Shown here in pieces: positions 1-64,000 of a DNA stretch of 64,000 nt. The translations under genes were made by a program, and so were the position numbers. The first letter of the stretch is position 1, and every line of letters starts with the position of its first letter. Origin of the DNA: Candidatus Poribacteria bacterium (GTDB lineage Bacteria > Poribacteria > WGA-4E > WGA-3G). The stretch covers positions 62,001 to 126,000 of the forward strand of contig JAPOZO010000056.1 of NCBI GenBank assembly GCA_026706025.1. The letters are read 5' to 3'. The notes beneath the pieces were generated by a model, which made no database searches, was not told where the DNA came from, and saw only the letters and a list, made by a program, of their open reading frames with translations.

Positions 1-1
1 A

Positions 2-790
2 CGCCTCGGATTTACTTCTGAAGATAGTTTTCTTGAAAACCTTGAACGCGCATGCGAATTGTATCTGCCTAAGCAGGGAGCACTCTCTATGCGTGATGCG
101 GGTAAAAACAAATCCGCCAACAGCGATTTAGTCTACCAAGGGGGCAGTCTGGTTGCCGCCACATTGGATGTGCAAATCCGCAAACTTACGCAAAATCAGA
201 AGAGCCTTGACGATGTAATGAAACAGGTGTACCGGGAGTTTGGTCTCACTGACACCCCTTGCACTATGGACGATATTATCAGAATTGTTAGCCAGATTAC
301 AGGCGAAGATTTTAAACCGTTCTTCCACAACTATGTCTCTGGAACGAATAGGTTGCCGCTCGCCGAATATCTCAGTGATGCGGGTATAGATGCTCAGATA
401 GAATTTGATGAAGTACTACCGGATCTCAATTATGTCCGTCAACAGATGCTTCATATTAACTCGCTAACGCAAACAGGTGGAGGCTTGATAATCCATCGGT
501 CTCAAAGCGGAGGTTATCAAGATGAAGATAATCTGATTGGCATTAATGGTATACCGGTGAAGACCTTTAAGGATATAACAAAAGTCGCTAAAGATTGGAA
601 TATTGACGACAGAATCAAGTTAACACTTGAACGAAAGGGCGAAAAAATTACTTTGCCTATCAAATTAGGTAGCACTTCAGATAAACCGCCAATGGTATTT
701 TCTGGTGTCAATGTGATCATCACTAAAAAAGAAAATAGCACTAACGCACAACGCGCTATCTTAGCAGCCATCTTGGGCTACAGTCGTTGA
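2..790 (+). CDS. M61-family aminopeptidase with PDZ domain, 3' part
   Basis: This is the C-terminal part of a gene that begins before the window: the frame is open from base 2, and the TTG at 59 is not a real start. The visible part has the helical segment YQGGSLVAATLDVQIRKLT, typical of M61 (glycyl aminopeptidase-like) enzymes just after the catalytic domain. It is followed by a PDZ-like domain with GGLIIHRSQSGG, LIGINGIPVKTF and KGEKITLPIKLG. The zinc-binding HExxH core lies outside the window, so catalysis cannot be checked. M61 enzymes are usually exported and cut N-terminal residues from peptides. The family call rests on these motifs read by eye. Confidence 0.75.
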   Translation, partial: RLGFTSEDSFLENLERACELYLPKQGALSMRDAGKNKSANSDLVYQGGSLVAATLDVQIRKLTQNQKSLDDVMKQVYREFGLTDTPCTMDDIIRIVSQITGEDFKPFFHNYVSGTNRLPLAEYLSDAGIDAQIEFDEVLPDLNYVRQQMLHINSLTQTGGGLIIHRSQSGGYQDEDNLIGINGIPVKTFKDITKVAKDWNIDDRIKLTLERKGEKITLPIKLGSTSDKPPMVFSGVNVIITKKENSTNAQRAILAAILGYSR

Positions 791-800
791 TTTTCCTCTA

Positions 801-847
801 CTCCTGTTGCGCCTTGAAAATTTTGCATTTTCAAGGCATAACAGGAG
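801..847. terminator. long perfect hairpin after the M61 gene
   Basis: CTCCTGTT and GCCTTGAAAA on the left pair with TTTTCAAGGC and AACAGGAG on the right around a short AT-rich loop. It lies between the M61 stop (790) and the LamG start (888). No strong T-run follows, so it could be a terminator or a processed or palindromic repeat. Confidence 0.5.
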
Positions 848-887
848 TTAGAATAAACCTATCTGAACGCCAAAGGAAGAAATAACA

Positions 888-1697
888 ATGATACGAATAC
901 TGTTTATTCCCACTGCTCTATTATTGGTAACCACTCATGCCATCGCCGGACTGGATGAAGGTCTTGTTTTCTATTTCACCTTTGACCAGGTAAAAGGCAA
1001 GAAAATTCTTGATGCTTCTGGTAACCGCCTCGATGCCGATGTCATCGCAAATACTAATTTCGTCAAAGGTCGATATGGAAATGGAATTCATATTGCTGCT
1101 GAGCCGGAAGGCGATGATTGCATCCATGTTCCTGCTGATGATCTGCTAAAAATCGAAGGCGAGATAACGATGACGGCTTGGGTGTATCATGAGGATTGGG
1201 AAATCGCTTGGGGATCGTGGCTTGATAAAGGCAGTCAGGACCGGATTGATCGGAAACTGTCCTACAGCATGGGGTTCTTTGAAGCTCATATTCCATTCAG
1301 GGGGCCAAAAATCGGCATGATCTTGGGGACCGTTCAGGGGAGTTGGAAATCCATCACCACGGGTCCCATGAAAAATAAAAACTGGCATCACATCGCCGGA
1401 ACTTACGATGGTAGTAGCCTGAGAATCTATCTGGATGGTATAATCCTTTCTGAGAGTGAGAATGTCTTTGGATTTGGATTCATGGGTACTAATGACTCAG
1501 AGTTACGCATTGGATGCGCGGTAGGACATCCGCGATATACCTTCAGGAACGGTTCTATTGACGAAGTGGCTTTATGGCGACGCGCTCTGAGCCAGGATGA
1601 AATCAAGACGGCAATGCAGGATATCTTCGAGGTTTCACCCAAAGATAAGACTGCCACCACTTGGGGCGATATTAAGCAAAGGAAAGTTACTCACTAA
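888..1697 (+). CDS. secreted LamG/concanavalin A-like lectin domain protein
   Basis: A 269-residue protein. Residues 1-20 form a Sec signal peptide ending at about ATHAIA-G. The rest is a single LamG-like jelly-roll domain: it opens with GLVFYFTFDQVKGKKILDAS, and NWHHIAGTYDGSSLRIYLDG and GSIDEVALWRRALSQDEI are classic LamG signatures. Such domains bind carbohydrate or protein ligands outside the cell; no catalytic residues are apparent. AAGGAAGAAATAACA precedes the ATG, giving a good ribosome site. The gene stands alone between two hairpins. The true ligand is unknown. Confidence 0.85.
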   Translation: MIRILFIPTALLLVTTHAIAGLDEGLVFYFTFDQVKGKKILDASGNRLDADVIANTNFVKGRYGNGIHIAAEPEGDDCIHVPADDLLKIEGEITMTAWVYHEDWEIAWGSWLDKGSQDRIDRKLSYSMGFFEAHIPFRGPKIGMILGTVQGSWKSITTGPMKNKNWHHIAGTYDGSSLRIYLDGIILSESENVFGFGFMGTNDSELRIGCAVGHPRYTFRNGSIDEVALWRRALSQDEIKTAMQDIFEVSPKDKTATTWGDIKQRKVTH

Positions 1698-1720
1698 GTG
1701 TAAAGTGATTTTTGTTGTCT

Positions 1721-1742
1721 GGGCGGTGCTACAATGCCGCCC
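1721..1742 (+). terminator. GGGCGG...CCGCCC hairpin, terminator-like
   Basis: GGGCGG-N10-CCGCCC followed by TTTCTCTC, placed 24 bp after the LamG stop. The same 22-base hairpin with one change (TGCTACAAC instead of TGCTACAAT in the loop) follows the second sigma-fusion gene at 12025-12046. It therefore acts as, or is spread as, a standard 3' element. Confidence 0.6.
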
Positions 1743-1897
1743 TTTCTCTCGGTATCTAAATTCCGCAACCAATCTATCAACCTCACATTCTCGGCTCTTT
1801 CCAAATCTATTCTGTTCCGTCTTATAATAATTCCATATTTCTTCACACGCGTAGGTGTCGCGAGCACGGATCACTCCTACAAGAAAACGTTGCTGTG

Positions 1898-2057
1898 GTT
1901 TTATAGTAAAATCGGAAAATATGTTTACACTTTTCCCGTTCGTAGGGGTGTTTTTGCTTAGAAGAAACACCCAAGCAAAAACGGTGTTTCTTCGAGGTTA
2001 CCCGGTTTCCCCTACGAGTTACCGTGTGTGCAAATAATTATGGGATTTACTATAAAA
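1898..2057. repeat. MITE-like inverted-repeat element, about 160 bp
   Basis: Ends are TTTTATAGTAAAAT on the left and ATTTACTATAAAA on the right, a terminal inverted repeat of about 12 bp. Inside is a second palindrome at 1942-2015 starting GTAGGGG and ending CCCCTAC, with nested arms TTTTTGCTT/AAGCAAAAA and GAAACACC/GGTGTTTC. No transposase is encoded. A related left half occurs at 54863. Apart from this element and the hairpin, the gap 1698-2072 holds nothing recognisable. Confidence 0.6.
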
Positions 2058-2072
2058 GATTGCTGGAAAGTT

Positions 2073-3230
2073 TTAGGATGAGTGGATCTTCAATCCTTTA
2101 GGTGCCAATTCTCCAATGGAACTTTCCAGAATATCAGATGCTTCGGCGGGTATATGCTTAGCGGTTGGCGGGAGCGGTGTATCAAAAAAGTAGTCAGGAT
2201 CGGTTTTCTGTCGTTGCCAAGTTTCGCGCATTTCTTGCCAAGCCCCTAAAAGCGTGCGCGGTTCGGGCATGTCTTCGGCAATTAGGCGATGCAATTTTTT
2301 CAAATTGTAGCAGGGTACGCCTGCAAACATGTGGTGCTCAATATGCCAATTCATACGCCAATACAGAAACTCTGCTAACGGATTGAGCTTGATTGACCGT
2401 GCACATTTACGGAAGTCAGGGTCGTTTTCCTTTAACCCACAATGTTGGGGCATAGAAACAGCGTAGGATCCCCAGTTTGCAATAAATGCACTGGCAGTGA
2501 TAATGATCGGAAAAACCCAATAACCCGTGGCGAGTGAAACGACAAGTAGGGTGCCGTGAAAAAGGAGTAGCATCCGAGACCACCACATCGAATTTTTATG
2601 CTCTTCAGGTTGGTCGGCATGTAATGATGCCAACCACTCTTGACTCGGAATGTCTGGTGAACCTTCTTTGCCAAAGGCACTACGGACGGTGCAGATAACT
2701 GCAGCAATAAACCCGCCTTTGCTAAAGGTGCGACCGGGTTGCGTGAGTAAGTTTATGGTGAACAGTTGAAGAACAAACGGGGAGGCGAGTTTGGGTTCAA
2801 GCGGAAGAAGATTTTCGCGATCCCCTTCAGGATATAAGGTATAGCGATGATGATAGGTATGGCTACTGGCGTAGTCAAAATGGTCCCACCAACTTATGAG
2901 GCTAAATAGGTAGAGAAAAAATTTGTTCAGCCACTTGGTCCGAAATACGGTGCCGTGTCCTAATTCGTGATTCGCTGTCCCTTTGAAAAAACTGGCGACC
3001 GTGCCATGCACAAATAAGGCAATGAAAAATCCAAGCCAGATCGCTTGCGCCCAAAAGAAATAGACCGCGCTACCCGTCAATAGCCAGAGCGCAAGATGTC
3101 CGCCAGCTTGAAACCAGCCTTGCAAGTCGCTTCGTTTTGATAGATTCCGTAAGGTTGTGTGGTCTACTTTGCTCCGGTACCATTTTACACGGAGCGTTTT
3201 TCGGACCTCAGCAAGTGGTTGATACGTCAT
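2073..3230 (-). CDS. membrane fatty acid desaturase
   Basis: A 385-residue integral membrane di-iron enzyme. The three histidine boxes of the FA_desaturase family are visible: NHELGHG, SSHTYHHRYT and HIEHHMF. Hydrophobic segments flank residues about 40-85 and 215-245. These proteins insert a double bond, or hydroxylate, acyl chains or carotenoid-like lipids using O2, and the spacing of the boxes is normal. An AAGGT-type ribosome site precedes the ATG. It is monocistronic, with nothing co-directional nearby. The sequence does not reveal substrate or regiospecificity. Confidence 0.88.
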   Translation of the reverse strand: MTYQPLAEVRKTLRVKWYRSKVDHTTLRNLSKRSDLQGWFQAGGHLALWLLTGSAVYFFWAQAIWLGFFIALFVHGTVASFFKGTANHELGHGTVFRTKWLNKFFLYLFSLISWWDHFDYASSHTYHHRYTLYPEGDRENLLPLEPKLASPFVLQLFTINLLTQPGRTFSKGGFIAAVICTVRSAFGKEGSPDIPSQEWLASLHADQPEEHKNSMWWSRMLLLFHGTLLVVSLATGYWVFPIIITASAFIANWGSYAVSMPQHCGLKENDPDFRKCARSIKLNPLAEFLYWRMNWHIEHHMFAGVPCYNLKKLHRLIAEDMPEPRTLLGAWQEMRETWQRQKTDPDYFFDTPLPPTAKHIPAEASDILESSIGELAPKGLKIHSS

Positions 3231-3258
3231 TTGAATACCTTTTTATTATGATGCATTC

Positions 3259-3278
3259 CCCACGCGTGAAGGCGTGGG
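3259..3278. other. CCCACGC...GCGTGGG hairpin
   Basis: A 7-bp stem with a 6-base loop inside the 450-bp gap between the desaturase and the first sigma-fusion gene. Sequence of the form GAAACCCACGCCTTCACGCGTGGGG resembles the end hairpins of IS200/IS605 elements, but no TnpA or TnpB is present. It may be a solo end or a chance hairpin. Confidence 0.3.
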
Positions 3279-3521
3279 TTTCCAACAAAGACTCGCTTTC
3301 CACGAAGCACACAAGCAGCGTTTTATCTCTTATACCATACATTCTCATCTGTGTCAATTTTTTGATTTTGCACGTGGAGCCATTCAGTTTACGATTTTTG
3401 TCAATTTTAGAGGAAGCATCGCGACCAAGAGATTGCTCCTACACGGAAGAATTTCAGAGCTGGGATTGAAAATCCGTCCTACGAAAACTTTACACACCCG
3501 TCTGAAGTTTAGTGAGATTTA

Positions 3522-3530
3522 TGGTATAAT
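3522..3530 (+). promoter_or_regulatory. extended -10 promoter TGGTATAAT
   Basis: GATTTATGGTATAAT lies 167 bp upstream of the first sigma-fusion gene. The near-identical GATTTATGCTATAAT appears at 8535-8549 and 12500-12514 upstream of the other copies. TGnTATAAT is a textbook extended -10 of the housekeeping sigma; no convincing -35 is present. Confidence 0.6.
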
Positions 3531-3612
3531 AATTGAGGAAAGTGCGCAAGTCCTATCATTATCAGTAAAATAGAACCTCAACCCGATTTATATGCATTGG
3601 TCCTACCTTTTT

Positions 3613-3696
3613 CAGAATTGTGAGATTATTTTTCCGCTCGTCGCGTCACTATATATTGATGTGAAATGATGAACATTCCCTTTGCAGAGGTGTCCG
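3613..3696 (+). promoter_or_regulatory. conserved 5' leader of sigma-fusion gene 1
   Basis: 84 bp starting CAGAATT and ending at the ATG, clearly homologous to 8912-8996 and 12649-12732. Best-conserved parts are CGTCACTATATATTGATGTG, AAATGATGAACATTCCCTTT and the ribosome site CAGAGG. GTGAGA (3620-3625) and GTCACTA (3645-3651) sit where -35 and -10 boxes of an ECF promoter could be, but the spacing here is 19, against 17 in the other two copies. Confidence 0.55.
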
Positions 3697-6033
3697 ATGA
3701 AAAACAACGATGCTGCACTCATCCAACGCGTCCTTGGTGGCGATGATACTGCGTTCTCCGTGCTCGTGAAAAAATATCAGAGATCCGTCCATGCACTGGC
3801 ATGGCGGAAGATCGGAGATTTCCATATCGCCGAGGATATTACACAGGATACGTTCTTGAAAGCGTATCAGAGACTCTCAACATTAAAGAAACCGCAGCGT
3901 TTTGGGAGTTGGCTTTATGTTATAACCGCGAATCAGTGTAAGGCATGGCTCCGTAAAAATCGGGCGTGGACGCAGACGTTGGAAGACACGAGCAACCTAC
4001 AGTTAGAAGAAGCGACGTATTCTGGCTATGTCATTGAGGAGAACGAGCGGATGTCGATTGAAACACAACACGAAGTCGTTAAGAAGTTGCTTGCGAAGTT
4101 ACAAGAGAGTGACCGGACTGTCATCACGCTCTATTACCTTGGGGGAATGACGTACGAAGAGATAAGCAAGTTTCTGGGTGTATCGGAGGCGGCGATTCGA
4201 AATCGTCTCTACCGTGCACGTCGCCGCTTAAAAAAGGAGGAACCGATGATTCGAGAGGCTTTAGGCAACTTCCAAATTACGCCGAATCTTACTGAGAATA
4301 TCATGCACGAGATTTCGCGTCTAAAACCGGTTGCACCGTCTGGTAGCAAACCATTGGTGCCGTGGGCAATAGGTGTTTCAGCGTTAGTCGTGTTTTTGAT
4401 GTTAAGTGTCGGCAGTCAATACCTGTCGCGATTCCAAAAACCTTACAGTTTTGACGCGACATCAGAAATGACGGTTGATATTATTGAAACGCCAGTCGTG
4501 TTAGATATTAAATCGAAACCGGATGTCCGAACGCAGCTCGGTAGCACTGCCGCAGAAAATAAAAATGATGGTGCCGGTCAGCAACTTGATGCTGTCTTAT
4601 TTGCTGCGGCGCAGGTAGACAGAGAAGATATTCCTGAAAACATGCCACAAAATCCGCAAGAACACTGGTACAACCTCACCTTGATGAATACTAAGATCGG
4701 TTACATGTACATATCCAGTGAAAAAACCGAGTACGAAGGGGAAGAGGTGGATCGGAATAAAATTAATACGGTTATAAATCTTAAGGGACTCGGGAGCGAT
4801 GTAACAATTGAAAGGGCCCACGTTGAGTATATAGGGACCGATTTAATACCGCGCCACTTTCTTTTCTCCTCCAATGAATCCGGCTTAAAACAGGTAGAGG
4901 GACGCATCATAGAGGGTGTGGCACACATTAAAACAACGCTCAACGGTGAGACGACTGAATCAGAAGTGCCAGTGCCACCGGATACAATTTCTGAATATAC
5001 AAGTGTGGAATCGCTTTTTCAACAGGGTCTTAAAATAGGCGACAAGCGGAACTTCCACATTTTCAGCCTCGACCTCTTAAGACCGGTAAAAACAGAGATT
5101 GAGGTTGAAGCGCAAGACACCTTAACCTATCAGTCAGAGGAAAAACAGGTCTATGTCTTACGTCAAACGATGGACATGATGAATAGGCTTACCACGAAGG
5201 TCTGGCTTGATGCTGATGGCGTAAGTTACCGAACCCAGACACCGATGATGGGTGTCTCTATGGTAACAACAAAAACCGATAAGGAGGCCGCCCTTGGCGA
5301 TACGGAAGAGGTTGATATCGTTTTAAAAACGCGTATTCTTCCCTCCGGCAAACCCCCTGCGCGAAACGCCAGAAACTTTGAAGCCGACGTAAAATTGACA
5401 TCAGGAAGTATCGCTGATACCATCATGTCTAATTCCCGTCAAAAACTGGAAGCAAACAGTGAGCAATCAGGTAGACTTTCGGTTCAGGTGCCAACAGTCG
5501 CATCAGAGGATTGCCCCGATTTACCGATCCAGGATGCTGAAGGTAAATACCTTGGCGCGAGTGCTTACATTCAAGCCGACGCACCAGCGATTCGTGCGAA
5601 AACCGAGGAAATATTAGATGGGGAAATTAATTCGTGGCGTGCGGCAGAAAAATTATGCCAATGGGTTCATACAGCCATTACGGATAAAAAAATGAGTGGC
5701 GGTTTCGGTTCATCATTAACTGCCCTGGAATCGCTCTCCGGGGATTGTACGGAACACACTGTGCTTTTTATTGCTTTAGCCCGGGCTGCTGGAATTCCGG
5801 CACGCATCTGCTCCGGTATCGCATTTGCACAGCAGGATGCCTTTTACTACCACTTCTGGGCTGAAGTCTACGTCGGCAGGTGGGTACAGATGGATCCAAC
5901 ATGGGGACAGACCATCGCCGATGCGAATCATATTCAACTCGACGGAAGTACCTTGGAATCAGATACGCTGTTGGAATTCGCTGAAGACGTTCTTCGAACG
6001 CTTAATCAACTTGAAATTGCCATCGTTGAATAA
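3697..6033 (+). CDS. ECF sigma factor - transmembrane - transglutaminase-like fusion
   Basis: A 778-residue protein. Residues about 10-76 are sigma-70 region 2 (HIAEDITQDTFLKAYQRL) and about 130-180 region 4 (TYEEISKFLGVSEAAIRNRL). A membrane helix (PWAIGVSALVVFLMLSVGS) spans about 222-240. The remaining 530 residues should be periplasmic and end in a transglutaminase/protease core with the triad Cys684 (GDCTEH), His719 (YYHFW) and Asp733 (MDPTW). The start is ATG 3697, not the TTG at 3682: CAGAGG precedes it and both paralogues begin MKN at the same place. Sigma domains normally direct RNA polymerase; how a tethered one would be released is not evident. A link between cell-wall or protein chemistry outside and transcription inside is inference. 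Confidence 0.88.
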   Translation: MKNNDAALIQRVLGGDDTAFSVLVKKYQRSVHALAWRKIGDFHIAEDITQDTFLKAYQRLSTLKKPQRFGSWLYVITANQCKAWLRKNRAWTQTLEDTSNLQLEEATYSGYVIEENERMSIETQHEVVKKLLAKLQESDRTVITLYYLGGMTYEEISKFLGVSEAAIRNRLYRARRRLKKEEPMIREALGNFQITPNLTENIMHEISRLKPVAPSGSKPLVPWAIGVSALVVFLMLSVGSQYLSRFQKPYSFDATSEMTVDIIETPVVLDIKSKPDVRTQLGSTAAENKNDGAGQQLDAVLFAAAQVDREDIPENMPQNPQEHWYNLTLMNTKIGYMYISSEKTEYEGEEVDRNKINTVINLKGLGSDVTIERAHVEYIGTDLIPRHFLFSSNESGLKQVEGRIIEGVAHIKTTLNGETTESEVPVPPDTISEYTSVESLFQQGLKIGDKRNFHIFSLDLLRPVKTEIEVEAQDTLTYQSEEKQVYVLRQTMDMMNRLTTKVWLDADGVSYRTQTPMMGVSMVTTKTDKEAALGDTEEVDIVLKTRILPSGKPPARNARNFEADVKLTSGSIADTIMSNSRQKLEANSEQSGRLSVQVPTVASEDCPDLPIQDAEGKYLGASAYIQADAPAIRAKTEEILDGEINSWRAAEKLCQWVHTAITDKKMSGGFGSSLTALESLSGDCTEHTVLFIALARAAGIPARICSGIAFAQQDAFYYHFWAEVYVGRWVQMDPTWGQTIADANHIQLDGSTLESDTLLEFAEDVLRTLNQLEIAIVE

Positions 6034-6111
6034 GGATTTTATAGGTACGCGCTGTCAGAAGAGGTTTGGGTTTACAAACGCTCTTAGGACTTACACACGG
6101 TTTCTTAAAGT

Positions 6112-6165
6112 CCCAACCGCCTGATAAGGGGTTGGGGGTTTAGGGGTGTTTTTGCTGGGGTGTTT
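6112..6165. repeat. inverted repeat plus half GTAGGGG-type element
   Basis: CCCAACC (6112-6118) pairs with GGTTGGG (6130-6136). Immediately after it comes TTAGGGGTGTTTTTGCTGGG and then GTGTTTCTT, the core of the dispersed GTAGGGG element also seen at 1942 and 16671. It lies between the sigma fusion and the ABC operon and may end the first transcript. Confidence 0.5.
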
Positions 6166-6227
6166 CTTAAAAATATGGAAAATACCGCACGTGTTGGTAC
6201 ATTTTTACGAAATTTTGGGAGAAAAAG

Positions 6228-7151
6228 ATGAACCTCCTTCAACTTGAACATGTTCATAAACGGTTTGGTGACTTTACAGCGGTATCGGATATCTCCTTTA
6301 GTATTGAAACAGGGAGCATATACGGACTTTTGGGGCCCAACGGTGCCGGAAAAACAACGACACTCCGCATGATAATGGACATTATTGCACCAGATGCAGG
6401 CAACATTACGTTCAGTGGCAATCGGCAGGTCCAAGATTTTTTGGATCAGATTGGGTATCTGCCGGAGGAACGCGGCTTGTACCGGAAAATGAAGGTGCGC
6501 GATGTTATCCTCTTTATCGCCGAGTTAAAAGGTTTATACAAACAGCAGGCACTCAGCGAAATTGAGCAGTGGCTGGAGAAGATGCAGCTATCGGAATGGG
6601 AAAACAAACGGATTGATGAACTTTCTAAGGGAATGGCACAGAAAATTCAGTTCATTACGACGGTCATCCACAAACCGGAGTTGATTATTCTTGATGAACC
6701 TTTTTCCGGGCTGGACCCGATTAACATGACACTCCTCAAAGATTTGATGCTTGAGTTGCGTGAGAACGGTAGTACGATCATCTTCTCAACGCATGTGATG
6801 GAGCAGGTGGAGAAACTCTGTGATCGCATCTGTCTCATTCATCAAGGTGAGGTGTTACTTGAAGGCGAACTCCGCGCCGTGAAGCGTGCCTTCGGTAAAA
6901 ATTCTGTTGAGATTGAATACATCGGTAGTCTGGAACCAATTCGCAATTCCGCTTGCATTCAAGGGGTCAACGATTTCGGACAGTACGCTGAGATCAAGTT
7001 GAAGACACCGGAAGACTATCGTCCATTTCTCCAAGAATTGGTTGAAAAGGGTGTTGATGTCACACGGTTTGAATTGATGGAGCCAACGTTGCACGAAATT
7101 TTCGTCCAGAGCGTTGAAGCACACGGAGGGGTCGTGCAAAATGCCGAATAA
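6228..7151 (+). CDS. ABC-2 exporter ATP-binding protein (NatA-like)
   Basis: A 307-residue ATPase. It has Walker A GPNGAGKTT (about 35-43), the Q-loop region, signature LSKGMAQKIQF in place of LSGGQ, Walker B LIILDEPFSGLDP and the switch His in IFSTHVMEQVE. A C-terminal extension of about 90 residues (DUF4162 type) matches NatA/CcmA-like exporters of the ABC-2 group. GGGAGAAAAAG before the ATG is a good ribosome site. It overlaps the permease gene by 11 bp, so the two are translationally coupled. The pair probably exports sodium, a lipid or an unknown compound; the substrate cannot be read from sequence. Confidence 0.92.
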   Translation: MNLLQLEHVHKRFGDFTAVSDISFSIETGSIYGLLGPNGAGKTTTLRMIMDIIAPDAGNITFSGNRQVQDFLDQIGYLPEERGLYRKMKVRDVILFIAELKGLYKQQALSEIEQWLEKMQLSEWENKRIDELSKGMAQKIQFITTVIHKPELIILDEPFSGLDPINMTLLKDLMLELRENGSTIIFSTHVMEQVEKLCDRICLIHQGEVLLEGELRAVKRAFGKNSVEIEYIGSLEPIRNSACIQGVNDFGQYAEIKLKTPEDYRPFLQELVEKGVDVTRFELMEPTLHEIFVQSVEAHGGVVQNAE

Positions 7152-8472
7152 AATTGTTGCCGTCATCAAACGTGAATATATGACGCGCGTTAAATCTAAA
7201 GGATTTATTGCTTCCTTGTTTCTCATGCCGGTTTTGATGTGTGGGTTGGTATTATTGTCCAGTTTTCTCGCAATTATGGAGGACAAAACCGAAGAGATGA
7301 GAAAACTTGCGGTCATTGATGAGACGGGTGAAATCTTTGAGCAGATGCAAGCGGCTGTTGCCAAGCATCCGACTTTTCAGCATAAGGGTGAACTTGTCTA
7401 TCAGCTGCATGAGGAGACCACTACCACAGAAGCCGAAAAAACTGCCCTCCAGGAACGCGTCAGGACAAAAGAACTCTACGCCTATCTTGAAATCCCGAAG
7501 GATGTTTTTGCAAGTGGGGGGGTCCGTTTCTACGCCAGAACAGTGACAAATTCTAATATACAAAACGCGTTCCGCCGTATCATTTCAGACATCGTCCGGG
7601 ACAAACGGTTTGCTGAGAGCGGTTATTCTCAGCGTGAAGTCCGTCAACTCATGCGCTCCGTTGGCTTCAACGCTTATGCTGTCAAAAGTGGCAAGGGGAA
7701 AGACGGTGGTGCTAAAGTTGAAAGTGCTTTAGAGACGGGAGCGCGGCTCGGACTCGGCTACCTTCTTGTTTTTGTGCTTTACCTGTTTGTTATCATCTAC
7801 GCCAACTCCATCATGCGGAGTGTGCTGGAAGAAAAAACAACTCGGATTGTTGAGGTGATTATTTCTTCAATAAAACCGCATCAGCTCTTACTCGGAAAAC
7901 TCATTGGGGTTTGCTCTGTCTGTTTAACAATGTTTGCTATCTGGGTGATATTTGGTGTGTTATTGGTTATGAACATAAAGCCGCTACTCGGCATCTTTGG
8001 CATTGATAGTCTGCCTATACAGTTTATCCAAGTAATTGGGACTATCAAAGCGAGTGGTACCGAGATACTTACATATTTCTTTGTCTATTTCATTATCGGT
8101 TTCTTTATGTATTCGACGCTTTATGCTGTTGTCGGTGCGATTTGCAGCAGTGAAGAGGAGGCGCAGCAGACAGGAGGCCCCCTCACGATGCTCATCATTA
8201 TCCCGTTCATACTGATGTTCCAGTTATTTAGGATCCCCGATTCGACACTCAGTGTGTTGCTCTCCCACATCCCATTTTTCTCGCCGATACTTATGTTCAT
8301 GCGTATCAACGTGCTAATGCCGCCTTTATGGGAGATTCTACTGAATATCTTGTTGATGTGCGCGACTGTTCTGCTGGTCATGCTTATCAGCGGGAAAATC
8401 TATCGGGTTGGGATTCTGATGTACGGTAAACGTCCTACTTTTGGGCAATTATGGCAGTGGATGCGGTACTGA
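7141..8472 (+). CDS. ABC-2 transporter permease (NatB-like)
   Basis: A 443-residue integral membrane protein. The first helix is at about residues 20-45, a large soluble loop follows to about 205, and five more hydrophobic segments run from about 210 to 435 (LGYLLVFVLYLFVIIYANS, IIIPFILMFQLF and others). The motif MRSVLEEKTTRIVEVIISSI is a hallmark of the NatB/ABC-2 family and contacts the ATPase. The start is ATG 7141, inside the ATPase gene and preceded by GGAGGGG. This is the membrane partner of the upstream ATPase; both sit between two sigma-fusion paralogues but need not be regulated by them. Confidence 0.9.
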   Translation: MPNKIVAVIKREYMTRVKSKGFIASLFLMPVLMCGLVLLSSFLAIMEDKTEEMRKLAVIDETGEIFEQMQAAVAKHPTFQHKGELVYQLHEETTTTEAEKTALQERVRTKELYAYLEIPKDVFASGGVRFYARTVTNSNIQNAFRRIISDIVRDKRFAESGYSQREVRQLMRSVGFNAYAVKSGKGKDGGAKVESALETGARLGLGYLLVFVLYLFVIIYANSIMRSVLEEKTTRIVEVIISSIKPHQLLLGKLIGVCSVCLTMFAIWVIFGVLLVMNIKPLLGIFGIDSLPIQFIQVIGTIKASGTEILTYFFVYFIIGFFMYSTLYAVVGAICSSEEEAQQTGGPLTMLIIIPFILMFQLFRIPDSTLSVLLSHIPFFSPILMFMRINVLMPPLWEILLNILLMCATVLLVMLISGKIYRVGILMYGKRPTFGQLWQWMRY

Positions 8473-8540
8473 ACCTACCTCAAAAGCAATCTCTCCTGAA
8501 AATCTACTTTTCCGAATCTATATCCTTTTAGTCAGATTTA

Positions 8541-8549
8541 TGCTATAAT
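8541..8549 (+). promoter_or_regulatory. extended -10 promoter TGCTATAAT
   Basis: GATTTATGCTATAAT matches the promoters before sigma-fusion genes 1 and 3. Here it sits 448 bp before gene 2, separated from it by a sigma-4 fragment and a hairpin. A second possible promoter, TTGACT (8778-8783) with GAAAAT 17 bp later, lies closer to the gene. Confidence 0.55.
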
Positions 8550-8730
8550 GTTGCTAACAGCACTTCAGGAGAGTGAACGCACCGTCATCACGCTCTACTA
8601 CCTCGGGGGAATGACGTATGAAGAGATCAGCAAGTTTTTAGGTGTAACTGAATTTGAAAAGCGTGATGATTTGTTTGGCGAGGTCCCTGTGCCTCGCCTT
8701 CATTTTTGGATTGAGGTATGTCCTCTGTAG
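8548..8730 (+). pseudogene. fragment of a sigma-70 region 4 (ECF paralogue debris)
   Basis: A 60-codon open frame. Residues 7-33 (LQESERTVITLYYLGGMTYE and on to KFLGV) are nearly identical to sigma region 4 of the three neighbouring fusion proteins. After that the homology stops and the tail is unrelated. Region 2 and the recognition helix are missing, so it cannot act as a sigma factor. It is most likely a relic of a recombination event. A short transcript from the promoter at 8541 to the hairpin at 8677 is possible, but translation is doubtful because the ATG overlaps the -10. Confidence 0.7.
8677..8706 (+). terminator. GGCGAGG...CCTCGCC hairpin with T-rich tail
   Basis: A 7-bp G+C stem (8677-8683 with 8692-8698) and an 8-base loop, followed by TTCATTTTTGG. 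The shape is that of an intrinsic terminator directly after the sigma-4 fragment. The GGCGAGG/CCTCGCC arms also recur in the GTAGGGG repeat family. Confidence 0.55.
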
Positions 8731-8911
8731 AAACAACCTAAACAAACTAAAACCACATAATTTAAAAAGATAAAAAATTGACTGTCACCGGAATTTGTGA
8801 GAAAATAGGGATGTCTACATCAGTGTTCTGGAAACCGAAAATCCTCCTCACCTCTCGTTGCCAAAAAATGGAATTTTAACCCTCTTATCATGAACCCACT
8901 CCAGTTTTTTC

Positions 8912-8996
8912 CAGAATTCTGTGACTTTTTCACCTCAAATGGCGTCACTATGTGTTGATATGAAATGCTGAACATTTCTTATTCCAGAGGTAGTCG
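8912..8996 (+). promoter_or_regulatory. conserved 5' leader of sigma-fusion gene 2
   Basis: 85 bp homologous to the leaders at 3613 and 12649. GTGACT (8921-8926) and GTCACTA (8944-8950) are 17 bp apart, a spacing that fits an ECF promoter. AAATGCTGAACATTTC and the ribosome site CCAGAGG precede the ATG. Autoregulation by the encoded sigma is an inference. Confidence 0.55.
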
Positions 8997-11900
8997 ATGA
9001 AAAACGATGATGTTCAACTCATCCAACGCGTCCTTGATGGCGATGATACCGCCTTTTCCGTGCTTGTCAGAAAATACCAAAAGTCGGTACATGCGCTGGC
9101 GTGGCGGAAGATTGGGGATTTCCACATCGCCGAGGATATCACACAAGAGACGTTCCTAAAAGCGTATCAGGGCCTCTCTACGCTGAAGGAACCACAATCC
9201 TTTGCAAGTTGGCTCTATGTGATAACAGCGAATCATTGCAACACGTGGCTCCGTAAGAAACGTTTACGGACGCAGTCGTTGGAAGACACCAGCAGCACGC
9301 AGTTGGAAAAAACAACGTATTCTGGATATGTCATTGAAGAAAATGAACGAATGACGATAGAAACGCAACGCGAAGTTGTCAAGAAACTACTCTCGAAATT
9401 AAAGGAAAGCGATCGGACCGTCATCACACTTTATTACTTCGGGGGCATGACTTATGCAGAGATCAGTAAGTTTTTGGGTGTATCGGTCGGTGCGATTAAA
9501 AATCGCGTTTACCGTGCGCAAGAACGTCTGAAGAAGGAGGAACCCATGATAAGAGAGACTTTAGAAAACTTCCAAATTGCTCCAAACCTTACAGAGAACA
9601 TTATGCATGAGATTTCGCGCCTGAAACCGATTACACCATCAGGCAGCAAGCCGTTAGTGCCGTGGGCAATCGGTGTTTCTACAATAGCAGTCGTCTTTTT
9701 GATGTTAGGTGTCGGCACGGCGTACTTATCGCGTTTTCAAAAACCGTACAGTTTTGATGCGACCTCAGAAATGACGGTTGATATTATTGAAACGCCAGTC
9801 GTATTAGATATTGAATCGAAACCTGATGTCCGAACGCATCTCGGGAGCACTGTCGCGTCCAGTAAAAATGATGGTGTCGGTCAGCAGCCTGATGAGGTCT
9901 TGTTTGCTGCCGCAGAAATAGAAGGAGAGGATGTTTCTGTACCAAAACAGCAGTGGATTCAGGCAGGACCGATCAAAGGAAGTAAAGCAGAAGGTTTACT
10001 TGCGACATCTGAGGGTGAGCTTTACACTTTTGCTGATATGCAAGTTTACAAATTGGAAGCCGATGGAAAAGAGGGGCGACACATCTTTGATTTTAGATCA
10101 CTGTTAAATTCTCGCCCTCCAACTGCACCCCTCGCAAAGTGGAAAGATACCCTTTACATTATATTGGCAAACGAACTTCTTGCTTCAAAGGACGATGGTC
10201 AGACCTGGGATTTGGTACACGCTTTGCCAGACAGACATTATGATGCTATTGGCTTGATACTAACAGAGCGGGCGTTTTATGCCGCTTTTGAAAACGGAAT
10301 TTTCCGTTCTGAAGATAACGGTAAAACGTGGCAGGCAATAAACGATGGGTTAATGATGGGGGATATGGGGTATATCCGTTCTATAGTCAATATGCAAGAC
10401 ACCTTGTTTGCTGGAACCAGCAATGGACTCTACCGCCTCAATGCTGACAGTTGGCAACGTGTGGCGTTTTCAGTATCCGTCGGACGGATCCGTTCACTTG
10501 CCGCAACAAAAAATAAACTTTACGTTGCTGCGGAGATGAGTGATGCGGATCCTCGTGCAGTTTCCAGGGGACAGCAGCAGGCTTGGTGGATATTCCGCTC
10601 AACTGATTTAGGGAATTCGTGGGACGATATTACGCCAACAAACGCGTGGGCAGTAAAAGGATGGCCCCCTTTTGTTAAACTTATTGCTGCAGGTGACACA
10701 CTTTTGGCGATGGAACAAGGAATGGTGCGCTCTACTGATGGTGGAAACACGTGGCTGCCACCACAATTACCAGGTACGTCCCCTCCAATGAATGCTGATG
10801 GAGACGTTGCGATAGCAGTAAACGAGAGCGTTCTTTATGTTGGGAGTTGGCGTAGTGGACTCCATCGTTCCACCGATGCTGGCAAATCATGGGACATGGT
10901 AAACATCACCCCGGATACAGGTCAAATCGGTAATCTCATCGCGCATAGAGAAAACAGTAAACGGGATAACATGCCCCTGACGCTTTACGCGAGATATGAA
11001 GAAGAAAAGGTTGTAAAAACTGTCGATAATGGTAAGTCTTGGAAGACCGTTCAAATAGAAATGCCGATGACAGCATCTCGCAGAGAAAGTATACCAAGTA
11101 TTACCCATATTGTCAAAGCTGATGGTAAAATCTATGCAAAAGGTGGGGATTCGCTTGGCAGAGGGAAAACACACCTATATCGCGTATCTACAGATAGCAA
11201 TTCGCTTATACCGATACAAGGTTTGCCAATCTTTGACGCACTGGAATTAACGTTCGAGTTGGGTCAAATGAGAAGGAACCGGTCCAATCTATCAGACGCA
11301 TCGGTCATTGAGCAGTTGCGAGAAAAGGCTCCTGGCGCGACCGAGTTCTTCAAGCAGTTGGTAGGATGGGATCCTCGACAGCCGGATATATATACGCAAT
11401 TAGGGTTCCGTAAGGGGGCGTTTGCTGTTAGCGGTGATACGTTTTATATGGAATACAACTATAAACTTTTCCGATGGGAACCGGGTGACACTGAATGGTA
11501 CGACACCGAACAGGAAGAAACCGTTGAACTGTCTCCGAAATTGGCATTCAGAGAACTGAAACTTGCGGCTTCAGGGAACACCGTCTACGTCGGCAAACGG
11601 GACGGACACCTCGTCGTCTCGTTTGATAAGGGAAATAATTGGCTTGATCTCACGCCAGCGCTGCCGTTTCCCGTTAAAGCCTTCAATGATATGGTGTCTG
11701 CGGGTTCCACGGTCTATGTAGCAACAGACACAGGTATCATTACATCAGACGGTGGAAGACATTGGCATATCGTCACTGATGCAGAAGGAAACAATCTCAT
11801 TATGGAGCACTTGGCTGTTGATGGTACAAAGGTTTATGGTATTTCCAAGGCGGGTGTCTATCGGTTGAAAAATAAAAACGACACGTGGAAACAGATCGCA

Positions 11901-12002
11901 TCAGAGGTGCCAGAAAGGGTGTCCTCGCTTGCTGTTGATGGGAACGTATTGTATGTCGGCACGCGGGGCAGCGGGGTGCTGCATTTCAATCTTGACGAAT
12001 AA
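8997..12002 (+). CDS. ECF sigma factor - transmembrane - BNR/Ycf48-like propeller fusion
   Basis: A 1001-residue paralogue of the first fusion; the two are near-identical in style through about residue 310. Sigma region 2 (HIAEDITQETFLKAYQGL) and region 4 (MTYAEISKFLGVSVGAIKNR) are followed by a membrane helix at about 222-243. From about residue 320 the protein switches to a beta-propeller of Asp-box/photosystem-stability-factor type. At least seven repeats carry motifs such as SKDDGQTWDLV, SEDNGKTWQAI, STDGGNTWLPP, STDAGKSWDMV and SFDKGNNWLDL. The propeller should lie outside the membrane and may bind glycan or protein; sialidase catalytic residues were not found. The same start motif (MKNDD) supports ATG 8997. 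Confidence 0.88.
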   Translation: MKNDDVQLIQRVLDGDDTAFSVLVRKYQKSVHALAWRKIGDFHIAEDITQETFLKAYQGLSTLKEPQSFASWLYVITANHCNTWLRKKRLRTQSLEDTSSTQLEKTTYSGYVIEENERMTIETQREVVKKLLSKLKESDRTVITLYYFGGMTYAEISKFLGVSVGAIKNRVYRAQERLKKEEPMIRETLENFQIAPNLTENIMHEISRLKPITPSGSKPLVPWAIGVSTIAVVFLMLGVGTAYLSRFQKPYSFDATSEMTVDIIETPVVLDIESKPDVRTHLGSTVASSKNDGVGQQPDEVLFAAAEIEGEDVSVPKQQWIQAGPIKGSKAEGLLATSEGELYTFADMQVYKLEADGKEGRHIFDFRSLLNSRPPTAPLAKWKDTLYIILANELLASKDDGQTWDLVHALPDRHYDAIGLILTERAFYAAFENGIFRSEDNGKTWQAINDGLMMGDMGYIRSIVNMQDTLFAGTSNGLYRLNADSWQRVAFSVSVGRIRSLAATKNKLYVAAEMSDADPRAVSRGQQQAWWIFRSTDLGNSWDDITPTNAWAVKGWPPFVKLIAAGDTLLAMEQGMVRSTDGGNTWLPPQLPGTSPPMNADGDVAIAVNESVLYVGSWRSGLHRSTDAGKSWDMVNITPDTGQIGNLIAHRENSKRDNMPLTLYARYEEEKVVKTVDNGKSWKTVQIEMPMTASRRESIPSITHIVKADGKIYAKGGDSLGRGKTHLYRVSTDSNSLIPIQGLPIFDALELTFELGQMRRNRSNLSDASVIEQLREKAPGATEFFKQLVGWDPRQPDIYTQLGFRKGAFAVSGDTFYMEYNYKLFRWEPGDTEWYDTEQEETVELSPKLAFRELKLAASGNTVYVGKRDGHLVVSFDKGNNWLDLTPALPFPVKAFNDMVSAGSTVYVATDTGIITSDGGRHWHIVTDAEGNNLIMEHLAVDGTKVYGISKAGVYRLKNKNDTWKQIASEVPERVSSLAVDGNVLYVGTRGSGVLHFNLDE

Positions 12003-12024
12003 TTGAGACGCGTATATCTTGCGT

Positions 12025-12046
12025 GGGCGGTGCTACAACGCCGCCC
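12025..12046 (+). terminator. GGGCGG...CCGCCC hairpin, second copy
   Basis: Same hairpin as at 1721, located 23 bp after the stop of sigma-fusion gene 2 and followed by ATTTCACTTC. It is a probable transcript end. Confidence 0.6.
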
Positions 12047-12156
12047 ATTTCACTTCTATCTAATCTATCTAAAAACACACCCCTTGCATTAAAACGGAAG
12101 AGTGAACAGGCTAACAGCCTATTCTACAGAAGATATCTAAACACACCCAACTTGCA

Positions 12157-12222
12157 TTAAAACTCCGCACTGACCGTCATCTCCAGACGGTATTCCGGTT
12201 TGGTTAGGAATGCAGATCGCAT
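12157..12222 (-). pseudogene. 3' end remnant of a barrel-protein gene
   Basis: On the minus strand the bases encode LTKPEYRLEMTVSAEF then TAA. The giant barrel protein downstream ends KPEHRLEMTISAEL then TAA. The remnant is only about 20 codons long and has no gene around it. A direct repeat of about 28 bp (ATCTAAACACACC..TTGCATTAAAAC) occurs at 12063 and 12136 beside it. It points to loss of a second barrel gene that once converged on sigma-fusion gene 2. Confidence 0.65.
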
Positions 12223-12234
12223 GAATCAACGGTA

Positions 12235-12390
12235 TGAATGCCTTATGGGCATTCCCCGGGGTGAGTACACCGCAAAACCGCACCATAGGTGTCAATTTAG
12301 TACCGTAGGCCCCATACGCTAATCGCTAAACGCAGAGAAACCCAACTTGAGACCTCAGGTGCAGGGAAACCGTAAAGTGTTGGGTTTCTC
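12235..12390. other. hairpin-rich non-coding stretch
   Basis: The 730-bp gap 12003-12732 has no credible gene. It holds GAATGCC/GGGCATTC (about 12235-12257) and a 12-bp perfect inverted repeat GAGAAACCCAAC/GTTGGGTTTCTC (12335-12346 with 12379-12390) around a 32-base loop, followed by T-rich sequence. A structured RNA, a repeat element or a terminator are all possible. Confidence 0.35.
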
Positions 12391-12505
12391 TCGATTTTCT
12401 GTTTGACGTGCCATCTATGGAAGGCTGAGTCTTGTATTACTTTTCAGCGTTTTGGAGTATCCGTTCAACCCAACCTACAGGACTACACACTTTTAGCCGG
12501 ATTTA

Positions 12506-12514
12506 TGCTATAAT
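12506..12514 (+). promoter_or_regulatory. extended -10 promoter TGCTATAAT
   Basis: GATTTATGCTATAAT, 219 bp before sigma-fusion gene 3 and identical in its core to the 8541 site. It probably drives gene 3 with the housekeeping sigma. Confidence 0.6.
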
Positions 12515-12648
12515 TCTACTAATAGATAGAAACAGAAGCGAATCAAACAACCACAGATTCCCTTACCTCTCATTATTATCAGAATAGAATCTCAGGCCTC
12601 TTGTCAGGAACCTATATCTTCCTATGGCGTTTGAGAAATAAAAATTTG

Positions 12649-12732
12649 CAGAATTGTGTGACCTTTTCATCTCAACTCGCATCATTAAATGTTGATATGA
12701 AATGATGGACATTCCCTTTTTAGAGGTATCCG
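12649..12732 (+). promoter_or_regulatory. conserved 5' leader of sigma-fusion gene 3
   Basis: 84 bp homologous to the leaders of genes 1 and 2. GTGACC (12658-12663) and ATCATTA (12681-12687) are 17 bp apart, matching the gene 2 layout. GAAATGATGGACATTCCC and TTAGAGG precede the ATG. Confidence 0.55.
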
Positions 12733-15700
12733 ATGAAAAATAACGATGCTGAACTCATCCAACGCGTCCTCGAAGGCGATGATACGGCGTTCTCTGTGCT
12801 TGTGAAAAAATACCAAAAGCCGGTGCACGCGCTGGTGTGGCGGAAGATCGGAGATTTCCATATCGCCGAAGACATCACACAGGATACATTCCTGAAGGCG
12901 TATCAGAGACTCTCTACTCTGAAGAAACCGCAGCGGTTCGCGAGTTGGCTCTATGTGATAGCGACAAACTACTGCAAAATGCGGATCCGTAAGAAACGTT
13001 TATCAACGCAGTCGTTGGAGGATATAAATAGCACGACGTTAGAAAGTGCGACGTATTCTGGATATGTTATTGCGGAAAACGAGCAGGAAACGGCGGAAGC
13101 ACAGCGCGAAGTCGTCAAGAAGTTGCTTGCGAAACTTCAGGAGAGTGAACGCACCGTCATCACGCTGCATTACCTCGGGGGAATGACGTATAAGGAGATA
13201 AGCGAGTTTTTAGGCGTATCAGTAGGGACGATTAAAACTCGCGTTTACCGTGCTCGGCAACGTCTGAAGAAGGAGGAACCGATGATTCGAGAAGCTTTAG
13301 GCAATTTCCAAATTACGCCAAATCTTACTGAGAATATCATGCAAGAAATCTCGCGTCTGAAACCCGTTACTCCGTCCGGCAGTAAACCGTTAGTGCCATG
13401 GGCAATCGGTGTTTCAGCGTTAGTCGTCGTATTTTTGATGTTGGGTGTCGGGACGCAATACTTATCCCGTTTCCAGAAACCTTACAGTTTTGATGCCGCA
13501 TCAGAGATGACAGTTGAACTCATTGAAGCACCGGTTGTGCTGAACCTCGAAGCCAAACCGGACGTTCGGACGCAACTTGGAAACGCCAATGCACCGAGTG
13601 AGGCGGATACTATCAGTCGGCAGCCTAACGACGTTTCAGCATCGGTTGCAGAAGTAGAATCAAACGAGAAAATTAAAAACCACGCACATTGGCAGCTGCC
13701 CAAAGCGGCAAAAGCGCGTTTCGGAAAAGGTGGGATTACCATAATCCAGTTTTCACCGGATGGAGCCCTACTCGCGGTGGGTAGTAATATCGGGGTATGG
13801 CTGTATGATGTGGCAACAGGTGAGGAGAAATCTTTGCTTGGTATCGGAATGTGTGAAGCCCTCAGATTTTCACCGGATGGTCGTTTCCTTGCCGCTTCTT
13901 CTGAGGAGACGCTCATCCAATTGTGGGAGGTCGCTACCGAGCGCGAAGTGCCGCTTATTGACTTGTACGGGGAGGCTTCCGTATTGCGATTCTCTTCAGA
14001 TGGAAAAACGCTGATCGGTTTGAGTAGTTCTGGGCATGCTGCAATTACGCGATTGAATATTGAGAACGGGAAAGGGAAAACAAAACACCTTAAAACTGGG
14101 CTATTCGGCATCGGTCTCTTTGGTTCTGAGGATTTTACCGGTGTTTACGCGATGACGAGCGATAAAATCGCGATTGGAAAAAGGAACGGGATGATCCAGT
14201 TATGGGACGCAGCAACCCGTAAAAAGTTATCGACGCTCAAAGGACACGTAGATTTGCCGCTTCAGCCGTTGAATAAACCTGTGCATCGCATGTTTAAAAA
14301 CAATTGGGTCTTAGCAGTGGCGTTTTCGCCGGATGGTACCCGTCTCGCCAGTGGCAGCACAGATATGACAGTCCGATTGTCGGATACTACTGGTGACAGG
14401 GATTCGATGACGCTGCAGAAACATACTGGACCAACAAATGTGCTGGCGTTTTCACCCGATGGGAAAATGCTTGCCAGCGGCAGCACTGACAAAACCGTGC
14501 AATTGTGGGATACCACTACCGGAGAACCCCTCGCGACGCTCACCGGTCATATCAGCGGCATTACGGCATTAGCATTTTCACCCGATGGTCGTACACTCGT
14601 AAGCGGGAGTACGGATGGCACAATCCGATTCTGGCGGACAACGACTGGGGCTCCAGCAGATACCCTTATCACTGGACACACGCAATCCATAAGAGCGGCG
14701 ACCTTCTTTCAGAATAGTAGGGACGGGGCGACCTCCAAGAAACACCCAAGCAAAAACCCCCTACTTGTCAGCGCGGCGTTTAACGGTGAGATCACCTTTT
14801 GGGATGTGGAAACAGCGCAGCGTAGGGGCGAGGTAACCTCGTCCCTACGCCAAAATAGAGGACATCGGGATTGGTACTCAGCCGTGGCGTTTTCGCCGGA
14901 CGGCACGAAACTCGTCAGTGCAGCAGCAGACGGTACGATAGGTTTCGGTGGGTTCCCTTCTTTTACGAATCCAGATAATCTAACTCGGTTGACGGATGTA
15001 TCGACAGGAGACGAACTCGCAACCTGGCAGAAACATGCCAGAGAACTTACCTTTTCTCCTGACGATAGAACTAAAACGGTGGCGATTACTTCGAGTGGTG
15101 CCATTCGCTTATGGAATACGGAAACAGGCGATGAATTGGTCATTCCGATTCATGATGACCTACCCCTCGGTTTTCACCACAATATGCCAACGGTTTTAGC
15201 AGTGGCGTTTTCGCCAGATGGTAGATGGCTTGTGAGTGGGACTACAGAAGGGGAAATCCGAATGTGGGATGTTGCGACTGGTGAACCGTTGGCTGTCTTT
15301 GCAGAACCGACGGAACAAGAGAATCTGGGGCATATTTCGGCAGTGGCGTTTTCACCAGACCGCGCCTTGCTCTCTGCGGGTACACCGAGTCAACTTCATT
15401 TATGGGACGTGCGTACCGGTCATAAAATTTTTTCGGTTAGCACTGTGCATAAACGAGGTTGGCGGACATACCATGATTATCCAAAACCGTTGGTGTTTTC
15501 ACCGGATGGCGCAATTCTCATCAATGGGCATGGCAGCGGGACAATCCAATTATGGGATGTCAAGACTGGAGACAGAATCGCTGCACTTGATGGGCATACG
15601 CAGGAAGTGGAGACGTTGAAATTTTCGCCTGACGCGGAAACACTGGTTAGCACGGCACAAGACGGCACAATCTTTTTTTGGGATTGGGATGAAGCTATCA

Positions 15701-15735
15701 CCGGTTCGGCTAACACCGACGAACAGCCCAATTAG
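12733..15735 (+). CDS. ECF sigma factor - transmembrane - WD40 propeller fusion
   Basis: A 1000-residue third paralogue. Sigma region 2 and region 4 (MTYKEISEFLGVSVGTIKTR) and a membrane helix at about 222-243 are as in the other two. From about residue 325 the protein is WD40 repeats, with many copies of AFSPDG..LxSGSxDxTxRLWD (for example LASGSTDKTVQLWDTTTGEP), probably two propellers. Two dispersed palindromes are translated in frame here, giving ATSKKHPSKNPLL (about 662-677) and RRGEVTSSLRQ (about 697-706). They interrupt the repeat spacing, and a TFFQNSRDG junction marks the first. Membrane ECF factors with WD40 tails are known from Planctomycetes; function remains inferred. It ends 41 bp from the convergent barrel gene. 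Confidence 0.88.
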   Translation: MKNNDAELIQRVLEGDDTAFSVLVKKYQKPVHALVWRKIGDFHIAEDITQDTFLKAYQRLSTLKKPQRFASWLYVIATNYCKMRIRKKRLSTQSLEDINSTTLESATYSGYVIAENEQETAEAQREVVKKLLAKLQESERTVITLHYLGGMTYKEISEFLGVSVGTIKTRVYRARQRLKKEEPMIREALGNFQITPNLTENIMQEISRLKPVTPSGSKPLVPWAIGVSALVVVFLMLGVGTQYLSRFQKPYSFDAASEMTVELIEAPVVLNLEAKPDVRTQLGNANAPSEADTISRQPNDVSASVAEVESNEKIKNHAHWQLPKAAKARFGKGGITIIQFSPDGALLAVGSNIGVWLYDVATGEEKSLLGIGMCEALRFSPDGRFLAASSEETLIQLWEVATEREVPLIDLYGEASVLRFSSDGKTLIGLSSSGHAAITRLNIENGKGKTKHLKTGLFGIGLFGSEDFTGVYAMTSDKIAIGKRNGMIQLWDAATRKKLSTLKGHVDLPLQPLNKPVHRMFKNNWVLAVAFSPDGTRLASGSTDMTVRLSDTTGDRDSMTLQKHTGPTNVLAFSPDGKMLASGSTDKTVQLWDTTTGEPLATLTGHISGITALAFSPDGRTLVSGSTDGTIRFWRTTTGAPADTLITGHTQSIRAATFFQNSRDGATSKKHPSKNPLLVSAAFNGEITFWDVETAQRRGEVTSSLRQNRGHRDWYSAVAFSPDGTKLVSAAADGTIGFGGFPSFTNPDNLTRLTDVSTGDELATWQKHARELTFSPDDRTKTVAITSSGAIRLWNTETGDELVIPIHDDLPLGFHHNMPTVLAVAFSPDGRWLVSGTTEGEIRMWDVATGEPLAVFAEPTEQENLGHISAVAFSPDRALLSAGTPSQLHLWDVRTGHKIFSVSTVHKRGWRTYHDYPKPLVFSPDGAILINGHGSGTIQLWDVKTGDRIAALDGHTQEVETLKFSPDAETLVSTAQDGTIFFWDWDEAITGSANTDEQPN
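14717..14764. repeat. GTAGGG...CCCCTAC element inside the WD40 gene
   Basis: 48 bp (16 codons) beginning GTAGGGACGGGGCGACCTCC, followed by AAGAAACACCCAAGCAAAAA and ending CCCCTAC. It carries the same core as the intergenic element at 1942-2015. The length is a multiple of three, so the frame survives. Confidence 0.65.
14821..14849. repeat. GTAGGGGCGAGGT palindrome inside the WD40 gene
   Basis: CGTAGGGGCGAGGT followed by AACCTCGTCCCTACG, a near-perfect palindrome read in frame as RRGEVTSSLR. Close relatives are at 17723-17750 and at the right end of 16671-16741. Confidence 0.65.
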
Positions 15736-15776
15736 GAACAAGTATCGTTATCGGAAACGAGCGTACCAGTATTACG

Positions 15777-18700
15777 TTAAAGTTCTGCGCTGATTGTCAT
15801 CTCTAAGCGGTGTTCAGGTTTGCGCTGCTTTGTGGAGAGTAAACGATAATTAAGTCGAAACAACAGATCGGTGAATTTTCGTAATCTGTAATCCGCCGTT
15901 GTGCGAACTTCGTGGCTGATGCCTTCGTAGAAAGTATATTGCGCGAACGGGATACTGCCGCTGCTTTTACCGTAGCCGAGTTTGTAGTTGAAATCAACGC
16001 GTCCCTTACCGATGAGACTATACGTGATACGGTTTTCATAAGAAAAGGTGCGTGTCTTAGCTTCAGGTTCTTCGTCAAGCTGCTCCTCGTCGGTTGTCTG
16101 TTTATAGCCACCGATCCCGCTCCATCGTAGCGTATTACTCAACTCGTATCGGAGGTTCAGTTCAGTTATCTGCTCAAGTTGACGGAGATCTGATATAGGT
16201 GTAGGCGGAGGATCTTCTATCGCATCGGTAGGATCGGTTTCCTGCGTGAGGTCCTCTTCGGAAGGCACGCGATGGCGTGCTTCCGAAAAATCGAATTGGC
16301 TATATTTTTCGTTTTCCCGACGTTGTTCCCAATTTGCGCCGACAGACAGGCGTTTCGTAGGATTCACGGAGAAACCGACATCCCATGTGTTATGTTGTCT
16401 GTGACGTTCTTGGTTATTGATCCGCTTGTTAAGTGTTTCACCAGTGCGGAGGTTGAACTCAAGGCTGAACGCCGGTGAGGGTGAAAACTCAAGTCGGTGG
16501 TGCTGGTTCAACCGCCCGAAAAGCGTATCCGCGCCTTGTAAACTTTGGAGCAGGTACAGAGATACCGCATCTTCTACCTCCTGTTCCTCGGTTAGCCACA
16601 ACCGCACTTGACCTCTGAGCGCGCTGAGAAACCATTCTAAATAGTTAACAGTTATCAGTTTTCGGTTATCGTAGGGGTGTTTTTGCTTGGGTGTTTCTTC
16701 AGGTTTCCCAACCCGTGCGGACGAGGGGACCTCGCCCCTACGATCATTGGTAACTGATGACTGACGACCATTTGGTGTTGGACGCAAACTATCACGTTTC
16801 AACATTGATTCACGTTGCTGCTGTTGGCGCGCTCTGGCACGCCGGGCAAAATACTGACGTGGTTGAAAACGGATACGGAATTCGGCATCCACCGCCGTTG
16901 TCGGTTTATCACCAACATTTTGATAGATTTTGATGTAAGTGCCTTCCTCGGGATCCTCTACATAGTGCAGATCGTCCAGCTTCACGTAATAGCCTTCGCC
17001 GGGTTGAAGTAAAATACCCGTGTGTGGATGAATGTTGGTATAGACTTCATGCCGTTGGCTCGTCAATTTTTTATCTAATTCGTAGGTGAGTTCTATGTCA
17101 ATTGCGCGACTGAATGGTGTCAACTGAAGGTTGATATCGGCAAGTTGCGTTGTTGTGTTCGCACCGATATCCGTATGTGCCTTCAGCATCCGACGCGCCA
17201 AGTTGGCTGTCAGATTCACGCCACCGCTGAGAAAAGATTTCTGTTGTGAAAAGAGACCGACTTTCCACGTTCGTGCCGTAGTGCTCCGCTGCCAATCGGA
17301 GAGACCGATCGGTGTGTCGTCCACAGTGAGCAACGGCTCTTTTGCATAAGCCTCCTCAAGTTCGTAACTGGTGTTGACGGACACCCAGCTGAATTCAACG
17401 AGATTGACGCGTCCGATCGCGCGGTTCCGTTTTCGGTTGAGTGTAGCATTGCGTGCCTCGTTCGATTCCAACCTACCCAAGGTCCCAATAATTCTGAAGG
17501 GACCGAGCGGATAGGAGAGGTTACCTTCCTGTCGCGACTTTCGTTGTGACTGCGTCCGTGTTGAATCTTCACTCTCCACATGCGAACTGCTCCGATAATC
17601 ATCCCAACGGAAATTCGGTAATTTCCTCAGCAACTGCGCGCCCTTAGACGGTGCTTTTTCTGACACCTCTTCAGAAGTCACGCTATGGCGTGTTTCCGGT
17701 GACATTCTCGCTTGCCTGCTTGGTACGGGCGAGGTTACCTCGCCCCTACGACTGCGGGTAGGCAGGATACTCCCACTGCCCGAACGTTGATTGAAGTTTA
17801 CGCCCCAATTGAAATTATCACGGATAGTTGCGTTGGTAGGAATGGTTTTTTCAAATTGCTGGAAGCCACCTGGTGAATCAGATCCCTCTGACTGACTGCT
17901 GATTGCTGACTGCTGACTGCTATTTTCCTCGGTCCGACCGACTCCGGCATCAACGGCTAACCAATCTGTCGGTATCAGTCGGATGTCAAAGTTCGCGGCT
18001 CTCTCATCTCGGGAAATTTGTGAGCGTCCAGCACTATCAAAAAGAAACGCATCATCAAAACCCTCTTTAGCGTATTGCGTTTCATAACGGGAACGGGAAC
18101 GGTTACTACTTGAGGCACCGACAGGCACAAAATCGGCATCCATTGCCCGTATGTCAAGATTTGTGTTCAGTTTAGGTTGGAACTTCTCCGTCCATGTAGC
18201 GAAATCCCAGTCTGCATAGCCTATCAGTTTCCACGCCTGACTCACCTCTTTACGGTCTACGGTGGAATAGGTGTTTTTATCAAGATTGCTGTAGGCGAGT
18301 TCACCTTCGACCCACGCTTTTTCGGTGATATTCACACGACTTTCAACACCCCATACCGTATGTTTCTGCGGTGCCGTGAGCAGCGATCCGTTTTCCTCTG
18401 GATCAAGGGTATTTTGGCGCAGTGCCTCCAGATCCGCGTCCGTGATTTGGATTAAAGCCTGTTCGGGTTGGTTTAGGTCCGCCTCAACGGCATAGGAGGC
18501 ACCGAGGGTTATCCGTTCGCCGGGCAGTGTGAAGACACTGCTGAGTCCGTACAGATTCTGTTGATATGCCCGCTCTTCAGGGATATATTCAAAGTCAATC
18601 CGAATCGTGTCGTTGCTTGTTATCAGGTGTTTGCTGTTGAATTCGATGATCGGATCCCCATATTCTCGAATAACGTAATCGTTGTTTTCACCGCGCCGCA

Positions 18701-19700
18701 TCCGCTCGCCATTCAACCAGACGATTTCACTGCCTGCTTTCACAATGACGTATTGTCCATCGACTGTGAGTCGATATTCGCTCCGTCCTTCCTCTCCGCG
18801 CAGGACTAAACTCGTAGACTGTCCTTTCGGGATAGCACTCGGAATGAGATGAAATTTCCCCCATTTGAAATCGCCTTCGACTTGTACACCTTCAAGTGCC
18901 CGTGGGAAGAAGATAAACTCCGAGGCACCGAGTGATCCCTCAAAATCGCCTAATGTGCCGCTCATATTCGGATGCGTGATACGCACCAACTTCTGATCGA
19001 TGTCTTGGATACTCTCGGTTGTACCTTCGGGTTGAATTGGTAAATCTTGGTCGGATAATAGCGCGAGGATACTGATGTTCTCTGAAACATTGCCCTCCAC
19101 ATTAACACGCAATTCCTGATTCGGTGTCACGTCACGTCCACTCCCAACCGAGATACCGAATGTCTGGCTACCGGAAACTTCTAATTGTGATGTTTGGCTA
19201 TCGGGAGATGTCAGTTGTCGGTTGTCAGTTAAAAAGCGGTTTGTCTCATCAGACTTCTCTTTCTCTGATGACGCCTCCGCTGATGGAAACCGAAGGCTAT
19301 CCGGGTTTTGCTCACCGTAAAGGTCGCGTTTATAGACCTCTTTTATTGCGAAAGGCAGTGTGCGATAGGTTATCTTTAATCTATAGGGGTCGGTAATAGC
19401 ATCCCGCTTTACTATAGTGATCTTTCCGGGATAGAAATCAATTTGATAGTCTACATTTCGGACAAGGATTTTTCCGTTCGCTGCGACTAACTGTTCACTG
19501 TTTGGGAGAATCGGTGGGTACTTCACCGTAAATTCCTGGGCATCGGTTTTCAGTTCAAAGGACTCCGTTTTCTGGAGAACGGAAAAGGTGGGAAGTTCGA
19601 GGGCTTTCGTTTGGTCATCAGCGGATTCTTGTGCCGTACTTCGGGGACACGGTAGCAGGCACAAACAGAGTGGAACGAGGAAAAAGAGTCGGATAGGCAT
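15777..19700 (-). CDS. giant outer-membrane beta-barrel-like protein
   Basis: A 1307-residue secreted protein with a signal peptide ending at about CPRSTAQ. Near residue 85 a short repeat-like domain (NGKILVRNVDYQIDFYPGKI) precedes GSGRDVTPNQELRVNVEGNV and LLSDQDLPIQPEGTTES, wording reminiscent of SprA-like and related large barrel proteins. The C-terminal 700 residues alternate polar and aromatic residues as amphipathic strands and end in the barrel-like KPEHRLEMTISAEL. Several dispersed palindromes are read through in frame, at about residues 155-165, 592-605, 650-676, 986-1020 and 1138-1148, giving low-complexity loops (for example SSQQSAISSQSEGSD). The partner or cargo is unknown. It converges on the WD40 sigma fusion. 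Confidence 0.7.
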   Translation of the reverse strand: MPIRLFFLVPLCLCLLPCPRSTAQESADDQTKALELPTFSVLQKTESFELKTDAQEFTVKYPPILPNSEQLVAANGKILVRNVDYQIDFYPGKITIVKRDAITDPYRLKITYRTLPFAIKEVYKRDLYGEQNPDSLRFPSAEASSEKEKSDETNRFLTDNRQLTSPDSQTSQLEVSGSQTFGISVGSGRDVTPNQELRVNVEGNVSENISILALLSDQDLPIQPEGTTESIQDIDQKLVRITHPNMSGTLGDFEGSLGASEFIFFPRALEGVQVEGDFKWGKFHLIPSAIPKGQSTSLVLRGEEGRSEYRLTVDGQYVIVKAGSEIVWLNGERMRRGENNDYVIREYGDPIIEFNSKHLITSNDTIRIDFEYIPEERAYQQNLYGLSSVFTLPGERITLGASYAVEADLNQPEQALIQITDADLEALRQNTLDPEENGSLLTAPQKHTVWGVESRVNITEKAWVEGELAYSNLDKNTYSTVDRKEVSQAWKLIGYADWDFATWTEKFQPKLNTNLDIRAMDADFVPVGASSSNRSRSRYETQYAKEGFDDAFLFDSAGRSQISRDERAANFDIRLIPTDWLAVDAGVGRTEENSSQQSAISSQSEGSDSPGGFQQFEKTIPTNATIRDNFNWGVNFNQRSGSGSILPTRSRRGEVTSPVPSRQARMSPETRHSVTSEEVSEKAPSKGAQLLRKLPNFRWDDYRSSSHVESEDSTRTQSQRKSRQEGNLSYPLGPFRIIGTLGRLESNEARNATLNRKRNRAIGRVNLVEFSWVSVNTSYELEEAYAKEPLLTVDDTPIGLSDWQRSTTARTWKVGLFSQQKSFLSGGVNLTANLARRMLKAHTDIGANTTTQLADINLQLTPFSRAIDIELTYELDKKLTSQRHEVYTNIHPHTGILLQPGEGYYVKLDDLHYVEDPEEGTYIKIYQNVGDKPTTAVDAEFRIRFQPRQYFARRARARQQQQRESMLKRDSLRPTPNGRQSSVTNDRRGEVPSSARVGKPEETPKQKHPYDNRKLITVNYLEWFLSALRGQVRLWLTEEQEVEDAVSLYLLQSLQGADTLFGRLNQHHRLEFSPSPAFSLEFNLRTGETLNKRINNQERHRQHNTWDVGFSVNPTKRLSVGANWEQRRENEKYSQFDFSEARHRVPSEEDLTQETDPTDAIEDPPPTPISDLRQLEQITELNLRYELSNTLRWSGIGGYKQTTDEEQLDEEPEAKTRTFSYENRITYSLIGKGRVDFNYKLGYGKSSGSIPFAQYTFYEGISHEVRTTADYRLRKFTDLLFRLNYRLLSTKQRKPEHRLEMTISAEL
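16257..16287. repeat. CGGAAG-GCACGC palindrome inside the barrel gene
   Basis: TTCGGAAGGCACGC, GATG, then GCGTGCTTCCGAA: a near-perfect inverted repeat in the coding region. Relatives are at 17672-17699 (same gene) and 23918-23959 (galK). Confidence 0.6.
16640..16741. repeat. composite repeat insertion in the barrel gene
   Basis: ATAGTTAACAGTTATCAG from the ATAGTTATC family is followed directly by a 71-bp GTAGGGG element (16671-16741, ends GTAGGGG and CCCCTAC, core TGTTTTTGCTTGGGTGTTTC). The frame stays open, giving a loop with RRGEVPSSARV and ETPKQKHPYDNRK. Confidence 0.65.
17672..17750. repeat. two adjacent palindromes in the barrel gene
   Basis: 17672-17699 is CAGAAGTCACGC/GCGTGTTTCCGG type and 17723-17750 is GTACGGGCGAGGT/TACCTCGCCCCTACG type. 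Both are read in frame, as TPETRHSVTS-like and SRRGEVTSPVPSR segments. Confidence 0.6.
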
Positions 19701-19716
19701 ATTGACTGTCGGGGGA

Positions 19717-19834
19717 AATGGCTATCGGCTATCGGCAGTCAGCAAAGACGCAAGCGTTACAGAACGCCTTTTTTCTTTACCGGCAGCCGAAAGGTTTTTC
19801 GCAGAAAAACCGCCCCGAGAGCCGATGGCTATTT
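19717..19834. repeat. inverted-repeat element over the NHL gene 3' end
   Basis: AAATGGCTATCGGC (19717) is matched by GCCGATGGCTATTT (to 19834). The stop codon of the minus-strand NHL gene (19829-19831) lies inside the right end. An internal arm pair GAAAGGTTTTTCGCAGAAAAACC is also present. Confidence 0.55.
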
Positions 19835-21001
19835 TTTACGGAAGACTTGGAATACTTTTATATTATTCGCTTCCGCATCGCTCACGAAGACGCGTCCACT
19901 TTTTGAGACTGCGATGCCTATCGGTTCAAGGAGCGTAGGGGTGCTAAATTCTGTGATGCTCTTACCATCAGGTGCGAAGACTTGGATACGCCGATTACCG
20001 CTGTCCGTTATGTAAAGATAATTCCAATCGTCTAAGACAATGCACTTCGGTTCCCGCAGCTGCCCGAGCCTGTCTCCTTCACCACCCCAAGCACTGATAG
20101 GATTGCCGCTGAAGTCGTATTTTTTGATGAGATGGTTACCTGTATCAACAACGTAAACATTCCCCTGGGTATCAACACCGAGGTCTGTAGGATTCCAGAA
20201 TTGTTCCGTACCACCCCCGAAGCTGCCGCGTGCGACAACTGGAACCCCCGCAACGTTAAATTCAATCCAGCGATGATTACCGGTATCCACAACATACACC
20301 TCGCCATTGCGTCCAATACCGATGCCTTCGGGTTGGTCTAACAGGGTGCCTTCAATACTCTGACTGAGCGGATAAAAAATTTGATCAATGAAATTGCAGT
20401 ATTGTACCCGATTGTTCCGTGTGTCTGCGACATAGAGGTGTCGGTAACTCCGCTGGAAACTCAAGGCTATGTCTGATGGATGATCAAACTCACCTGTCTG
20501 CCACCCGCGTCCTCCGAATTCCGTGATGTAATTTCCAGTGGCATCAATAACTTGTACTCGGTTGTTCCCGGCATCGGCGATGTAGAGCCTATCCGATTCA
20601 TCTATTGCGAGTCCCAAGGGCATCTGAAATTCACCCGCGCCTTGTCCAGGGGTGCCAAGGGTTTTAACGTAGCGAATACCGACGATAGGAAGCGGTGTGC
20701 GTTCACGGTTCGATGGGAGAATTTCAATCTGCCCCTTCCCAGTAACAGGTGGGGACCCCGGCTGCGCGATTTCACTTTCAGGTAGCGCACAACCGAAACA
20801 AAGGACGATGAGCAGCAAACAGAAGGAGTAGTTAACAGTAGCCAGTAGCCAGTAACCAGTAAAGAAGCTTCCCTTCTGGTAACTGGTAACTGGTAACTGG
20901 TAACTGGTAAGCGGAGTACTCAGATTAGCCGCGTTGTACCCTAAATTTGAAAACGAATGTCGTTTGTTGGTTATTGAAATCACTTGTGACTCTCGGCACA
21001 A
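19829..21001 (-). CDS. NHL-repeat lipoprotein, start uncertain
   Basis: About 320 mature residues form a six-bladed NHL propeller: PLGLAIDESDRLYIADAGNN, HLYVADTRNNRVQY, GEVYVVDTGNHRWIEF, NVYVVDTGNHLIKKY and YLYITDSGNRRIQVF are successive blades. LIVLCFGC-A is a lipobox placing the acylated Cys at residue 71 of the longest frame. That frame opens with TTG at 21001 and overlaps the preceding gene by 77 bp. Its residues 30-55 are translated from a TAACTGG repeat block, and no ATG with a ribosome site exists. The true start is probably a non-ATG codon between 20850 and 20985. It is likely an extracytoplasmic binding or scaffold protein. Confidence 0.7.
   Translation of the reverse strand: MCRESQVISITNKRHSFSNLGYNAANLSTPLTSYQLPVTSYQKGSFFTGYWLLATVNYSFCLLLIVLCFGCALPESEIAQPGSPPVTGKGQIEILPSNRERTPLPIVGIRYVKTLGTPGQGAGEFQMPLGLAIDESDRLYIADAGNNRVQVIDATGNYITEFGGRGWQTGEFDHPSDIALSFQRSYRHLYVADTRNNRVQYCNFIDQIFYPLSQSIEGTLLDQPEGIGIGRNGEVYVVDTGNHRWIEFNVAGVPVVARGSFGGGTEQFWNPTDLGVDTQGNVYVVDTGNHLIKKYDFSGNPISAWGGEGDRLGQLREPKCIVLDDWNYLYITDSGNRRIQVFAPDGKSITEFSTPTLLEPIGIAVSKSGRVFVSDAEANNIKVFQVFRKK
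20828..20912. repeat. GGTAACT tandem/inverted repeat block
   Basis: AGTAGCCAGTAGCCAGTAACCAGT on the left faces five tandem copies of TAACTGG on the right around AAGAAGCTTCCCTT. It sits exactly where the 5' end of the NHL lipoprotein gene should be. Confidence 0.65.
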
Positions 21002-21647
21002 TGATCCGTAGGCTGCTATACTTAATACTTCGTTTGCGGAAGTAGAGGAAAAATCTCGCGTATTGCTTCGGCATCACTGTTGTTCTTTCAATGTCTGCTC
21101 GAGGCAGGACTGCTGGGGCACCTTGTATTCTGATGGACTTGTCCCATCGGAAGACTTCTGCCGCAAATTCAGGTGGCAGATTCGGTCTAAAATTCTTCTT
21201 CAGATAAAAGGATTGCTGCGATTTGTCAATGGGTTTTGTAACGTTCCCGGTGCCATCAAGCATCTGGCAATCCTTCTTTTTGAAAGAGACCCAATGGTTG
21301 GTCCCGTTATAGATAAAGACACCGAACGCATCAACTGCCTTCACATCATTGAGCGGGACCACCATTACCTTGATGCCGTTTCTGAGATAACCGACGGTGC
21401 CTGTCTGGGGCATAATGTGAGCATCTGGATCAAAGACAGGGACAATCATCTCTGGTTGGAAGGTATCTTTTATGAAATCTGGCACCTTGGCACAGCTTAA
21501 CGGAATTGATGCTAAACAGAGTACCGCTAAAATTTGTAAGACAGACACGCGAGGCAGCTCGGCAATTTTCCGATCAACCGGGTCTTCGTCGGGATGGCAG
21601 TTTTGCCCGGTGTCTAAAGTTTTCAGCCAATTTGTCTTATTTTTCAT
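20925..21647 (-). CDS. putative lipoprotein of unknown function
   Basis: A 240-residue protein. A hydrophobic stretch VSVLQILAVLCLASIPLSC ends in a lipobox, but it begins only at residue 34 when the ATG at 21647 (good site GGAGAATATCA) is used. The GTG at the V of this stretch would give a normal 19-residue signal. The mature part is all-beta in character (VGYLRNGIKVMVVPLNDVKA, GVFIYNGTNHWVSFKKKDCQ) and resembles no family I can name. It lies upstream of the NHL lipoprotein in the same direction, so the two may work together at the membrane. Confidence 0.65.
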   Translation of the reverse strand: MKNKTNWLKTLDTGQNCHPDEDPVDRKIAELPRVSVLQILAVLCLASIPLSCAKVPDFIKDTFQPEMIVPVFDPDAHIMPQTGTVGYLRNGIKVMVVPLNDVKAVDAFGVFIYNGTNHWVSFKKKDCQMLDGTGNVTKPIDKSQQSFYLKKNFRPNLPPEFAAEVFRWDKSIRIQGAPAVLPRADIERTTVMPKQYARFFLYFRKRSIKYSSLRIIVPRVTSDFNNQQTTFVFKFRVQRG

Positions 21648-21735
21648 TGATATTCTCCACGGCGCGCCTACAAGTTTTCTGCAGCAGGTCCCGGCAACGC
21701 GCGCATCTCAGGACAGGAAACCTGCAGGTTACGTC

Positions 21736-22884
21736 TTAAAACGCTGGCTTCTCACCCTCAAAGGCAAGCATCGCAGCCCCCACAATGCCAGCATCATTTC
21801 CGAGGTGTGCCTTTACAATTTTCATTTGCCCCGGTATATCCATCGCCCGTTTAGAGAGTTCAGCACGGATGGGTTCAAAGAGCAGTTTCTCACCAGCTTC
21901 TGCGATGCCACCGCCAATGATCGCGATTTCAGGATTGAGAATATGTGCTATTGAGGTGAGGGCAATGCCTATATATCGCCCTGTTTCAGCAAAAATCTCA
22001 ATTGCGAGTTCGTCCCCTGCTTGTGCGGCTTCCGCTATCATCCGCGGCGTTAATGTCGTTCCGGCATTTGTTGCGGTGGTTAAAGTGGTGCTGCGTCCAG
22101 TTGCTATTTTCTCTTGGACGCGTTCCACGATATTTTTCGCACCGGCATAAGCCTCAAGACACCCTTGATTACCGCACCCACAATAACGTCCATCGGGTTG
22201 AACGACAGTATGCCCCAATTCGCCAGCCGTATTTTGGCTTCCGTGATAGACCTCACCATCAATTACCACACCGCCACCAACGCCTGTGCCGAGCGTCAAC
22301 GCGACAAGGTTCTTATAGCCGACACCTGCCCCGTGATGAAGTTCACCTAAAGTCATTGCATTCACATCGTTGTCCATGCCGCGCAGTATCGGCTTGTACT
22401 TTTTATCGGTATGTGAGGACTGTAGTTTCGCCAGTTCTGCGTTTACATAAGTAACAAGGGGGATATCGCTCCACCCCGGAAAGTTCGGCGAAAAGTGGAC
22501 GACCCCTGTTTCAGCGATGATAAGTCCCGGTGAACCGAGTCCAACGCCAATTTCGTATACGTCGTCTGTTTCAAATTCTCTGGTGCTGCTTAACGTAGGT
22601 TCCTGTGCCGAGTCGGACTTTGATATGCCGTGGATACCATGCGTTTCTGCTTTCACAAGCACTTGGCGAACCGCTTCAGCAATCCGCGATGCAACTATCT
22701 TGGGACCGCCTGTCTCTACGTCTGTCGGGACTACCACGCGGCAAGAGATATCTCCTACCGATGAAACCAATCCAGCCTTGATATCTGTTCCGCCAAGGTC
22801 AACGCCGATACTATGTTCCGTTTTTTCGATATTTTTAACGTTCCTTGTGGTTCGGTTAGGTGGGTTTGACACTTGAAGTCTCAT
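21736..22884 (-). CDS. ROK-family sugar kinase (glucokinase-like)
   Basis: A 382-residue kinase. It has the ATP phosphate loop GVDLGGTDIKAGLV (about 28-41), catalytic Asp in MDNDVNAMTLGE, LTLGTGVGGGVVIDG, and the ROK zinc motif GELGHTVVQPDGRYCGCGNQ followed by GCLEAYAG with Cys-X-Cys-X4-Cys. Glucose or N-acetylated hexoses are the usual substrates. It is about 60 residues longer than typical: an extra loop around 100-123 (SKSDSAQEPTLSSTREFETD) precedes VGLGSPGLI. It is next to galactokinase on the same strand, so a role in sugar uptake metabolism is likely. It is not a ROK repressor, as there is no DNA-binding helix at the N-terminus. Confidence 0.88.
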   Translation of the reverse strand: MRLQVSNPPNRTTRNVKNIEKTEHSIGVDLGGTDIKAGLVSSVGDISCRVVVPTDVETGGPKIVASRIAEAVRQVLVKAETHGIHGISKSDSAQEPTLSSTREFETDDVYEIGVGLGSPGLIIAETGVVHFSPNFPGWSDIPLVTYVNAELAKLQSSHTDKKYKPILRGMDNDVNAMTLGELHHGAGVGYKNLVALTLGTGVGGGVVIDGEVYHGSQNTAGELGHTVVQPDGRYCGCGNQGCLEAYAGAKNIVERVQEKIATGRSTTLTTATNAGTTLTPRMIAEAAQAGDELAIEIFAETGRYIGIALTSIAHILNPEIAIIGGGIAEAGEKLLFEPIRAELSKRAMDIPGQMKIVKAHLGNDAGIVGAAMLAFEGEKPAF

Positions 22885-22893
22885 TCCGTAGGT

Positions 22894-22977
22894 GCTTCGC
22901 AGCGAGAACTCTATTACATTACGGCTTACGTTTTTGGTTTTTTCATCAGAAACCCGATTTGGTTCTCACTGCGAAGC
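22894..22977. repeat. GCTTCGCAGCGAGAAC inverted repeat
   Basis: GCTTCGCAGCGAGAAC at 22894-22909 pairs with GTTCTCACTGCGAAGC at 22962-22977 (15 of 16 bp). It fills the gap between the galactokinase and ROK kinase genes. Related single arms with CTCACTGCGAGGC occur near 38408. Confidence 0.6.
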
Positions 22978-23005
22978 AGGACAAATCGGAGCAGAAACCT
23001 AATAC

Positions 23006-24328
23006 TTAAAAAAGCCGAAAAACTTGTGCGCCGTCACTGACATTACAGAGATAAATTTCAGGTTCAATGCCGGTCTGTTTGTGGTATTCCGTTGTTACAC
23101 GGGTCTGGAATGTCTCCAAAGCGTCTTGATGCACAATACTGACTGTGCATCCACCAAACCCTGCGCCCGTCATACGACTCCCAATTACGCCAGTGATGCT
23201 ACGTGCGATGTCCGTGAGTAGATCTAACTCCTTGCAGCTGACTTGGTAATCATCCCGCAGCCCGTTATGTGAGGCGTTCATTAGACTCCCAAATTGTCGA
23301 AGCGATTCATCTGTTTTATCCGATGTGCTTTGGCTATGTCCCTTAAGAACGGAAACCGCATCTAATACGCGTGCATTTTCCTCAATTACATACCTGCATC
23401 TTTTTTGTGTTAATGCTGGTAATTCTTCTTCATATTTTTTGAAATCCGTTAGCGCGATATCACGTAGTGAAGAGATACCGGGTATCCACCGACTCAGAAT
23501 ATCCACACCTCTTTCGCATTCCGCGCGCCGTTTGTTGTATTCAGAGGCAGCGAGTTCGCGTTTTATTTTCGTATTGCAAATCACGATAGCGTGCGCTGCC
23601 AAATTGAGCGGAATATGCTCATATTCAAGCGAACGACAATCAAGGAACAGTGCGTGGTTTTCTTGTCCTAACAGCGAAATCGTCTGATCCATGATACCAC
23701 ACTTAACGCCAGCAAATTCATGTTCTACGCGTTGGCACAACGCTGCGAGGTCTTTCTTGTTATCCTCCAATGCTACTGTTTCAAGTTCAGAACCTGCAGT
23801 TAAAAAAGCAAGTGCTGCAGCGACTGAAAGCGCGGCTGAAGAACTTAACCCTGCGCCAATTGGCACATCCCCTGTGATGAGTGCATCTATCCCAGCGATT
23901 TCTCTCCGTGATGTTGTCGGAAGCACGCCATCACGATGATCATGATCGCGTGACTTCCGAAGAAGGAGAGATGCAACACCGATGAGATAGTGACTCCAAG
24001 CGGGTGCCTGTGGCGGTATGGTGCTCACCGTGTCAAGGCAAAATTCCCAAGAGTCGTCTACATCCAGCGCGTATAGCCTGACACGCCGATCAGATCGTTT
24101 ACGCGCAGCGATGTTAAGATATTTATTAATCGCGACAGGAAACACATAACCGTCATTGTAATCAGTATGCTCACCGATAAGGTTTACTCTGCCGGGGGCG
24201 GATGCGATGAACGTAGGAGGACCCCTGAAGATCTCTTCAAACTTCTGTGTGATGAAAGCGGTTCGATTGGATTTTTTCTCGAGAGTGCTGAACGTCCTCA
24301 TAACGTCGCTCGAAACGTTTTGTTCCAT
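23006..24328 (-). CDS. galK: galactokinase
   Basis: A 440-residue GHMP kinase that phosphorylates galactose at C1 (Leloir pathway). Motifs: galactokinase signature GRVNLIGEHTDYNDGYVFPVA (46-66), ATP loop PIGAGLSSSAALSVAAALA, and C-terminal SRMTGAGFGGCTVSIVH. The usual length is about 380-400; the excess includes an in-frame palindrome of about 14 codons (23918-23959) reading KSRDHDHRDGVLPTTSR at about residues 120-138, in a loop before the ATP site. Both core motifs are intact, so activity is plausible. galT and galE are not in the window. Confidence 0.92.
   Translation of the reverse strand: MEQNVSSDVMRTFSTLEKKSNRTAFITQKFEEIFRGPPTFIASAPGRVNLIGEHTDYNDGYVFPVAINKYLNIAARKRSDRRVRLYALDVDDSWEFCLDTVSTIPPQAPAWSHYLIGVASLLLRKSRDHDHRDGVLPTTSRREIAGIDALITGDVPIGAGLSSSAALSVAAALAFLTAGSELETVALEDNKKDLAALCQRVEHEFAGVKCGIMDQTISLLGQENHALFLDCRSLEYEHIPLNLAAHAIVICNTKIKRELAASEYNKRRAECERGVDILSRWIPGISSLRDIALTDFKKYEEELPALTQKRCRYVIEENARVLDAVSVLKGHSQSTSDKTDESLRQFGSLMNASHNGLRDDYQVSCKELDLLTDIARSITGVIGSRMTGAGFGGCTVSIVHQDALETFQTRVTTEYHKQTGIEPEIYLCNVSDGAQVFRLF
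23918..23959. repeat. palindrome inserted in galK
   Basis: CGGAAGCACGCCATCACGAT and GATCATGATCGCGTGACTTC-CG form a 42-bp inverted repeat of the CGGAAG/CACGC family. It is a multiple of three and leaves galK open. Confidence 0.6.
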
Positions 24329-24366
24329 TTTTACCCGTAAATTGTAGGTGGTGTGGTGTCAATCAA

Positions 24367-25089
24367 CTATGGCGAGAAAAATTTTAGAAATAGCCCTAAT
24401 ACGTTTGGGAGTTCCTCGCGCGGGACATAGCAATCAACGCTTATATCAGGTGCTATGCCTGTTTTTAATGTGGGTGCCTGCATGATGAGTTGTTCTTCTG
24501 GAGCATGTGGTGCGGGTTGTAGGTTCGGCGGTGCCGGTTTTTTGATGGTCGCTGTCCCTTCCGCGATAACCAATTCGCCAATAGGGAGATGCGTCGCGAG
24601 TGGGTGCACCTCGGTTTCAGTCATAACTGTGATATGCGGTAGCGAAGCCTCCGCGAGTTGTTCCATTTGCATTGTTAAGTAGGGGGTTTCTTTCAATGTA
24701 TCTTCATATCCCTCCGGTTGGCAGGCGACGATCGTGATCAGTGGCATTCGTTTGTGTAAGGCGTTTTCAATGGCCGCCAGCAGCAGGGACACATCAATCT
24801 CTGCGGGAATCACATCTATATCAGCGATGAAGAGACACGCCGGATATTCTGAAATCGTCCCTTCGGCGGTAAGGCCAGCAGCGTTGGTTGAACTGATTTT
24901 TGCGACTGACAGATCATCCAACAGGTATTCGAGACGTTTCTCGGCGAGTAGAGGGAACAGCGCGCCGCAGTGTGGGCAGATATAGAGGTTCCGTTCGAGT
25001 TCGCCTCTGAAAACAACTTCCTTGCACACTGTGCATTTATGCCATAAATTGATGCTCTGTCCTGCGTCAGTAGAGATGCTTGTTTCCAT
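24367..25089 (-). CDS. AccD-like protein with zinc ribbon, probably non-catalytic
   Basis: A 240-residue protein. Residues 15-60 match the zinc ribbon of the acetyl-CoA carboxylase beta subunit (WHKCTVCKEVVFRGELERN, CPHC; Cys-X2-Cys ... Cys-X2-Cys) and lead into LAEKRLEYLLDD. The rest follows a shortened carboxyltransferase fold: YPACLFIADIDVIPAEIDVS aligns with the AccD strand and HKRMPLITIVACQPEGYED stands where AccD has the oxyanion-hole motif with GGARMQEG. The Gly-rich catalytic loop is gone and the length is about 45 residues under AccD. Binding or regulatory use is possible; I do not call it accD. Confidence 0.65.
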   Translation of the reverse strand: METSISTDAGQSINLWHKCTVCKEVVFRGELERNLYICPHCGALFPLLAEKRLEYLLDDLSVAKISSTNAAGLTAEGTISEYPACLFIADIDVIPAEIDVSLLLAAIENALHKRMPLITIVACQPEGYEDTLKETPYLTMQMEQLAEASLPHITVMTETEVHPLATHLPIGELVIAEGTATIKKPAPPNLQPAPHAPEEQLIMQAPTLKTGIAPDISVDCYVPREELPNVLGLFLKFFSP

Positions 25090-25141
25090 ATTTTTTGGTA
25101 GTTTTCAGCGTACGGGTTATCAGTTGTCAGTTGTCAGGGGA

Positions 25142-25363
25142 AATAGTTATCAGTTATCAGTTGTCAGTTGTCAGTTAAGACGGTTTTTGTGGAGGACCGT
25201 TGAGGTTAGTGTTCAAGCAACAGCAAACCTCTTTAACGCTCACTGTGAGGCAGACTGATAACTCTTAAAACTGACTGCCTATTGCTGATTGCTGACTGCT
25301 ATTCTTTCTGACAACTGAAAGATTTTTTCGTAGAAAAAATCGTACTGAAAACTGATAACTATT
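25142..25363. repeat. ATAGTTATC-family inverted-repeat element, 222 bp
   Basis: The left end AATAGTTATCAGTTATCAG is mirrored by AACTGATAACTATT at the right end. The inside holds stretches of TCAGTTGTCAGTTAAGA and CTGATTGCTGACTGC. It separates the STAS gene (ends 25368) from the AccD-like gene. Confidence 0.65.
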
Positions 25364-25367
25364 AAAC

Positions 25368-25727
25368 CTATAGGAAATGACCGATGGCTTCTGCTTCTGT
25401 ATTATAGCAGTCAAAAATGGTCATCAGTTTAGCCATAACAATAAGACTTCTGATGTTGCCGCCAAGATTTAGCAGCACCACGCGTCCCTCATTCCGGCGG
25501 ATAGTGGTATAAGCAGTGACGAGTATCCCTAAGCCGGTGCTATCCATCATCTGGACACGCTCCATATTTAAAATTAAATTAAGATTTTCGCCATGTTCTG
25601 CTTCGCTACTCAGTGTCTGAATCTGTTGATCAATAATGGATTTAAGAGCTAAAGCATCTGGTCCAATAATTTTTCCCTCAATATCTAAAATTGTAATACT
25701 GCCTTTGTTTCGAACATTGACTTGCAT
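25368..25727 (-). CDS. STAS anti-sigma factor antagonist
   Basis: A 119-residue single STAS domain. The phospho-acceptor region is MMDSTGLGILVTAYTTI, with the Ser expected to be phosphorylated by an RsbW/SpoIIAB kinase. It ends the partner-switching operon, 208 bp after the RsbW-like gene. GAGGAATTATC precedes the ATG. Unphosphorylated STAS proteins of this class bind the anti-sigma kinase and free its sigma factor or other target. Confidence 0.88.
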   Translation of the reverse strand: MQVNVRNKGSITILDIEGKIIGPDALALKSIIDQQIQTLSSEAEHGENLNLILNMERVQMMDSTGLGILVTAYTTIRRNEGRVVLLNLGGNIRSLIVMAKLMTIFDCYNTEAEAIGHFL

Positions 25728-25935
25728 GATAATTCCTCAAAAATATGGGATACCCCAAACCTGAAGGCGCAATTATAAGATGTGATTCCATGCTTATCCA
25801 CTTTAAAGGGATTCAATACCTTACATTTTGAATCCAATATGAGGAAAAGATTTGGATGTATTAGATAAAATAGGTCTTAAGACATTTCCTGGTGCGCTTA
25901 GTGTCACTCAATCCACGAAAATCGGGGAACGAATA

Positions 25936-26646
25936 TCACTCTGCCTCCGCTGCTTCCTTATATTTAACCATTTTGATAATGGTGCCGTCGGCTTCGTAAG
26001 TAACAGCGTCCATACAGGCTTCCATCAAGAATAAGCCTCTGCCGCTGCTTTTGAGCAAATTCTCTGGGTCAAGTGGATCAGCAACTTCTTTGCGTGTGAA
26101 TCCCTCGCCTTCATCCTCGATGATAATTGTGAATTTATCTTCATCGAGAAGGAACTGCATAATCGCCTTTTTGCTTGGGTCCTCTTTATTTCCGTGTTTG
26201 ATCGCGTTTGTGCCCGCCTCAATGGCAGCAAGGTTAATCTGCTCTTGGATCTCCTCAGCGAAATCCGAATCTTTCAAAATCTCAGTAACGACGACATCAA
26301 GTAGGTAAACATGTCGCATTGAGCTTGGGAGAGAAAGCGTAATAACCTGTTCAGTTTCGGACGCTTTGTGCATGGATTCCTCACTCTCGTCAACAGTGGA
26401 AATGGTGAGTTCACCTCCAGTAAGAGTTAGCCGAAACATTATTGGTTTGCCTGGATCCTCTCTATCGCTGAGTTCTTCGATCGCGTTTGTACCCGCTTCA
26501 ATGGCAGCAAGGTTAATCCGCTCTTGGGTGTCTTCATCAAAATCCGTCTCTTTCAAGATTTCAGTGACAACAGCCTTGAGGAGATAAACATGTCGCATTG
26601 AGCTTGGGAGAGAAAGCGTAATAACCTGTTCAGTTCTCTCGCCCAC
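25936..26646 (-). CDS. RsbW-like anti-sigma kinase with tandem duplicated domain
   Basis: A 236-residue protein built from two HATPase_c_2 domains. Both start with the same 20-residue segment (EQVITLSLPSSMRHVYLL) and share INLAAIEAGTNAI, the N-box region. The second domain (about 104-236) has the ATP-binding motifs IEDEGEGFTRKEV and SSGRGLFLMEACMD. The first lacks them and reads STVDESEESMHK instead, so only the second should phosphorylate a STAS partner. The DNA of the two copies is almost identical over about 80 bp (26277-26357 and 26560-26637), so the duplication is recent. The start is GTG 26646, preceded by AAGGAG at 8 bp; an ATG at 26685 has no such site. Confidence 0.82.
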   Translation of the reverse strand: MGERTEQVITLSLPSSMRHVYLLKAVVTEILKETDFDEDTQERINLAAIEAGTNAIEELSDREDPGKPIMFRLTLTGGELTISTVDESEESMHKASETEQVITLSLPSSMRHVYLLDVVVTEILKDSDFAEEIQEQINLAAIEAGTNAIKHGNKEDPSKKAIMQFLLDEDKFTIIIEDEGEGFTRKEVADPLDPENLLKSSGRGLFLMEACMDAVTYEADGTIIKMVKYKEAAEAE

Positions 26647-26770
26647 GTTTGAAGCTCCTTCTCTATACCCTTGGACGGTTTCCAAGGGTGCCTACAAGAC
26701 AGGATTAAGAATTGTCCCATCTCTCATTGTTTGTTCTGCGGGCAATACCACATTGCATGCCCGTTCTGAT

Positions 26771-28015
26771 TTAAACGTCGCGTTTTATAACAATTAAAGC
26801 CCTATCGTCATGGGTTTGTGTGCTTCCACTGAAGTGTGCTAAATCGTTAACAATCGCTTCGCATAACGCCGATGCTGACAGTGCCGCGTTTTTGGAGAGA
26901 CAGGCAGCAAGCCTATCACCGCCATAGAACGTATCGGTCAGTATTGCATCTTGGCACATGTCATCCTGTTCTGAATTTGCGGGCCCGCTGTGATTTCCAT
27001 CGGAAACCGGCGCGTCACCCGCCGCCGTTTCAGTGATACCATCCGTATAGAACACAAGAACATCGTTAGGTGCGAGAAGACAGGTGCTGGTCGTGAAGGT
27101 TGCTTCCTCAAATGCGCCTATCAACATACTTCCTGTTTTTAAAACATCTATACTCCGAGCATTGTTCCAGTGAAGTGGATAGCAGTGTCCGCCATTTGCG
27201 TATGTAAAGGTTGCGGTTGCGGTGTCTAATATGCCGTAGATCATCGTTGCGAACAGATCTGCCTCAGTATCACGCGCCACTAAGTCATTAATCCGTTTGA
27301 GGATTGCAGCAGGTGTGTCTTCCTCATGACAGAGTAAGCGGAGTGCTGTCCGAATCATTACCATCAACAGTGCTGCCGGGATGCCACTCCCTTTTACATC
27401 TCCGAGAACAATCCCAATCTGTGTTTCGCTGAGTGGGATGAAGTCGTAGAAATCGCCGGAGACAGATGTAGAACTTTGCAGTAATGTTGCGATGTCAAAG
27501 CCGTCGAGATTCGGTGCTTTTTCGGGTAACAATTTTTTCTGAATTGCAGCGGCGGCTTGTAGATGCCCTGCGAGTTGTTCCAATCCTTCCTCACTAAACC
27601 CTTCGCCCATTGCGCGCATAAGTGGATTGATATATTTAATGGGTCGAGTTCTACCGAGGACAGCTTCAACGCGTGCGGTTACCTCGCGTAAGTCAAAGGG
27701 TTTGGTGATGTAATCGTCAGCACCTGTATCCAAACCGCGGACTTTATCCTCTGTCTGTCCGCGCGCTGTAACTAAAATGACAGGGACATTTTTTGTTTCC
27801 TCTATGTCTTTGAGTTCTTCAATGACTTGGAAACCGTCTTTATGGGGCATCATTACATCGAGAAGGATAAGATCGGGTGGATCTGTGCGTGCGCTTTGCA
27901 CTGCGCTCTCGCCATCACTTGCAGTGCGCACATTGTACCCTTCCGGCTCTAAGTTCATCTTTAAGAGTTCGAGTATATCAAGATCGTCGTCAACCACTAA
28001 AATCGTTTCAGCCAT
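26771..28015 (-). CDS. response regulator with PP2C (SpoIIE/RsbU-type) phosphatase domain
   Basis: A 414-residue protein. The receiver domain is 1-122, with acidic pocket VVDDD, phospho-Asp53 in LILLDVMMPHKDG and conserved Lys in DDYITKPFD. A linker is followed by a PPM/PP2C-type phosphatase domain with metal sites SGDFYDFIP, LGDVKGSGIPAALL and VLVFYTDGITE. It should dephosphorylate a STAS-Ser-P when its receiver is phosphorylated. The start is ATG 28015, overlapping the kinase stop by 8 bp. A longer frame upstream is an artefact of that overlap. Confidence 0.9.
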   Translation of the reverse strand: MAETILVVDDDLDILELLKMNLEPEGYNVRTASDGESAVQSARTDPPDLILLDVMMPHKDGFQVIEELKDIEETKNVPVILVTARGQTEDKVRGLDTGADDYITKPFDLREVTARVEAVLGRTRPIKYINPLMRAMGEGFSEEGLEQLAGHLQAAAAIQKKLLPEKAPNLDGFDIATLLQSSTSVSGDFYDFIPLSETQIGIVLGDVKGSGIPAALLMVMIRTALRLLCHEEDTPAAILKRINDLVARDTEADLFATMIYGILDTATATFTYANGGHCYPLHWNNARSIDVLKTGSMLIGAFEEATFTTSTCLLAPNDVLVFYTDGITETAAGDAPVSDGNHSGPANSEQDDMCQDAILTDTFYGGDRLAACLSKNAALSASALCEAIVNDLAHFSGSTQTHDDRALIVIKRDV

Positions 28016-30464
28016 TTTTGCCCTTTTCCAACGGAATGAAAAACTGGAAGTTGCATCCGTGTCCGTTATCCCCGGTATCCACCCATAATTTTCCACCGTG
28101 TGCTTCAACAATTCCAGATGCGATTGAAAGCCCTAAGCCGGTGCCGCCCTGTTGCCGCGTCTGTACACTTCCGAGTTGTCTAAATTTATCAAAGACTTTT
28201 TCTCTTTCGTCAGCGGGGATACCCGGTCCTGTGTCGATAACTTCAACGTGGAAACCGTTGCTTTCGTCCCCGTTCTGCTCTGAAGCCGCCCGATCCCGAT
28301 CATCGGGATGGGGCACTTCAGCAGAAGATTTTGATATTCTGACCGTCACCTTTCCGTTATCAGGTGTAAATTTAATGGCGTTTCCGATGAGGTTAATAAA
28401 AATTTGTCCAATCCGGTCAGCATCGCCAATCATCACGGGTAGATTCACCGGTGTCTCCAAGAGGAGAGATATAGTTTTTTCATCTGCTTGTGGACGGAGT
28501 TCTTCGATTCTCCGTTTTGCTATCCAGTCTATCTGTACCTGCTCCTGCTTCATCTCAATACGTCCGGCTTCAATCCGGGAGATGTCAAGCAGATCATTGA
28601 TGAGCGCAGCAAGTCGTTTTGATTGGCGGTGTGCGCGGCTCAAACTTTCATATTGTTTCTGATTAATTTCGCCAGTCTTTCCATCGAGTATGAGCGAAAT
28701 GAAACCGATGATGGATGTCAGTGGTGTCCGCAATTCATGCGAGACGAGAGAGACGAACTCCGATTTCATCTGCTCTATTTCGTGTTCATTCGTGATGTCA
28801 TCAAAGACGTAGACCGTGCCAGCGATGTTGTTGCTCTCATCAGGAAAATGGCTTGCGATAATGCGAAGTATCCGAGCATCGTCAGTGTTTTGCTGGTGTC
28901 CATTGACATCCACTTCCGCAATAAATGTTTGATGCTGTGTCATCTCACGTTGCGAAGAAGACAGAATTTTCATACCGACGGTTCTCGTGTCTGGAGTTTG
29001 GGTTTCCTCGTTTGGTGCTAATACCTTTGTCCAGCGGATTGTCCCGCCTTCAGTATCGAGCGAAATAAAATTGTCATAGTCACCGGTTTCCCCGAGATTA
29101 AGGAGCCGTTCAGCTACAGGATTGACGTAGAGCACACGTCCCGAAGGTTCAACAACAATCAGTCCTTCACCGAGGTTATCAACGATGGCAGTAAGTTTTC
29201 TCTCCTCTTGCGTCAGTTTGTCAACTGCGGTCTTCAAATTCCGCCGCATTTCATTGAATTCTTCAGCGAGAACGCCGACTTCATCATCACTGTCAACGAC
29301 GATTTCGCTGTCGAATTCGCCCTGCCCAATGCTACGTGCCCCTTGTGCGACTTTTAATATAGGTGTTGCTATCCGTTGCGCTGCCCACCATGCAATAAAT
29401 ACAACGATACAACTTGACACAATGGTAACATAAAAAATATATTTGTTTAATTCTACGACACCTGCATAAGCGGAGAAAGTCGGCCGTGAAATAAAAACTA
29501 TCCAGTTGCTGAAGTTTTGTCGCTCCTTCCACCGTTCTATAGGTGAAGGTTGGGTTCGCGCCCAACCATAGACCCGCGGTTCATTGAAACTATCTGTTTC
29601 ACCGTCGGCTTCATAATCGTAGTATTTTCCTTGTTCGCCTTTTTTCGCCTCAATAATCGCCTCTTCTGCTGCGTTGTTCATCTCTATGTAGGTATCTACA
29701 GGGTACCCGCTTTCAGATGAGGCGGCAATGATTTTCCCCGATTCGTTTGTTAAAATAGTGTGCGTTCCTTCAAGTTCCGAACTGGATTCGACTATGTCTT
29801 GAAGTTCGGGGAGTACCAGAACAATTCTCAGCACACCGACTGTTTTATTTTCCTCTGATGCAGCGACGGCTTTAGAAACCGTCCGTATTGGAAGTGCGAT
29901 TGGAAGTAGATGCACTTTCCGTAATGCGTCATAGTGGATGTCTTCGGCGAATAGGTAGCCTACACCGTTGTTATATGCTCTTTGCCACCAGGTTGTGTTG
30001 TTCACGCGATGGGGCATGCCTCTTCGTGTAAAGTACTCCAGGCTCAAATTGTTTGATCGGAGGACATGTCCGGATGCATTTGTAATGGTTACCTCTGTTT
30101 TATCACCGGCATAAGTTTCAAGCAAGCGGATACTATCAACGAGTTGCGTCCAAACGTCAAAAAATACACCCTCTGCGCCATCAGCGGTGTTAGATCGCAC
30201 AACAGCCGCTCGGATGTTTGAGAGTTCAGCTTCGACCTTTGCGATTTTCTCGGAGATGGCATTATCGGCACGGGCGAGTTTCTCTTGTGCGAGCAGCACA
30301 TGGTTTTCACCGACGGTACCTTTTAATGCATTTTCACCTAACACCTTGATCGCTAATGAAATAGCGAACAACGGCATAAGTGCTACTAACAGAAAAAGTA
30401 CGACCTGTTGACCGCGTAACCCGACCTTAAACCGAAAACGCTTCGTAGGATTTTTGTTTTCCAT
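28008..30464 (-). CDS. membrane sensor histidine kinase (Cache-HAMP-PAS-HisKA)
   Basis: An 818-residue protein. Membrane helix 1 is at about 20-40 and an extracytoplasmic Cache-like sensor runs about 45-335. Helix 2 at about 345-365 (VTIVSSCIVVFIAWWAA) leads into HAMP, then PAS (IVDNLGEGLIVVEPSGRVLY), HisKA with His in SLVSHELRTPLTSIIGF, and HATPase_c (NLIGNAIKFTPD, DTGPGIP, GGTGLGLSIASGI). It likely phosphorylates the receiver-PP2C protein encoded directly after it. ATG 30464 has GGAAAC before it; a TTG at 30488 is less likely. It makes the partner switch responsive to an outside ligand. Confidence 0.9.
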   Translation of the reverse strand: MENKNPTKRFRFKVGLRGQQVVLFLLVALMPLFAISLAIKVLGENALKGTVGENHVLLAQEKLARADNAISEKIAKVEAELSNIRAAVVRSNTADGAEGVFFDVWTQLVDSIRLLETYAGDKTEVTITNASGHVLRSNNLSLEYFTRRGMPHRVNNTTWWQRAYNNGVGYLFAEDIHYDALRKVHLLPIALPIRTVSKAVAASEENKTVGVLRIVLVLPELQDIVESSSELEGTHTILTNESGKIIAASSESGYPVDTYIEMNNAAEEAIIEAKKGEQGKYYDYEADGETDSFNEPRVYGWARTQPSPIERWKERQNFSNWIVFISRPTFSAYAGVVELNKYIFYVTIVSSCIVVFIAWWAAQRIATPILKVAQGARSIGQGEFDSEIVVDSDDEVGVLAEEFNEMRRNLKTAVDKLTQEERKLTAIVDNLGEGLIVVEPSGRVLYVNPVAERLLNLGETGDYDNFISLDTEGGTIRWTKVLAPNEETQTPDTRTVGMKILSSSQREMTQHQTFIAEVDVNGHQQNTDDARILRIIASHFPDESNNIAGTVYVFDDITNEHEIEQMKSEFVSLVSHELRTPLTSIIGFISLILDGKTGEINQKQYESLSRAHRQSKRLAALINDLLDISRIEAGRIEMKQEQVQIDWIAKRRIEELRPQADEKTISLLLETPVNLPVMIGDADRIGQIFINLIGNAIKFTPDNGKVTVRISKSSAEVPHPDDRDRAASEQNGDESNGFHVEVIDTGPGIPADEREKVFDKFRQLGSVQTRQQGGTGLGLSIASGIVEAHGGKLWVDTGDNGHGCNFQFFIPLEKGKNG

Positions 30465-30548
30465 GTTTCCAAGAATAGTGCCGGACAACGCGCTTTCTGT
30501 TGAGCCAGGTTCTGCAATGCATGTCCTCGATATGTCCCATTTTTCCTG

Positions 30549-30887
30549 TTACATGAAAGCGTTGCGCGCGGACTCCTCCGTATCATAGATCTCAATAACG
30601 GTTGAGAGGTGCGTCACCTCCAAAACTTCTTGAACAGCCTTCTGAGGGTTGAGTAGCACCAGTTTTCCGCCCAATTCCTGACAGGACTTCAAGGTCGTCA
30701 CTATTGCCCCCAACGCGCTGCTGTCAATTAACGGGACGTTCGTCAAGTCAACGACTAATTTATCATGCCCCGTTTGAAGCTGCATCTCCATTTCCTTGCG
30801 AAACGTATCTGTGGCATTCCCAAGAATCTTGCCTTCTATATGAAGGGTGGAAATGTTTTCCTTTCCGATTGTTGTATCAAAATTCAT
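30549..30887 (-). CDS. STAS anti-sigma factor antagonist
   Basis: A 112-residue STAS domain; acceptor region VDLTNVPLIDSSALGAIVTT with the phospho-Ser in DSSALG. It is the first gene of the partner-switching operon, 84 bp before the sensor kinase. Together with the 25368 gene it gives this operon two STAS targets for the tandem RsbW-like kinase. Confidence 0.88.
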   Translation of the reverse strand: MNFDTTIGKENISTLHIEGKILGNATDTFRKEMEMQLQTGHDKLVVDLTNVPLIDSSALGAIVTTLKSCQELGGKLVLLNPQKAVQEVLEVTHLSTVIEIYDTEESARNAFM

Positions 30888-31081
30888 AGCACTCGTCCTT
30901 ACTATCCCTCTTTAGGATGTCGTGTTTTTTCGCTCTTTGTCGCCATGTGTTGTAGTTCAACCGCAACTCATAAATAGCATAGAGACGAAGCAGAGACCTC
31001 GCCTCGCATAAATGCCTTTATGAAAGAGAAAACGCCACCACTTTAAGTAAGGTCCAGTATGGTTCTAAACCGATCGTATCG

Positions 31082-31115
31082 TGTGCAGGGTCGTATTTAT
31101 GAGATAGGCTCTAAG
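31082..31115. repeat. solo CGTATTTATGAGATAGGCT arm
   Basis: The 31090-31108 sequence matches one arm of the inverted repeat at 38628-38704. The rest of the 254-bp gap 30888-31141 shows no gene; it must hold the promoter of the STAS operon. Confidence 0.4.
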
Positions 31116-31141
31116 CGGACGAAACAGTATCTTCCCCGTGC

Positions 31142-31834
31142 TCATGTGTTACTGCGGCGCACCACAACGTAACTTCGATTGAATTTTGGGTTTGTGAAAA
31201 CGGTTTCAATGTTTCCACCAAGCGCGCTCATGTGCGTCGTGCTGTCATCAATTTCAGTATCTATTCTTTCCTGCCCAAGTTTGTAAGCCACCCACTTTCC
31301 TGTCGGTTTCAAGAACGGCAGACAGTACACAGCAGAATCCCGAAGCGTTGCGACGTAACGGGTGAAAACCCAATCGTAGGCACCAACACGATCCGGATCT
31401 CGTGCACAAACTTCCGCCCGTTCAGTCAATACCTCAACGTTTACCTTTTGATGAGCGTTTACCTCTTGATAAAGGTTTAATTGCGAGATTAGAAATTTTA
31501 GGAAACTCCCTTTCTTTTCTGATGCTTCAACAAGCGTTAATCGGATGTCTGGCACGTAAATTTTCAGGACGATTCCTGGAAATCCAGCACCTGTCCCGAT
31601 GTCAATCACAGCGTCCCCTTTTTTTACTGCTATATGCTCCAAAACACTTAAGGAATCAAGAAAATGCTTATGAACAATCTCATTCTCATCTGTGATTGCG
31701 GTCAGATTTATACGCGCATTCCACCGAAGCAGTTCGGCACGATACTTGTCAAACTGTGTTGCCTGATGCATGGTTAACGGAAACCCGTGCCGATTGAAAG
31801 TTTCTTGTAATAAAACGTGCTTGTCCTGTGCCAA
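31142..31834 (-). CDS. rsmG: 16S rRNA m7G527 methyltransferase
   Basis: A 230-residue SAM-dependent methyltransferase that modifies G527 of 16S rRNA. The family signature INLTAITDENEIVHKHFLDS, the SAM site VIDIGTGAGFPGIVLKI, and ARDPDRVGAYDWVFTRYVAT followed by the lysine strand YKLG are all present. The start is TTG 31834; length and N-terminal content are normal for RsmG, so no shorter start is needed. It follows mnmG on the same strand, the widespread gidA-gidB order. Confidence 0.93.
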   Translation of the reverse strand: MAQDKHVLLQETFNRHGFPLTMHQATQFDKYRAELLRWNARINLTAITDENEIVHKHFLDSLSVLEHIAVKKGDAVIDIGTGAGFPGIVLKIYVPDIRLTLVEASEKKGSFLKFLISQLNLYQEVNAHQKVNVEVLTERAEVCARDPDRVGAYDWVFTRYVATLRDSAVYCLPFLKPTGKWVAYKLGQERIDTEIDDSTTHMSALGGNIETVFTNPKFNRSYVVVRRSNT

Positions 31835-31859
31835 AATTTTTTAAATATTGGGTTTTGCT

Positions 31860-31909
31860 CCGTTTTGTCCCCCTTCCCAGTAACGGGTGGGGACCCTGTC
31901 CAAAACGGG
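31860..31909. repeat. CCGTTTTG inverted repeat
   Basis: CCGTTTTGTCC pairs with the right arm CAAAACGG, around CCCTTCCCAGTAACGGGTGG. The middle motif recurs at about 20733-20760 inside the NHL lipoprotein gene. It lies between mnmG and rsmG. Confidence 0.5.
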
Positions 31910-31993
31910 TTTTAGACGAGAACAAACGGATATTGTTATATTACGTGTAACTTGACCAACTTGTAGGAGCGAGTTTCAAATCGTGATCTACTT

Positions 31994-33868
31994 TCATGCT
32001 CTCTTTTGATGAAGGATAACCGTCAAGATTGAAATGTCGGCTGGTGAAACGCCGGGCAGTCGCGACGCTTGCCCAATAGAGGCGGGACGAATCTTTGTAA
32101 GTTTTTCTCGTGCTTCCGTCTTTAGCCCCTGAACGTTCGCATAGTCGAATGTATCCGGGATTCGGAAATTCTCCAATCTCTTGAATTGGTGAATCTGTCG
32201 CTGTTGCCGTTGGATGTACCCATCGTATTTAATCTGAATTTCTACCTGTTCCTGCACGGCAGATGGCAATGTCTCACTGGGCGGTGCGATTTGGGTTATA
32301 TGTTCATAACGAAGTTCTGGCCGTTTCAAGAGGTCAGCCAATGAGGTCGGTTGCTTTAGTTCGCCCGTCTGGAGAATATTTTTTAAATTCTTCAGAGTCG
32401 CTGTGGTTGGCTTAAGAAGCGTCTCCTGTAACCGTTTCAATTCTGCTTGTATGTCCGCTGCTTTGTTTTGGAATAGGTGGAATGTGTTGTCATCAACCAG
32501 CCCGATTTGCCTGCCGATTTCGGTAAGCCGTAAGTCAGCGTTGTCTTCTCGCAACGCCAATCTATATTCAGCGCGCGAAGTGAACATACGGTAAGGCTCG
32601 CGGATGTCGAGCGTAACCAGATCGTCAATAAGCACGGCTATATACGCCTGTGCCCTATCCAGCACAAGCGGTTTTTCGCCTTTGACCTTTAGCGCAGCAT
32701 TGATACCAGCCATAAGTCCTTGTGCGGCGGCTTCCTCGTACCCCGTGGTGCCATTGAGTTGTCCAGCGAAGTAGAGTCCTTGCACCTTCTTAGTCTCAAG
32801 TGTCGGTTGTAGTTGTGTCGCTGGGGCGAAATCGTATTCCACGGCGTATCCGAAGCGCATGACCTCAGCGTTCTCTAATCCTTTGATGCTATGCACCATC
32901 TCTACCTGTACATCTTCGGGGAGGCTCGCGGAAATACCGTTGAGGTAAATTTCATCCGTATCCCGTCCCTCCGGTTCTACGAAGACTTGATGCTCGGTTT
33001 TTTCAGAAAAGCGGACAACCTTATCTTCAATTGATGGACAATAGCGGGGACCAATCCCTACAATACGCCCACTGTACATTGCAGAACGGTGCAGATTCTC
33101 GCGAATGACATCGTGTGTTGTTTCATTTGTATAAGTGAGGTAACATGGGAGTTGTGACTGCGTGATCCGTTCGGTTGAGAATGAGAAGGGAAGAGGGTTT
33201 TCGTCCCCGGGTTGGATCTCCATCACGCTGAAGTCAACCGTCTGGGCATTGACGCGCGGCGGTGTGCCTGTTTTGAGCCGCCCAATTTCAAAGCCGAGGT
33301 TTAAAAAACTTTCTGAGAGTTTTTCTGCTGAAGATTCGCCTGCCCTGCCTGCGCTATATGAAACATCACCGATATGAATGATGCCTTTTAGGAAAGTACC
33401 TGTCGTCAGAATTACAGTATCTCCGAAGTAAGCGGTTTGTGTCTGACTCAGAATCCCGATGCACCGTCCATTTTCCACGAGGAGTTCTTCAACCAATACC
33501 TGTTTGATGTCAAGCCTTTGTTGCGCTTCCAAGACGCGTTTCATTTCATCTTGATACGCCTTTTTATCGGCTTGTGCGCGACTTGAGCGAACCGCGGGTC
33601 CCTTTTTGGTATTCAAACGTCGAAATTGAATCCCTGTCTTGTCGATGTTCTTTGCCATCTCACCGCCGAGCGCGTCTATCTCTTTAACGAGATGTCCCTT
33701 GGCGAGACCACCGATAGCGGGGTTGCAAGACATCTTAGCAATCGTATCCAGATTGATTGTGACGATAAGCGTTTCACAGCCCATGCGCGCGGCAGCGAGT
33801 GCGGCTTCGCAACCCGCGTGTCCCGCACCAACAACGATAACGTCATAATGTTTGTGATAGGTATTCAT
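31994..33868 (-). CDS. mnmG: tRNA U34 5-carboxymethylaminomethyl modification enzyme, FAD subunit
   Basis: A 624-residue protein. FAD-binding GxGxxG is in VIVVGAGHAGCEAALAAARM (residues 10-29). GidA signatures are CNPAIGGLAKGHLVKEIDAL, GRLKTGTPPRV, and the C-terminal helical domain with FTSRAEYRLALREDNADLRL and QIKYDGYIQRQ. With MnmE it adds the cmnm5 group to wobble U34 of several tRNAs. Length and all motifs are normal. Confidence 0.96.
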   Translation of the reverse strand: MNTYHKHYDVIVVGAGHAGCEAALAAARMGCETLIVTINLDTIAKMSCNPAIGGLAKGHLVKEIDALGGEMAKNIDKTGIQFRRLNTKKGPAVRSSRAQADKKAYQDEMKRVLEAQQRLDIKQVLVEELLVENGRCIGILSQTQTAYFGDTVILTTGTFLKGIIHIGDVSYSAGRAGESSAEKLSESFLNLGFEIGRLKTGTPPRVNAQTVDFSVMEIQPGDENPLPFSFSTERITQSQLPCYLTYTNETTHDVIRENLHRSAMYSGRIVGIGPRYCPSIEDKVVRFSEKTEHQVFVEPEGRDTDEIYLNGISASLPEDVQVEMVHSIKGLENAEVMRFGYAVEYDFAPATQLQPTLETKKVQGLYFAGQLNGTTGYEEAAAQGLMAGINAALKVKGEKPLVLDRAQAYIAVLIDDLVTLDIREPYRMFTSRAEYRLALREDNADLRLTEIGRQIGLVDDNTFHLFQNKAADIQAELKRLQETLLKPTTATLKNLKNILQTGELKQPTSLADLLKRPELRYEHITQIAPPSETLPSAVQEQVEIQIKYDGYIQRQQRQIHQFKRLENFRIPDTFDYANVQGLKTEAREKLTKIRPASIGQASRLPGVSPADISILTVILHQKRA

Positions 33869-33875
33869 TTTTTTA

Positions 33876-34005
33876 CTTGTCAGTTTTCAGTTTTCAATTT
33901 TCAGTTAAAGAGATGCGCTGTAGCAGTAACACACTTTGTAACCGCCAGACGATATTAACCGACGACTGATAACCGATAACTGATACCTACTGACGACTGA
34001 TAATT
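33876..34005. repeat. ATAGTTATC-family element
   Basis: GTCAGTTTTCAGTTTTCAAT and CAGTTAAAGAG on the left face GACGACTGATAACCGATAAC and repeats of it on the right. It lies between mnmG and the M28 peptidase gene. Confidence 0.55.
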
Positions 34006-34008
34006 CTT

Positions 34009-34974
34009 CTACAGTCCGTCATAAATAATGCTAATAACGAGTGTCGCGACGACTTCTAAACTTTTAGGGCTACATTTATCAACTGTATCTTCAATTGTAT
34101 GCCAATAAGGGTAATCGAAGTCGATGATGTCAACCATCGGGATACCGACTTCGATTAAGGGAACGTGATCATCCATAATCGCACGGCCTAAGCGTTGTTG
34201 AAAAGGTCCCAAACCGAGGGTTGATGCTCGATTCCATATAGCCTCAGTGAACTCGCGATTTGCAGTCCAAGAGTAGCGTTCTATTGGGAGTGTCAAATCT
34301 TTGTCACCCACCATATCTAACAAAATCCCGTAATCTGGCTTCCATTTTCCGAGGTTTTTGGCAAAAAACCGGGAGCCGATAAACATATCGTCGGTAGACC
34401 TACCGTAATCCTCACCATCGAAAAGCACAATAACAACCCGTCGCGGTGGCGGATGCGTTTTCAAGACTCTGGCAATTTCAAGGAGGATCGCGACGCCTGA
34501 GGCGCCATCATTGGCACCGAGAATCGGTATATCCCGATTTTCCGGTTTTGGATCGTGATCGGCGAAGGGTCGCGTATCCCAATGTGCTGCGAGTAGCAGC
34601 GTTTCACCCGTGGAAGGTCCGAACTCTGCCAAGATATTATTCAGCTGCAGCGTCTCAGTTTTTGCCTTGTACGTGTGCGGTTGAAGTGCTACACTGTTCG
34701 CATATTTCTGAAGTTCAACAAAGAGATAATCCTGTGTTTCGCGATGCGCCACTGAGCCTGGTGGTCGCGGGCCGAATTCACACTGTTTTTCCAATGCTGC
34801 AAACGCGCGCTGGGCATCAAAGGTTGCATTCGCTTGGCGAGCCGTGCTTGCCCTGAAATCGGTGGTGTCTTTTAATTCTATTTTTTCGCTATTTGAATCC
34901 GGTTCCGCGCACGCGATACTAAGCACACCACAATACAGATAGATTAAAAGTAGTAGGAAACACTGTGTTCTCAT
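34009..34974 (-). CDS. M28-family peptidase / glutaminyl cyclase-like protein
   Basis: A 321-residue protein with a signal peptide or lipobox (LYCGVLSIAC-A, about residue 22). The M28 zinc ligands are visible: HWDTRPF, GANDGASGVA, LFDGEDYG, LDMVGD and the His of DYPYWHTIEDT. The segments DDHVPLIEVGIPMVDIIDFD and DTVDKCSPKSLEVV match glutaminyl-peptide cyclotransferases of the M28 fold more than aminopeptidases. It either cyclises N-terminal Gln or removes residues outside the cytoplasm. Its ATG directly follows the recR stop. Confidence 0.85.
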   Translation of the reverse strand: MRTQCFLLLLIYLYCGVLSIACAEPDSNSEKIELKDTTDFRASTARQANATFDAQRAFAALEKQCEFGPRPPGSVAHRETQDYLFVELQKYANSVALQPHTYKAKTETLQLNNILAEFGPSTGETLLLAAHWDTRPFADHDPKPENRDIPILGANDGASGVAILLEIARVLKTHPPPRRVVIVLFDGEDYGRSTDDMFIGSRFFAKNLGKWKPDYGILLDMVGDKDLTLPIERYSWTANREFTEAIWNRASTLGLGPFQQRLGRAIMDDHVPLIEVGIPMVDIIDFDYPYWHTIEDTVDKCSPKSLEVVATLVISIIYDGL

Positions 34975-35589
34975 CTAAGCCTTTCGCCTGCCTTCGAGTG
35001 CTTTCGCAAGGGTTACCTCGTCAATGTACTCCAAATCTCCACCTACAGGAATACCGTAAGCAATACGAGTAACAGTGACTTCAAACCTTTCGAGATGTTG
35101 TGTAAGATAAAGGGCAGTTGCCTGTCCTTCTGTTGTCCAATTCGTGGCAAGAATTACCTCTTGCACCGGTTCACTGTTTGCAGAGGATTCCTTGATTCTT
35201 TGAAAGAGCGTGTTAATTCCGAGTTCGTCCGGTCCGGTCCCGTCTAACGGTGAGAGTACGCCCCCAAGTACATGATATAAACCTTTATAACCGTTAGTTC
35301 TTTCAATAGCCCAGAGATCATCCGACTCTTCAACAACACAAATCATCCGGGTGTCGCGGCGTGGGCTTGTACAAATATAACACGGATTTGTATCGGTAAT
35401 CGTGCCACAGACATCGCAGTAGCAGAGTTGTTGTTTTACCTGTGCGATGGCTTCTGCGATTTGGGCGGTTTCAGTGTCAGGTAACTTTAGCATAAAAAAC
35501 GCTAAACGTTGCGCTGTCTTCTGACCAATCGTCGGTAACTTTTGGAGTTCAGTGATAAGTTTCGCCAGCGGTTTCGGGTATTCTTGCAT
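34975..35589 (-). CDS. recR: recombination mediator protein RecR
   Basis: A 204-residue protein. It has a helix-hairpin-helix (ITELQKLPTIGQKTAQRLAF), a C4 zinc finger (CYCDVCGTITDTNPCYIC), and a Toprim domain (ICVVEESDDLWAIE, GGVLSPLDGTGPDEL). It acts with RecF/RecO to load RecA on gaps. ATG 35589 fits family length better than the upstream TTG at 35607. It is the last gene of the dnaX-ybaB-recR group. Confidence 0.95.
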   Translation of the reverse strand: MQEYPKPLAKLITELQKLPTIGQKTAQRLAFFMLKLPDTETAQIAEAIAQVKQQLCYCDVCGTITDTNPCYICTSPRRDTRMICVVEESDDLWAIERTNGYKGLYHVLGGVLSPLDGTGPDELGINTLFQRIKESSANSEPVQEVILATNWTTEGQATALYLTQHLERFEVTVTRIAYGIPVGGDLEYIDEVTLAKALEGRRKA

Positions 35590-35605
35590 GGATTCTTTGT
35601 GCGGC

Positions 35606-35692
35606 AAAGCCGTCAGCCATCAGTAAAAGAGGTATTTGGTTACGCGAAAACCTCTTTGCTGACGGTCTCCGACGGCTGACAGCCGATAGCCA
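35606..35692. repeat. inverted-repeat element between recR and ybaB
   Basis: GCCGTCAGCCATCAG and AAAGAGGT face ACCTCTTTGCTGAC and GGCTGACAGCCGATAGCC. It is of the same kind as the element at 19717 (GGCTATCGGC ends). Confidence 0.55.
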
Positions 35693-35695
35693 TTC

Positions 35696-36004
35696 TTATG
35701 GGAGTCCGGGAATTTTAAGACCGCCAGTCAATTTACTCATTTCCGCGGACATCAATTCTTGCGATTGTTGCAGTGCCTCATTGACAGCTGCGACAACGAG
35801 GTCCTCAAGCATTTCGGTATCTTCCGGGTCAACAACTTCCGGTGTAATCCGGAGTGAGATGACTTCCTGTTGTCCATTGACGACAGCGGTTACCATTCCA
35901 CCTCCGACAGTTGCTTCGACAGTTCGGTTTGCGAGTTCTTCTCGGATTTCAAGCATCCGTTTTTGCATTTGTTGTGCCTGTTTCATCAGGTCGTTCATCT
36001 TCAT
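35696..36004 (-). CDS. YbaB/EbfC nucleoid-associated protein
   Basis: 102 residues, with the family pattern MNDLMKQAQQMQKRMLEIRE, TVGGGMVTAVVNGQQEVISL and LEDLVVAAVNEALQQSQEL. It is a small DNA-binding protein nearly always found between dnaX and recR, as here. Its length is normal. Confidence 0.94.
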   Translation of the reverse strand: MKMNDLMKQAQQMQKRMLEIREELANRTVEATVGGGMVTAVVNGQQEVISLRITPEVVDPEDTEMLEDLVVAAVNEALQQSQELMSAEMSKLTGGLKIPGLP

Positions 36005-36138
36005 AGTTTTTGTCCTATCACCAAGCAGCTTTGGATCTCGTGTACATCCGTGTTTCGTTCCCGTTTGTTACAAAATGCTTGGTGTCATAAAAGTTTCCTT
36101 ACTTATAAGATACGCTTTCCCAATTTGGGAAACGGCGA

Positions 36139-37929
36139 TTATTGGGTTTCCAAAACTGTAGCATCAAAAAGTTCAAGTGCTGTTTTGAGCTGCGGATCGT
36201 CTTGCGCCTCAACTCTTCGCATGAGTGGTGTCTTTCGTTCTACTTTCTCAGTCGCATCTTGAGCAGAAGCTGATTCTGGGACAGTATCCAACGCAACCAG
36301 CTCAATCGTCACGGACATGCCGATTTCCTGCGTTAGAATGTTAGTTATGATTGTCTTGTCTTCTTCCGTAACCATTGAGAGATGTGTGGGTGAACAAGCG
36401 ATTTTAACCGCATTTGTGCCGTTCACAGCCGGAACAGAGCCTTCTAACAAACCGTACCTGAGTTTCATAGGCAATTTTGGTTTTAATCCTTCCCAAAACA
36501 GTGGCAGGTCTGCAAGGTCCCGGGATCCTTGTGGCGTTGACGAAGGGTTTGGGACATTCAGACCTGATGAAGCGGAAGTTACGGATTGCTCTTTAGATTG
36601 TGTGTTCACCTTATCCTTTCCGAAATCGGAAGCGGATGAACCGGCAGGTTTTCGACTCGTTTGGAAAAGCGGCTGTGATGCTGCGGTTTCTCTATCCGAC
36701 GGATCTACTTCTGAAGACGGAAATTGTTGTTGCGGCGGTTCGGAAATCCCCGCGGCATCAAATTTCTGTTCTAAGGCGGACAATTTATCAACAATTTCTT
36801 GAAGCGGGAGGCCCTCTTCAAGTGAGTTAAGTTGAATGAACGCAGCCTCTAATTGGAGTTGTGGGTAACCATACTGTTTAATATCGCGGTCGGTATGCAT
36901 CAATATCTTAATGATCCGCGAGAGTCGGCTGACCGACATCTGCTCCGCCTTCTGCTTGAGTTCCGACAAATCTGATTGAGGACTTTGAATTAGATCACTT
37001 AAGTTGTCGTCAATTGCTAAAAGACGTAGGTCTCGAAAATAGCCGATGAGTTGATCCAAGCATTGCGACAGGTCTGTCCCTTGTTTTGTTAAGTCGTTTA
37101 GCGTTTTTAGGCTCTTTGAAATATCTCTTTCCGTAATTGCCGTTGTAAGTTTTCGGAGCAGGGCACTCGAACCGAGTCCGATGATTTGTTCAACGGCATC
37201 CGTTGTCAAATCCTTGCCAGCGGATGAAACGAGACGTTCCAACAGATTTTCGGCATCCCTTAAACAGCCTTCAGATTGACGGGTGATGAGCGTGAGTACA
37301 TCCAGGTCCGCTGAAATTTCTTCTTCTTTGGCAATTAACTGTAAGCGTGCAATTATCTTTTCATCTTCGAGATGTCGGAAATCGAAATCTTGACAACGGG
37401 AGCTAATTGTCTTCGGTATTTTAGCATGCTCGGTCGTTGCCATGATGAATATGACGTGTGGCGGTGGTTCTTCAAGCGTTTTAAGCAGCGCGTTGAACGC
37501 CTCTGTTGAGAGCATGTGCGCTTCATCTATGATATAGATTTTGTAGGTGCAGGTAGCAGGAGAGAGTTTAACGTTTTCCCGAAGGTCTCGAATTGTATCA
37601 ATACCGCGATTGGAGGCGGCATCCATCTCAAATACATCAAGCGACCGGTCCTGTGAGATGTCGTTACAGAAGACGCATTGATTGCAAGGTTCTGCGGTTT
37701 GGATAGTGTCAAATTCGGTTTCTCGAACACGGTTAGGGCAGTTAACGGCTTTGGCAAAGATACGTGCGACGGTGGTTTTACCGGTACCGCGAGGTCCCCA
37801 AAAGAGATAGGCATGCCCGACGCGTTCAGACAGAATCTGATTTTTCAACGTTGTGGTAACGTGTTCCTGTCCGACAACGTCACTGAAGTTTTGCGGACGC
37901 CATCTTTGGGCGAGAACCTCGTAAGACAT
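36139..37929 (-). CDS. dnaX: DNA polymerase III subunit gamma/tau
   Basis: A 596-residue clamp-loader ATPase. Walker A GPRGTGKTT (45-53), a four-Cys zinc site (NCPNRVRETEF through PCNQCVFC), DEAHMLSTEAFNALLKTLEE and the SSRCQDFDF sensor region are typical. A Pro/Ser-rich linker at about 390-470 and a C-terminal domain follow. No obvious A-rich frameshift site was noticed, so a separate gamma form is not claimed. It begins MSYEVLAQRWRP as usual. Confidence 0.95.
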   Translation of the reverse strand: MSYEVLAQRWRPQNFSDVVGQEHVTTTLKNQILSERVGHAYLFWGPRGTGKTTVARIFAKAVNCPNRVRETEFDTIQTAEPCNQCVFCNDISQDRSLDVFEMDAASNRGIDTIRDLRENVKLSPATCTYKIYIIDEAHMLSTEAFNALLKTLEEPPPHVIFIMATTEHAKIPKTISSRCQDFDFRHLEDEKIIARLQLIAKEEEISADLDVLTLITRQSEGCLRDAENLLERLVSSAGKDLTTDAVEQIIGLGSSALLRKLTTAITERDISKSLKTLNDLTKQGTDLSQCLDQLIGYFRDLRLLAIDDNLSDLIQSPQSDLSELKQKAEQMSVSRLSRIIKILMHTDRDIKQYGYPQLQLEAAFIQLNSLEEGLPLQEIVDKLSALEQKFDAAGISEPPQQQFPSSEVDPSDRETAASQPLFQTSRKPAGSSASDFGKDKVNTQSKEQSVTSASSGLNVPNPSSTPQGSRDLADLPLFWEGLKPKLPMKLRYGLLEGSVPAVNGTNAVKIACSPTHLSMVTEEDKTIITNILTQEIGMSVTIELVALDTVPESASAQDATEKVERKTPLMRRVEAQDDPQLKTALELFDATVLETQ

Positions 37930-38004
37930 TGCGCAATCCTTTCCTGTACGGTTTGGGAATGAGATATGGTCTGTCCAGATACTATGTGCAAAAAAAATGG
38001 CTAT

Positions 38005-38262
38005 GCACCCAGAGTTGACATGCTTCTCCAGGCGTTGCCCGCGCCGTTAGCTCAGGTCAGGCACCCTTGCGTCACACGAACAACTCATCTACCGCTGCTT
38101 CCTTCCGGACCTGACGGGGTTCAACAAGCACTCGTTGCTCAAGACCCAACCCTCAACACTACGTACGTGGGACAGACCCCACAGAAACAGGCCGCATACT
38201 GGGGATTCAGTCCTGCTATAGCGGATTGCAGATACAGGGCACCGCTACCTCCCCACTTAGCA
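38005..38262 (-). ncRNA. ffs: large (Alu-containing) signal recognition particle RNA
   Basis: The minus strand has the universal domain IV motif GTCAGGTCCGGAAGGAAGCAGC (revcomp at about 38093-38114). Upstream of it on the RNA is the Alu-domain signature of large bacterial SRP RNAs: GGGAGGTAGCGGTGCCCTGT, then TGCAATCCGCTATAGCAGG near 38200-38255. Length is about 258 nt; exact ends are estimated from the paired ends. It lies upstream of dnaX on the same strand, as in Bacillus. Confidence 0.9.
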
Positions 38263-38291
38263 TAGCCAAGATATTAAACACAAAAAACTGG

Positions 38292-38380
38292 CGGAGAGAG
38301 TGGGATTCGAACCCACGGTACTGCAAAACAGCACACATGATTTCCAGTCATGCCAGTTCAACCAACTCCTGCATCTCTCC
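38292..38380 (-). tRNA. tRNA-Ser(GGA)
   Basis: Long variable arm (class II), acceptor GGAGAGA/TCTCTCC, T-arm GGGTTCGAATCCC, anticodon loop CTGGAAA giving GGA, discriminator G. Confidence 0.95.
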
Positions 38381-38385
38381 GTTTT

Positions 38386-38506
38386 ATAGTTGTCAGTACG
38401 ATTTTTCTCTCACTGCGAGGCATGAAAAAATCTTTCAGTTCTCAGTTAAGAGACTTTGAAACTATCGAAAACCTCTTGTAACTGACAACTGTTAACTGTT
38501 AACTAT
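38386..38506. repeat. ATAGTTATC-family element between two tRNA genes
   Basis: ATAGTTGTCAG at the left is answered by CTGACAACTGTTAACTGTTA and ACTAT at the right, with the shared core TCAGTTAAGAGA...AAACCTCTTGTAACTGAC also seen in the nadB element. Confidence 0.6.
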
Positions 38507-38512
38507 CATGTA

Positions 38513-38585
38513 TGGAGCAGACGGGATTTGAACCCGTGACCTCATCCGTGCGAGGGATGCACTCTCCCAACTGAGCTACTGCCCC
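38513..38585 (-). tRNA. tRNA-Ala(CGC)
   Basis: Cloverleaf with acceptor GGGGCAG/CTGCTCC, including the G3:U70 identity pair, anticodon loop CTCGCAC giving CGC, T-arm GGGTTCAAATCCC, discriminator A. Confidence 0.94.
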
Positions 38586-38627
38586 ACGTGCTGCAAAACT
38601 TAAGCGTCTTGCAATAATCAGAGTGTG

Positions 38628-38704
38628 TCTCATAAATACGATCTGTCCAAATTCACCTCAGTGGCGGGTCGGGGTTACAAACCCCTCCTACGATTTATGA
38701 GATA
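38628..38704. repeat. TCTCATAAATACG inverted repeat
   Basis: TCTCATAAATACGAT (38628) is matched by CGATTTATGAGATA (to 38704), with GGGTCGGGGTTACAAACCCC inside. A single arm recurs at 31090. Confidence 0.5.
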
Positions 38705-38753
38705 GGCTGTAAACTTTTTTGATGTTATCGTTCACCACGAAAATATCGAAAAA

Positions 38754-38838
38754 CGGAGAGAGTGGGATTCGAACCCACGGTGGCTTGCGCCACAACAGTT
38801 TTCGAGACTGTCCAGTTCAACCACTCCTGCATCTCTCC
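38754..38838 (-). tRNA. tRNA-Ser(CGA)
   Basis: Class II tRNA, acceptor GGAGAGA/TCTCTCC, anticodon loop CTCGAAA giving CGA, variable arm TGTGGCGCAAGCCAC, discriminator G. Confidence 0.95.
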
Positions 38839-38891
38839 TTATGGTGCATGATAACGATAGCGTAGCGGACCTTCAACGCTGGATTCATCTT

Positions 38892-39350
38892 TTACTGTTT
38901 ATGGCGGCGTTCTTGGAAAAAAGACTTTAGCAGCGCGCTGCTCTCATCTGCTAACACGCCACTTACCAATTCAACCCGATGATTTAGCCGTTCATCTTGG
39001 AGAATATTGTAGAGTGTGCCAGCTGCTCCAGATTTCGGGTCTGCCGTGCCGTAAACTACTTTTGGAATGCGCGCTAAAACAATAGCACCCGCACACATTG
39101 GGCACGGCTCTAACGTCACATAAAGCGTTGTGTCAACAAATCGCCAGTTCCCGATTTGTTCGGATGCCGCTTGTATGACAAGCATTTCCGCATGAGCGAT
39201 AGGACTACCAGATTGTTCACGCAGATTGGACGCTTCAGCGATACGGACATCGTTGCTAACGAGTATCGCACCGACTGGTACTTCGCCCTTCTCGGCGGCT
39301 TTTTCTGCTAACTCAAGTGCTTGTCCCATCCAGAAAAGATCGCTATCCAA
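38892..39350 (-). CDS. tadA: tRNA adenosine(34) deaminase
   Basis: A 152-residue zinc deaminase that converts A34 of tRNA-Arg(ACG) to inosine. The zinc site is His53-Ala-Glu55 (IAHAEMLVI) and Cys83/Cys86 (EPCPMCAGAI), with Glu55 as proton shuttle. The start is TTG 39350 (DSDLFWMGQALELAEKA); an ATG eight codons in is possible but would trim the first helix. It sits 26 bp downstream of its own substrate tRNA gene and between tRNA-Ser genes. Confidence 0.95.
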   Translation of the reverse strand: MDSDLFWMGQALELAEKAAEKGEVPVGAILVSNDVRIAEASNLREQSGSPIAHAEMLVIQAASEQIGNWRFVDTTLYVTLEPCPMCAGAIVLARIPKVVYGTADPKSGAAGTLYNILQDERLNHRVELVSGVLADESSALLKSFFQERRHKQ

Positions 39351-39375
39351 ATTTTATCCAACAAATAACTTATGA

Positions 39376-39449
39376 AGCGCCTGAGAGGATTCGAACCCCT
39401 GGCCTTCTGATCCGTAGTCAGATGCTCTAATCCACTGAGCTACAGGCGC
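39376..39449 (-). tRNA. tRNA-Arg(ACG)
   Basis: Acceptor GCGCCTG/CAGGCGC, anticodon loop CTACGGA giving ACG, T-arm GGGTTCGAATCCT. A34 is the target of TadA, encoded next to it. Confidence 0.95.
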
Positions 39450-39522
39450 GCATCGTACTTTATTGAAGTGTTAGGCATCTATGCTTTGCCTATCCTTCAT
39501 GTCTGATTTGTTGCTTTAAAGA

Positions 39523-39607
39523 CGGAGAGGGTGGGATTCGAACCCACGATGGCTTACGCCATAACTGCTTAGCAGGCAGTCCAGTTCAACCACTCCTGCA
39601 CCTCTCC
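39523..39607 (-). tRNA. tRNA-Ser(GCT)
   Basis: Class II tRNA, acceptor GGAGAGG/CCTCTCC, anticodon loop CTGCTAA giving GCT, variable arm TATGGCGTAAGCCAT, discriminator G. Confidence 0.95.
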
Positions 39608-39614
39608 ATAATGG

Positions 39615-39699
39615 CGGTGGGAGTAGGATTCGAACCCACGATGGCTTGCGCCATAACGGTTTTCAAGACCGCCGCTTTCGTCCACTCAGCCATCCCACC
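39615..39699 (-). tRNA. tRNA-Ser(TGA)
   Basis: Class II tRNA, acceptor GGTGGGA/TCCCACC, anticodon loop CTTGAAA giving TGA, variable arm TATGGCGCAAGCCAT, discriminator G. First gene of the minus-strand tRNA cluster. Confidence 0.95.
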
Positions 39700-39822
39700 T
39701 ATGGTTCATTCTTCGTATTGTCTACCGTATATATTATACAATATCTGGGGCGTTTTGTCAAGTTACATATCAATATTAATGTCAGAGATGTTTGGTTTTC
39801 ATGCCATTTTCGCCCTATTAAG

Positions 39823-40030
39823 TCTGAACTGTGATCTCTGTGATTTTTCTGATTTTTGTGATAAGATCTCTGGTGAAAAATAAGGTTCTGATTGTGGTGT
39901 TGAAGTTTCGACAAAGATGGCGTTCTCGGTGAACAGCTGAGTTGTTAGGACCGGGTTTTCAGTATTCAGTTTCTTGTGATGGGTGCTCTTATCATGGGAA
40001 TCATAGCCATCAGAGAAATCACAGTTCAGA
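39823..40030. repeat. 208-bp element with long imperfect terminal inverted repeats
   Basis: The left end TCTGAACTGTGATCTCTGTG continuing ATTTTTCTGATTTT is mirrored by the right end AATCACAGTTCAGA preceded by TCATAGCCATCAGAG (about 40 bp of arm). No open frame. It fills most of the 378-bp gap between the tRNA cluster and the ECF sigma gene; a half copy is at 43046. Confidence 0.6.
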
Positions 40031-40077
40031 AGCCAGAGGTCGCTCCTATAGGGAAGCGTCTGTGATCTATTTCAGTT

Positions 40078-40725
40078 CTACTGAATTTCTCCGTTCCATT
40101 CGAGCGGTTCATTTCGCAAGTAGGGGAGCAGCATACCTTGAAGCTGCCGGTGTGCATGGTGCAAGTGCGCTTTAACCGTGCCTTCCGACCTGTTTAGCAG
40201 TGCTGCGATCTCTTTGATCGCGAGTTCGCGTCGATGCCGCAGATTAAAGACCCGACGCTGACCGGGTGGGAGTTTCTTCACCGCCTTTCTGATGATAAGC
40301 CCAAGTTCCTTCTCATCAAGAAGTTGCTCAGGAGACGGATGGTCATCGGTCATTCTTAGCACCTCGTCTGCTTCAGGCGGTAATTCTTCAAACGTAAGCA
40401 CCTTATCGCGGTTCCGTTTGCGCTGAAAGTCGATACTGCAATTGATCGCAATCCGGTAGATCCAACTATAAAACGCTGAACCGCCTTTGAAGTTGGGTAG
40501 GGCATTGAACGCTTTCAGAAAAACCTCTTGGCAGAGGTCTTTTGCTGTTTCCTGATCGCGCACCCGTTGGTACATGAGGTTGTAAATTTTCTTTTGATAT
40601 TTAAGCATGAGAGGATTAAAAGCCTCTGTGTCGCCGCTCTGGAACTGATTGACAAGTGAATCCTCATCAATCTGTTCAAGTTCGGTGTCCGTGTAAGAAG
40701 TGATGCTTTTTTGGGTAAATGTCAT
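40078..40725 (-). CDS. free-standing ECF RNA polymerase sigma factor
   Basis: A 215-residue sigma factor. Region 2 (KYQKKIYNLMYQRVRDQETA, DLCQEVFLKAFNALPNF, YSWIYRIAINCSID) and region 4 (LPPGQRRVFNLRHRRELAIK, IAALLNRSEGTVKAHLHHA) are complete, RpoE/SigW-like. No anti-sigma gene follows; 40077 and below is the 208-bp repeat. ATG 40725 is preferred because GGAGAA lies 10 bp upstream; ATGs at 40740 and 40749 remain possible. Unlike the three sigma fusions it has no membrane segment. Confidence 0.92.
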   Translation of the reverse strand: MTFTQKSITSYTDTELEQIDEDSLVNQFQSGDTEAFNPLMLKYQKKIYNLMYQRVRDQETAKDLCQEVFLKAFNALPNFKGGSAFYSWIYRIAINCSIDFQRKRNRDKVLTFEELPPEADEVLRMTDDHPSPEQLLDEKELGLIIRKAVKKLPPGQRRVFNLRHRRELAIKEIAALLNRSEGTVKAHLHHAHRQLQGMLLPYLRNEPLEWNGEIQ

Positions 40726-40842
40726 GTCTATTTTCTCCATAGGGCGCAAAGTTAACTTTAAAGTACCTCAGTTTATTGGTCACCATTGTAGAATCATTTA
40801 ATTTAATAAGTACACACCGTGTGTGCCAGAAAGTTCCTAATT

Positions 40843-40868
40843 TCCCATAATTTCCCATAATTTCCCAT
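40843..40868. repeat. AATTTCCCATA tandem repeat
   Basis: Three direct copies of the 11-mer AATTTCCCATA (about 40840-40870) upstream of the ECF sigma gene, spaced one helical turn apart. Possibly an operator array. Confidence 0.4.
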
Positions 40869-41055
40869 ATATTAGACGTGTTTGATCGGATTTTGTTCGG
40901 TTAAAATATCACTCGCAAGGATGCGCTGCTTCAATTGTTTTCAGTGTAGGATGGACGCATCACGAGATTTTGATTTTTAACCCCCTAAATCCCCTTATTA
41001 GAGGACTTAATAGACCAACTATGGCTTCCAAAAAAGTTACCAACCGTGTGAAAAA

Positions 41056-41085
41056 GATACCAAATGGTATCTTTTTTATTTTTTT
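41056..41085 (+). terminator. GATACC-AAAT-GGTATC hairpin with T-run
   Basis: A 6-bp perfect stem (41056-41061 with 41066-41071), then CTTTTTTATTTTTTTG. It has intrinsic-terminator form with a short AT-rich stem. The motif GATACCA recurs at 41170 and the related GTTACCA at 41034, so it may also be an attenuator or operator. Confidence 0.5.
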
Positions 41086-41307
41086 GATAATTTTTTACAC
41101 CTGCGTTTAAAACCAGTCACAGTAAGGGTTTAGGAACGTTTTTCTCTGGTTTTCCGTTGCAGAAAAAAAGATACCACGGAAAGTGTAACATTTTGCTAAT
41201 TGTCGGAATCAAGATTTTACTATATTCCTAATTTTAGTTTACATTATATATGATAATATATTTGGCTTAGGGATGCAAATTTGTTTTTATTCGCTGAAGG
41301 AACAATC

Positions 41308-41424
41308 ATGGTTGACATGCCAACCGCGTTGGATTATACTAACAGCAGCCTCAGTGAAGTTATTGCATATATGTTGATGAATCACCGCATAAGGTTTGCT
41401 CCAGCACATTTCTTCTTGAAATGA
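41308..41424 (+). CDS. possible 38-residue small protein
   Basis: An ATG preceded by GAAGGAACAATC opens a frame of 38 codons (MVDMPTALDYTNSS through RFAPAHFFLK) ending TGA. It lies in a 740-bp stretch (40726-41607) otherwise without genes, after an AT-rich region with ATGATAATATAT that could be a promoter. The good ribosome site is the main support; no family is recognised. It may be a leader peptide of the histidine kinase gene. Confidence 0.35.
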   Translation: MVDMPTALDYTNSSLSEVIAYMLMNHRIRFAPAHFFLK

Positions 41425-41607
41425 AAATAGGTTTCAATTGTTAGTGACGCGATTTGTAGGTGAAAAGGGTGCATAATTTAAGAAAATTGAGATTTTGTGT
41501 TATCCAAAATGAAATCTATCACATGCGTATCAGGTTTCGGTAGCAAACGACATGCAAAAGACCTCTACAACTTGTTTATCGTGGCAATCAAAGAAAAGAG
41601 GGTTCCG

Positions 41608-43005
41608 ATGCGTCGGTATGGCATTCAAACCAAAATTGTTCTTCCGTTCATGCTTCTCTTCGCTCTGGTTGCTATTGTGCTCCCGTTAGTTGCCGTTGAA
41701 ATCTTCGCGTGGAAATACGACGAACAGTTTACGCGTGAAACGGAAGGCTGGCTGGATACCATCACCAAAACGGGATACTTTGGGGAGGATCCAGAAAAAA
41801 TCAAAAGTGCTTATAGCGTTGAGATTATGATTTTTGGCTCTGATTACACGCTTAATGGTACCACGCTGGATAAACTCTCAGATGTAGAAGGAGATTGGAC
41901 GAATTTAGCAGACAAAATGCGGCTCCGTGAGGTCAAGCCACGTCTTGAGAATCCAGATGGAAAATCTGTTATCCAAGACATTACGCTTAACGGAAAGCCG
42001 TATAAAGTTTTTTATCTCCCGCTGAGCCTTGGACGATATTACTGCTTGCTGCGTCCGATGGAAGCGATCGCCGAGGCGAAACGGACGCTTACGTGGTACA
42101 TGCTCAGCATTGCTGTGCTTGTTATAGGACTGGTCGCCCTTATCAGCCACCTCATTGGGAGGAACTTAACGAACCCAATCAAAGTTTTGGTTGACTCTAC
42201 GGCGCGCGTCGCGACGGGGGAACTTGATGAGCAGTGTGACATAAAAACACATGATGAGATCGGTGATCTCGCCGCTGCGTTTAACCAGATGACCAGAGAT
42301 CTAAAACAGTCAAGAGATCAATTGATTCAAGCAGAACGCTTGGCGACAGCGGGAAAAATGTCTGCTTCGTTCGCGCACGAGATACGGAATCCGTTATCAT
42401 CTATGCGGATGTTGGCACAGATGTTGATGCAGAAACCAGAGATGGCAGTCGAGAAACATCAGCAATCGCTGCGTTATATTCTTGAAGAGATTGAACAAAT
42501 TGATACGATTGTTAAGGGACTGATGGACTTCGCGCGTCCGACAGCACTTAACCTCGCCCCACAGCCACTCGCGCCTGTCCTGCAAGCCGTCTTGGCATTG
42601 ATGGAAGCCAACTTGGCACACCACAAAATTCAGTTAGTGTTAGATTTGTTACCTGAAACCCCAGAAATTCAATTTGATTCAGATAAATTGAAGCAGGCGT
42701 TTATGAATGTCATTCTAAACGCGATGGAGGCGATGCCGCAAGGCGGTGTGTTGAAAGTCTCTACAATGGTGAATGAAGACACGGTCGGCATCAAAGTTGT
42801 TGATAACGGTGTCGGGATACCAGCGGAAGATTTAGCACATCTGTTTGAACCGTTCTTTACGAAGAAAACGAGAGGCACAGGTCTTGGTTTGGCAAATGTG
42901 AAACGGATTCTTGAGGAACATGGCGGTAGCGTCGAAATTGAAAGCACGCTCGGTGAAGGGACTGAAGTGTCGTTGTGGCTGCCGTTGTCGGTTGTTAGTT
43001 GTTAG
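41608..43005 (+). CDS. sensor histidine kinase (NtrB/NtrY-like)
   Basis: A 465-residue kinase. Helix 1 at about 8-33 and a sensor region to about 165 are followed by helix 2 (YMLSIAVLVIGLVALISHLIG) and HAMP. HisKA has its phospho-His in SASFAHEIRNPLSSMRMLAQ; HATPase_c has NVILNAMEAMPQGG, VVDNGVGIP and GTGLGLANVKRI. The sequence type is that of two-component kinases that pair with NtrC-like regulators; none is adjacent. ATG 41608 with AGAGGGTTCCG is the best start; an upstream TTG frame at 41497 adds an unlikely 37 residues. The last residues (SVVSC) and the stop are encoded by a GTTGTTAGTTGTTAG repeat, so its tail may be altered. Confidence 0.9.
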   Translation: MRRYGIQTKIVLPFMLLFALVAIVLPLVAVEIFAWKYDEQFTRETEGWLDTITKTGYFGEDPEKIKSAYSVEIMIFGSDYTLNGTTLDKLSDVEGDWTNLADKMRLREVKPRLENPDGKSVIQDITLNGKPYKVFYLPLSLGRYYCLLRPMEAIAEAKRTLTWYMLSIAVLVIGLVALISHLIGRNLTNPIKVLVDSTARVATGELDEQCDIKTHDEIGDLAAAFNQMTRDLKQSRDQLIQAERLATAGKMSASFAHEIRNPLSSMRMLAQMLMQKPEMAVEKHQQSLRYILEEIEQIDTIVKGLMDFARPTALNLAPQPLAPVLQAVLALMEANLAHHKIQLVLDLLPETPEIQFDSDKLKQAFMNVILNAMEAMPQGGVLKVSTMVNEDTVGIKVVDNGVGIPAEDLAHLFEPFFTKKTRGTGLGLANVKRILEEHGGSVEIESTLGEGTEVSLWLPLSVVSC

Positions 43006-43045
43006 TACTCGGTATCCATTCCCGCTCCGTCCGGGTTGTTGAATG

Positions 43046-43100
43046 CTGAACTTTGATTTCTCTGATTTCTGCGATTCCTATGATAAGAGATGTAATCACA
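43046..43100. repeat. half copy of the 39823 element
   Basis: GCTGAACTTTGATTTCTCTG, then ATTTCTGCGATTCCTATGAT and AAGAGATGTAATCACAGAGA: matches the left arm of 39823-40030. It is followed by an ACTGATAACTG repeat before the convergent peptidase gene. Confidence 0.5.
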
Positions 43101-43125
43101 GAGAACTGATAACTGCGGACTCGTT

Positions 43126-44487
43126 TTATTTTTGGATTAGCATTTTTTGGATGGCAGTAAAATCATCTGCTTTGAGGTTATAGAAATAGATACCGCTCGC
43201 GACAGGTTCGCCCTGACCGTTCTTACCGTCCCAATAGGCAGCACTGGATTTGTCGTGGTAGATGCCTGCCTGTTTATGTCCTAATGCAAGTGTTTTAACC
43301 AATTTCCCATCCGCGGCATAGATGGATACGCTGACATCTGCAGGTGTTGCCAACTGATACGGTATCCACGTCTCTGGGTTAAATGGGTTCGGGTAGTTGG
43401 GCAAGAGCGATGTTTCTGCAGGTCGTACAGCGGGGGCCTTGGCAACGTTTATGTCTGGCGTGGTGTCAACATCGTTGAAGTAGAAAGTCCTAACGATGAT
43501 CCACATTCTGCCACGCAAAAACCACCCATCTTCGATCTCCCCCCAGAGTCTAATTGAACGGTCACTGGTTCGCTCCCATCCGCTTACGCTCGCTGTCCCT
43601 GTGGAAGTCAGCAGTTCAATGTCAGAAACCTGTACAATACTAAATGGATTTTGAAATGTGAGCGTCTTTTCCCAGGCGCGTGTGCCACCCCGAAACCTTG
43701 TTTCCCCGTAAACTTCAATTGCCTGCATATCCGACCAGTAATCAAGGTAATTTGTTTCAAAGGAAGGGGCTTGTGACGGAACAATGACCGTATTCGGGTT
43801 GAGATGGATATTTTGGAGCAAACCTACGTCAATCTGGAATTCGTACCATTCCTCGCCTACTGTCTCAAATTCTGGCTGCCACGCCAGCGACCACTGAGCG
43901 TCAAGCTGCTCTGCGGTCCACCATTTGAAATGTCCGTTCGGGTCAGCGATGAGGAATTCATCCCACCGGGTATCATAGCCTACAGCGACCACCCAGTGAT
44001 ACCCTCTATTTGAGAGCCGCAGGAGCAGAATAGGCGGGCGATTTTCATCGATGTAGCGTCGCAAGTCGTCAAGCGTTCTTCTGCTGTACCAATGTGCGGG
44101 GACATCTGATGCGTTGAGTGCCTGTCGGAGCTCGCTCGGCACTGTCCCGAATGCAACGGTATTGATGCCTCCTGCCTTCCAGATATCCTTGAGTCGCCTG
44201 TGTTTTCTGTGGTAGTAGAGTAGCATCTGAACGCTGTTGGGACCGCAGTTTTTATCGAACTGCTCCATTATGATGAAATCGCTTCCACCTTTGTGTGGAA
44301 TGTATCCGTTGGCAATCGGATCAAACCGTGTTAGATCAAGTGGGAGCCCTTTGAGGGTGACGATTTCGTTGCCTTTGCCGTAAGGATACGGATAGACCTC
44401 TGCCTCGCTGCATATTGGGGTAGCAGCAAGCATTAGTAGGACAAGCGCGATGTGGAGCGTGTTATAGGAATAGTGAAGATGTCTCAT
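43126..44487 (-). CDS. secreted C39-like cysteine peptidase with surface-sorting tail
   Basis: A 453-residue protein with a signal peptide (about 1-28). Residues 60-210 form a papain-like peptidase C39 fold: Cys81 in NCGPNSVQMLL, His164 in GYHWVVAVGYD and Asp182 in ADPNG. A middle beta region follows. The end has LPNYPNPFNPETWIPYQL, then SIYAADGKLVKTLALG and GIYFYNLKADDFTAIQKMLI: a FlgD-like/type IX-like C-terminal sorting module. This wording is common in Poribacteria-type genomes. The target peptide is unknown. GAGGAAAGAAT gives a clear start. Confidence 0.85.
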   Translation of the reverse strand: MRHLHYSYNTLHIALVLLMLAATPICSEAEVYPYPYGKGNEIVTLKGLPLDLTRFDPIANGYIPHKGGSDFIIMEQFDKNCGPNSVQMLLYYHRKHRRLKDIWKAGGINTVAFGTVPSELRQALNASDVPAHWYSRRTLDDLRRYIDENRPPILLLRLSNRGYHWVVAVGYDTRWDEFLIADPNGHFKWWTAEQLDAQWSLAWQPEFETVGEEWYEFQIDVGLLQNIHLNPNTVIVPSQAPSFETNYLDYWSDMQAIEVYGETRFRGGTRAWEKTLTFQNPFSIVQVSDIELLTSTGTASVSGWERTSDRSIRLWGEIEDGWFLRGRMWIIVRTFYFNDVDTTPDINVAKAPAVRPAETSLLPNYPNPFNPETWIPYQLATPADVSVSIYAADGKLVKTLALGHKQAGIYHDKSSAAYWDGKNGQGEPVASGIYFYNLKADDFTAIQKMLIQK

Positions 44488-44620
44488 ATTCTTTCCTCTT
44501 GATGCAGTTTACCAAAACCTTCGTTTTTTAGTCAAGTCGAAAACGGAAAATCTTCTATCCAAAAAAAGATGATTGTGATATAGTATGCGGCAAGGTTAGG
44601 AGAATTTACGTAACTCTACT

Positions 44621-46552
44621 TTGAAAGGCAATTACTTGATTCAACAACAAGTCAGAGATAGCCTTACATGGCGTGCGGTGTTGATTGGTTTGGCGTGTGC
44701 CACTACTGAATGTCTTCTCGCGCCTTATAACGATTACGTTATCCGTAATATCTTCCTCGCAGGTGGACACTTCCCGGTTGCGCCGTTCTTTGTCCTGACG
44801 ATTTTTGTGTTGGGCATCAACGTCCTCTTGAAACGATTTTATCCCGGTTCGGCTTTCTCCCCCGGAGAGCTTGTCACGATTTGGTGTATCATGCTTGCCC
44901 CGGCAGGTATCCCGTCTTCAGGGATGATGCGCTACGCGCTCAGCCCGATGGTGGCTTATAAGTATCTCGCTACCCCGGAAAACGACTGGGAATCGCTATT
45001 TCACCACTATATCCCGCACTGGCGTGTGGTACAAGATCACACCGCTGCCCAGTCATTCTTTGAAGGGCTGTTCGCAGGCGAATCGGTGCCGTGGGGTGCA
45101 TGGATCGTGCCTATCTTGACGTGGAGTGCCTACGTAGTGGTCGTCTATTTCGTGATGATCTGTCTCTCTGTACTACTCCGCAAGCAGTGGGTGGAGCATG
45201 AGCGTTGTGCCTTCCCGCTCGTTAAATTGCCAGCGGAAATGGCAGGGCAAGGTAGCGGTAGCCTCGGTCCGCTTTTTAAAAACAGTGCGCTGTGGTTCGG
45301 GTTCGCCTTCCCCGTGTTCCTGCATACGATGAACGGTTTGCATACGTTTTTTCCTAACACACCGCACATCCCCCGTGATTTTTGGCTCAACCAATACCTC
45401 GTTGAACGCCCTTGGAGTGCCCTCCGTCCATTTCAGATTGTTATCTTCTGGTCGATGGTCGGATTTAGTTATCTGCTCACTTTGGAGGTATCGTTTAGTA
45501 TCTGGTTTTTCTTTGTCTTTTACAAATTGCAATGCCTCTTGGGCGTAATGTTCGGTTTTCAACTCACTTCGGGCCCGGGTGTGCAATGGACGGGTAAATC
45601 ATTTAGTGCGGCACAAGAGGCGGGGGCGTGTCTGGCGTTTGTTGCGATCGCGCTCTGGAAGACGCGGCATCACATTAAGAACATGCTCCAGTTTCGTCCT
45701 TCCGATGAGGCACTTCCTCACAGTGTGACAATCTTTGGTCTTCTTGGTGGCATCTGTGTGCTTGTATTTTTCAACCATCTGATGGGGATGTCCCTTTTAT
45801 TTGCGTTCGGTTTCGTGCTATTTCTGCTGGCAATGTATATCGTGCTGACGTGGCAGGTGATCAACGGCGGGATCCCGTTTATCAATCCGTCGTTTTCACC
45901 GCAGAGTTTCTATTTGACAACGCTCGGCACCTCAAAAATCCACCCTTCTACGTTGACTTCGATAATGATGCATCCCGTGTGCCTTACATTAGACCTCCGC
46001 GAATTTATGATGCCGAATATTATGAACGGGTTGAAGGCAGCAGACGAGGTCCGCGTCAAACGGCGGCAACTTCTCATCGCGATGGCGGTTGCGATGGTTA
46101 TCGGGCTTGCCGTTTCCTATTACTCCGCGATTAAGATTAGTTACGCGCACGGCGCGCCTTATACGGGTGGCAGTTGGTTTATGCGGCAACTTGAAGGACT
46201 TCTGACAAGCCCGAAGACAAGCACAAATTGGACGAATACCGGGTTTATGGTATTCGGCAGCGGTTTTACGATCTTTTTAATGTGGATGCGTCAAACCTTT
46301 GTGTGGTGGCCCCTGCATCCGCTCGGTTATACGATGCTGAGTTCCTGGGCGACGTTTAAGCTCTGGTTCTCTATATTCTTGGGGTGGGGATTGAAGTTTA
46401 GCATTGTGAAATATGGCGGATTGAAGGCGTATCGGACGGCGCGACCTATATTCCTCGGGTTGGTTCTCGGGGAGATGACGTGTGCTGGACTCTGGGCAAT
46501 TATTGGCATGATTACTGGGATTAGCACGGGATATCGGATTCTGCCGGATTAG
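44621..46552 (+). CDS. polytopic membrane protein (DUF6785/DUF6784-like)
   Basis: A 643-residue protein with about 14 hydrophobic segments. Recognisable stretches are SLTWRAVLIGLACATTECLL, PFFVLTIFVLGINVLLKRF, FSPGELVTIWCIMLAPAGIP and AYRTARPIFLGLVLGEMTCA. They resemble large uncharacterised membrane proteins of Planctomycetes, Armatimonadetes and Poribacteria labelled DUF6785/DUF6784, recalled from memory and with no known function. The TTG start is uncertain: the only strong ribosome site (TTAGGAGAA) is 18 bp upstream. Transport is a guess. An NHL protein gene follows on the same strand. Confidence 0.7.
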   Translation: MKGNYLIQQQVRDSLTWRAVLIGLACATTECLLAPYNDYVIRNIFLAGGHFPVAPFFVLTIFVLGINVLLKRFYPGSAFSPGELVTIWCIMLAPAGIPSSGMMRYALSPMVAYKYLATPENDWESLFHHYIPHWRVVQDHTAAQSFFEGLFAGESVPWGAWIVPILTWSAYVVVVYFVMICLSVLLRKQWVEHERCAFPLVKLPAEMAGQGSGSLGPLFKNSALWFGFAFPVFLHTMNGLHTFFPNTPHIPRDFWLNQYLVERPWSALRPFQIVIFWSMVGFSYLLTLEVSFSIWFFFVFYKLQCLLGVMFGFQLTSGPGVQWTGKSFSAAQEAGACLAFVAIALWKTRHHIKNMLQFRPSDEALPHSVTIFGLLGGICVLVFFNHLMGMSLLFAFGFVLFLLAMYIVLTWQVINGGIPFINPSFSPQSFYLTTLGTSKIHPSTLTSIMMHPVCLTLDLREFMMPNIMNGLKAADEVRVKRRQLLIAMAVAMVIGLAVSYYSAIKISYAHGAPYTGGSWFMRQLEGLLTSPKTSTNWTNTGFMVFGSGFTIFLMWMRQTFVWWPLHPLGYTMLSSWATFKLWFSIFLGWGLKFSIVKYGGLKAYRTARPIFLGLVLGEMTCAGLWAIIGMITGISTGYRILPD

Positions 46553-46656
46553 GCATTCGCCTGGGGAGTTTTGCCTTGACATTCGGATGAATACCGCGTA
46601 TCATTAAAAAAGAATCCCACGCTTAAAAGATTAAAGTTAAAACTCTATAGGAAACC

Positions 46657-48675
46657 ATGAAAAAATACACTGTTGTCTTACTCTTTCTATCCGTCTTCTG
46701 CTTGCTATGCGTCGGGTTACCTGCCGCTTTTTCGGTGGATTTTCTCCAATTAGTGCAAGAATTTGCTGGCAAAGGTTCAACCCAAGGTCGGTTTAGCAAA
46801 GATATACACCTCGCCTTTGATAACCAACACATCTATGTCAGTGATACAGAAAACCGACTGATTCAGAAGTTGTCGGCGACCGGAGAATTTCTGTTTCAAT
46901 TTCCAGAAGTCCCCGAATCTCCAGATAATATCCTACGGAAACCTGGGCATCTCGCTGTGGATAGCACCGGGAACATCTACGTTGCTGATGTGACTGTGCA
47001 TCACATTGCTGAAACCGCTGACCCAAAAGTTTATATGTTCGCGCCGTGCGTCCATAAATTTAGTGCGTTAGGTGAATTGTTAGATACTTACTTTGTTGAC
47101 ACAATGGATGTTTATCCGAAAGTTGTGTTGCCCGCGAACCTCATCATTGACGAAGCGGGGAAAAGTGCTTTCGCCATTCAACCGAAAGGCTATGATAGAG
47201 CACTCCGCGTTGCGCTCAATGCCGAAAATGAACTCTACATTTTAGACGCTGAGCGGGGCCGCGTCCATAAATTTAGTGCCAACGGCGAAAAGTTGAGTGC
47301 TTTCGGTAGATACGGCGCAGGCGATGGCGAATTTGATACCGATGCTGCCGACATTGCTATTGATGCGCGAGGAAATATTCTAATCGCGGATACCGGTAAT
47401 CACCGGGTTGTGAGATTTGATGCGGCAGGGGAATGGCTCGGCAGCTTCGGGAGGAAAGGGCGCGGCAACGGCGAATTCATGAAGCCGATGGCGCTTGTTG
47501 CACTGCCGACTGGCGAAATTCTCGTTAAAGATGCCAGCCAATTTCGGAGAAAAGTCGGCGGGCTGCCGGAGGTTGTTGTCCTTTCACCGACTTTGACGCA
47601 GTTGACGGAGGGTACACCCGGTCAAGCTGAACTTGCCGATACGATTTCGGGTGCGACGCGGTCAGAATATGGTCCGTTTGCCCAGAGTTCTGCAGTCGCT
47701 GCTGATACTGCAGCCCTGAATAGACGCGTCCGCTTGTTGGAAGAGGCAGAATACAGCCGCTACTACGCCGATGAAACCGACGATGCGGAAGACAAAGCAG
47801 AACTTGCTGAAGAATTGAAACGCAAAGACATCCGGCTGACACTCTTTCATAACGTCATTTCACGTATCCAAAAGTTTGATGGTAACGGACGGTATATCGG
47901 ACGGATTGTTTATGAAACGGATCAGCTTAGCGAGGAAAAGCACGATCAGACTTTCTTGGACCTTGATGCCGCGGGGTATCTCTATCTACGGGATGATAGT
48001 GATTTTACGATCGCTCAGTATTCTGTTACAGGGTTTACTGTGAAGCCTTCCCACATGAACGGATTTTATAGTCTGCGCGCTGCGAATCTCCATAATAACT
48101 ACTTGGAAGATTATGAAGACATCGATTTTTCAACAGATGTTGAAGATAAACTCAACCAATTGGAATTTAAAAATCTATTTGGATGGACGTATAGCCTCTC
48201 TGAACGGTGGCACTTGACGTTCCTTGACGAGTTGACATACGCGGAGCAAGATGAACGGTATATCACGCCTGCGAAGGTGGAAGACAGTTATGATTTTGGG
48301 ACACAAGCATTAGAGAACGCCTTCGCCGCGAATCTGAAATTTATCACCAACCCGAACCCGTATCGGTATAAGGAGTTGAATCTCTCTGTCGGACGTGTAG
48401 ATGGTACGTCTGATTTGACGCAGAATGCCCTCTACGCCGATCTGAATAAACAGCGTCGAATTGATACCGGCGATGCAAGTTCTACGGTTATTGAACTCAA
48501 TTGGGATATCTGGTCCCGGACGAACCTATGGCTCCGTTACGCAGACCTGAATCCGGCAGAAACGAGCCGAAATTTTATCCGGCGGTTTTACGATGTCTCT
48601 GGTGATCTTTATGAAGTGTTTGGGAGCCGCAATGAGGCGCGCCAGTTTCTTGGCGAGTTGACTATAAAATTTTAA
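46657..48675 (+). CDS. secreted NHL-repeat protein with C-terminal strand-rich region
   Basis: A 672-residue protein with a clear signal peptide (residues 1-26, LLCVGLPAAFS). Residues 30-310 form an NHL propeller: HLAVDSTGNIYVADVTVHHI, YILDAERGRVHKFSANGEKL, IAIDARGNILIADTGNHRVV. A charged helical linker (about 345-385, EDKAELAEELKRKD) follows. The last 150 residues (FGWTYSLSERWHLTFLDELT to FLGELTIKF) look like amphipathic strands, perhaps a small outer-membrane barrel or dockable domain. It is likely surface-exposed. Function unknown. Confidence 0.78.
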   Translation: MKKYTVVLLFLSVFCLLCVGLPAAFSVDFLQLVQEFAGKGSTQGRFSKDIHLAFDNQHIYVSDTENRLIQKLSATGEFLFQFPEVPESPDNILRKPGHLAVDSTGNIYVADVTVHHIAETADPKVYMFAPCVHKFSALGELLDTYFVDTMDVYPKVVLPANLIIDEAGKSAFAIQPKGYDRALRVALNAENELYILDAERGRVHKFSANGEKLSAFGRYGAGDGEFDTDAADIAIDARGNILIADTGNHRVVRFDAAGEWLGSFGRKGRGNGEFMKPMALVALPTGEILVKDASQFRRKVGGLPEVVVLSPTLTQLTEGTPGQAELADTISGATRSEYGPFAQSSAVAADTAALNRRVRLLEEAEYSRYYADETDDAEDKAELAEELKRKDIRLTLFHNVISRIQKFDGNGRYIGRIVYETDQLSEEKHDQTFLDLDAAGYLYLRDDSDFTIAQYSVTGFTVKPSHMNGFYSLRAANLHNNYLEDYEDIDFSTDVEDKLNQLEFKNLFGWTYSLSERWHLTFLDELTYAEQDERYITPAKVEDSYDFGTQALENAFAANLKFITNPNPYRYKELNLSVGRVDGTSDLTQNALYADLNKQRRIDTGDASSTVIELNWDIWSRTNLWLRYADLNPAETSRNFIRRFYDVSGDLYEVFGSRNEARQFLGELTIKF

Positions 48676-48688
48676 AGGGCACGTAAAT

Positions 48689-49651
48689 ATGGAGTTTCGC
48701 GCACTTTATCCTGATGAATTAGAAGCATGGCTGGACCATGTCACGCATGTTTTTTCAGGGGGTCGCCAATATTTTTCTAACCATTGGCATAACGATCCGT
48801 GGCGGGACCCAGCAGGTATCCGAATTGCGGTTGATAATGGTACGATTGTCAGCACAGTTCGCGTTTTTATCCGTAAGATGTTTTTGCACGGTGAACCGGT
48901 CAGTGTCGGTGGTATCGGCGAAGTCAGCACGCGCCCGGAATACCAGCGGCGTGGACTTGCGACGCAGCTGCTCAAGGATTCAATTCGGTTCATGGAGTCC
49001 GGCGATATAGTTATGTCTTCGCTGCACGGCGGCCAACGTATCTATTCGGCTGAAGGGTGGGAGAAGGTGCCGCGCTACTATGCGAAACAACCCATCGCTG
49101 CGAAAAAGCAGGTGGCGTGGGATGTGCGTCCGGTAAATTTCGATAATCACGCCGAAGTTGCAAGGATCGCTGCGCTTTATGATGCCTACGCCCGCAAATT
49201 CAACGGCACTTTTGTCAGGGATGATATGGCTTACTGGACAAAATGGGTGCGGACAGAGTCTCCAAACGCTTGGATCGCTGAACGTGATGGGGATATTGGA
49301 GGTTATGTTTCTGTCGTCCGTCGCGAGGCGCGATTAAACGTTGAGGAATTCTTCGTTTCAGACCCCGTTTTTGCTGAGGATCGCGGTCAGCGGCTTTTTG
49401 GAGATCTGCTCTCTAATGTGATAGCGCAAATAGATGCCGAGTCGCTTGAAGTTATCTATCCTGCTCCGATTGCAGACGGTTTCAACGCGCCAATGATCGA
49501 GGAGCACGGCAGTGCGATGTATCGTATCAATCAACCCGATGCGCTTTCGAGTTCTTATGATTCAATCCCGAATCTGTTACACAATCAACCCCAGTCTTTG
49601 GCACAAGGTATCAAGTCGCATCACGTCTTTTGGTATACTGATGGATATTAA
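48689..49651 (+). CDS. GNAT-family N-acetyltransferase (Eis-like)
   Basis: A 320-residue protein starting 13 bp after the NHL gene. An N-terminal GNAT domain has the acetyl-CoA loop EVSTRPEYQRRGLATQLLKD (about 78-97) and SSLHGGQRIYSAEGWEKVPR. A second, degenerate GNAT-like half (AWIAERDGDIGGYVSVVRRE) gives the Eis-like two-domain layout. The acceptor (amine on a small molecule, antibiotic or protein) cannot be told. Confidence 0.82.
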   Translation: MEFRALYPDELEAWLDHVTHVFSGGRQYFSNHWHNDPWRDPAGIRIAVDNGTIVSTVRVFIRKMFLHGEPVSVGGIGEVSTRPEYQRRGLATQLLKDSIRFMESGDIVMSSLHGGQRIYSAEGWEKVPRYYAKQPIAAKKQVAWDVRPVNFDNHAEVARIAALYDAYARKFNGTFVRDDMAYWTKWVRTESPNAWIAERDGDIGGYVSVVRREARLNVEEFFVSDPVFAEDRGQRLFGDLLSNVIAQIDAESLEVIYPAPIADGFNAPMIEEHGSAMYRINQPDALSSSYDSIPNLLHNQPQSLAQGIKSHHVFWYTDGY

Positions 49652-49689
49652 GGTATTTTCTGACATTTTTCGATCAGTTAATTTGGAAT

Positions 49690-49953
49690 ATGGCAATCTC
49701 AAGTCGCGAGGTAATCAAAAGATTAAGGAAAGAAAAATGGATGTTGGTTCATGTTGTTGGGAGTCATCACCACTACAAACACCCTAACAAGCCTGGTAGA
49801 GTAACTGTTCCTCACCCCAAGAAAGACCTACGGAGACAGACTTTGCTAAGTATTTGTAGACAAGCAGGATGGAATGGTTGGGATCCAGATTGGAAAAAAC
49901 AAAAGAAGCAAAACACACGAGGTGTGCTATGTATAGGCATTACGCTATTGTGA
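49690..49953 (+). CDS. hicA: HicA-like mRNA interferase toxin
   Basis: An 87-residue protein of the HicA/YcfA fold. SSREVIKRLRKEKWMLVHVV, the catalytic His region GSHHHYKHP and VTVPHPKKDLRRQTLLSICR followed by QAGW are diagnostic. The C-terminus runs about 20 residues beyond the usual QAGW end. It overlaps hicB by 25 bp, so it is co-translated with the antitoxin. Confidence 0.88.
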   Translation: MAISSREVIKRLRKEKWMLVHVVGSHHHYKHPNKPGRVTVPHPKKDLRRQTLLSICRQAGWNGWDPDWKKQKKQNTRGVLCIGITLL

Positions 49954-50276
49954 TTCACAAAGACTCAGATAGTGACTACTGTGTAACCGTTCCAGATCTA
50001 CCCGGTTGCATAACGGCTGGGGATACACTTGAAGATGCACAAGATCAAGCGGTCGAAGCTATCCAATGCCACATTGAAGGCATGCTGCTTGATGGTGAAT
50101 CCGTTCCTGAAGCGAAAGAGATTGCATTCCATCAAGATAATCCAGACTATGCTGATGGGGTGTGGAAATCCATAACAATAGTTCTGCCCGACATTTCCGA
50201 AATTCGGGTCTCTCGCCCTGGTCGGATTCAGAAATTTCTTCAGTGGTTCAGCCAAACGACACAAACTTTGCGGTAA
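49929..50276 (+). CDS. hicB: HicB-like antitoxin
   Basis: A 115-residue protein: HYAIVIHKDSDSDYCVTVPD, LPGCITAGDTLEDAQDQAVEAI and HIEGMLLDGESVPEA are the HicB partial RNase-H fold. No clear ribbon-helix-helix DNA-binding segment follows, though the tail (SRPGRIQKFLQWFS) is basic. ATG 49929 is preceded by CACGAGGTGTGCT. It neutralises the upstream HicA. Confidence 0.88.
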   Translation: MYRHYAIVIHKDSDSDYCVTVPDLPGCITAGDTLEDAQDQAVEAIQCHIEGMLLDGESVPEAKEIAFHQDNPDYADGVWKSITIVLPDISEIRVSRPGRIQKFLQWFSQTTQTLR

Positions 50277-50333
50277 AATTAATTTGGACTACGAAATTAT
50301 GGGCGTGAAACTTAACACAGGAAAGCCTACATA

Positions 50334-51383
50334 ATGGAATATAACAAAAAGCCGTTCTTGTCTTTTATAGGTTTGATACTTCTCCTTTTTTGTGGGATAG
50401 ATGCGGCAAATGCCCAAAGACCTCAGCAAATTGCCAAAAAAGCGTTAGCTTCTACGGTGCTTTTGGTCATGGAGGACGCTAATGGACAACCTCTTTCACT
50501 TGGCAGTGGATTCTTCGTCCGCAATGGTCAGGTTGCAACGAACCTTCATGTTCTTAAAGGCACCTCGCGAGGGTACGCGAAATTGGTGGGTCAAAAAACA
50601 AAGTATGACATTGAAGGCATCACAGCAGTTGATGCGGAACGCGATCTGGTTATCCTGAAAATTTCAGTTCCCGGAGCACAGGTAATTTCGTTTGGCGATA
50701 GTGATACCGTTCAAATTGGCACCCTTATTTACGCCGTAGGTAACCCGCGAGGATTGGAGGGTACGTTCTCACAGGGTATTATTAGTAGCATCCGAAAGGT
50801 CGGAACAGACAAAATTCTCCAACTTACTGCTCCTATTTCTCCAGGCAGTAGTGGTGGACCAGTGCTAAACAACAACGGACAAGTCATCGGGGTTTCTGTA
50901 GCAACTTTCCGCGGTGGACAAAATCTCAACTTTGCGATCCCTTCAAACTATCTAAAGAAATTGATGGAACAGATAGGGCCGGTAAAACCTCTTTCACAAG
51001 AAAAATCTGCTGAATCAAAGCGATCTCTCTTGGATGACCTCGGAGGTAACAGCGATGAAGGCGTAAGTGGTGGAAAATTTCTCTGGGCAGAGGCACCGAG
51101 TACGTGGGGAACATCTTATAGCGGCGAGTACACTTTTTCTTTACGGAACCAATTACGAAAAAACGTGGGAAATGTCTATTGTTTCGTAATATTTTACGAC
51201 AAGCAAGAGGATCCGATTGAAGTTGATGTCGTACTTTTACGGAACCTAATACCAGCGGGTTTGGCAAAACGGGTAACAAGTGAAGTTGGTAAAAGTGTCC
51301 AACTTATGACAACACGCGGAAATTCAAAGACTCCGTACACGAAGGTGGAATTTAGGATTCTTGACTTTGAGATAATTGAGTGA
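50334..51383 (+). CDS. secreted trypsin-like (HtrA-type) serine protease without PDZ
   Basis: A 349-residue protein with a signal peptide (about 1-27, NAQ). The S1C triad is complete: His72 (ATNLHVLKG), Asp104 (AERDLVILKI), Ser173 (SPGSSGGPV). Residues 230-349 are not a PDZ domain: the segment SYSGEYTFSLRNQLRKNVGN to KVEFRILDFEIIE looks like a beta-sandwich of unknown type. A role in degrading or trimming exported proteins is likely. It follows hicAB by 57 bp. Confidence 0.85.
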   Translation: MEYNKKPFLSFIGLILLLFCGIDAANAQRPQQIAKKALASTVLLVMEDANGQPLSLGSGFFVRNGQVATNLHVLKGTSRGYAKLVGQKTKYDIEGITAVDAERDLVILKISVPGAQVISFGDSDTVQIGTLIYAVGNPRGLEGTFSQGIISSIRKVGTDKILQLTAPISPGSSGGPVLNNNGQVIGVSVATFRGGQNLNFAIPSNYLKKLMEQIGPVKPLSQEKSAESKRSLLDDLGGNSDEGVSGGKFLWAEAPSTWGTSYSGEYTFSLRNQLRKNVGNVYCFVIFYDKQEDPIEVDVVLLRNLIPAGLAKRVTSEVGKSVQLMTTRGNSKTPYTKVEFRILDFEIIE

Positions 51384-51450
51384 TGTAATCTAATAACTAC
51401 TTGCAGTGGCTATACAAAATGCTATAACTAAGAAGATGGTAGAATAAACA

Positions 51451-52056
51451 GTGATAAAGCAGTTCTTGGGGAAGTTAGTCGAACGAGATATTTTAACAAC
51501 ATTTTGTACTTTTGCTGCTATTGGTATCATTGGATTGATTTATGACCTTTATTTGCTTATAAAACGAAAGACTTTTGGCGAGAAATATCTCTTAAGGTAT
51601 GAACAATGGATCCTACACAGTCGCTTTTCTAATGAAGAATCTCATGAAACTTTGCTTCGTTGGCTGCAACGTAATTCAACTAAGATAGACAACGAAATGG
51701 GAGGCACTAGACGTATTGATTTTTACAGGTCATCTTCTGAAAATCAGGCAATTTTAAATCGTCATATTGGGGAGCTTGACGATTTGATTTTAAAAAAATT
51801 GTGTGAACTAATTAACCCCTTTGCATGGTTTACACGAACTGTACGTTTAATCCTGCTTGATATACCTTTTTGGATGCTCCGTTCAGTTGGATTAATAAAT
51901 ATTAACATTGAGAAAAAAATCAAAGATCATTCATGGTCTGGCAAAGTTATAGGTTTAATTGCCTTTTTTGGCGCATTAGCTTCGATAATTTCTCTAGTCT
52001 TTCTTCTTCTTGAGTGGGATCCTTTGGTGAAGTTTTTGAATAGAATATTCGGATAG
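51451..52056 (+). CDS. hypothetical membrane protein
   Basis: 201 residues, GTG start. Two hydrophobic helices are visible, at about 17-37 (FCTFAAIGIIGLIYDLYLL) and about 168-190 (GLIAFFGALASIISLVFLLL). The middle is polar and charged. Base composition is distinctly more A+T-rich than the neighbours, hinting at recent acquisition. No family recognised. Confidence 0.6.
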   Translation: MIKQFLGKLVERDILTTFCTFAAIGIIGLIYDLYLLIKRKTFGEKYLLRYEQWILHSRFSNEESHETLLRWLQRNSTKIDNEMGGTRRIDFYRSSSENQAILNRHIGELDDLILKKLCELINPFAWFTRTVRLILLDIPFWMLRSVGLININIEKKIKDHSWSGKVIGLIAFFGALASIISLVFLLLEWDPLVKFLNRIFG

Positions 52057-52133
52057 TTATGCCCTATTGGAATGAATTAACCTTCAAACACTTCTCTAAA
52101 CGGATCGGTACATCTTCGCGACTAAATTTTGAT

Positions 52134-52352
52134 TTAAGGAACATCAACAATAATTTCGTTCTGAAGCACACGCGCAGCGTAGGTAAGGACAGCATGAATA
52201 CTTTCTTCAGTCAAATCTGGGTAGTCTGCGCCAATGTCCTGATTTGACATACCACTTGCTAATAACCCCAATATATGTTCAACGCTAAGGCGCGTGCCTT
52301 CAACAATCGGTTTTCCACCAAGGATTCCCGGATTAGCGACTATTCTTGCCAT
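52134..52352 (-). CDS. DUF433 (VapB-like antitoxin) protein
   Basis: A 72-residue protein with the family pattern NPGILGGKPIVEGTRLSVEH, ILGLLASGMSNQDIGADYPD and LTEESIHAVLTYAARVLQNE. Usually paired with a DUF5615 PIN-like toxin just downstream; here only about 75 bp remain before the convergent neighbour, so the toxin is absent. A perfect AGGAGGG precedes the ATG. Confidence 0.82.
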   Translation of the reverse strand: MARIVANPGILGGKPIVEGTRLSVEHILGLLASGMSNQDIGADYPDLTEESIHAVLTYAARVLQNEIIVDVP

Positions 52353-52490
52353 AATTTTTCCCTCCTATTGAAAAATCGTTAACCCTATATAGTTTACCAA
52401 AATTTGTGGTTTGTATCAAATCGTTTTGCTGAATTATAGGTCACTTAGTTTTAAAAAATTATCAGGTTTCACGTCTTTTTTTACGGATCC

Positions 52491-52512
52491 GGTGCGGTTA
52501 GGAAACCGCACC
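52491..52512. repeat. GGTGCGGTT inverted repeat
   Basis: GGTGCGGTTAGGAAACCGCACC, a 22-base palindrome flanked by CCGG and TACCGGG, in the 364-bp gap before the oxidoreductase gene. No gene is seen in that gap. Confidence 0.55.
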
Positions 52513-52716
52513 TACCGGGCCTGGAGCCTCAAAGTTCACCTAAAAAATGGAAAACTAAATAGCTCTGGCTGACTTACCTTTTGATCCGCCACAAAAAGTT
52601 TGACTTCTAATCTGGCACGGTATATAATCGTTTCTGTGGCAAAACGGTGAATCTCATAGCCATTTCGTTTTCGGTTTTCGGTAGTTTTAAACTGCAGGAT
52701 AGTGGAGGATATGGAC

Positions 52717-53715
52717 ATGGCAAATTTACGCGTTGGGGTTATTGGTTGTAGCGGTATCGGTACGACACATGCATCGGGGATAATCGGTCTGCCGAATGTT
52801 GAATTAGCCGCTGGCTGCGATTTTGTTCAGAGTACGTTAGATGCTTTCAAAGAGAAATATCAGGACAATTGGGACAACATTACGTTGTATACGAACCATC
52901 AGGAGATGCTCGCCGCTGAGAATTTGGATGTCGTGACGGTGGCAACGTCTGATCACCGACATGCTGACCTCGTTGTTGACGCTGCAAACGCTGGCGTAAA
53001 GGGTATCTTTTGTGAAAAGCCGATGGCGACGAGCGTTGAAGATGCGGACAGGATGATGGAGGCGACCGAGCGAAACGGTACGATTCTGTCGATTGACCAC
53101 ACCCGTCGGTGGCAACCGCTATGGCGGCATACGCATGATGTAATTGTCGGTGGTGGACGTATTGGAGATGTCCAATATGTTATCGGCACGTTGAGCGGTG
53201 GTCGCGCAATGCTTTTCCGTAACGGGACACACCTCGTCGATGCGATCTGCTACTTCGCTGACTCAGAGCCGGAATGGGTTACCGCCGAATTAGAGGACGG
53301 CTATGCGGATTATAACGAGTATAAAGGGGATGGTGGACATGTGCCAGCAACGGAGCCGTCGGCGCACGGGTATATCCACTTTGCGAACGGTGTGCGCGGC
53401 TACTACGCTGGTGGTCCAAAGACAACACTCTCCGGGTTCCGTGTAGAGATCGTTGGCACCAACGGCTATATTCTCATCAGCGACCGAGGGGCGACACTCC
53501 ACCAAGACGATGCTGTTGAGACGATTGAGGCACCGTCATGGGATATGACAGGTATCCCCGCGGGTGTTCGAGAGTTGGTAGGTCTTGTTGCAGAGGGTGG
53601 ACAACCCGTTTCGCCTGGGAGTGAGGGTTACAAAGTCGTCCAAATTATCATCGGCTTCTTAACTTCGCAGCAGCGTGATAATGGGAAAGTTAGACTACCG
53701 TTGTCTGATGGTTAG
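52717..53715 (+). CDS. Gfo/Idh/MocA-family NAD(P)-dependent oxidoreductase
   Basis: A 332-residue protein. The Rossmann fold begins LRVGVIGCSGIGTTHASGI, EKPMATSVEDAD carries the conserved Glu-Lys-Pro, and DHTRRWQPLWRH and RNGTHLVDAICYF mark the catalytic half. The start is ATG 52717, 8 bp after GGAGG; the GTG at 52702 and ATG at 52711 lie on or too close to it. A polyol or amino-sugar substrate is likely. It converges on, and overlaps by 4 bp, the PotA-like gene. Confidence 0.9.
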   Translation: MANLRVGVIGCSGIGTTHASGIIGLPNVELAAGCDFVQSTLDAFKEKYQDNWDNITLYTNHQEMLAAENLDVVTVATSDHRHADLVVDAANAGVKGIFCEKPMATSVEDADRMMEATERNGTILSIDHTRRWQPLWRHTHDVIVGGGRIGDVQYVIGTLSGGRAMLFRNGTHLVDAICYFADSEPEWVTAELEDGYADYNEYKGDGGHVPATEPSAHGYIHFANGVRGYYAGGPKTTLSGFRVEIVGTNGYILISDRGATLHQDDAVETIEAPSWDMTGIPAGVRELVGLVAEGGQPVSPGSEGYKVVQIIIGFLTSQQRDNGKVRLPLSDG

Positions 53716-54803
53716 TCTTCGTCGGCTTTTAAGGCAATAGCGTTCTCAGGAGTCCATTGTAGATAGACGGGATCGCCGCGTTGGAAGCGGTGTGTATCTT
53801 TCATGCCGATGTTCTGTTGGTGTGCAATGAGTGGGGTCGGGTAGCCTGTCTGCACGGTGTATTGCAGCGTCGTGCCGAGGTAACTTTCATCTTCGATCAC
53901 GCCGCGTAAGAAATTAGGGGCATTAGGGTTAAGGGTTGTCCGCAAGTCAAAACGTTCTGGACGGATCGCTATAGTAACAGGTGTGTTCAATGGCACGTCA
54001 CGATTCGGCATGCAGACAACCTTAAGCGGTGGTTCTGTTGTCAGCATAATTTCATTCTCGCTGATGCGTGTTCCTTCAAGGAAGTTAGAGGTGCCGATAA
54101 AGTCTGCGACGAAACGACTCTGTGGTGAATCGTAGATTTCGGCGGGTGTTCCTACCTGAAGGATTTTCCCGTCGTTCATTACTGCCATCCGATCCGACAA
54201 TGCCAACGCCTCACCTTGATCATGCGTAACGTAGACAAACGTGATGCCGACTTTGCGTTGCAATGCCTTGAGTTCGACTTGCATCTGTTTTCGGAGTTTC
54301 AGGTCAAGCGCGGAGAGCGGTTCATCTAATAACAAGATAGTCGGTTCGTTGATTAAAGCACGCGCCAGTGCTACACGTTGTCTCTCACCGCCAGAAAGTT
54401 CACTCGGTCTCCGGTCCCCGTATCCGGGCAACTGAATCAAATCTAAGGAACGTTCAACGGCATCTGAAGTCTCTGCTTTAGATGCCTTTTTCATCTGTAG
54501 TCCGAAAGCTATATTCTGGGCGACTGTTTTATGTGGGAATAAGGCGTAATTTTGGAAAACGGTGTTGACGGGACGGTGATACGCGGGTATTTCTCCCATC
54601 AATTCGTCGTTGATGTAGATTTCGCCAGCGGTAGGATACTCAAACCCGCCGATGATGCGCAGTGTTGTCGTTTTTCCGCATCCGCTCGGTCCGAGTAGCG
54701 AGAAAAATTCGCCGCCCTCTATTTGGAGTGATACATTGTTAACCGCGATGGTATCGCCGAACTGCTTTGTGACGGATGTGAGGGTAATCTGTCCTATTGA
54801 CAT
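53712..54803 (-). CDS. PotA/FbpC-like ABC importer ATPase
   Basis: A 363-residue ATPase. Walker A GPSGCGKTTTLR, Q-loop VFQNYALFPHKTVAQNIAFG, signature LSGGERQRVALARAL, Walker B LLLDEPLSALDLKLR, H-loop VYVTHDQGEALALSDRM. A TOBE domain (about 275-345) is C-terminal. This is the spermidine/putrescine-iron-thiamine class. No permease or binding protein is in the window, so partners are elsewhere. Confidence 0.93.
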   Translation of the reverse strand: MSIGQITLTSVTKQFGDTIAVNNVSLQIEGGEFFSLLGPSGCGKTTTLRIIGGFEYPTAGEIYINDELMGEIPAYHRPVNTVFQNYALFPHKTVAQNIAFGLQMKKASKAETSDAVERSLDLIQLPGYGDRRPSELSGGERQRVALARALINEPTILLLDEPLSALDLKLRKQMQVELKALQRKVGITFVYVTHDQGEALALSDRMAVMNDGKILQVGTPAEIYDSPQSRFVADFIGTSNFLEGTRISENEIMLTTEPPLKVVCMPNRDVPLNTPVTIAIRPERFDLRTTLNPNAPNFLRGVIEDESYLGTTLQYTVQTGYPTPLIAHQQNIGMKDTHRFQRGDPVYLQWTPENAIALKADED

Positions 54804-54814
54804 TTTTTTACCTA

Positions 54815-54990
54815 TTGGGTTCTCGCTCCGATTTTCCCGTTGTCAAAATCGGGTTTCCGTTGGATTTATAGTAAAACCTACAATTAAATAGACACTTTTC
54901 CTTTAACAAAAGGCAGTTCGTAGGGGCAAGGTTTCCTTGTCCGTCTTTCAAAGCGTGTCCTATTATTTTTTCATATCACTATAGATAGGG
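54815..54990. repeat. dispersed-repeat remnants
   Basis: CCGATTTTCCCGTTGTCAAA and ATCGG form a hairpin at 54829. The TTTATAGTAAAA end at 54863 matches the left end of the 1898 element, and GTTCGTAGGGGCAAGGTTTCCTTG at about 54917 is a further palindrome. The right end is degraded (TCATATCACTATAGATAGGG). Confidence 0.45.
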
Positions 54991-55015
54991 TTCCGGTTGG
55001 TTAGCATTTTAAGAG

Positions 55016-56275
55016 TTACTGTTGTGTCATTCTCTGGCATACGACGATGTTTTCTTCGTGCATCGTTGTGGAGGTTTCACCTGCAACGTTGGAAGGGCTG
55101 TTCCTCTTCGGCATCCGCTTGTTTGGTATGTTTCTGACGATGGTCGCCTTATGCGTAAAACCGTGCTGAGAAAAGGCATCAACAATAAATGCATCAGTCG
55201 GCAGCGTAACCTCTTTAACTCGGCGATTGCCTACGACATAGCAGATTGTAGCACACCGTGAAAGTACTTGAACTATTGAATTGATGCTACACCTCAGGTC
55301 AATGTAAAATGCTGACACCTCTCGCGCTCGCTTTTCATCGACGAAACGGATTTTGTCAATAGCAGGTGATATTGGAGAATCTTTCAATATTTCTTTTCAA
55401 TGTTGTCCGCCCATGGCGAGTTTGTCAATTTTGCGGGCATTCGGCAAACCTATCCATTCCGCTGCAAGCCGCGAATATTGTCCATACGCCACTGTGGTCT
55501 GTGAATCTCCATACGGCGGAGATGTAATCACGACATCATAGCCTCCGAGAGGTCGGGGCATTGGGTGTTCACCTTGAACAGTGTTTGCATCAGATACCGA
55601 TACCTCAACGTTTTTCCGTTTTTCGAGAAACGCTGCTAAGCCGTGCCGGTTTCTGCTGAGTTTCTTGCTAAAGATGCCAAACACGTCAGGTTTGAATCCG
55701 TCAATTTTTTCGGCAGGCATGCGGTATAATTTAAACTCTCCGTTCCGCGTATACGATACCTCTCGAACCGTTTCCGAAAAAGCGACCAGTATAAAGTTTC
55801 GGACGGTTTCATCTTCTACTTTGTTAATCCAATCACGTAGGTAAGCGAGACATCTGATGGACTCTTCGGAGAACCAATACGCCAGGTTGAAGATATTAGG
55901 AATCGGAGCGTCAGGGATATTGCCTTCCTGGAATTCAATCTGAAAGAGATGATCGTTCAGCGTATTTAGTGTTTCGTCTAAAGTCGACAGACAAGTTTGT
56001 GTTGACTTGGCGGTTGCTATCAGGCGTACGAGGGGATTAATATCGCATCCGACGCTGTGCATACCGAATAGGGACGCTTCAACCAGAGAGGTACCGGTGC
56101 CACAATAGGGGTCAAGCAGCCATCCGCGTTCTACGCCGTAGGTTTTCAGAAGTTTCCGGGCTATTTGCGGAATCATCATTGCCGGGTAGGTGTGGAAGCA
56201 GTGGGTGTACTCTTTGGTATCAGCATTCTGAAGATCCCAAGTTTCGTCTCTGTATTTCAGATTTCCTCTTTGCAT
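55016..56275 (-). pseudogene. DNA methyltransferase interrupted by one in-frame TGA
   Basis: A 420-codon reading frame on the minus strand with a single TGA at 55397-55399 (codon 293). Before it: SAM-binding LLDPYCGTGTSLVEASLFGM and catalytic VVITSPPYGDSQT (TSPPY, N4-cytosine/N6-adenine class). After it, in the same frame: KEILKDSPISP, then EVSAFYIDL, ATICYVVGNRRVKEVTLPTD and PNVAGE-like text typical of the methylase C-terminus. A C-to-T change would turn CGA (Arg) into TGA. TGA ends many genes here, so recoding is unlikely. No restriction enzyme is near. Confidence 0.8.
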
Positions 56276-56287
56276 TTTCGAAGGTTT

Positions 56288-57733
56288 CTAATCAGTGGAT
56301 AAAACCCGCGTTAAAATTTGGTTCACCAGTTGCGGATTTGCTTTTCCGCGGGTGGCGCGCATGACTTGCCCGACGAGGAATCCGATCGCTTTCTTCGTGC
56401 CGTCACGGTAATCTTGGGCGGGACCGGGATTTTCTTCTACAACCTGTAGCACAATGGCTTCTATCTCTGAGGTATCCGTAATCTGCGCTAATCCCTTTTC
56501 CGCGACAATCTCTTTCGGCATTTTGCCCGTCTCAAAGGCATCGTCAAGCACAGATTTGGCGATTTTGCCGCTGATGGTCGCGTTATCAATCAATTGGATG
56601 AGTTCACTGAGGTGTGCTGGCGTGACTTTAGAATCTTGAATCTCAATTTCTGCGGTATTGAGGAGCCGGGTTAGGTCGCCCATGATCCAGTTCGCACAGG
56701 TCGTCGGTTCATCGCTGAGTTGTGCGGCTTTGTCAAAGAATTCGGCGAGGGTTCGGGTGGTCGTCAGGAGCTCGGCGTTTTCGGCGGAGATGCCGTAATC
56801 CGCAATAAAACGTTTGCGCCGTGCGGCGGGGAGTTCGGGGAGCGTCGGTTGGACTTCCTGAATCCATTCATCACTTATCTGGACATGAACGAGATCGGGT
56901 TCGGGGAAATAGCGATAGTCGTCTGCTTCCTCCTTGCCACGCATCGCCACCGTTTTACCCGTGCTTGGATCAAATAGGAGTGTTTCTTGAACGACCTCTT
57001 CACCGGCATCTAAAATCCGTGCCTGCCGTTTTACCTCATACTCCATCGCATCAATCAGTTCTTGGAACGAGTTTTTGTTTTTAATCTCTGTACGCGTGCC
57101 TAACTCTTTACTGCCCTTGGGTCGTAGGGAGAGGTTCGGTTCGCATCGCAGGCTCCCTTCTTCCATGTTGCAATCGCTGACTTCAATATATTCTAAGATC
57201 TCTTTAACGGCTCGGCAATAGGCGATTGCCTCTTCGGGGGAGTGCAGTTCAGGTTCGCTTACGATTTCAAGGAGCGGTACACCGGCGCGATTGAAGTCCA
57301 TGAAACTACGGGTCGGATCGCCTGTAACTTCGGCGTGGATAGATTTTCCTGCGTCCTCTTCAAGATGGATTCTACGGAGTGCGACAGTCCGAGGTTCGCC
57401 ATCAAATTCAAACGTTACCTGCCCATTTTGACATAACGGGATGTCATATTGCGAGATCTGGTAGTTCTTCGGCAGGTCTGGATAGAAATAGTTCTTCCGA
57501 TCAAATTTACTGGCGGTTGTGATTTCGCAGCCCATCGCCAGTCCTGATCGAACTGCGAACTCAACGGCACGTCTATTGATGACCGGTAATGTTCCGGGCA
57601 TCCCTAAGCAAATTGGGCATGTACAATCATTCGCTGATGCCCCGAAAGTATAAGCGCAGTTGCAGAAAAGTTTACTTTCTGTGCATAATTCAGCATGAAT
57701 TTCTAAACCGATAACTATTTCATATTTGTCCAT
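56288..57733 (-). CDS. gatB: Asp/Glu-tRNA amidotransferase subunit B
   Basis: A 481-residue protein. It starts YEIVIGLEIHAELCTESKLF, with zinc Cys in CNCAYTFGASANDCTCPICLG, the signature DFNRAGVPLLEIVSEPELHS, and DDYRYFPEPDLV. The C-terminal helical YqeY/GatB domain (IAKSVLDDAFETGKMPKEIV) is complete. It forms Gln-tRNA(Gln) or Asn-tRNA(Asn) with GatA and GatC, which are not adjacent. Confidence 0.96.
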   Translation of the reverse strand: MDKYEIVIGLEIHAELCTESKLFCNCAYTFGASANDCTCPICLGMPGTLPVINRRAVEFAVRSGLAMGCEITTASKFDRKNYFYPDLPKNYQISQYDIPLCQNGQVTFEFDGEPRTVALRRIHLEEDAGKSIHAEVTGDPTRSFMDFNRAGVPLLEIVSEPELHSPEEAIAYCRAVKEILEYIEVSDCNMEEGSLRCEPNLSLRPKGSKELGTRTEIKNKNSFQELIDAMEYEVKRQARILDAGEEVVQETLLFDPSTGKTVAMRGKEEADDYRYFPEPDLVHVQISDEWIQEVQPTLPELPAARRKRFIADYGISAENAELLTTTRTLAEFFDKAAQLSDEPTTCANWIMGDLTRLLNTAEIEIQDSKVTPAHLSELIQLIDNATISGKIAKSVLDDAFETGKMPKEIVAEKGLAQITDTSEIEAIVLQVVEENPGPAQDYRDGTKKAIGFLVGQVMRATRGKANPQLVNQILTRVLSTD

Positions 57734-57831
57734 GGATTTACTCTCGTTTTAGATGCCTGCTATGATAAACAGCGCGAGCACCCCCTGATATCCAAAGCGG
57801 GACACTCGCGCCAGAATAAAATAAGAATCTC

Positions 57832-58605
57832 CTATAAACCGTTCTCCGACAACTCGTTGACAACGGTGACGTTCGCTTCTACCTCGCTCTCCGAGGTCAT
57901 GCCGATCGTCATAGCGTGGACACAGGGGAGTCCCATCACGAATTCGATTGCTTCGCGTTGGCTCTCCGCGTCTTTTGCCAATTTCCCCATACCTAAGACT
58001 TTCATGCCATAAATCCCTTTGCCAGCAAACGCCATCTGTTCCATCGTTCGGATGACATCTGCGGGGGACGCGTCCATGCTAACACCGGCGTGATTAATTC
58101 GCGCCAAAACAACCTCAACCCATTCCATCATCGCGGATGTCTGGAATGCGCCATAGTCGTGACAAGAGACACCGTGCGAGCGGATCAAACCTTGCTCTTT
58201 ACAACGGACGAGTGCTTCCATTGCCTCTGGGTAGCGTTGTGGCCAATCTACTTGTGTGAGGCAGTGGAGCAGCACAATATCCACATAATCGGAACCAATT
58301 TCTTTGAGGAACCGCTTCACGTCTGCTTCCACCGTCTCCCGTGTGCGGGATGTTGTCTTTGTGGTGATAGTGACACTTTCTCGCGGCAGCTCTTCAAGTG
58401 CTGCCTTGACGTGTGGATGGCTACCATATTGGTCGGCGGAATCCCAAAACGTTACACCTTTTTCATAAGAAAACAGCAATAGATCTCGAAAGGTTTCAAA
58501 CCCCAAATCCGTCTGGTTTGAACGCCCATTCCAACCATTCGATCCGGTGCCTATAGCAAGCCGTGAGACATTTAAACCTGTTTTCCCCAGTGCTACAATT
58601 TCCAT
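57832..58605 (-). CDS. aldo/keto reductase
   Basis: 257 residues, shorter than the usual 300 or so. The catalytic tetrad is visible as Asp-Tyr in FWDSADQYGSHPHVKAAL, Lys in VTITTKT and His in IVLLHCLTQVDW. The C-terminal NADPH site is truncated (TIGMTSESEVEANVTVVNEL). Residues 205-240 (FAGKGIYGMKVLGMGKLAKD) are typical of a subgroup of short AKRs in uncultured bacteria. Substrate unknown. Confidence 0.85.
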   Translation of the reverse strand: MEIVALGKTGLNVSRLAIGTGSNGWNGRSNQTDLGFETFRDLLLFSYEKGVTFWDSADQYGSHPHVKAALEELPRESVTITTKTTSRTRETVEADVKRFLKEIGSDYVDIVLLHCLTQVDWPQRYPEAMEALVRCKEQGLIRSHGVSCHDYGAFQTSAMMEWVEVVLARINHAGVSMDASPADVIRTMEQMAFAGKGIYGMKVLGMGKLAKDAESQREAIEFVMGLPCVHAMTIGMTSESEVEANVTVVNELSENGL

Positions 58606-58859
58606 TAAATTTCTCCTTACTGCTCAAGATGTGCTTCAATCTAAATCCTCAGTCGGTTAAGTCTAAGTTAAAGTGTAACATAACGACCCAAAATTTGGCA
58701 AGTGATTTCTACGATTTATCAACGTGTCTACTCTTGTTCACTTTTTTGTTGCTTTTTGCCGATAATAAACGTTACAATTGAAAGTTAAAAGGCAAAACCC
58801 ATCATCGGTCTATTGAATCTATCTGAAGTGATATGAGGAGGATTCAAATAAGGAGTGAA

Positions 58860-61139
58860 ATGAAATATATAAATTTCTTTAGCAGAAACCGAACGCAGTT
58901 TAGCGAAAGAACAAACCCGGGCATTATATTAGATGCCACTATAATCCATAATTTTTTTTGGGGTTTGCTTCTACTGGCTTGTAGCTGCTTTGCAGGGGCG
59001 ACGCTGGCTTCCGCGGAAGAAGCGCGTAGTGATGCGTGGGGCGAAGCCTTTACGCTCATTGATAAAGGGGAACGCAGACGCGCCGTTTCAAAACTCGAAA
59101 GTTTATTGCAATCGGATCTGCCCGAGTCGGATAAGCTTAGAATCCATCATGCGCTCGGTTATAACTATGAGAAGCTTCGGAATCGCCCAAAAGCGGTTGG
59201 GCACTATGCGCGGGTCGCTTCGCTGAGTTATCCATTGGCAGATTGCGCTGTCTACCGTCTTGCTCAACTTTACGAAAGTATGAATAACGGGGAACGGGCA
59301 ATAAAGTGGTATACGCAACTCGTCAAGAATTATCCGACGAGTTTTTATGGCGCAGCGGCGAAATGGACTTTAGGGCAGTTACACCTTGAGCGGAAAGAAT
59401 ATGAAACTGCGAAGTCGTACTTAGTAGACCTCGTTAAACATCCGCAATATGCGAGAGAGGCGACTTTTGCTTTCGCGCGCTGTGATGAAGGATTGGGTAA
59501 TGTTTCTGATGCGTTTAATACTTATCGTGAACTTATTAAAGAAAAGCAGTCGTATAGCGTTGCGGAAGAGTCACTCGGTCGGTTGAAGCTGCTTGCCAGA
59601 AGCCATAAATCGCTAAAACTTACGCCAACAGATCGACTTAATTGTGGTATGGTGTTTTTCTCCAATAGGCAATGGCGGTCTGCCGTGAGTGAATTGGCAC
59701 TGATACCTAAAACTGCAGGTTTGGAGATGCGGGCGCATGCGCTTTACCTGACTGGGCGAAGTAACCGAGGCCGAAAGTGGCCGAATACGGCGATTAAGAA
59801 CTTTAACGCCGTGATTGCCCTTGGCGGCAAGAACAGTTACATACCACGTGCTGCCTATCAGATAGCGCAGTGCTATCGGCAGAAGGGGCATCTGAAAACA
59901 GCGGTCAGTAGACTTGAGACCTTTGTAAAAACCTATCCTGAGAACGAATTAGTTGATGATGCGTTGTACGATATCGCGCAGATTCGAGAGAAACGGGATC
60001 AATCAGAGTTAGCACTGGATGCGTATTCACGTTTAATCAAAGTCGCGCCAAACAGCCCATACGCGGACGTGGCGGCATGGCGAACGGGTTGGCAGCGTTT
60101 TGACGAGCGTCGCTATGAAGAAAGTTACAACGCTTTCAAAGGCTTGAAGGAGCACTTCCCCGGCAATCGCTACGCAATGGGTGCGCATTTTTGGATGGCA
60201 AAGATACGTGAACGTCAAAACAAACCCGAGTTTGCCCGGAAACTATACAAGGAAGTAGCAGAGGCGCGATATTGGTACTACTCCGCAAGGGCAAAAGCGA
60301 TTTTGGGAGTAGGTGGCTCCGAACTGGAACCGAAAGCCGTCCAAGATGCGGATATACCGGAGCGTCAGGCATGTCCGTCCCAGGTGCAAATGTTAATGGA
60401 ACTGAGACTTTATGAAGACGCTATCCCGCAATTGGATCACCACATTAACACAACTTCGTTCCCGGAACAGAGATGTTTTCATGATTTGATTGCGTGTTAT
60501 GAAGGGCTCGCGATGTACGATAAAGCGCGGAAGGTAACTGAAAAATCGCTTGAGAGTTCCGCTTTCGCGAATGCGACACGCGCGGATTTGGAAAAACTCC
60601 AACATAAACTCTACCCGCGCTACTATGCCGACGCTGTTGACAAGTATGCCAAGATGTATAACGTTGATACTTTCTTAATTGCGGCAATGATTCTGGAAGA
60701 AAGTCGGTACAATGCTGAGGCAGTGAGTTGGGCGGGTGCGATTGGACTTATGCAGATCATGCCTGCTACTGGGAGAGAACTCGCCCAGAAACTTAAGATT
60801 CGACGGTTCCGTACTTCAATGCTTAAGCAACCGGATATTAATATTCGGATGGGGACGAAGTATATTGGCGAACTCAACTCATGGTTTGATGGCAATTCGC
60901 TGCTGGTAATAGGGGCGTATAACGGTGGACCCGGGCGGATGGAGCGATGGGTATCAACGAAAAACATTAAGGATATTGACCTATTCGTTGAGAAAATTAC
61001 GATTCGGGAAACTCGGCTTCATATCAAGAAGGTTATTGACAGTTACGATAATTATGTCGAAATTTATCGGAAAACTGATGAACCGCCCGCGGTGAATTCG
61101 GCAACGGAGATCGGGCAAAAGCGATTAGAAGGCTTTTGA
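58860..61139 (+). CDS. soluble lytic murein transglycosylase with TPR-like N-terminus
   Basis: A 759-residue protein. An N-terminal hydrophobic signal/anchor lies near 28-52 (FFWGLLLLACSCFAGATLAS). TPR-like helices run to about 560 (for example KAVGHYARVASLSYPLADCA). The SLT domain is at about 575-720, with catalytic Glu in ILEESRYNAEAVSWAGAIGL, followed by MQIMPATG and VIGAYNGGPGRMERW. It cleaves the MurNAc-GlcNAc bond of peptidoglycan. ATG 58860 follows AAGGAGTGAA; the upstream ATG 58833 has no site. Confidence 0.9.
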   Translation: MKYINFFSRNRTQFSERTNPGIILDATIIHNFFWGLLLLACSCFAGATLASAEEARSDAWGEAFTLIDKGERRRAVSKLESLLQSDLPESDKLRIHHALGYNYEKLRNRPKAVGHYARVASLSYPLADCAVYRLAQLYESMNNGERAIKWYTQLVKNYPTSFYGAAAKWTLGQLHLERKEYETAKSYLVDLVKHPQYAREATFAFARCDEGLGNVSDAFNTYRELIKEKQSYSVAEESLGRLKLLARSHKSLKLTPTDRLNCGMVFFSNRQWRSAVSELALIPKTAGLEMRAHALYLTGRSNRGRKWPNTAIKNFNAVIALGGKNSYIPRAAYQIAQCYRQKGHLKTAVSRLETFVKTYPENELVDDALYDIAQIREKRDQSELALDAYSRLIKVAPNSPYADVAAWRTGWQRFDERRYEESYNAFKGLKEHFPGNRYAMGAHFWMAKIRERQNKPEFARKLYKEVAEARYWYYSARAKAILGVGGSELEPKAVQDADIPERQACPSQVQMLMELRLYEDAIPQLDHHINTTSFPEQRCFHDLIACYEGLAMYDKARKVTEKSLESSAFANATRADLEKLQHKLYPRYYADAVDKYAKMYNVDTFLIAAMILEESRYNAEAVSWAGAIGLMQIMPATGRELAQKLKIRRFRTSMLKQPDINIRMGTKYIGELNSWFDGNSLLVIGAYNGGPGRMERWVSTKNIKDIDLFVEKITIRETRLHIKKVIDSYDNYVEIYRKTDEPPAVNSATEIGQKRLEGF

Positions 61140-61161
61140 GTGTCGATAGTCTAACGGACTA

Positions 61162-62844
61162 TCACAAGGAAATCGCTTCGGTGGTGTTGTCACGTGTAAT
61201 GAGAATACGCCGTTGCCATTCGGTATCGTTTTGTGTCGGAAAATCGGCACGGTAATGGGCACCGCGGCTTTCCGTGCGGGCGAGTGCAGATTGCGTTATC
61301 ATCAAGGCGACGTTGAGCATATTAACTGTTTCTACCGTCGCTACGTCTGCGACTTCCGGATTTGTTAGCACACTCCCTAAACTTTCCATTAAATCTTGCA
61401 ATTCGGCGAGGGTTTCTTGTAAGCCCTCGCCGTTTCGTTCGATGCTAACATTCTTCCAGAGCGTCTCGCGAATGACATCTTTGATTGATTCTGTAGAATA
61501 GTTATCGGTTTTCAGTTTTCGGTTATCAGTTAAAGCGTCTCTTGTGGTAGCCCCAAAACCCTCTTGTAACTGTCCACTGATAACTGGGGCCTGATAACTA
61601 TTTGCAAATATTGCAGCGTTTGTGCCAGCGCGGGCACCGTAGACGAGGCATTCAAGCAGAGAGTTGCTTGCTAAGCGATTCGCACCGTGGACACCCGTAC
61701 ATGCTACTTCTCCACAAGCATAAAGCCCTTTGAGATTTGTTTGTGTATCTGTATTGGTGCGGATGCCGCCCATCATAAAGTGTGCGCCGGGACGGACGGG
61801 GATTAAGTCCACGTTAATATTGAGTCCGTAGCGTTTTGTGGTATCGGAGATGGTCGGAAATCGTTCAAGGATAAAATCTTCGGATTCATGGGTAATATCA
61901 AGGAAAACGCACGGGAATCCGGTCGAGTCCATCTCGCTTTGAATGGCGCGGCTCACAACATCCCGTGGGGCAAGTTCACCTTTCTCGTGATATTTCTCCA
62001 TAAAGCGTTCACCACGAATGCTCAGAAGTTTGCCACCTTCCCCTCTAACCGCTTCTGAGATCAAAAAGTTAGGTGCCCCGTCTAAGAAAAGCGTTGTTGG
62101 ATGAAATTGGACGAATTCCATATCTATCATTTCGCATCCGGCGCGCCATGCTGCAGCGAATCCGTCGCCAGTCGCTACTTTTGGGTTAGACGTACACGGG
62201 TAAATCCGTCCAAGCCCACCGGTCGCGAGAATTGTGGCTTTGGCGCGAATACAGGCGACCTGTTCTTCTACAATTGCCGTAACACCATAGCATGTAGGTG
62301 TCTCCTCGCTCGCTAACTTGACATCCGCGTCGGTCAGCAAGTCAATGGCGAATGTATTTTGCAGGACGTGAATGCGTTCCGTATTTAGTACGCGTTGGAT
62401 AAGGACATCCGTCGTTTCACGACCTGTTGCGTCGCCTTTATGTACAATTCGACGGCGGCTGTGAGCGGCTTCTCGTGTAAAGCGCGGCAGGGTTCCTTCC
62501 CAATCGAAGTTCGCACCCCAGTCTAATAGTTCGCCAACGCGTGGAATACCTTCAGATACCATCATCTCAACGGCTTCCACATTGCAGAGACCGGCACCCG
62601 CTGCACAGGTATCCTTTATGTGCAAGGCGATCGTATCATCGAGGTTCATAGCAACAGCGATCCCACCTTGGGCATAGTGTGTGTTACTCTCTGTCAATGT
62701 CGTTTTGGTAATTAACGTCACATTCGCGTGTTCACTCGCAGCGAGAGCCGCGCGTAACCCAGCGGCACCACTACCGATGATAAGCACATCGGTGTCCCAA
62801 CTCAAAAGCCCCTCTGAATTCATCGCAGATGTTGGATTTTCCAT
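61162..62844 (-). CDS. nadB: L-aspartate oxidase with an in-frame repeat insertion
   Basis: A 560-residue flavoenzyme that makes iminoaspartate for NAD. FAD site VLIIGSGAAGLRAALAA (20-36), THYAQGGIAVAM, TGGLGRIYPCTSNPKVATGD, EFVQFHPTTLF and GVHGANRLASNSLLECLVYG are all present. Residues about 415-449 (VISGQLQEGFGATTRDALTD, then NRKLKTDN) are translated from a 104-bp ATAGTTATC element (61498-61601) and lie in the linker before the C-terminal helical domain (IKDVIRETLWKNVSIERNGE). The catalytic core is intact, so the enzyme is probably active. Confidence 0.93.
   Translation of the reverse strand: MENPTSAMNSEGLLSWDTDVLIIGSGAAGLRAALAASEHANVTLITKTTLTESNTHYAQGGIAVAMNLDDTIALHIKDTCAAGAGLCNVEAVEMMVSEGIPRVGELLDWGANFDWEGTLPRFTREAAHSRRRIVHKGDATGRETTDVLIQRVLNTERIHVLQNTFAIDLLTDADVKLASEETPTCYGVTAIVEEQVACIRAKATILATGGLGRIYPCTSNPKVATGDGFAAAWRAGCEMIDMEFVQFHPTTLFLDGAPNFLISEAVRGEGGKLLSIRGERFMEKYHEKGELAPRDVVSRAIQSEMDSTGFPCVFLDITHESEDFILERFPTISDTTKRYGLNINVDLIPVRPGAHFMMGGIRTNTDTQTNLKGLYACGEVACTGVHGANRLASNSLLECLVYGARAGTNAAIFANSYQAPVISGQLQEGFGATTRDALTDNRKLKTDNYSTESIKDVIRETLWKNVSIERNGEGLQETLAELQDLMESLGSVLTNPEVADVATVETVNMLNVALMITQSALARTESRGAHYRADFPTQNDTEWQRRILITRDNTTEAISL
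61498..61601. repeat. ATAGTTATC element inside nadB
   Basis: 104 bp with 9-bp perfect terminal repeats ATAGTTATC and GATAACTAT. It shares the core TCAGTTAAAG...CTCTTGTAACTG with elements at 38386 and 33876. It is read through without a stop. Confidence 0.7.
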
Positions 62845-62967
62845 GTTTTTAAATTACCTTGCGGTGGGTCAAAGGCTTTGACGTATCTAAAGTGTGTGTA
62901 CAAATGCCGTCCCTCCATTTCATTACGGGACTATGTTTGTGATTGTTTATCAGAATGCACAGAAAAT

Positions 62968-63402
62968 TCAAAACTGAGCCGGTACTTTTGGTGCAAAACT
63001 TTCACTGACCGGTACGACTTTTCCAGTGCCAGTAGCAATGAGCGTGCCATCACTGAGCGTAACCTCTGCTTTTGCTTCCACTAACCTTTTGGAAACCTTC
63101 GTACGCTCGGCAGAGACAAGGAGTTTCACCCCCGTTGGTGCTGGATTACGAAAACGGACCTCGAGTTGCGCTGTTACTGCGGGCTGATCGAAGGTGCCTA
63201 TTCCGACGTAGGTAATCGCTTCATCTAACAGGGTACTGAGGATACCTCCGTGTAGAATGTTTGCCCAACCTTGCAAGTGTTCAGCGGGTGTACATTCAAT
63301 GCGGACAGAGGCACCATCACCTATAATTTCAGGTTTTACCTGAAAGCCGAATGGGTTTTTCATACCGCAAACAAAGCAGTTGTCATTGTTTTCAATCGCC
63401 AT
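62968..63402 (-). CDS. PaaI-like hotdog thioesterase
   Basis: 144 residues. A single hotdog fold: CFVCGMKNPFGFQVKPEIIG, AEHLQGWANILHGGILSTLL and DEAITYVG (the Asn/Asp-Gly and His-Gly-Gly region) and VTAQLEVRFRNPAPTGVKLL. It probably hydrolyses acyl-CoA. ATG 63402 is chosen because AGGAAG is 6 bp upstream and the longer GTG frame overlaps more. It overlaps valS by 11 bp, so it is coupled. Confidence 0.85.
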   Translation of the reverse strand: MAIENNDNCFVCGMKNPFGFQVKPEIIGDGASVRIECTPAEHLQGWANILHGGILSTLLDEAITYVGIGTFDQPAVTAQLEVRFRNPAPTGVKLLVSAERTKVSKRLVEAKAEVTLSDGTLIATGTGKVVPVSESFAPKVPAQF

Positions 63403-64000
63403 TTTCACTTCCTGATTCGGTAAGCATAGCGAGGCTCCGTGCTAATTTGTCTTGCTCTGTCAACAACCGTTGAAGTTGTGCCTTCTTTTGTGCAACGACT
63501 TTTTCCGGTGCCCGCTGAACGAAGTTTGGATTATCTAACGTCTTTTGTGCCGACACAACGTCCTTCGTTGCTTGTTGATGGCGTTTGCTAAGCCTTGCGT
63601 GTTCGGCATCGAGATCTATGACATCTGCAAGCGGAATATAAATAGCGAGTTCTCCGATAACCGCTTCAGCAGCGGCGGGAGGTTTTTGCAGAGATTCAGC
63701 GATAGTGATGTCAGCTACCCGTGTGAAAGCCGGTAAGTACTGTGATAGATATGTTTCGAGTCGCTCACGCACTTCACTGTTTGGTGATTGGATATGAACT
63801 TCTACAGACGCTCCAATCGGAACGTTCAACTCACCTCGGATGCTGCGGATACTCTCAATGACTTCCGTGAGCGTCGCCATAGTGGTTTCTGCGGTTGAAT
63901 TTTCGCCTGTTGGCTCTGGCCAAGGGGCAATAGTTACTGACTTATCGTCCTGCGTTCTATTGCGCGGGAGTTGTTGCCAAATTTCTTCGGTTAGGAAGGG
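63392..64000 (-). CDS. valS: valyl-tRNA synthetase, 3' part
   Basis: The gene runs off the right edge: the frame is open from 64000 and the internal ATG at 63880 is not the start. The visible 202 residues include PFLTEEIWQQLPRN of the anticodon domain, IAPWPEP, IRGELNVPIGASVEVHI, and the C-terminal coiled-coil (LDAEHARLSKRHQQATKDVV, NPNFVQRAPEKVVAQKKAQL). It charges tRNA-Val. The class I HIGH/KMSKS motifs lie outside the window. Confidence 0.93.
   Translation of the reverse strand, partial: PFLTEEIWQQLPRNRTQDDKSVTIAPWPEPTGENSTAETTMATLTEVIESIRSIRGELNVPIGASVEVHIQSPNSEVRERLETYLSQYLPAFTRVADITIAESLQKPPAAAEAVIGELAIYIPLADVIDLDAEHARLSKRHQQATKDVVSAQKTLDNPNFVQRAPEKVVAQKKAQLQRLLTEQDKLARSLAMLTESGSENGD

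Follow-up and report, generated by a model that had tools for sequence, protein, structure and literature searches.

ECF57 sigma factors carry WD40-like C-terminal extensions, and ECF52/SCO4117 and IutY are ECF sigma factors with transmembrane tethers (PMC8999054). Poribacteria are rich in WD40 domains (PMC3909097). In the papers searched we found no description of the sigma-fusion array or the gene stub reported here, or of sigma-WD40 fusions in Poribacteria.

The DNA that we analysed (the window) is a stretch of 64,000 nucleotides, contig C56:62001-126000 of the 6.27-Mb genome of a Candidatus Poribacteria bacterium, a sponge symbiont. Three sigma-fusion genes lie on its plus strand as part of a ten-gene tandem array on contig C56. 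Fusion 1 (3697-6033) combines an ECF sigma module with a transmembrane segment and a transglutaminase-like domain; fusion 2 (8997-12002) has a predicted transmembrane segment and a BNR/sortilin-like propeller; and fusion 3 (12733-15735) has a predicted transmembrane segment and a WD40 propeller. All three proteins have N-terminal sigma-70 regions 2 and 4, with fusions 1 and 2 scoring above the Pfam cut-offs for PF04542 and PF08281, and fusion 3 above the NCBIfam cut-off for TIGR02937. In each, a hydrophobic segment reads as one transmembrane helix, and the C-terminal domain differs from gene to gene. The fusions resemble ECF57, ECF52 and IutY, by description, in joining a sigma-2/sigma-4 ECF module to a predicted single transmembrane segment and a C-terminal extension, whether WD40 or another sensor domain. 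Unlike those systems, they occur as tens of paralogues in each genome, with propeller (WD40, BNR/sortilin) and transglutaminase domains that are interchangeable. Searches with the sigma fusions returned 74 matches at E ≤ 1e-15 in the window's own genome, a figure that includes ordinary ECF factors. At E ≤ 1e-60, 15-17 fusions were found in two members of the genus, versus 0-2 in the non-genus genomes searched.

Fusion 3 converges, with a gap of 41 bp, on a large gene on the minus strand (15777-19700) that is present in a single copy in this genome and encodes a protein of 1307 aa. The C-terminal end of the protein reads RKPEHRLEMTISAEL-stop, or over a longer stretch KPEHRLEMTISAEL-stop. Its N-terminus is signal-like, and AlphaFold models of residues 165-1307 and 690-1307, both of low confidence (mean pLDDT 35 and 44), show the C-terminal part with long antiparallel strands, of which the last spans residues of about 1296-1306 (EHRLEMTISAE). 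These predicted features, shared with large outer-membrane beta-barrels, indicate that the protein is likely to belong to that class, although it differs from known members in that no sequence relative was found in Pfam, NCBIfam or the PDB. The barrel family is present across the phylum, with a match in 58 of 60 genomes.

The stub lies in the spacer between fusions 2 and 3. On the minus strand, positions 12157-12201 translate to KPEYRLEMTVSAEF-stop and share homology with the tail of the convergent barrel gene; read from 12222, the translation is MRSAFLTKPEYRLEMTVSAEF-stop. The initial annotation had noticed this match behind the second sigma gene, and it was borne out at the nucleotide level: 34 of 45 nt are identical to the tail of the window's own barrel gene (15777-15821, its last 15 codons), and elsewhere in the window no 45-mer of either strand reached 29 matches. 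A profile built from the last 120 nt of 35 orthologous barrels detected the site at E = 1e-8 (33.3 bits), compared with a best score of 5.4 bits in reversed sequence. A degenerate codon pattern matched just three sites in the whole genome, namely the stub, C56:52907-52932 and the intact barrel gene, and none in the control. The similarity to the parent gene is thus beyond chance, while most of that gene is absent. According to the low-confidence models, the last predicted strand of the barrel is the one that the stub encodes.

The remnant is shorter than the 20 codons originally proposed. A dispersed repeat, of which many copies exist with identities of up to 98%, occupies 12194-12300 on the plus strand, and its other copies open with TCCGGT(T/G)(C/G)GGTTAGGAATGCAGATCGC. 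This repeat supplies the MRSAFLT codons, and the KP codons (12196-12201), which coincide with its edge, probably belong to it too. The certain barrel remnant is therefore EYRLEMTVSAEF-stop at about 12157-12195, a matter of 12-13 codons. The remainder of the spacer consists of a second dispersed repeat (12328-12487, plus strand; 81-88% identical in many copies) and a sigma upstream block that is common to the spacers of the array (12483-12732, plus strand; profile positions 211-460). At window positions 12054-12163, the start of the stub is flanked by a direct repeat of 42 nt whose copies are 79% identical.

A pattern scan of 38 genomes of the genus, combined with profile searches, identified nine stubs in eight genomes, each of a different species (two in G000 and one each in G001, G007, G009, G018, G019, G025 and G032). 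The second stub of the window's own genome, at C56:52888-52932, reads KSEYRLGMTANAEI-stop and also lies between two sigma fusions, so that this genome holds three barrel-type tails, two of them stubs. Every one of the nine occupies a sigma-fusion spacer or has a sigma remnant next to it, and an assembly artefact is unlikely because one of them sits on a 5.7-Mb contig. The layout of the spacers is uniform, with a sigma 3' trailer, the stub and then the sigma upstream block, and the distance from stub to next sigma start is about 274-318 bp where the next sigma gene is intact. Complete stubs start at profile positions 73-75 and run to 117-120, equivalent to 14 codons and a stop.

Eight of the nine stubs share one junction, at which barrel homology ends at codon -15 and the same sigma upstream sequence begins. 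The 40 nt past this boundary are alike among the eight, and similarity to barrels could not be detected there (shuffle p 0.25-0.99, against 0/300 for the retained part). The stubs also have substitutions in common: a His codon (CAC/CAT), kept in 35/35 intact barrels, has become TAC (Tyr) in six of the nine, and a Pro codon (CCN) has become CTT in seven, a change likewise absent from intact barrels. Constraint is relaxed, with 1-nt deletions in the stubs of G007, G018 and G009. Together, the shared junction and the stub-only substitutions point to a single ancestral event, whose product was then copied and decayed.

In the window, the junction itself has been overwritten by the dispersed repeat. 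We infer from the His-to-Tyr change and from its position that this stub would derive from the same event as the others. It differs at 11 of 45 sites from its own genome's barrel and at 5 of 45 from the barrels of G018 and G032; being closer to the barrels of other species than to its own, it is not the product of a recent local event and is older than the species' recent history.

The present-day arrangement of the barrel gene suggests how such a stub could arise. Of the 32 evaluable genomes of the genus, 29 have a sigma fusion convergent with the barrel, or 30 if G030 is counted, in which a partial sigma gene beside the barrel reaches the contig end. The initial annotation had proposed looking beside related sigma fusions for a convergent gene with the same C-terminal motif, and in these genomes it was found. 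Thirteen genomes have at most 50 bp between the two stop codons, and in three the genes overlap by 4 bp (a gap of -4 bp). With gene ends so close, duplication of a sigma gene together with its 3' flank would take barrel codons along.

We therefore favour an ancestral tandem duplication of a unit comprising sigma upstream sequence, sigma fusion and barrel tip, with a breakpoint in the last 15 codons of the barrel gene, and we assign this reading a probability of roughly 0.74. Directly observed are the stub and its homologues, their common junction, the barrel's single copy and how closely it converges with the sigma gene; the order of events is reconstructed. In the ancestor of part of the genus, a sigma fusion would have stood tail to tail with a single-copy barrel gene. 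Tandem duplication of the sigma gene and its flanks, with its right-hand break within the final 15 codons of the barrel gene, would have produced a new copy carrying the barrel tip, giving the order sigma, barrel tip, sigma upstream block, sigma, intact barrel. Later duplications within the array may then have copied the stub, most copies losing their reading frame or vanishing, and the dispersed repeat would have inserted at the junction in the window spacer later still. Under this account the large barrel gene itself was probably never duplicated, and the stub is probably an inert fossil of its last beta-strand. The stub resembles the truncated gene fragments found at tandem-duplication junctions, in that it is a piece of a neighbouring gene at the repeat boundary of an array, decaying as non-coding DNA. 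It differs from them in that its parent gene is convergent, and in that the piece is always the last 15 codons, a marker shared across eight species. The overwritten junction and good preservation of the window stub count against this reading, as do the many stub losses that it needs, since stub-bearing sigma genes fall in several subclades (4 changes).

The initial annotation had instead proposed that a sigma fusion and its whole convergent barrel were duplicated in tandem, one barrel then being deleted to its last codons. Part of this proposal stands, as a piece of the barrel gene was indeed copied along with the neighbouring sigma fusion. Duplication of the whole barrel would explain both the stub and the convergent gene order, and a single ancient deletion of a full copy could likewise yield one shared junction. 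However, a second full barrel was found in none of the 60 genomes and no longer remnant was detected, nor did any barrel start, middle or upstream sequence turn up in 617 kb of array sequence downstream of barrels. A local deletion in the window spacer is at odds with a boundary identical in eight species. Whole-barrel duplication followed by deletion adds a step that has left no trace, which makes duplication of the tip the simplest account, and we regard the whole-barrel unit as unlikely.

It is quite improbable that the barrel tip in the window stub was captured separately, at a later date than the other eight and with no connection to them. Such a capture would fit its state of preservation, the best of the nine (33 bits), its CCG Pro codon, perhaps supplied by the repeat, and its distinct 5' flank, where the junction was lost to the repeat. 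Yet it shares the TAC codon and CGT-CTG with five other stubs, and its divergence from its own barrel shows that it would still be old.

Recurrence in nine spacers might suggest that the 45-nt segment was retained for a function, for example in termination, in insulating convergent or tandem genes from each other, or as the code for a small peptide. This we find very hard to sustain, because no terminator-like site was found in the window stub spacer, other stubs carry 1-nt deletions, an insertion or truncations, and most spacers of the same arrays have no stub at all. Finally, a weak alternating pattern closed by an aromatic or large hydrophobic residue is general in the C-terminal strands of barrel proteins, but chance likeness of such beta-signals is refuted by homology at the DNA level with many synonymous differences, the E value of 1e-8, and the restriction of the codon pattern to three sites genome-wide with none in the control.

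The initial annotation had suggested coupling of the two gene types by history and possibly by function; the historical link holds within the genus, and the functional one found no support. The barrel occurs across the phylum, no sigma fusion was found downstream of it in six genomes of other families, and of the dozens of sigma fusions in a genome just one is its neighbour. The barrel-adjacent sigma gene is, moreover, a different orthologue in different species. Because the six genomes of other families lack the sigma neighbour and the adjacent orthologue varies, the barrel-sigma neighbourhood is a genus-level state, in which the array changes and the barrel is stable. The stub suggests that the barrel was a bystander in array growth. 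We consider it distinctly unlikely that array and barrel work as one unit, with the array-proximal sigma fusion sensing or controlling the barrel and selection keeping the gene ends together; were it so, the array would turn over beside a sigma-barrel end pair held by selection. A shared C-terminal scrap attests that genes have been neighbours; it does not attest that they act together. The value of the stub lies in placing one boundary of the ancestral duplication unit, and in providing a molecular marker for the growth, in sponge symbionts, of an array of membrane-anchored sigma-sensor genes beside a conserved surface-type gene.

Several further observations concern the array and its surroundings. 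A short sigma fusion of 441-443 aa (C56:35360-36690, L026) is the sole or the distal array member in many genomes of the genus; in G008 and G023 it is the barrel's neighbour, 28 bp away. It is possibly the founding neighbour of the barrel; a search after the conserved 443-aa gene found no recognizable stub. Dispersed repeats of the GTAGGGGCGAGGTTACCTCGCCCCTACG and GGGTGTTTTTGCTTGGGTGTTTCTT types also lie inside the WD40 gene and the barrel gene (14717-14849, 16639-16773 and 17723-17750), where they leave the frame unbroken.

At 8467-8649 on the plus strand is the remnant of a deleted sigma fusion, consisting of an upstream block (8467-8560) joined to sigma residues of about 131-163. It sits directly after an ABC permease gene (window 6228-8472), which ends GCGGTACTGA in this genome and in one close relative, G015; in both, the last codon and stop apparently come from the sigma upstream block. 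The permease was rejected as the ancestral left flank of the array, given that its orthologues lie elsewhere (in G018 at C1:1.94 Mb, versus 4.41 Mb for the array) and have different ends. Since these orthologues end GCGATATTAA or similar, and are located away from the array in the relatives checked, the ABC permease operon appears to have entered the array from elsewhere.
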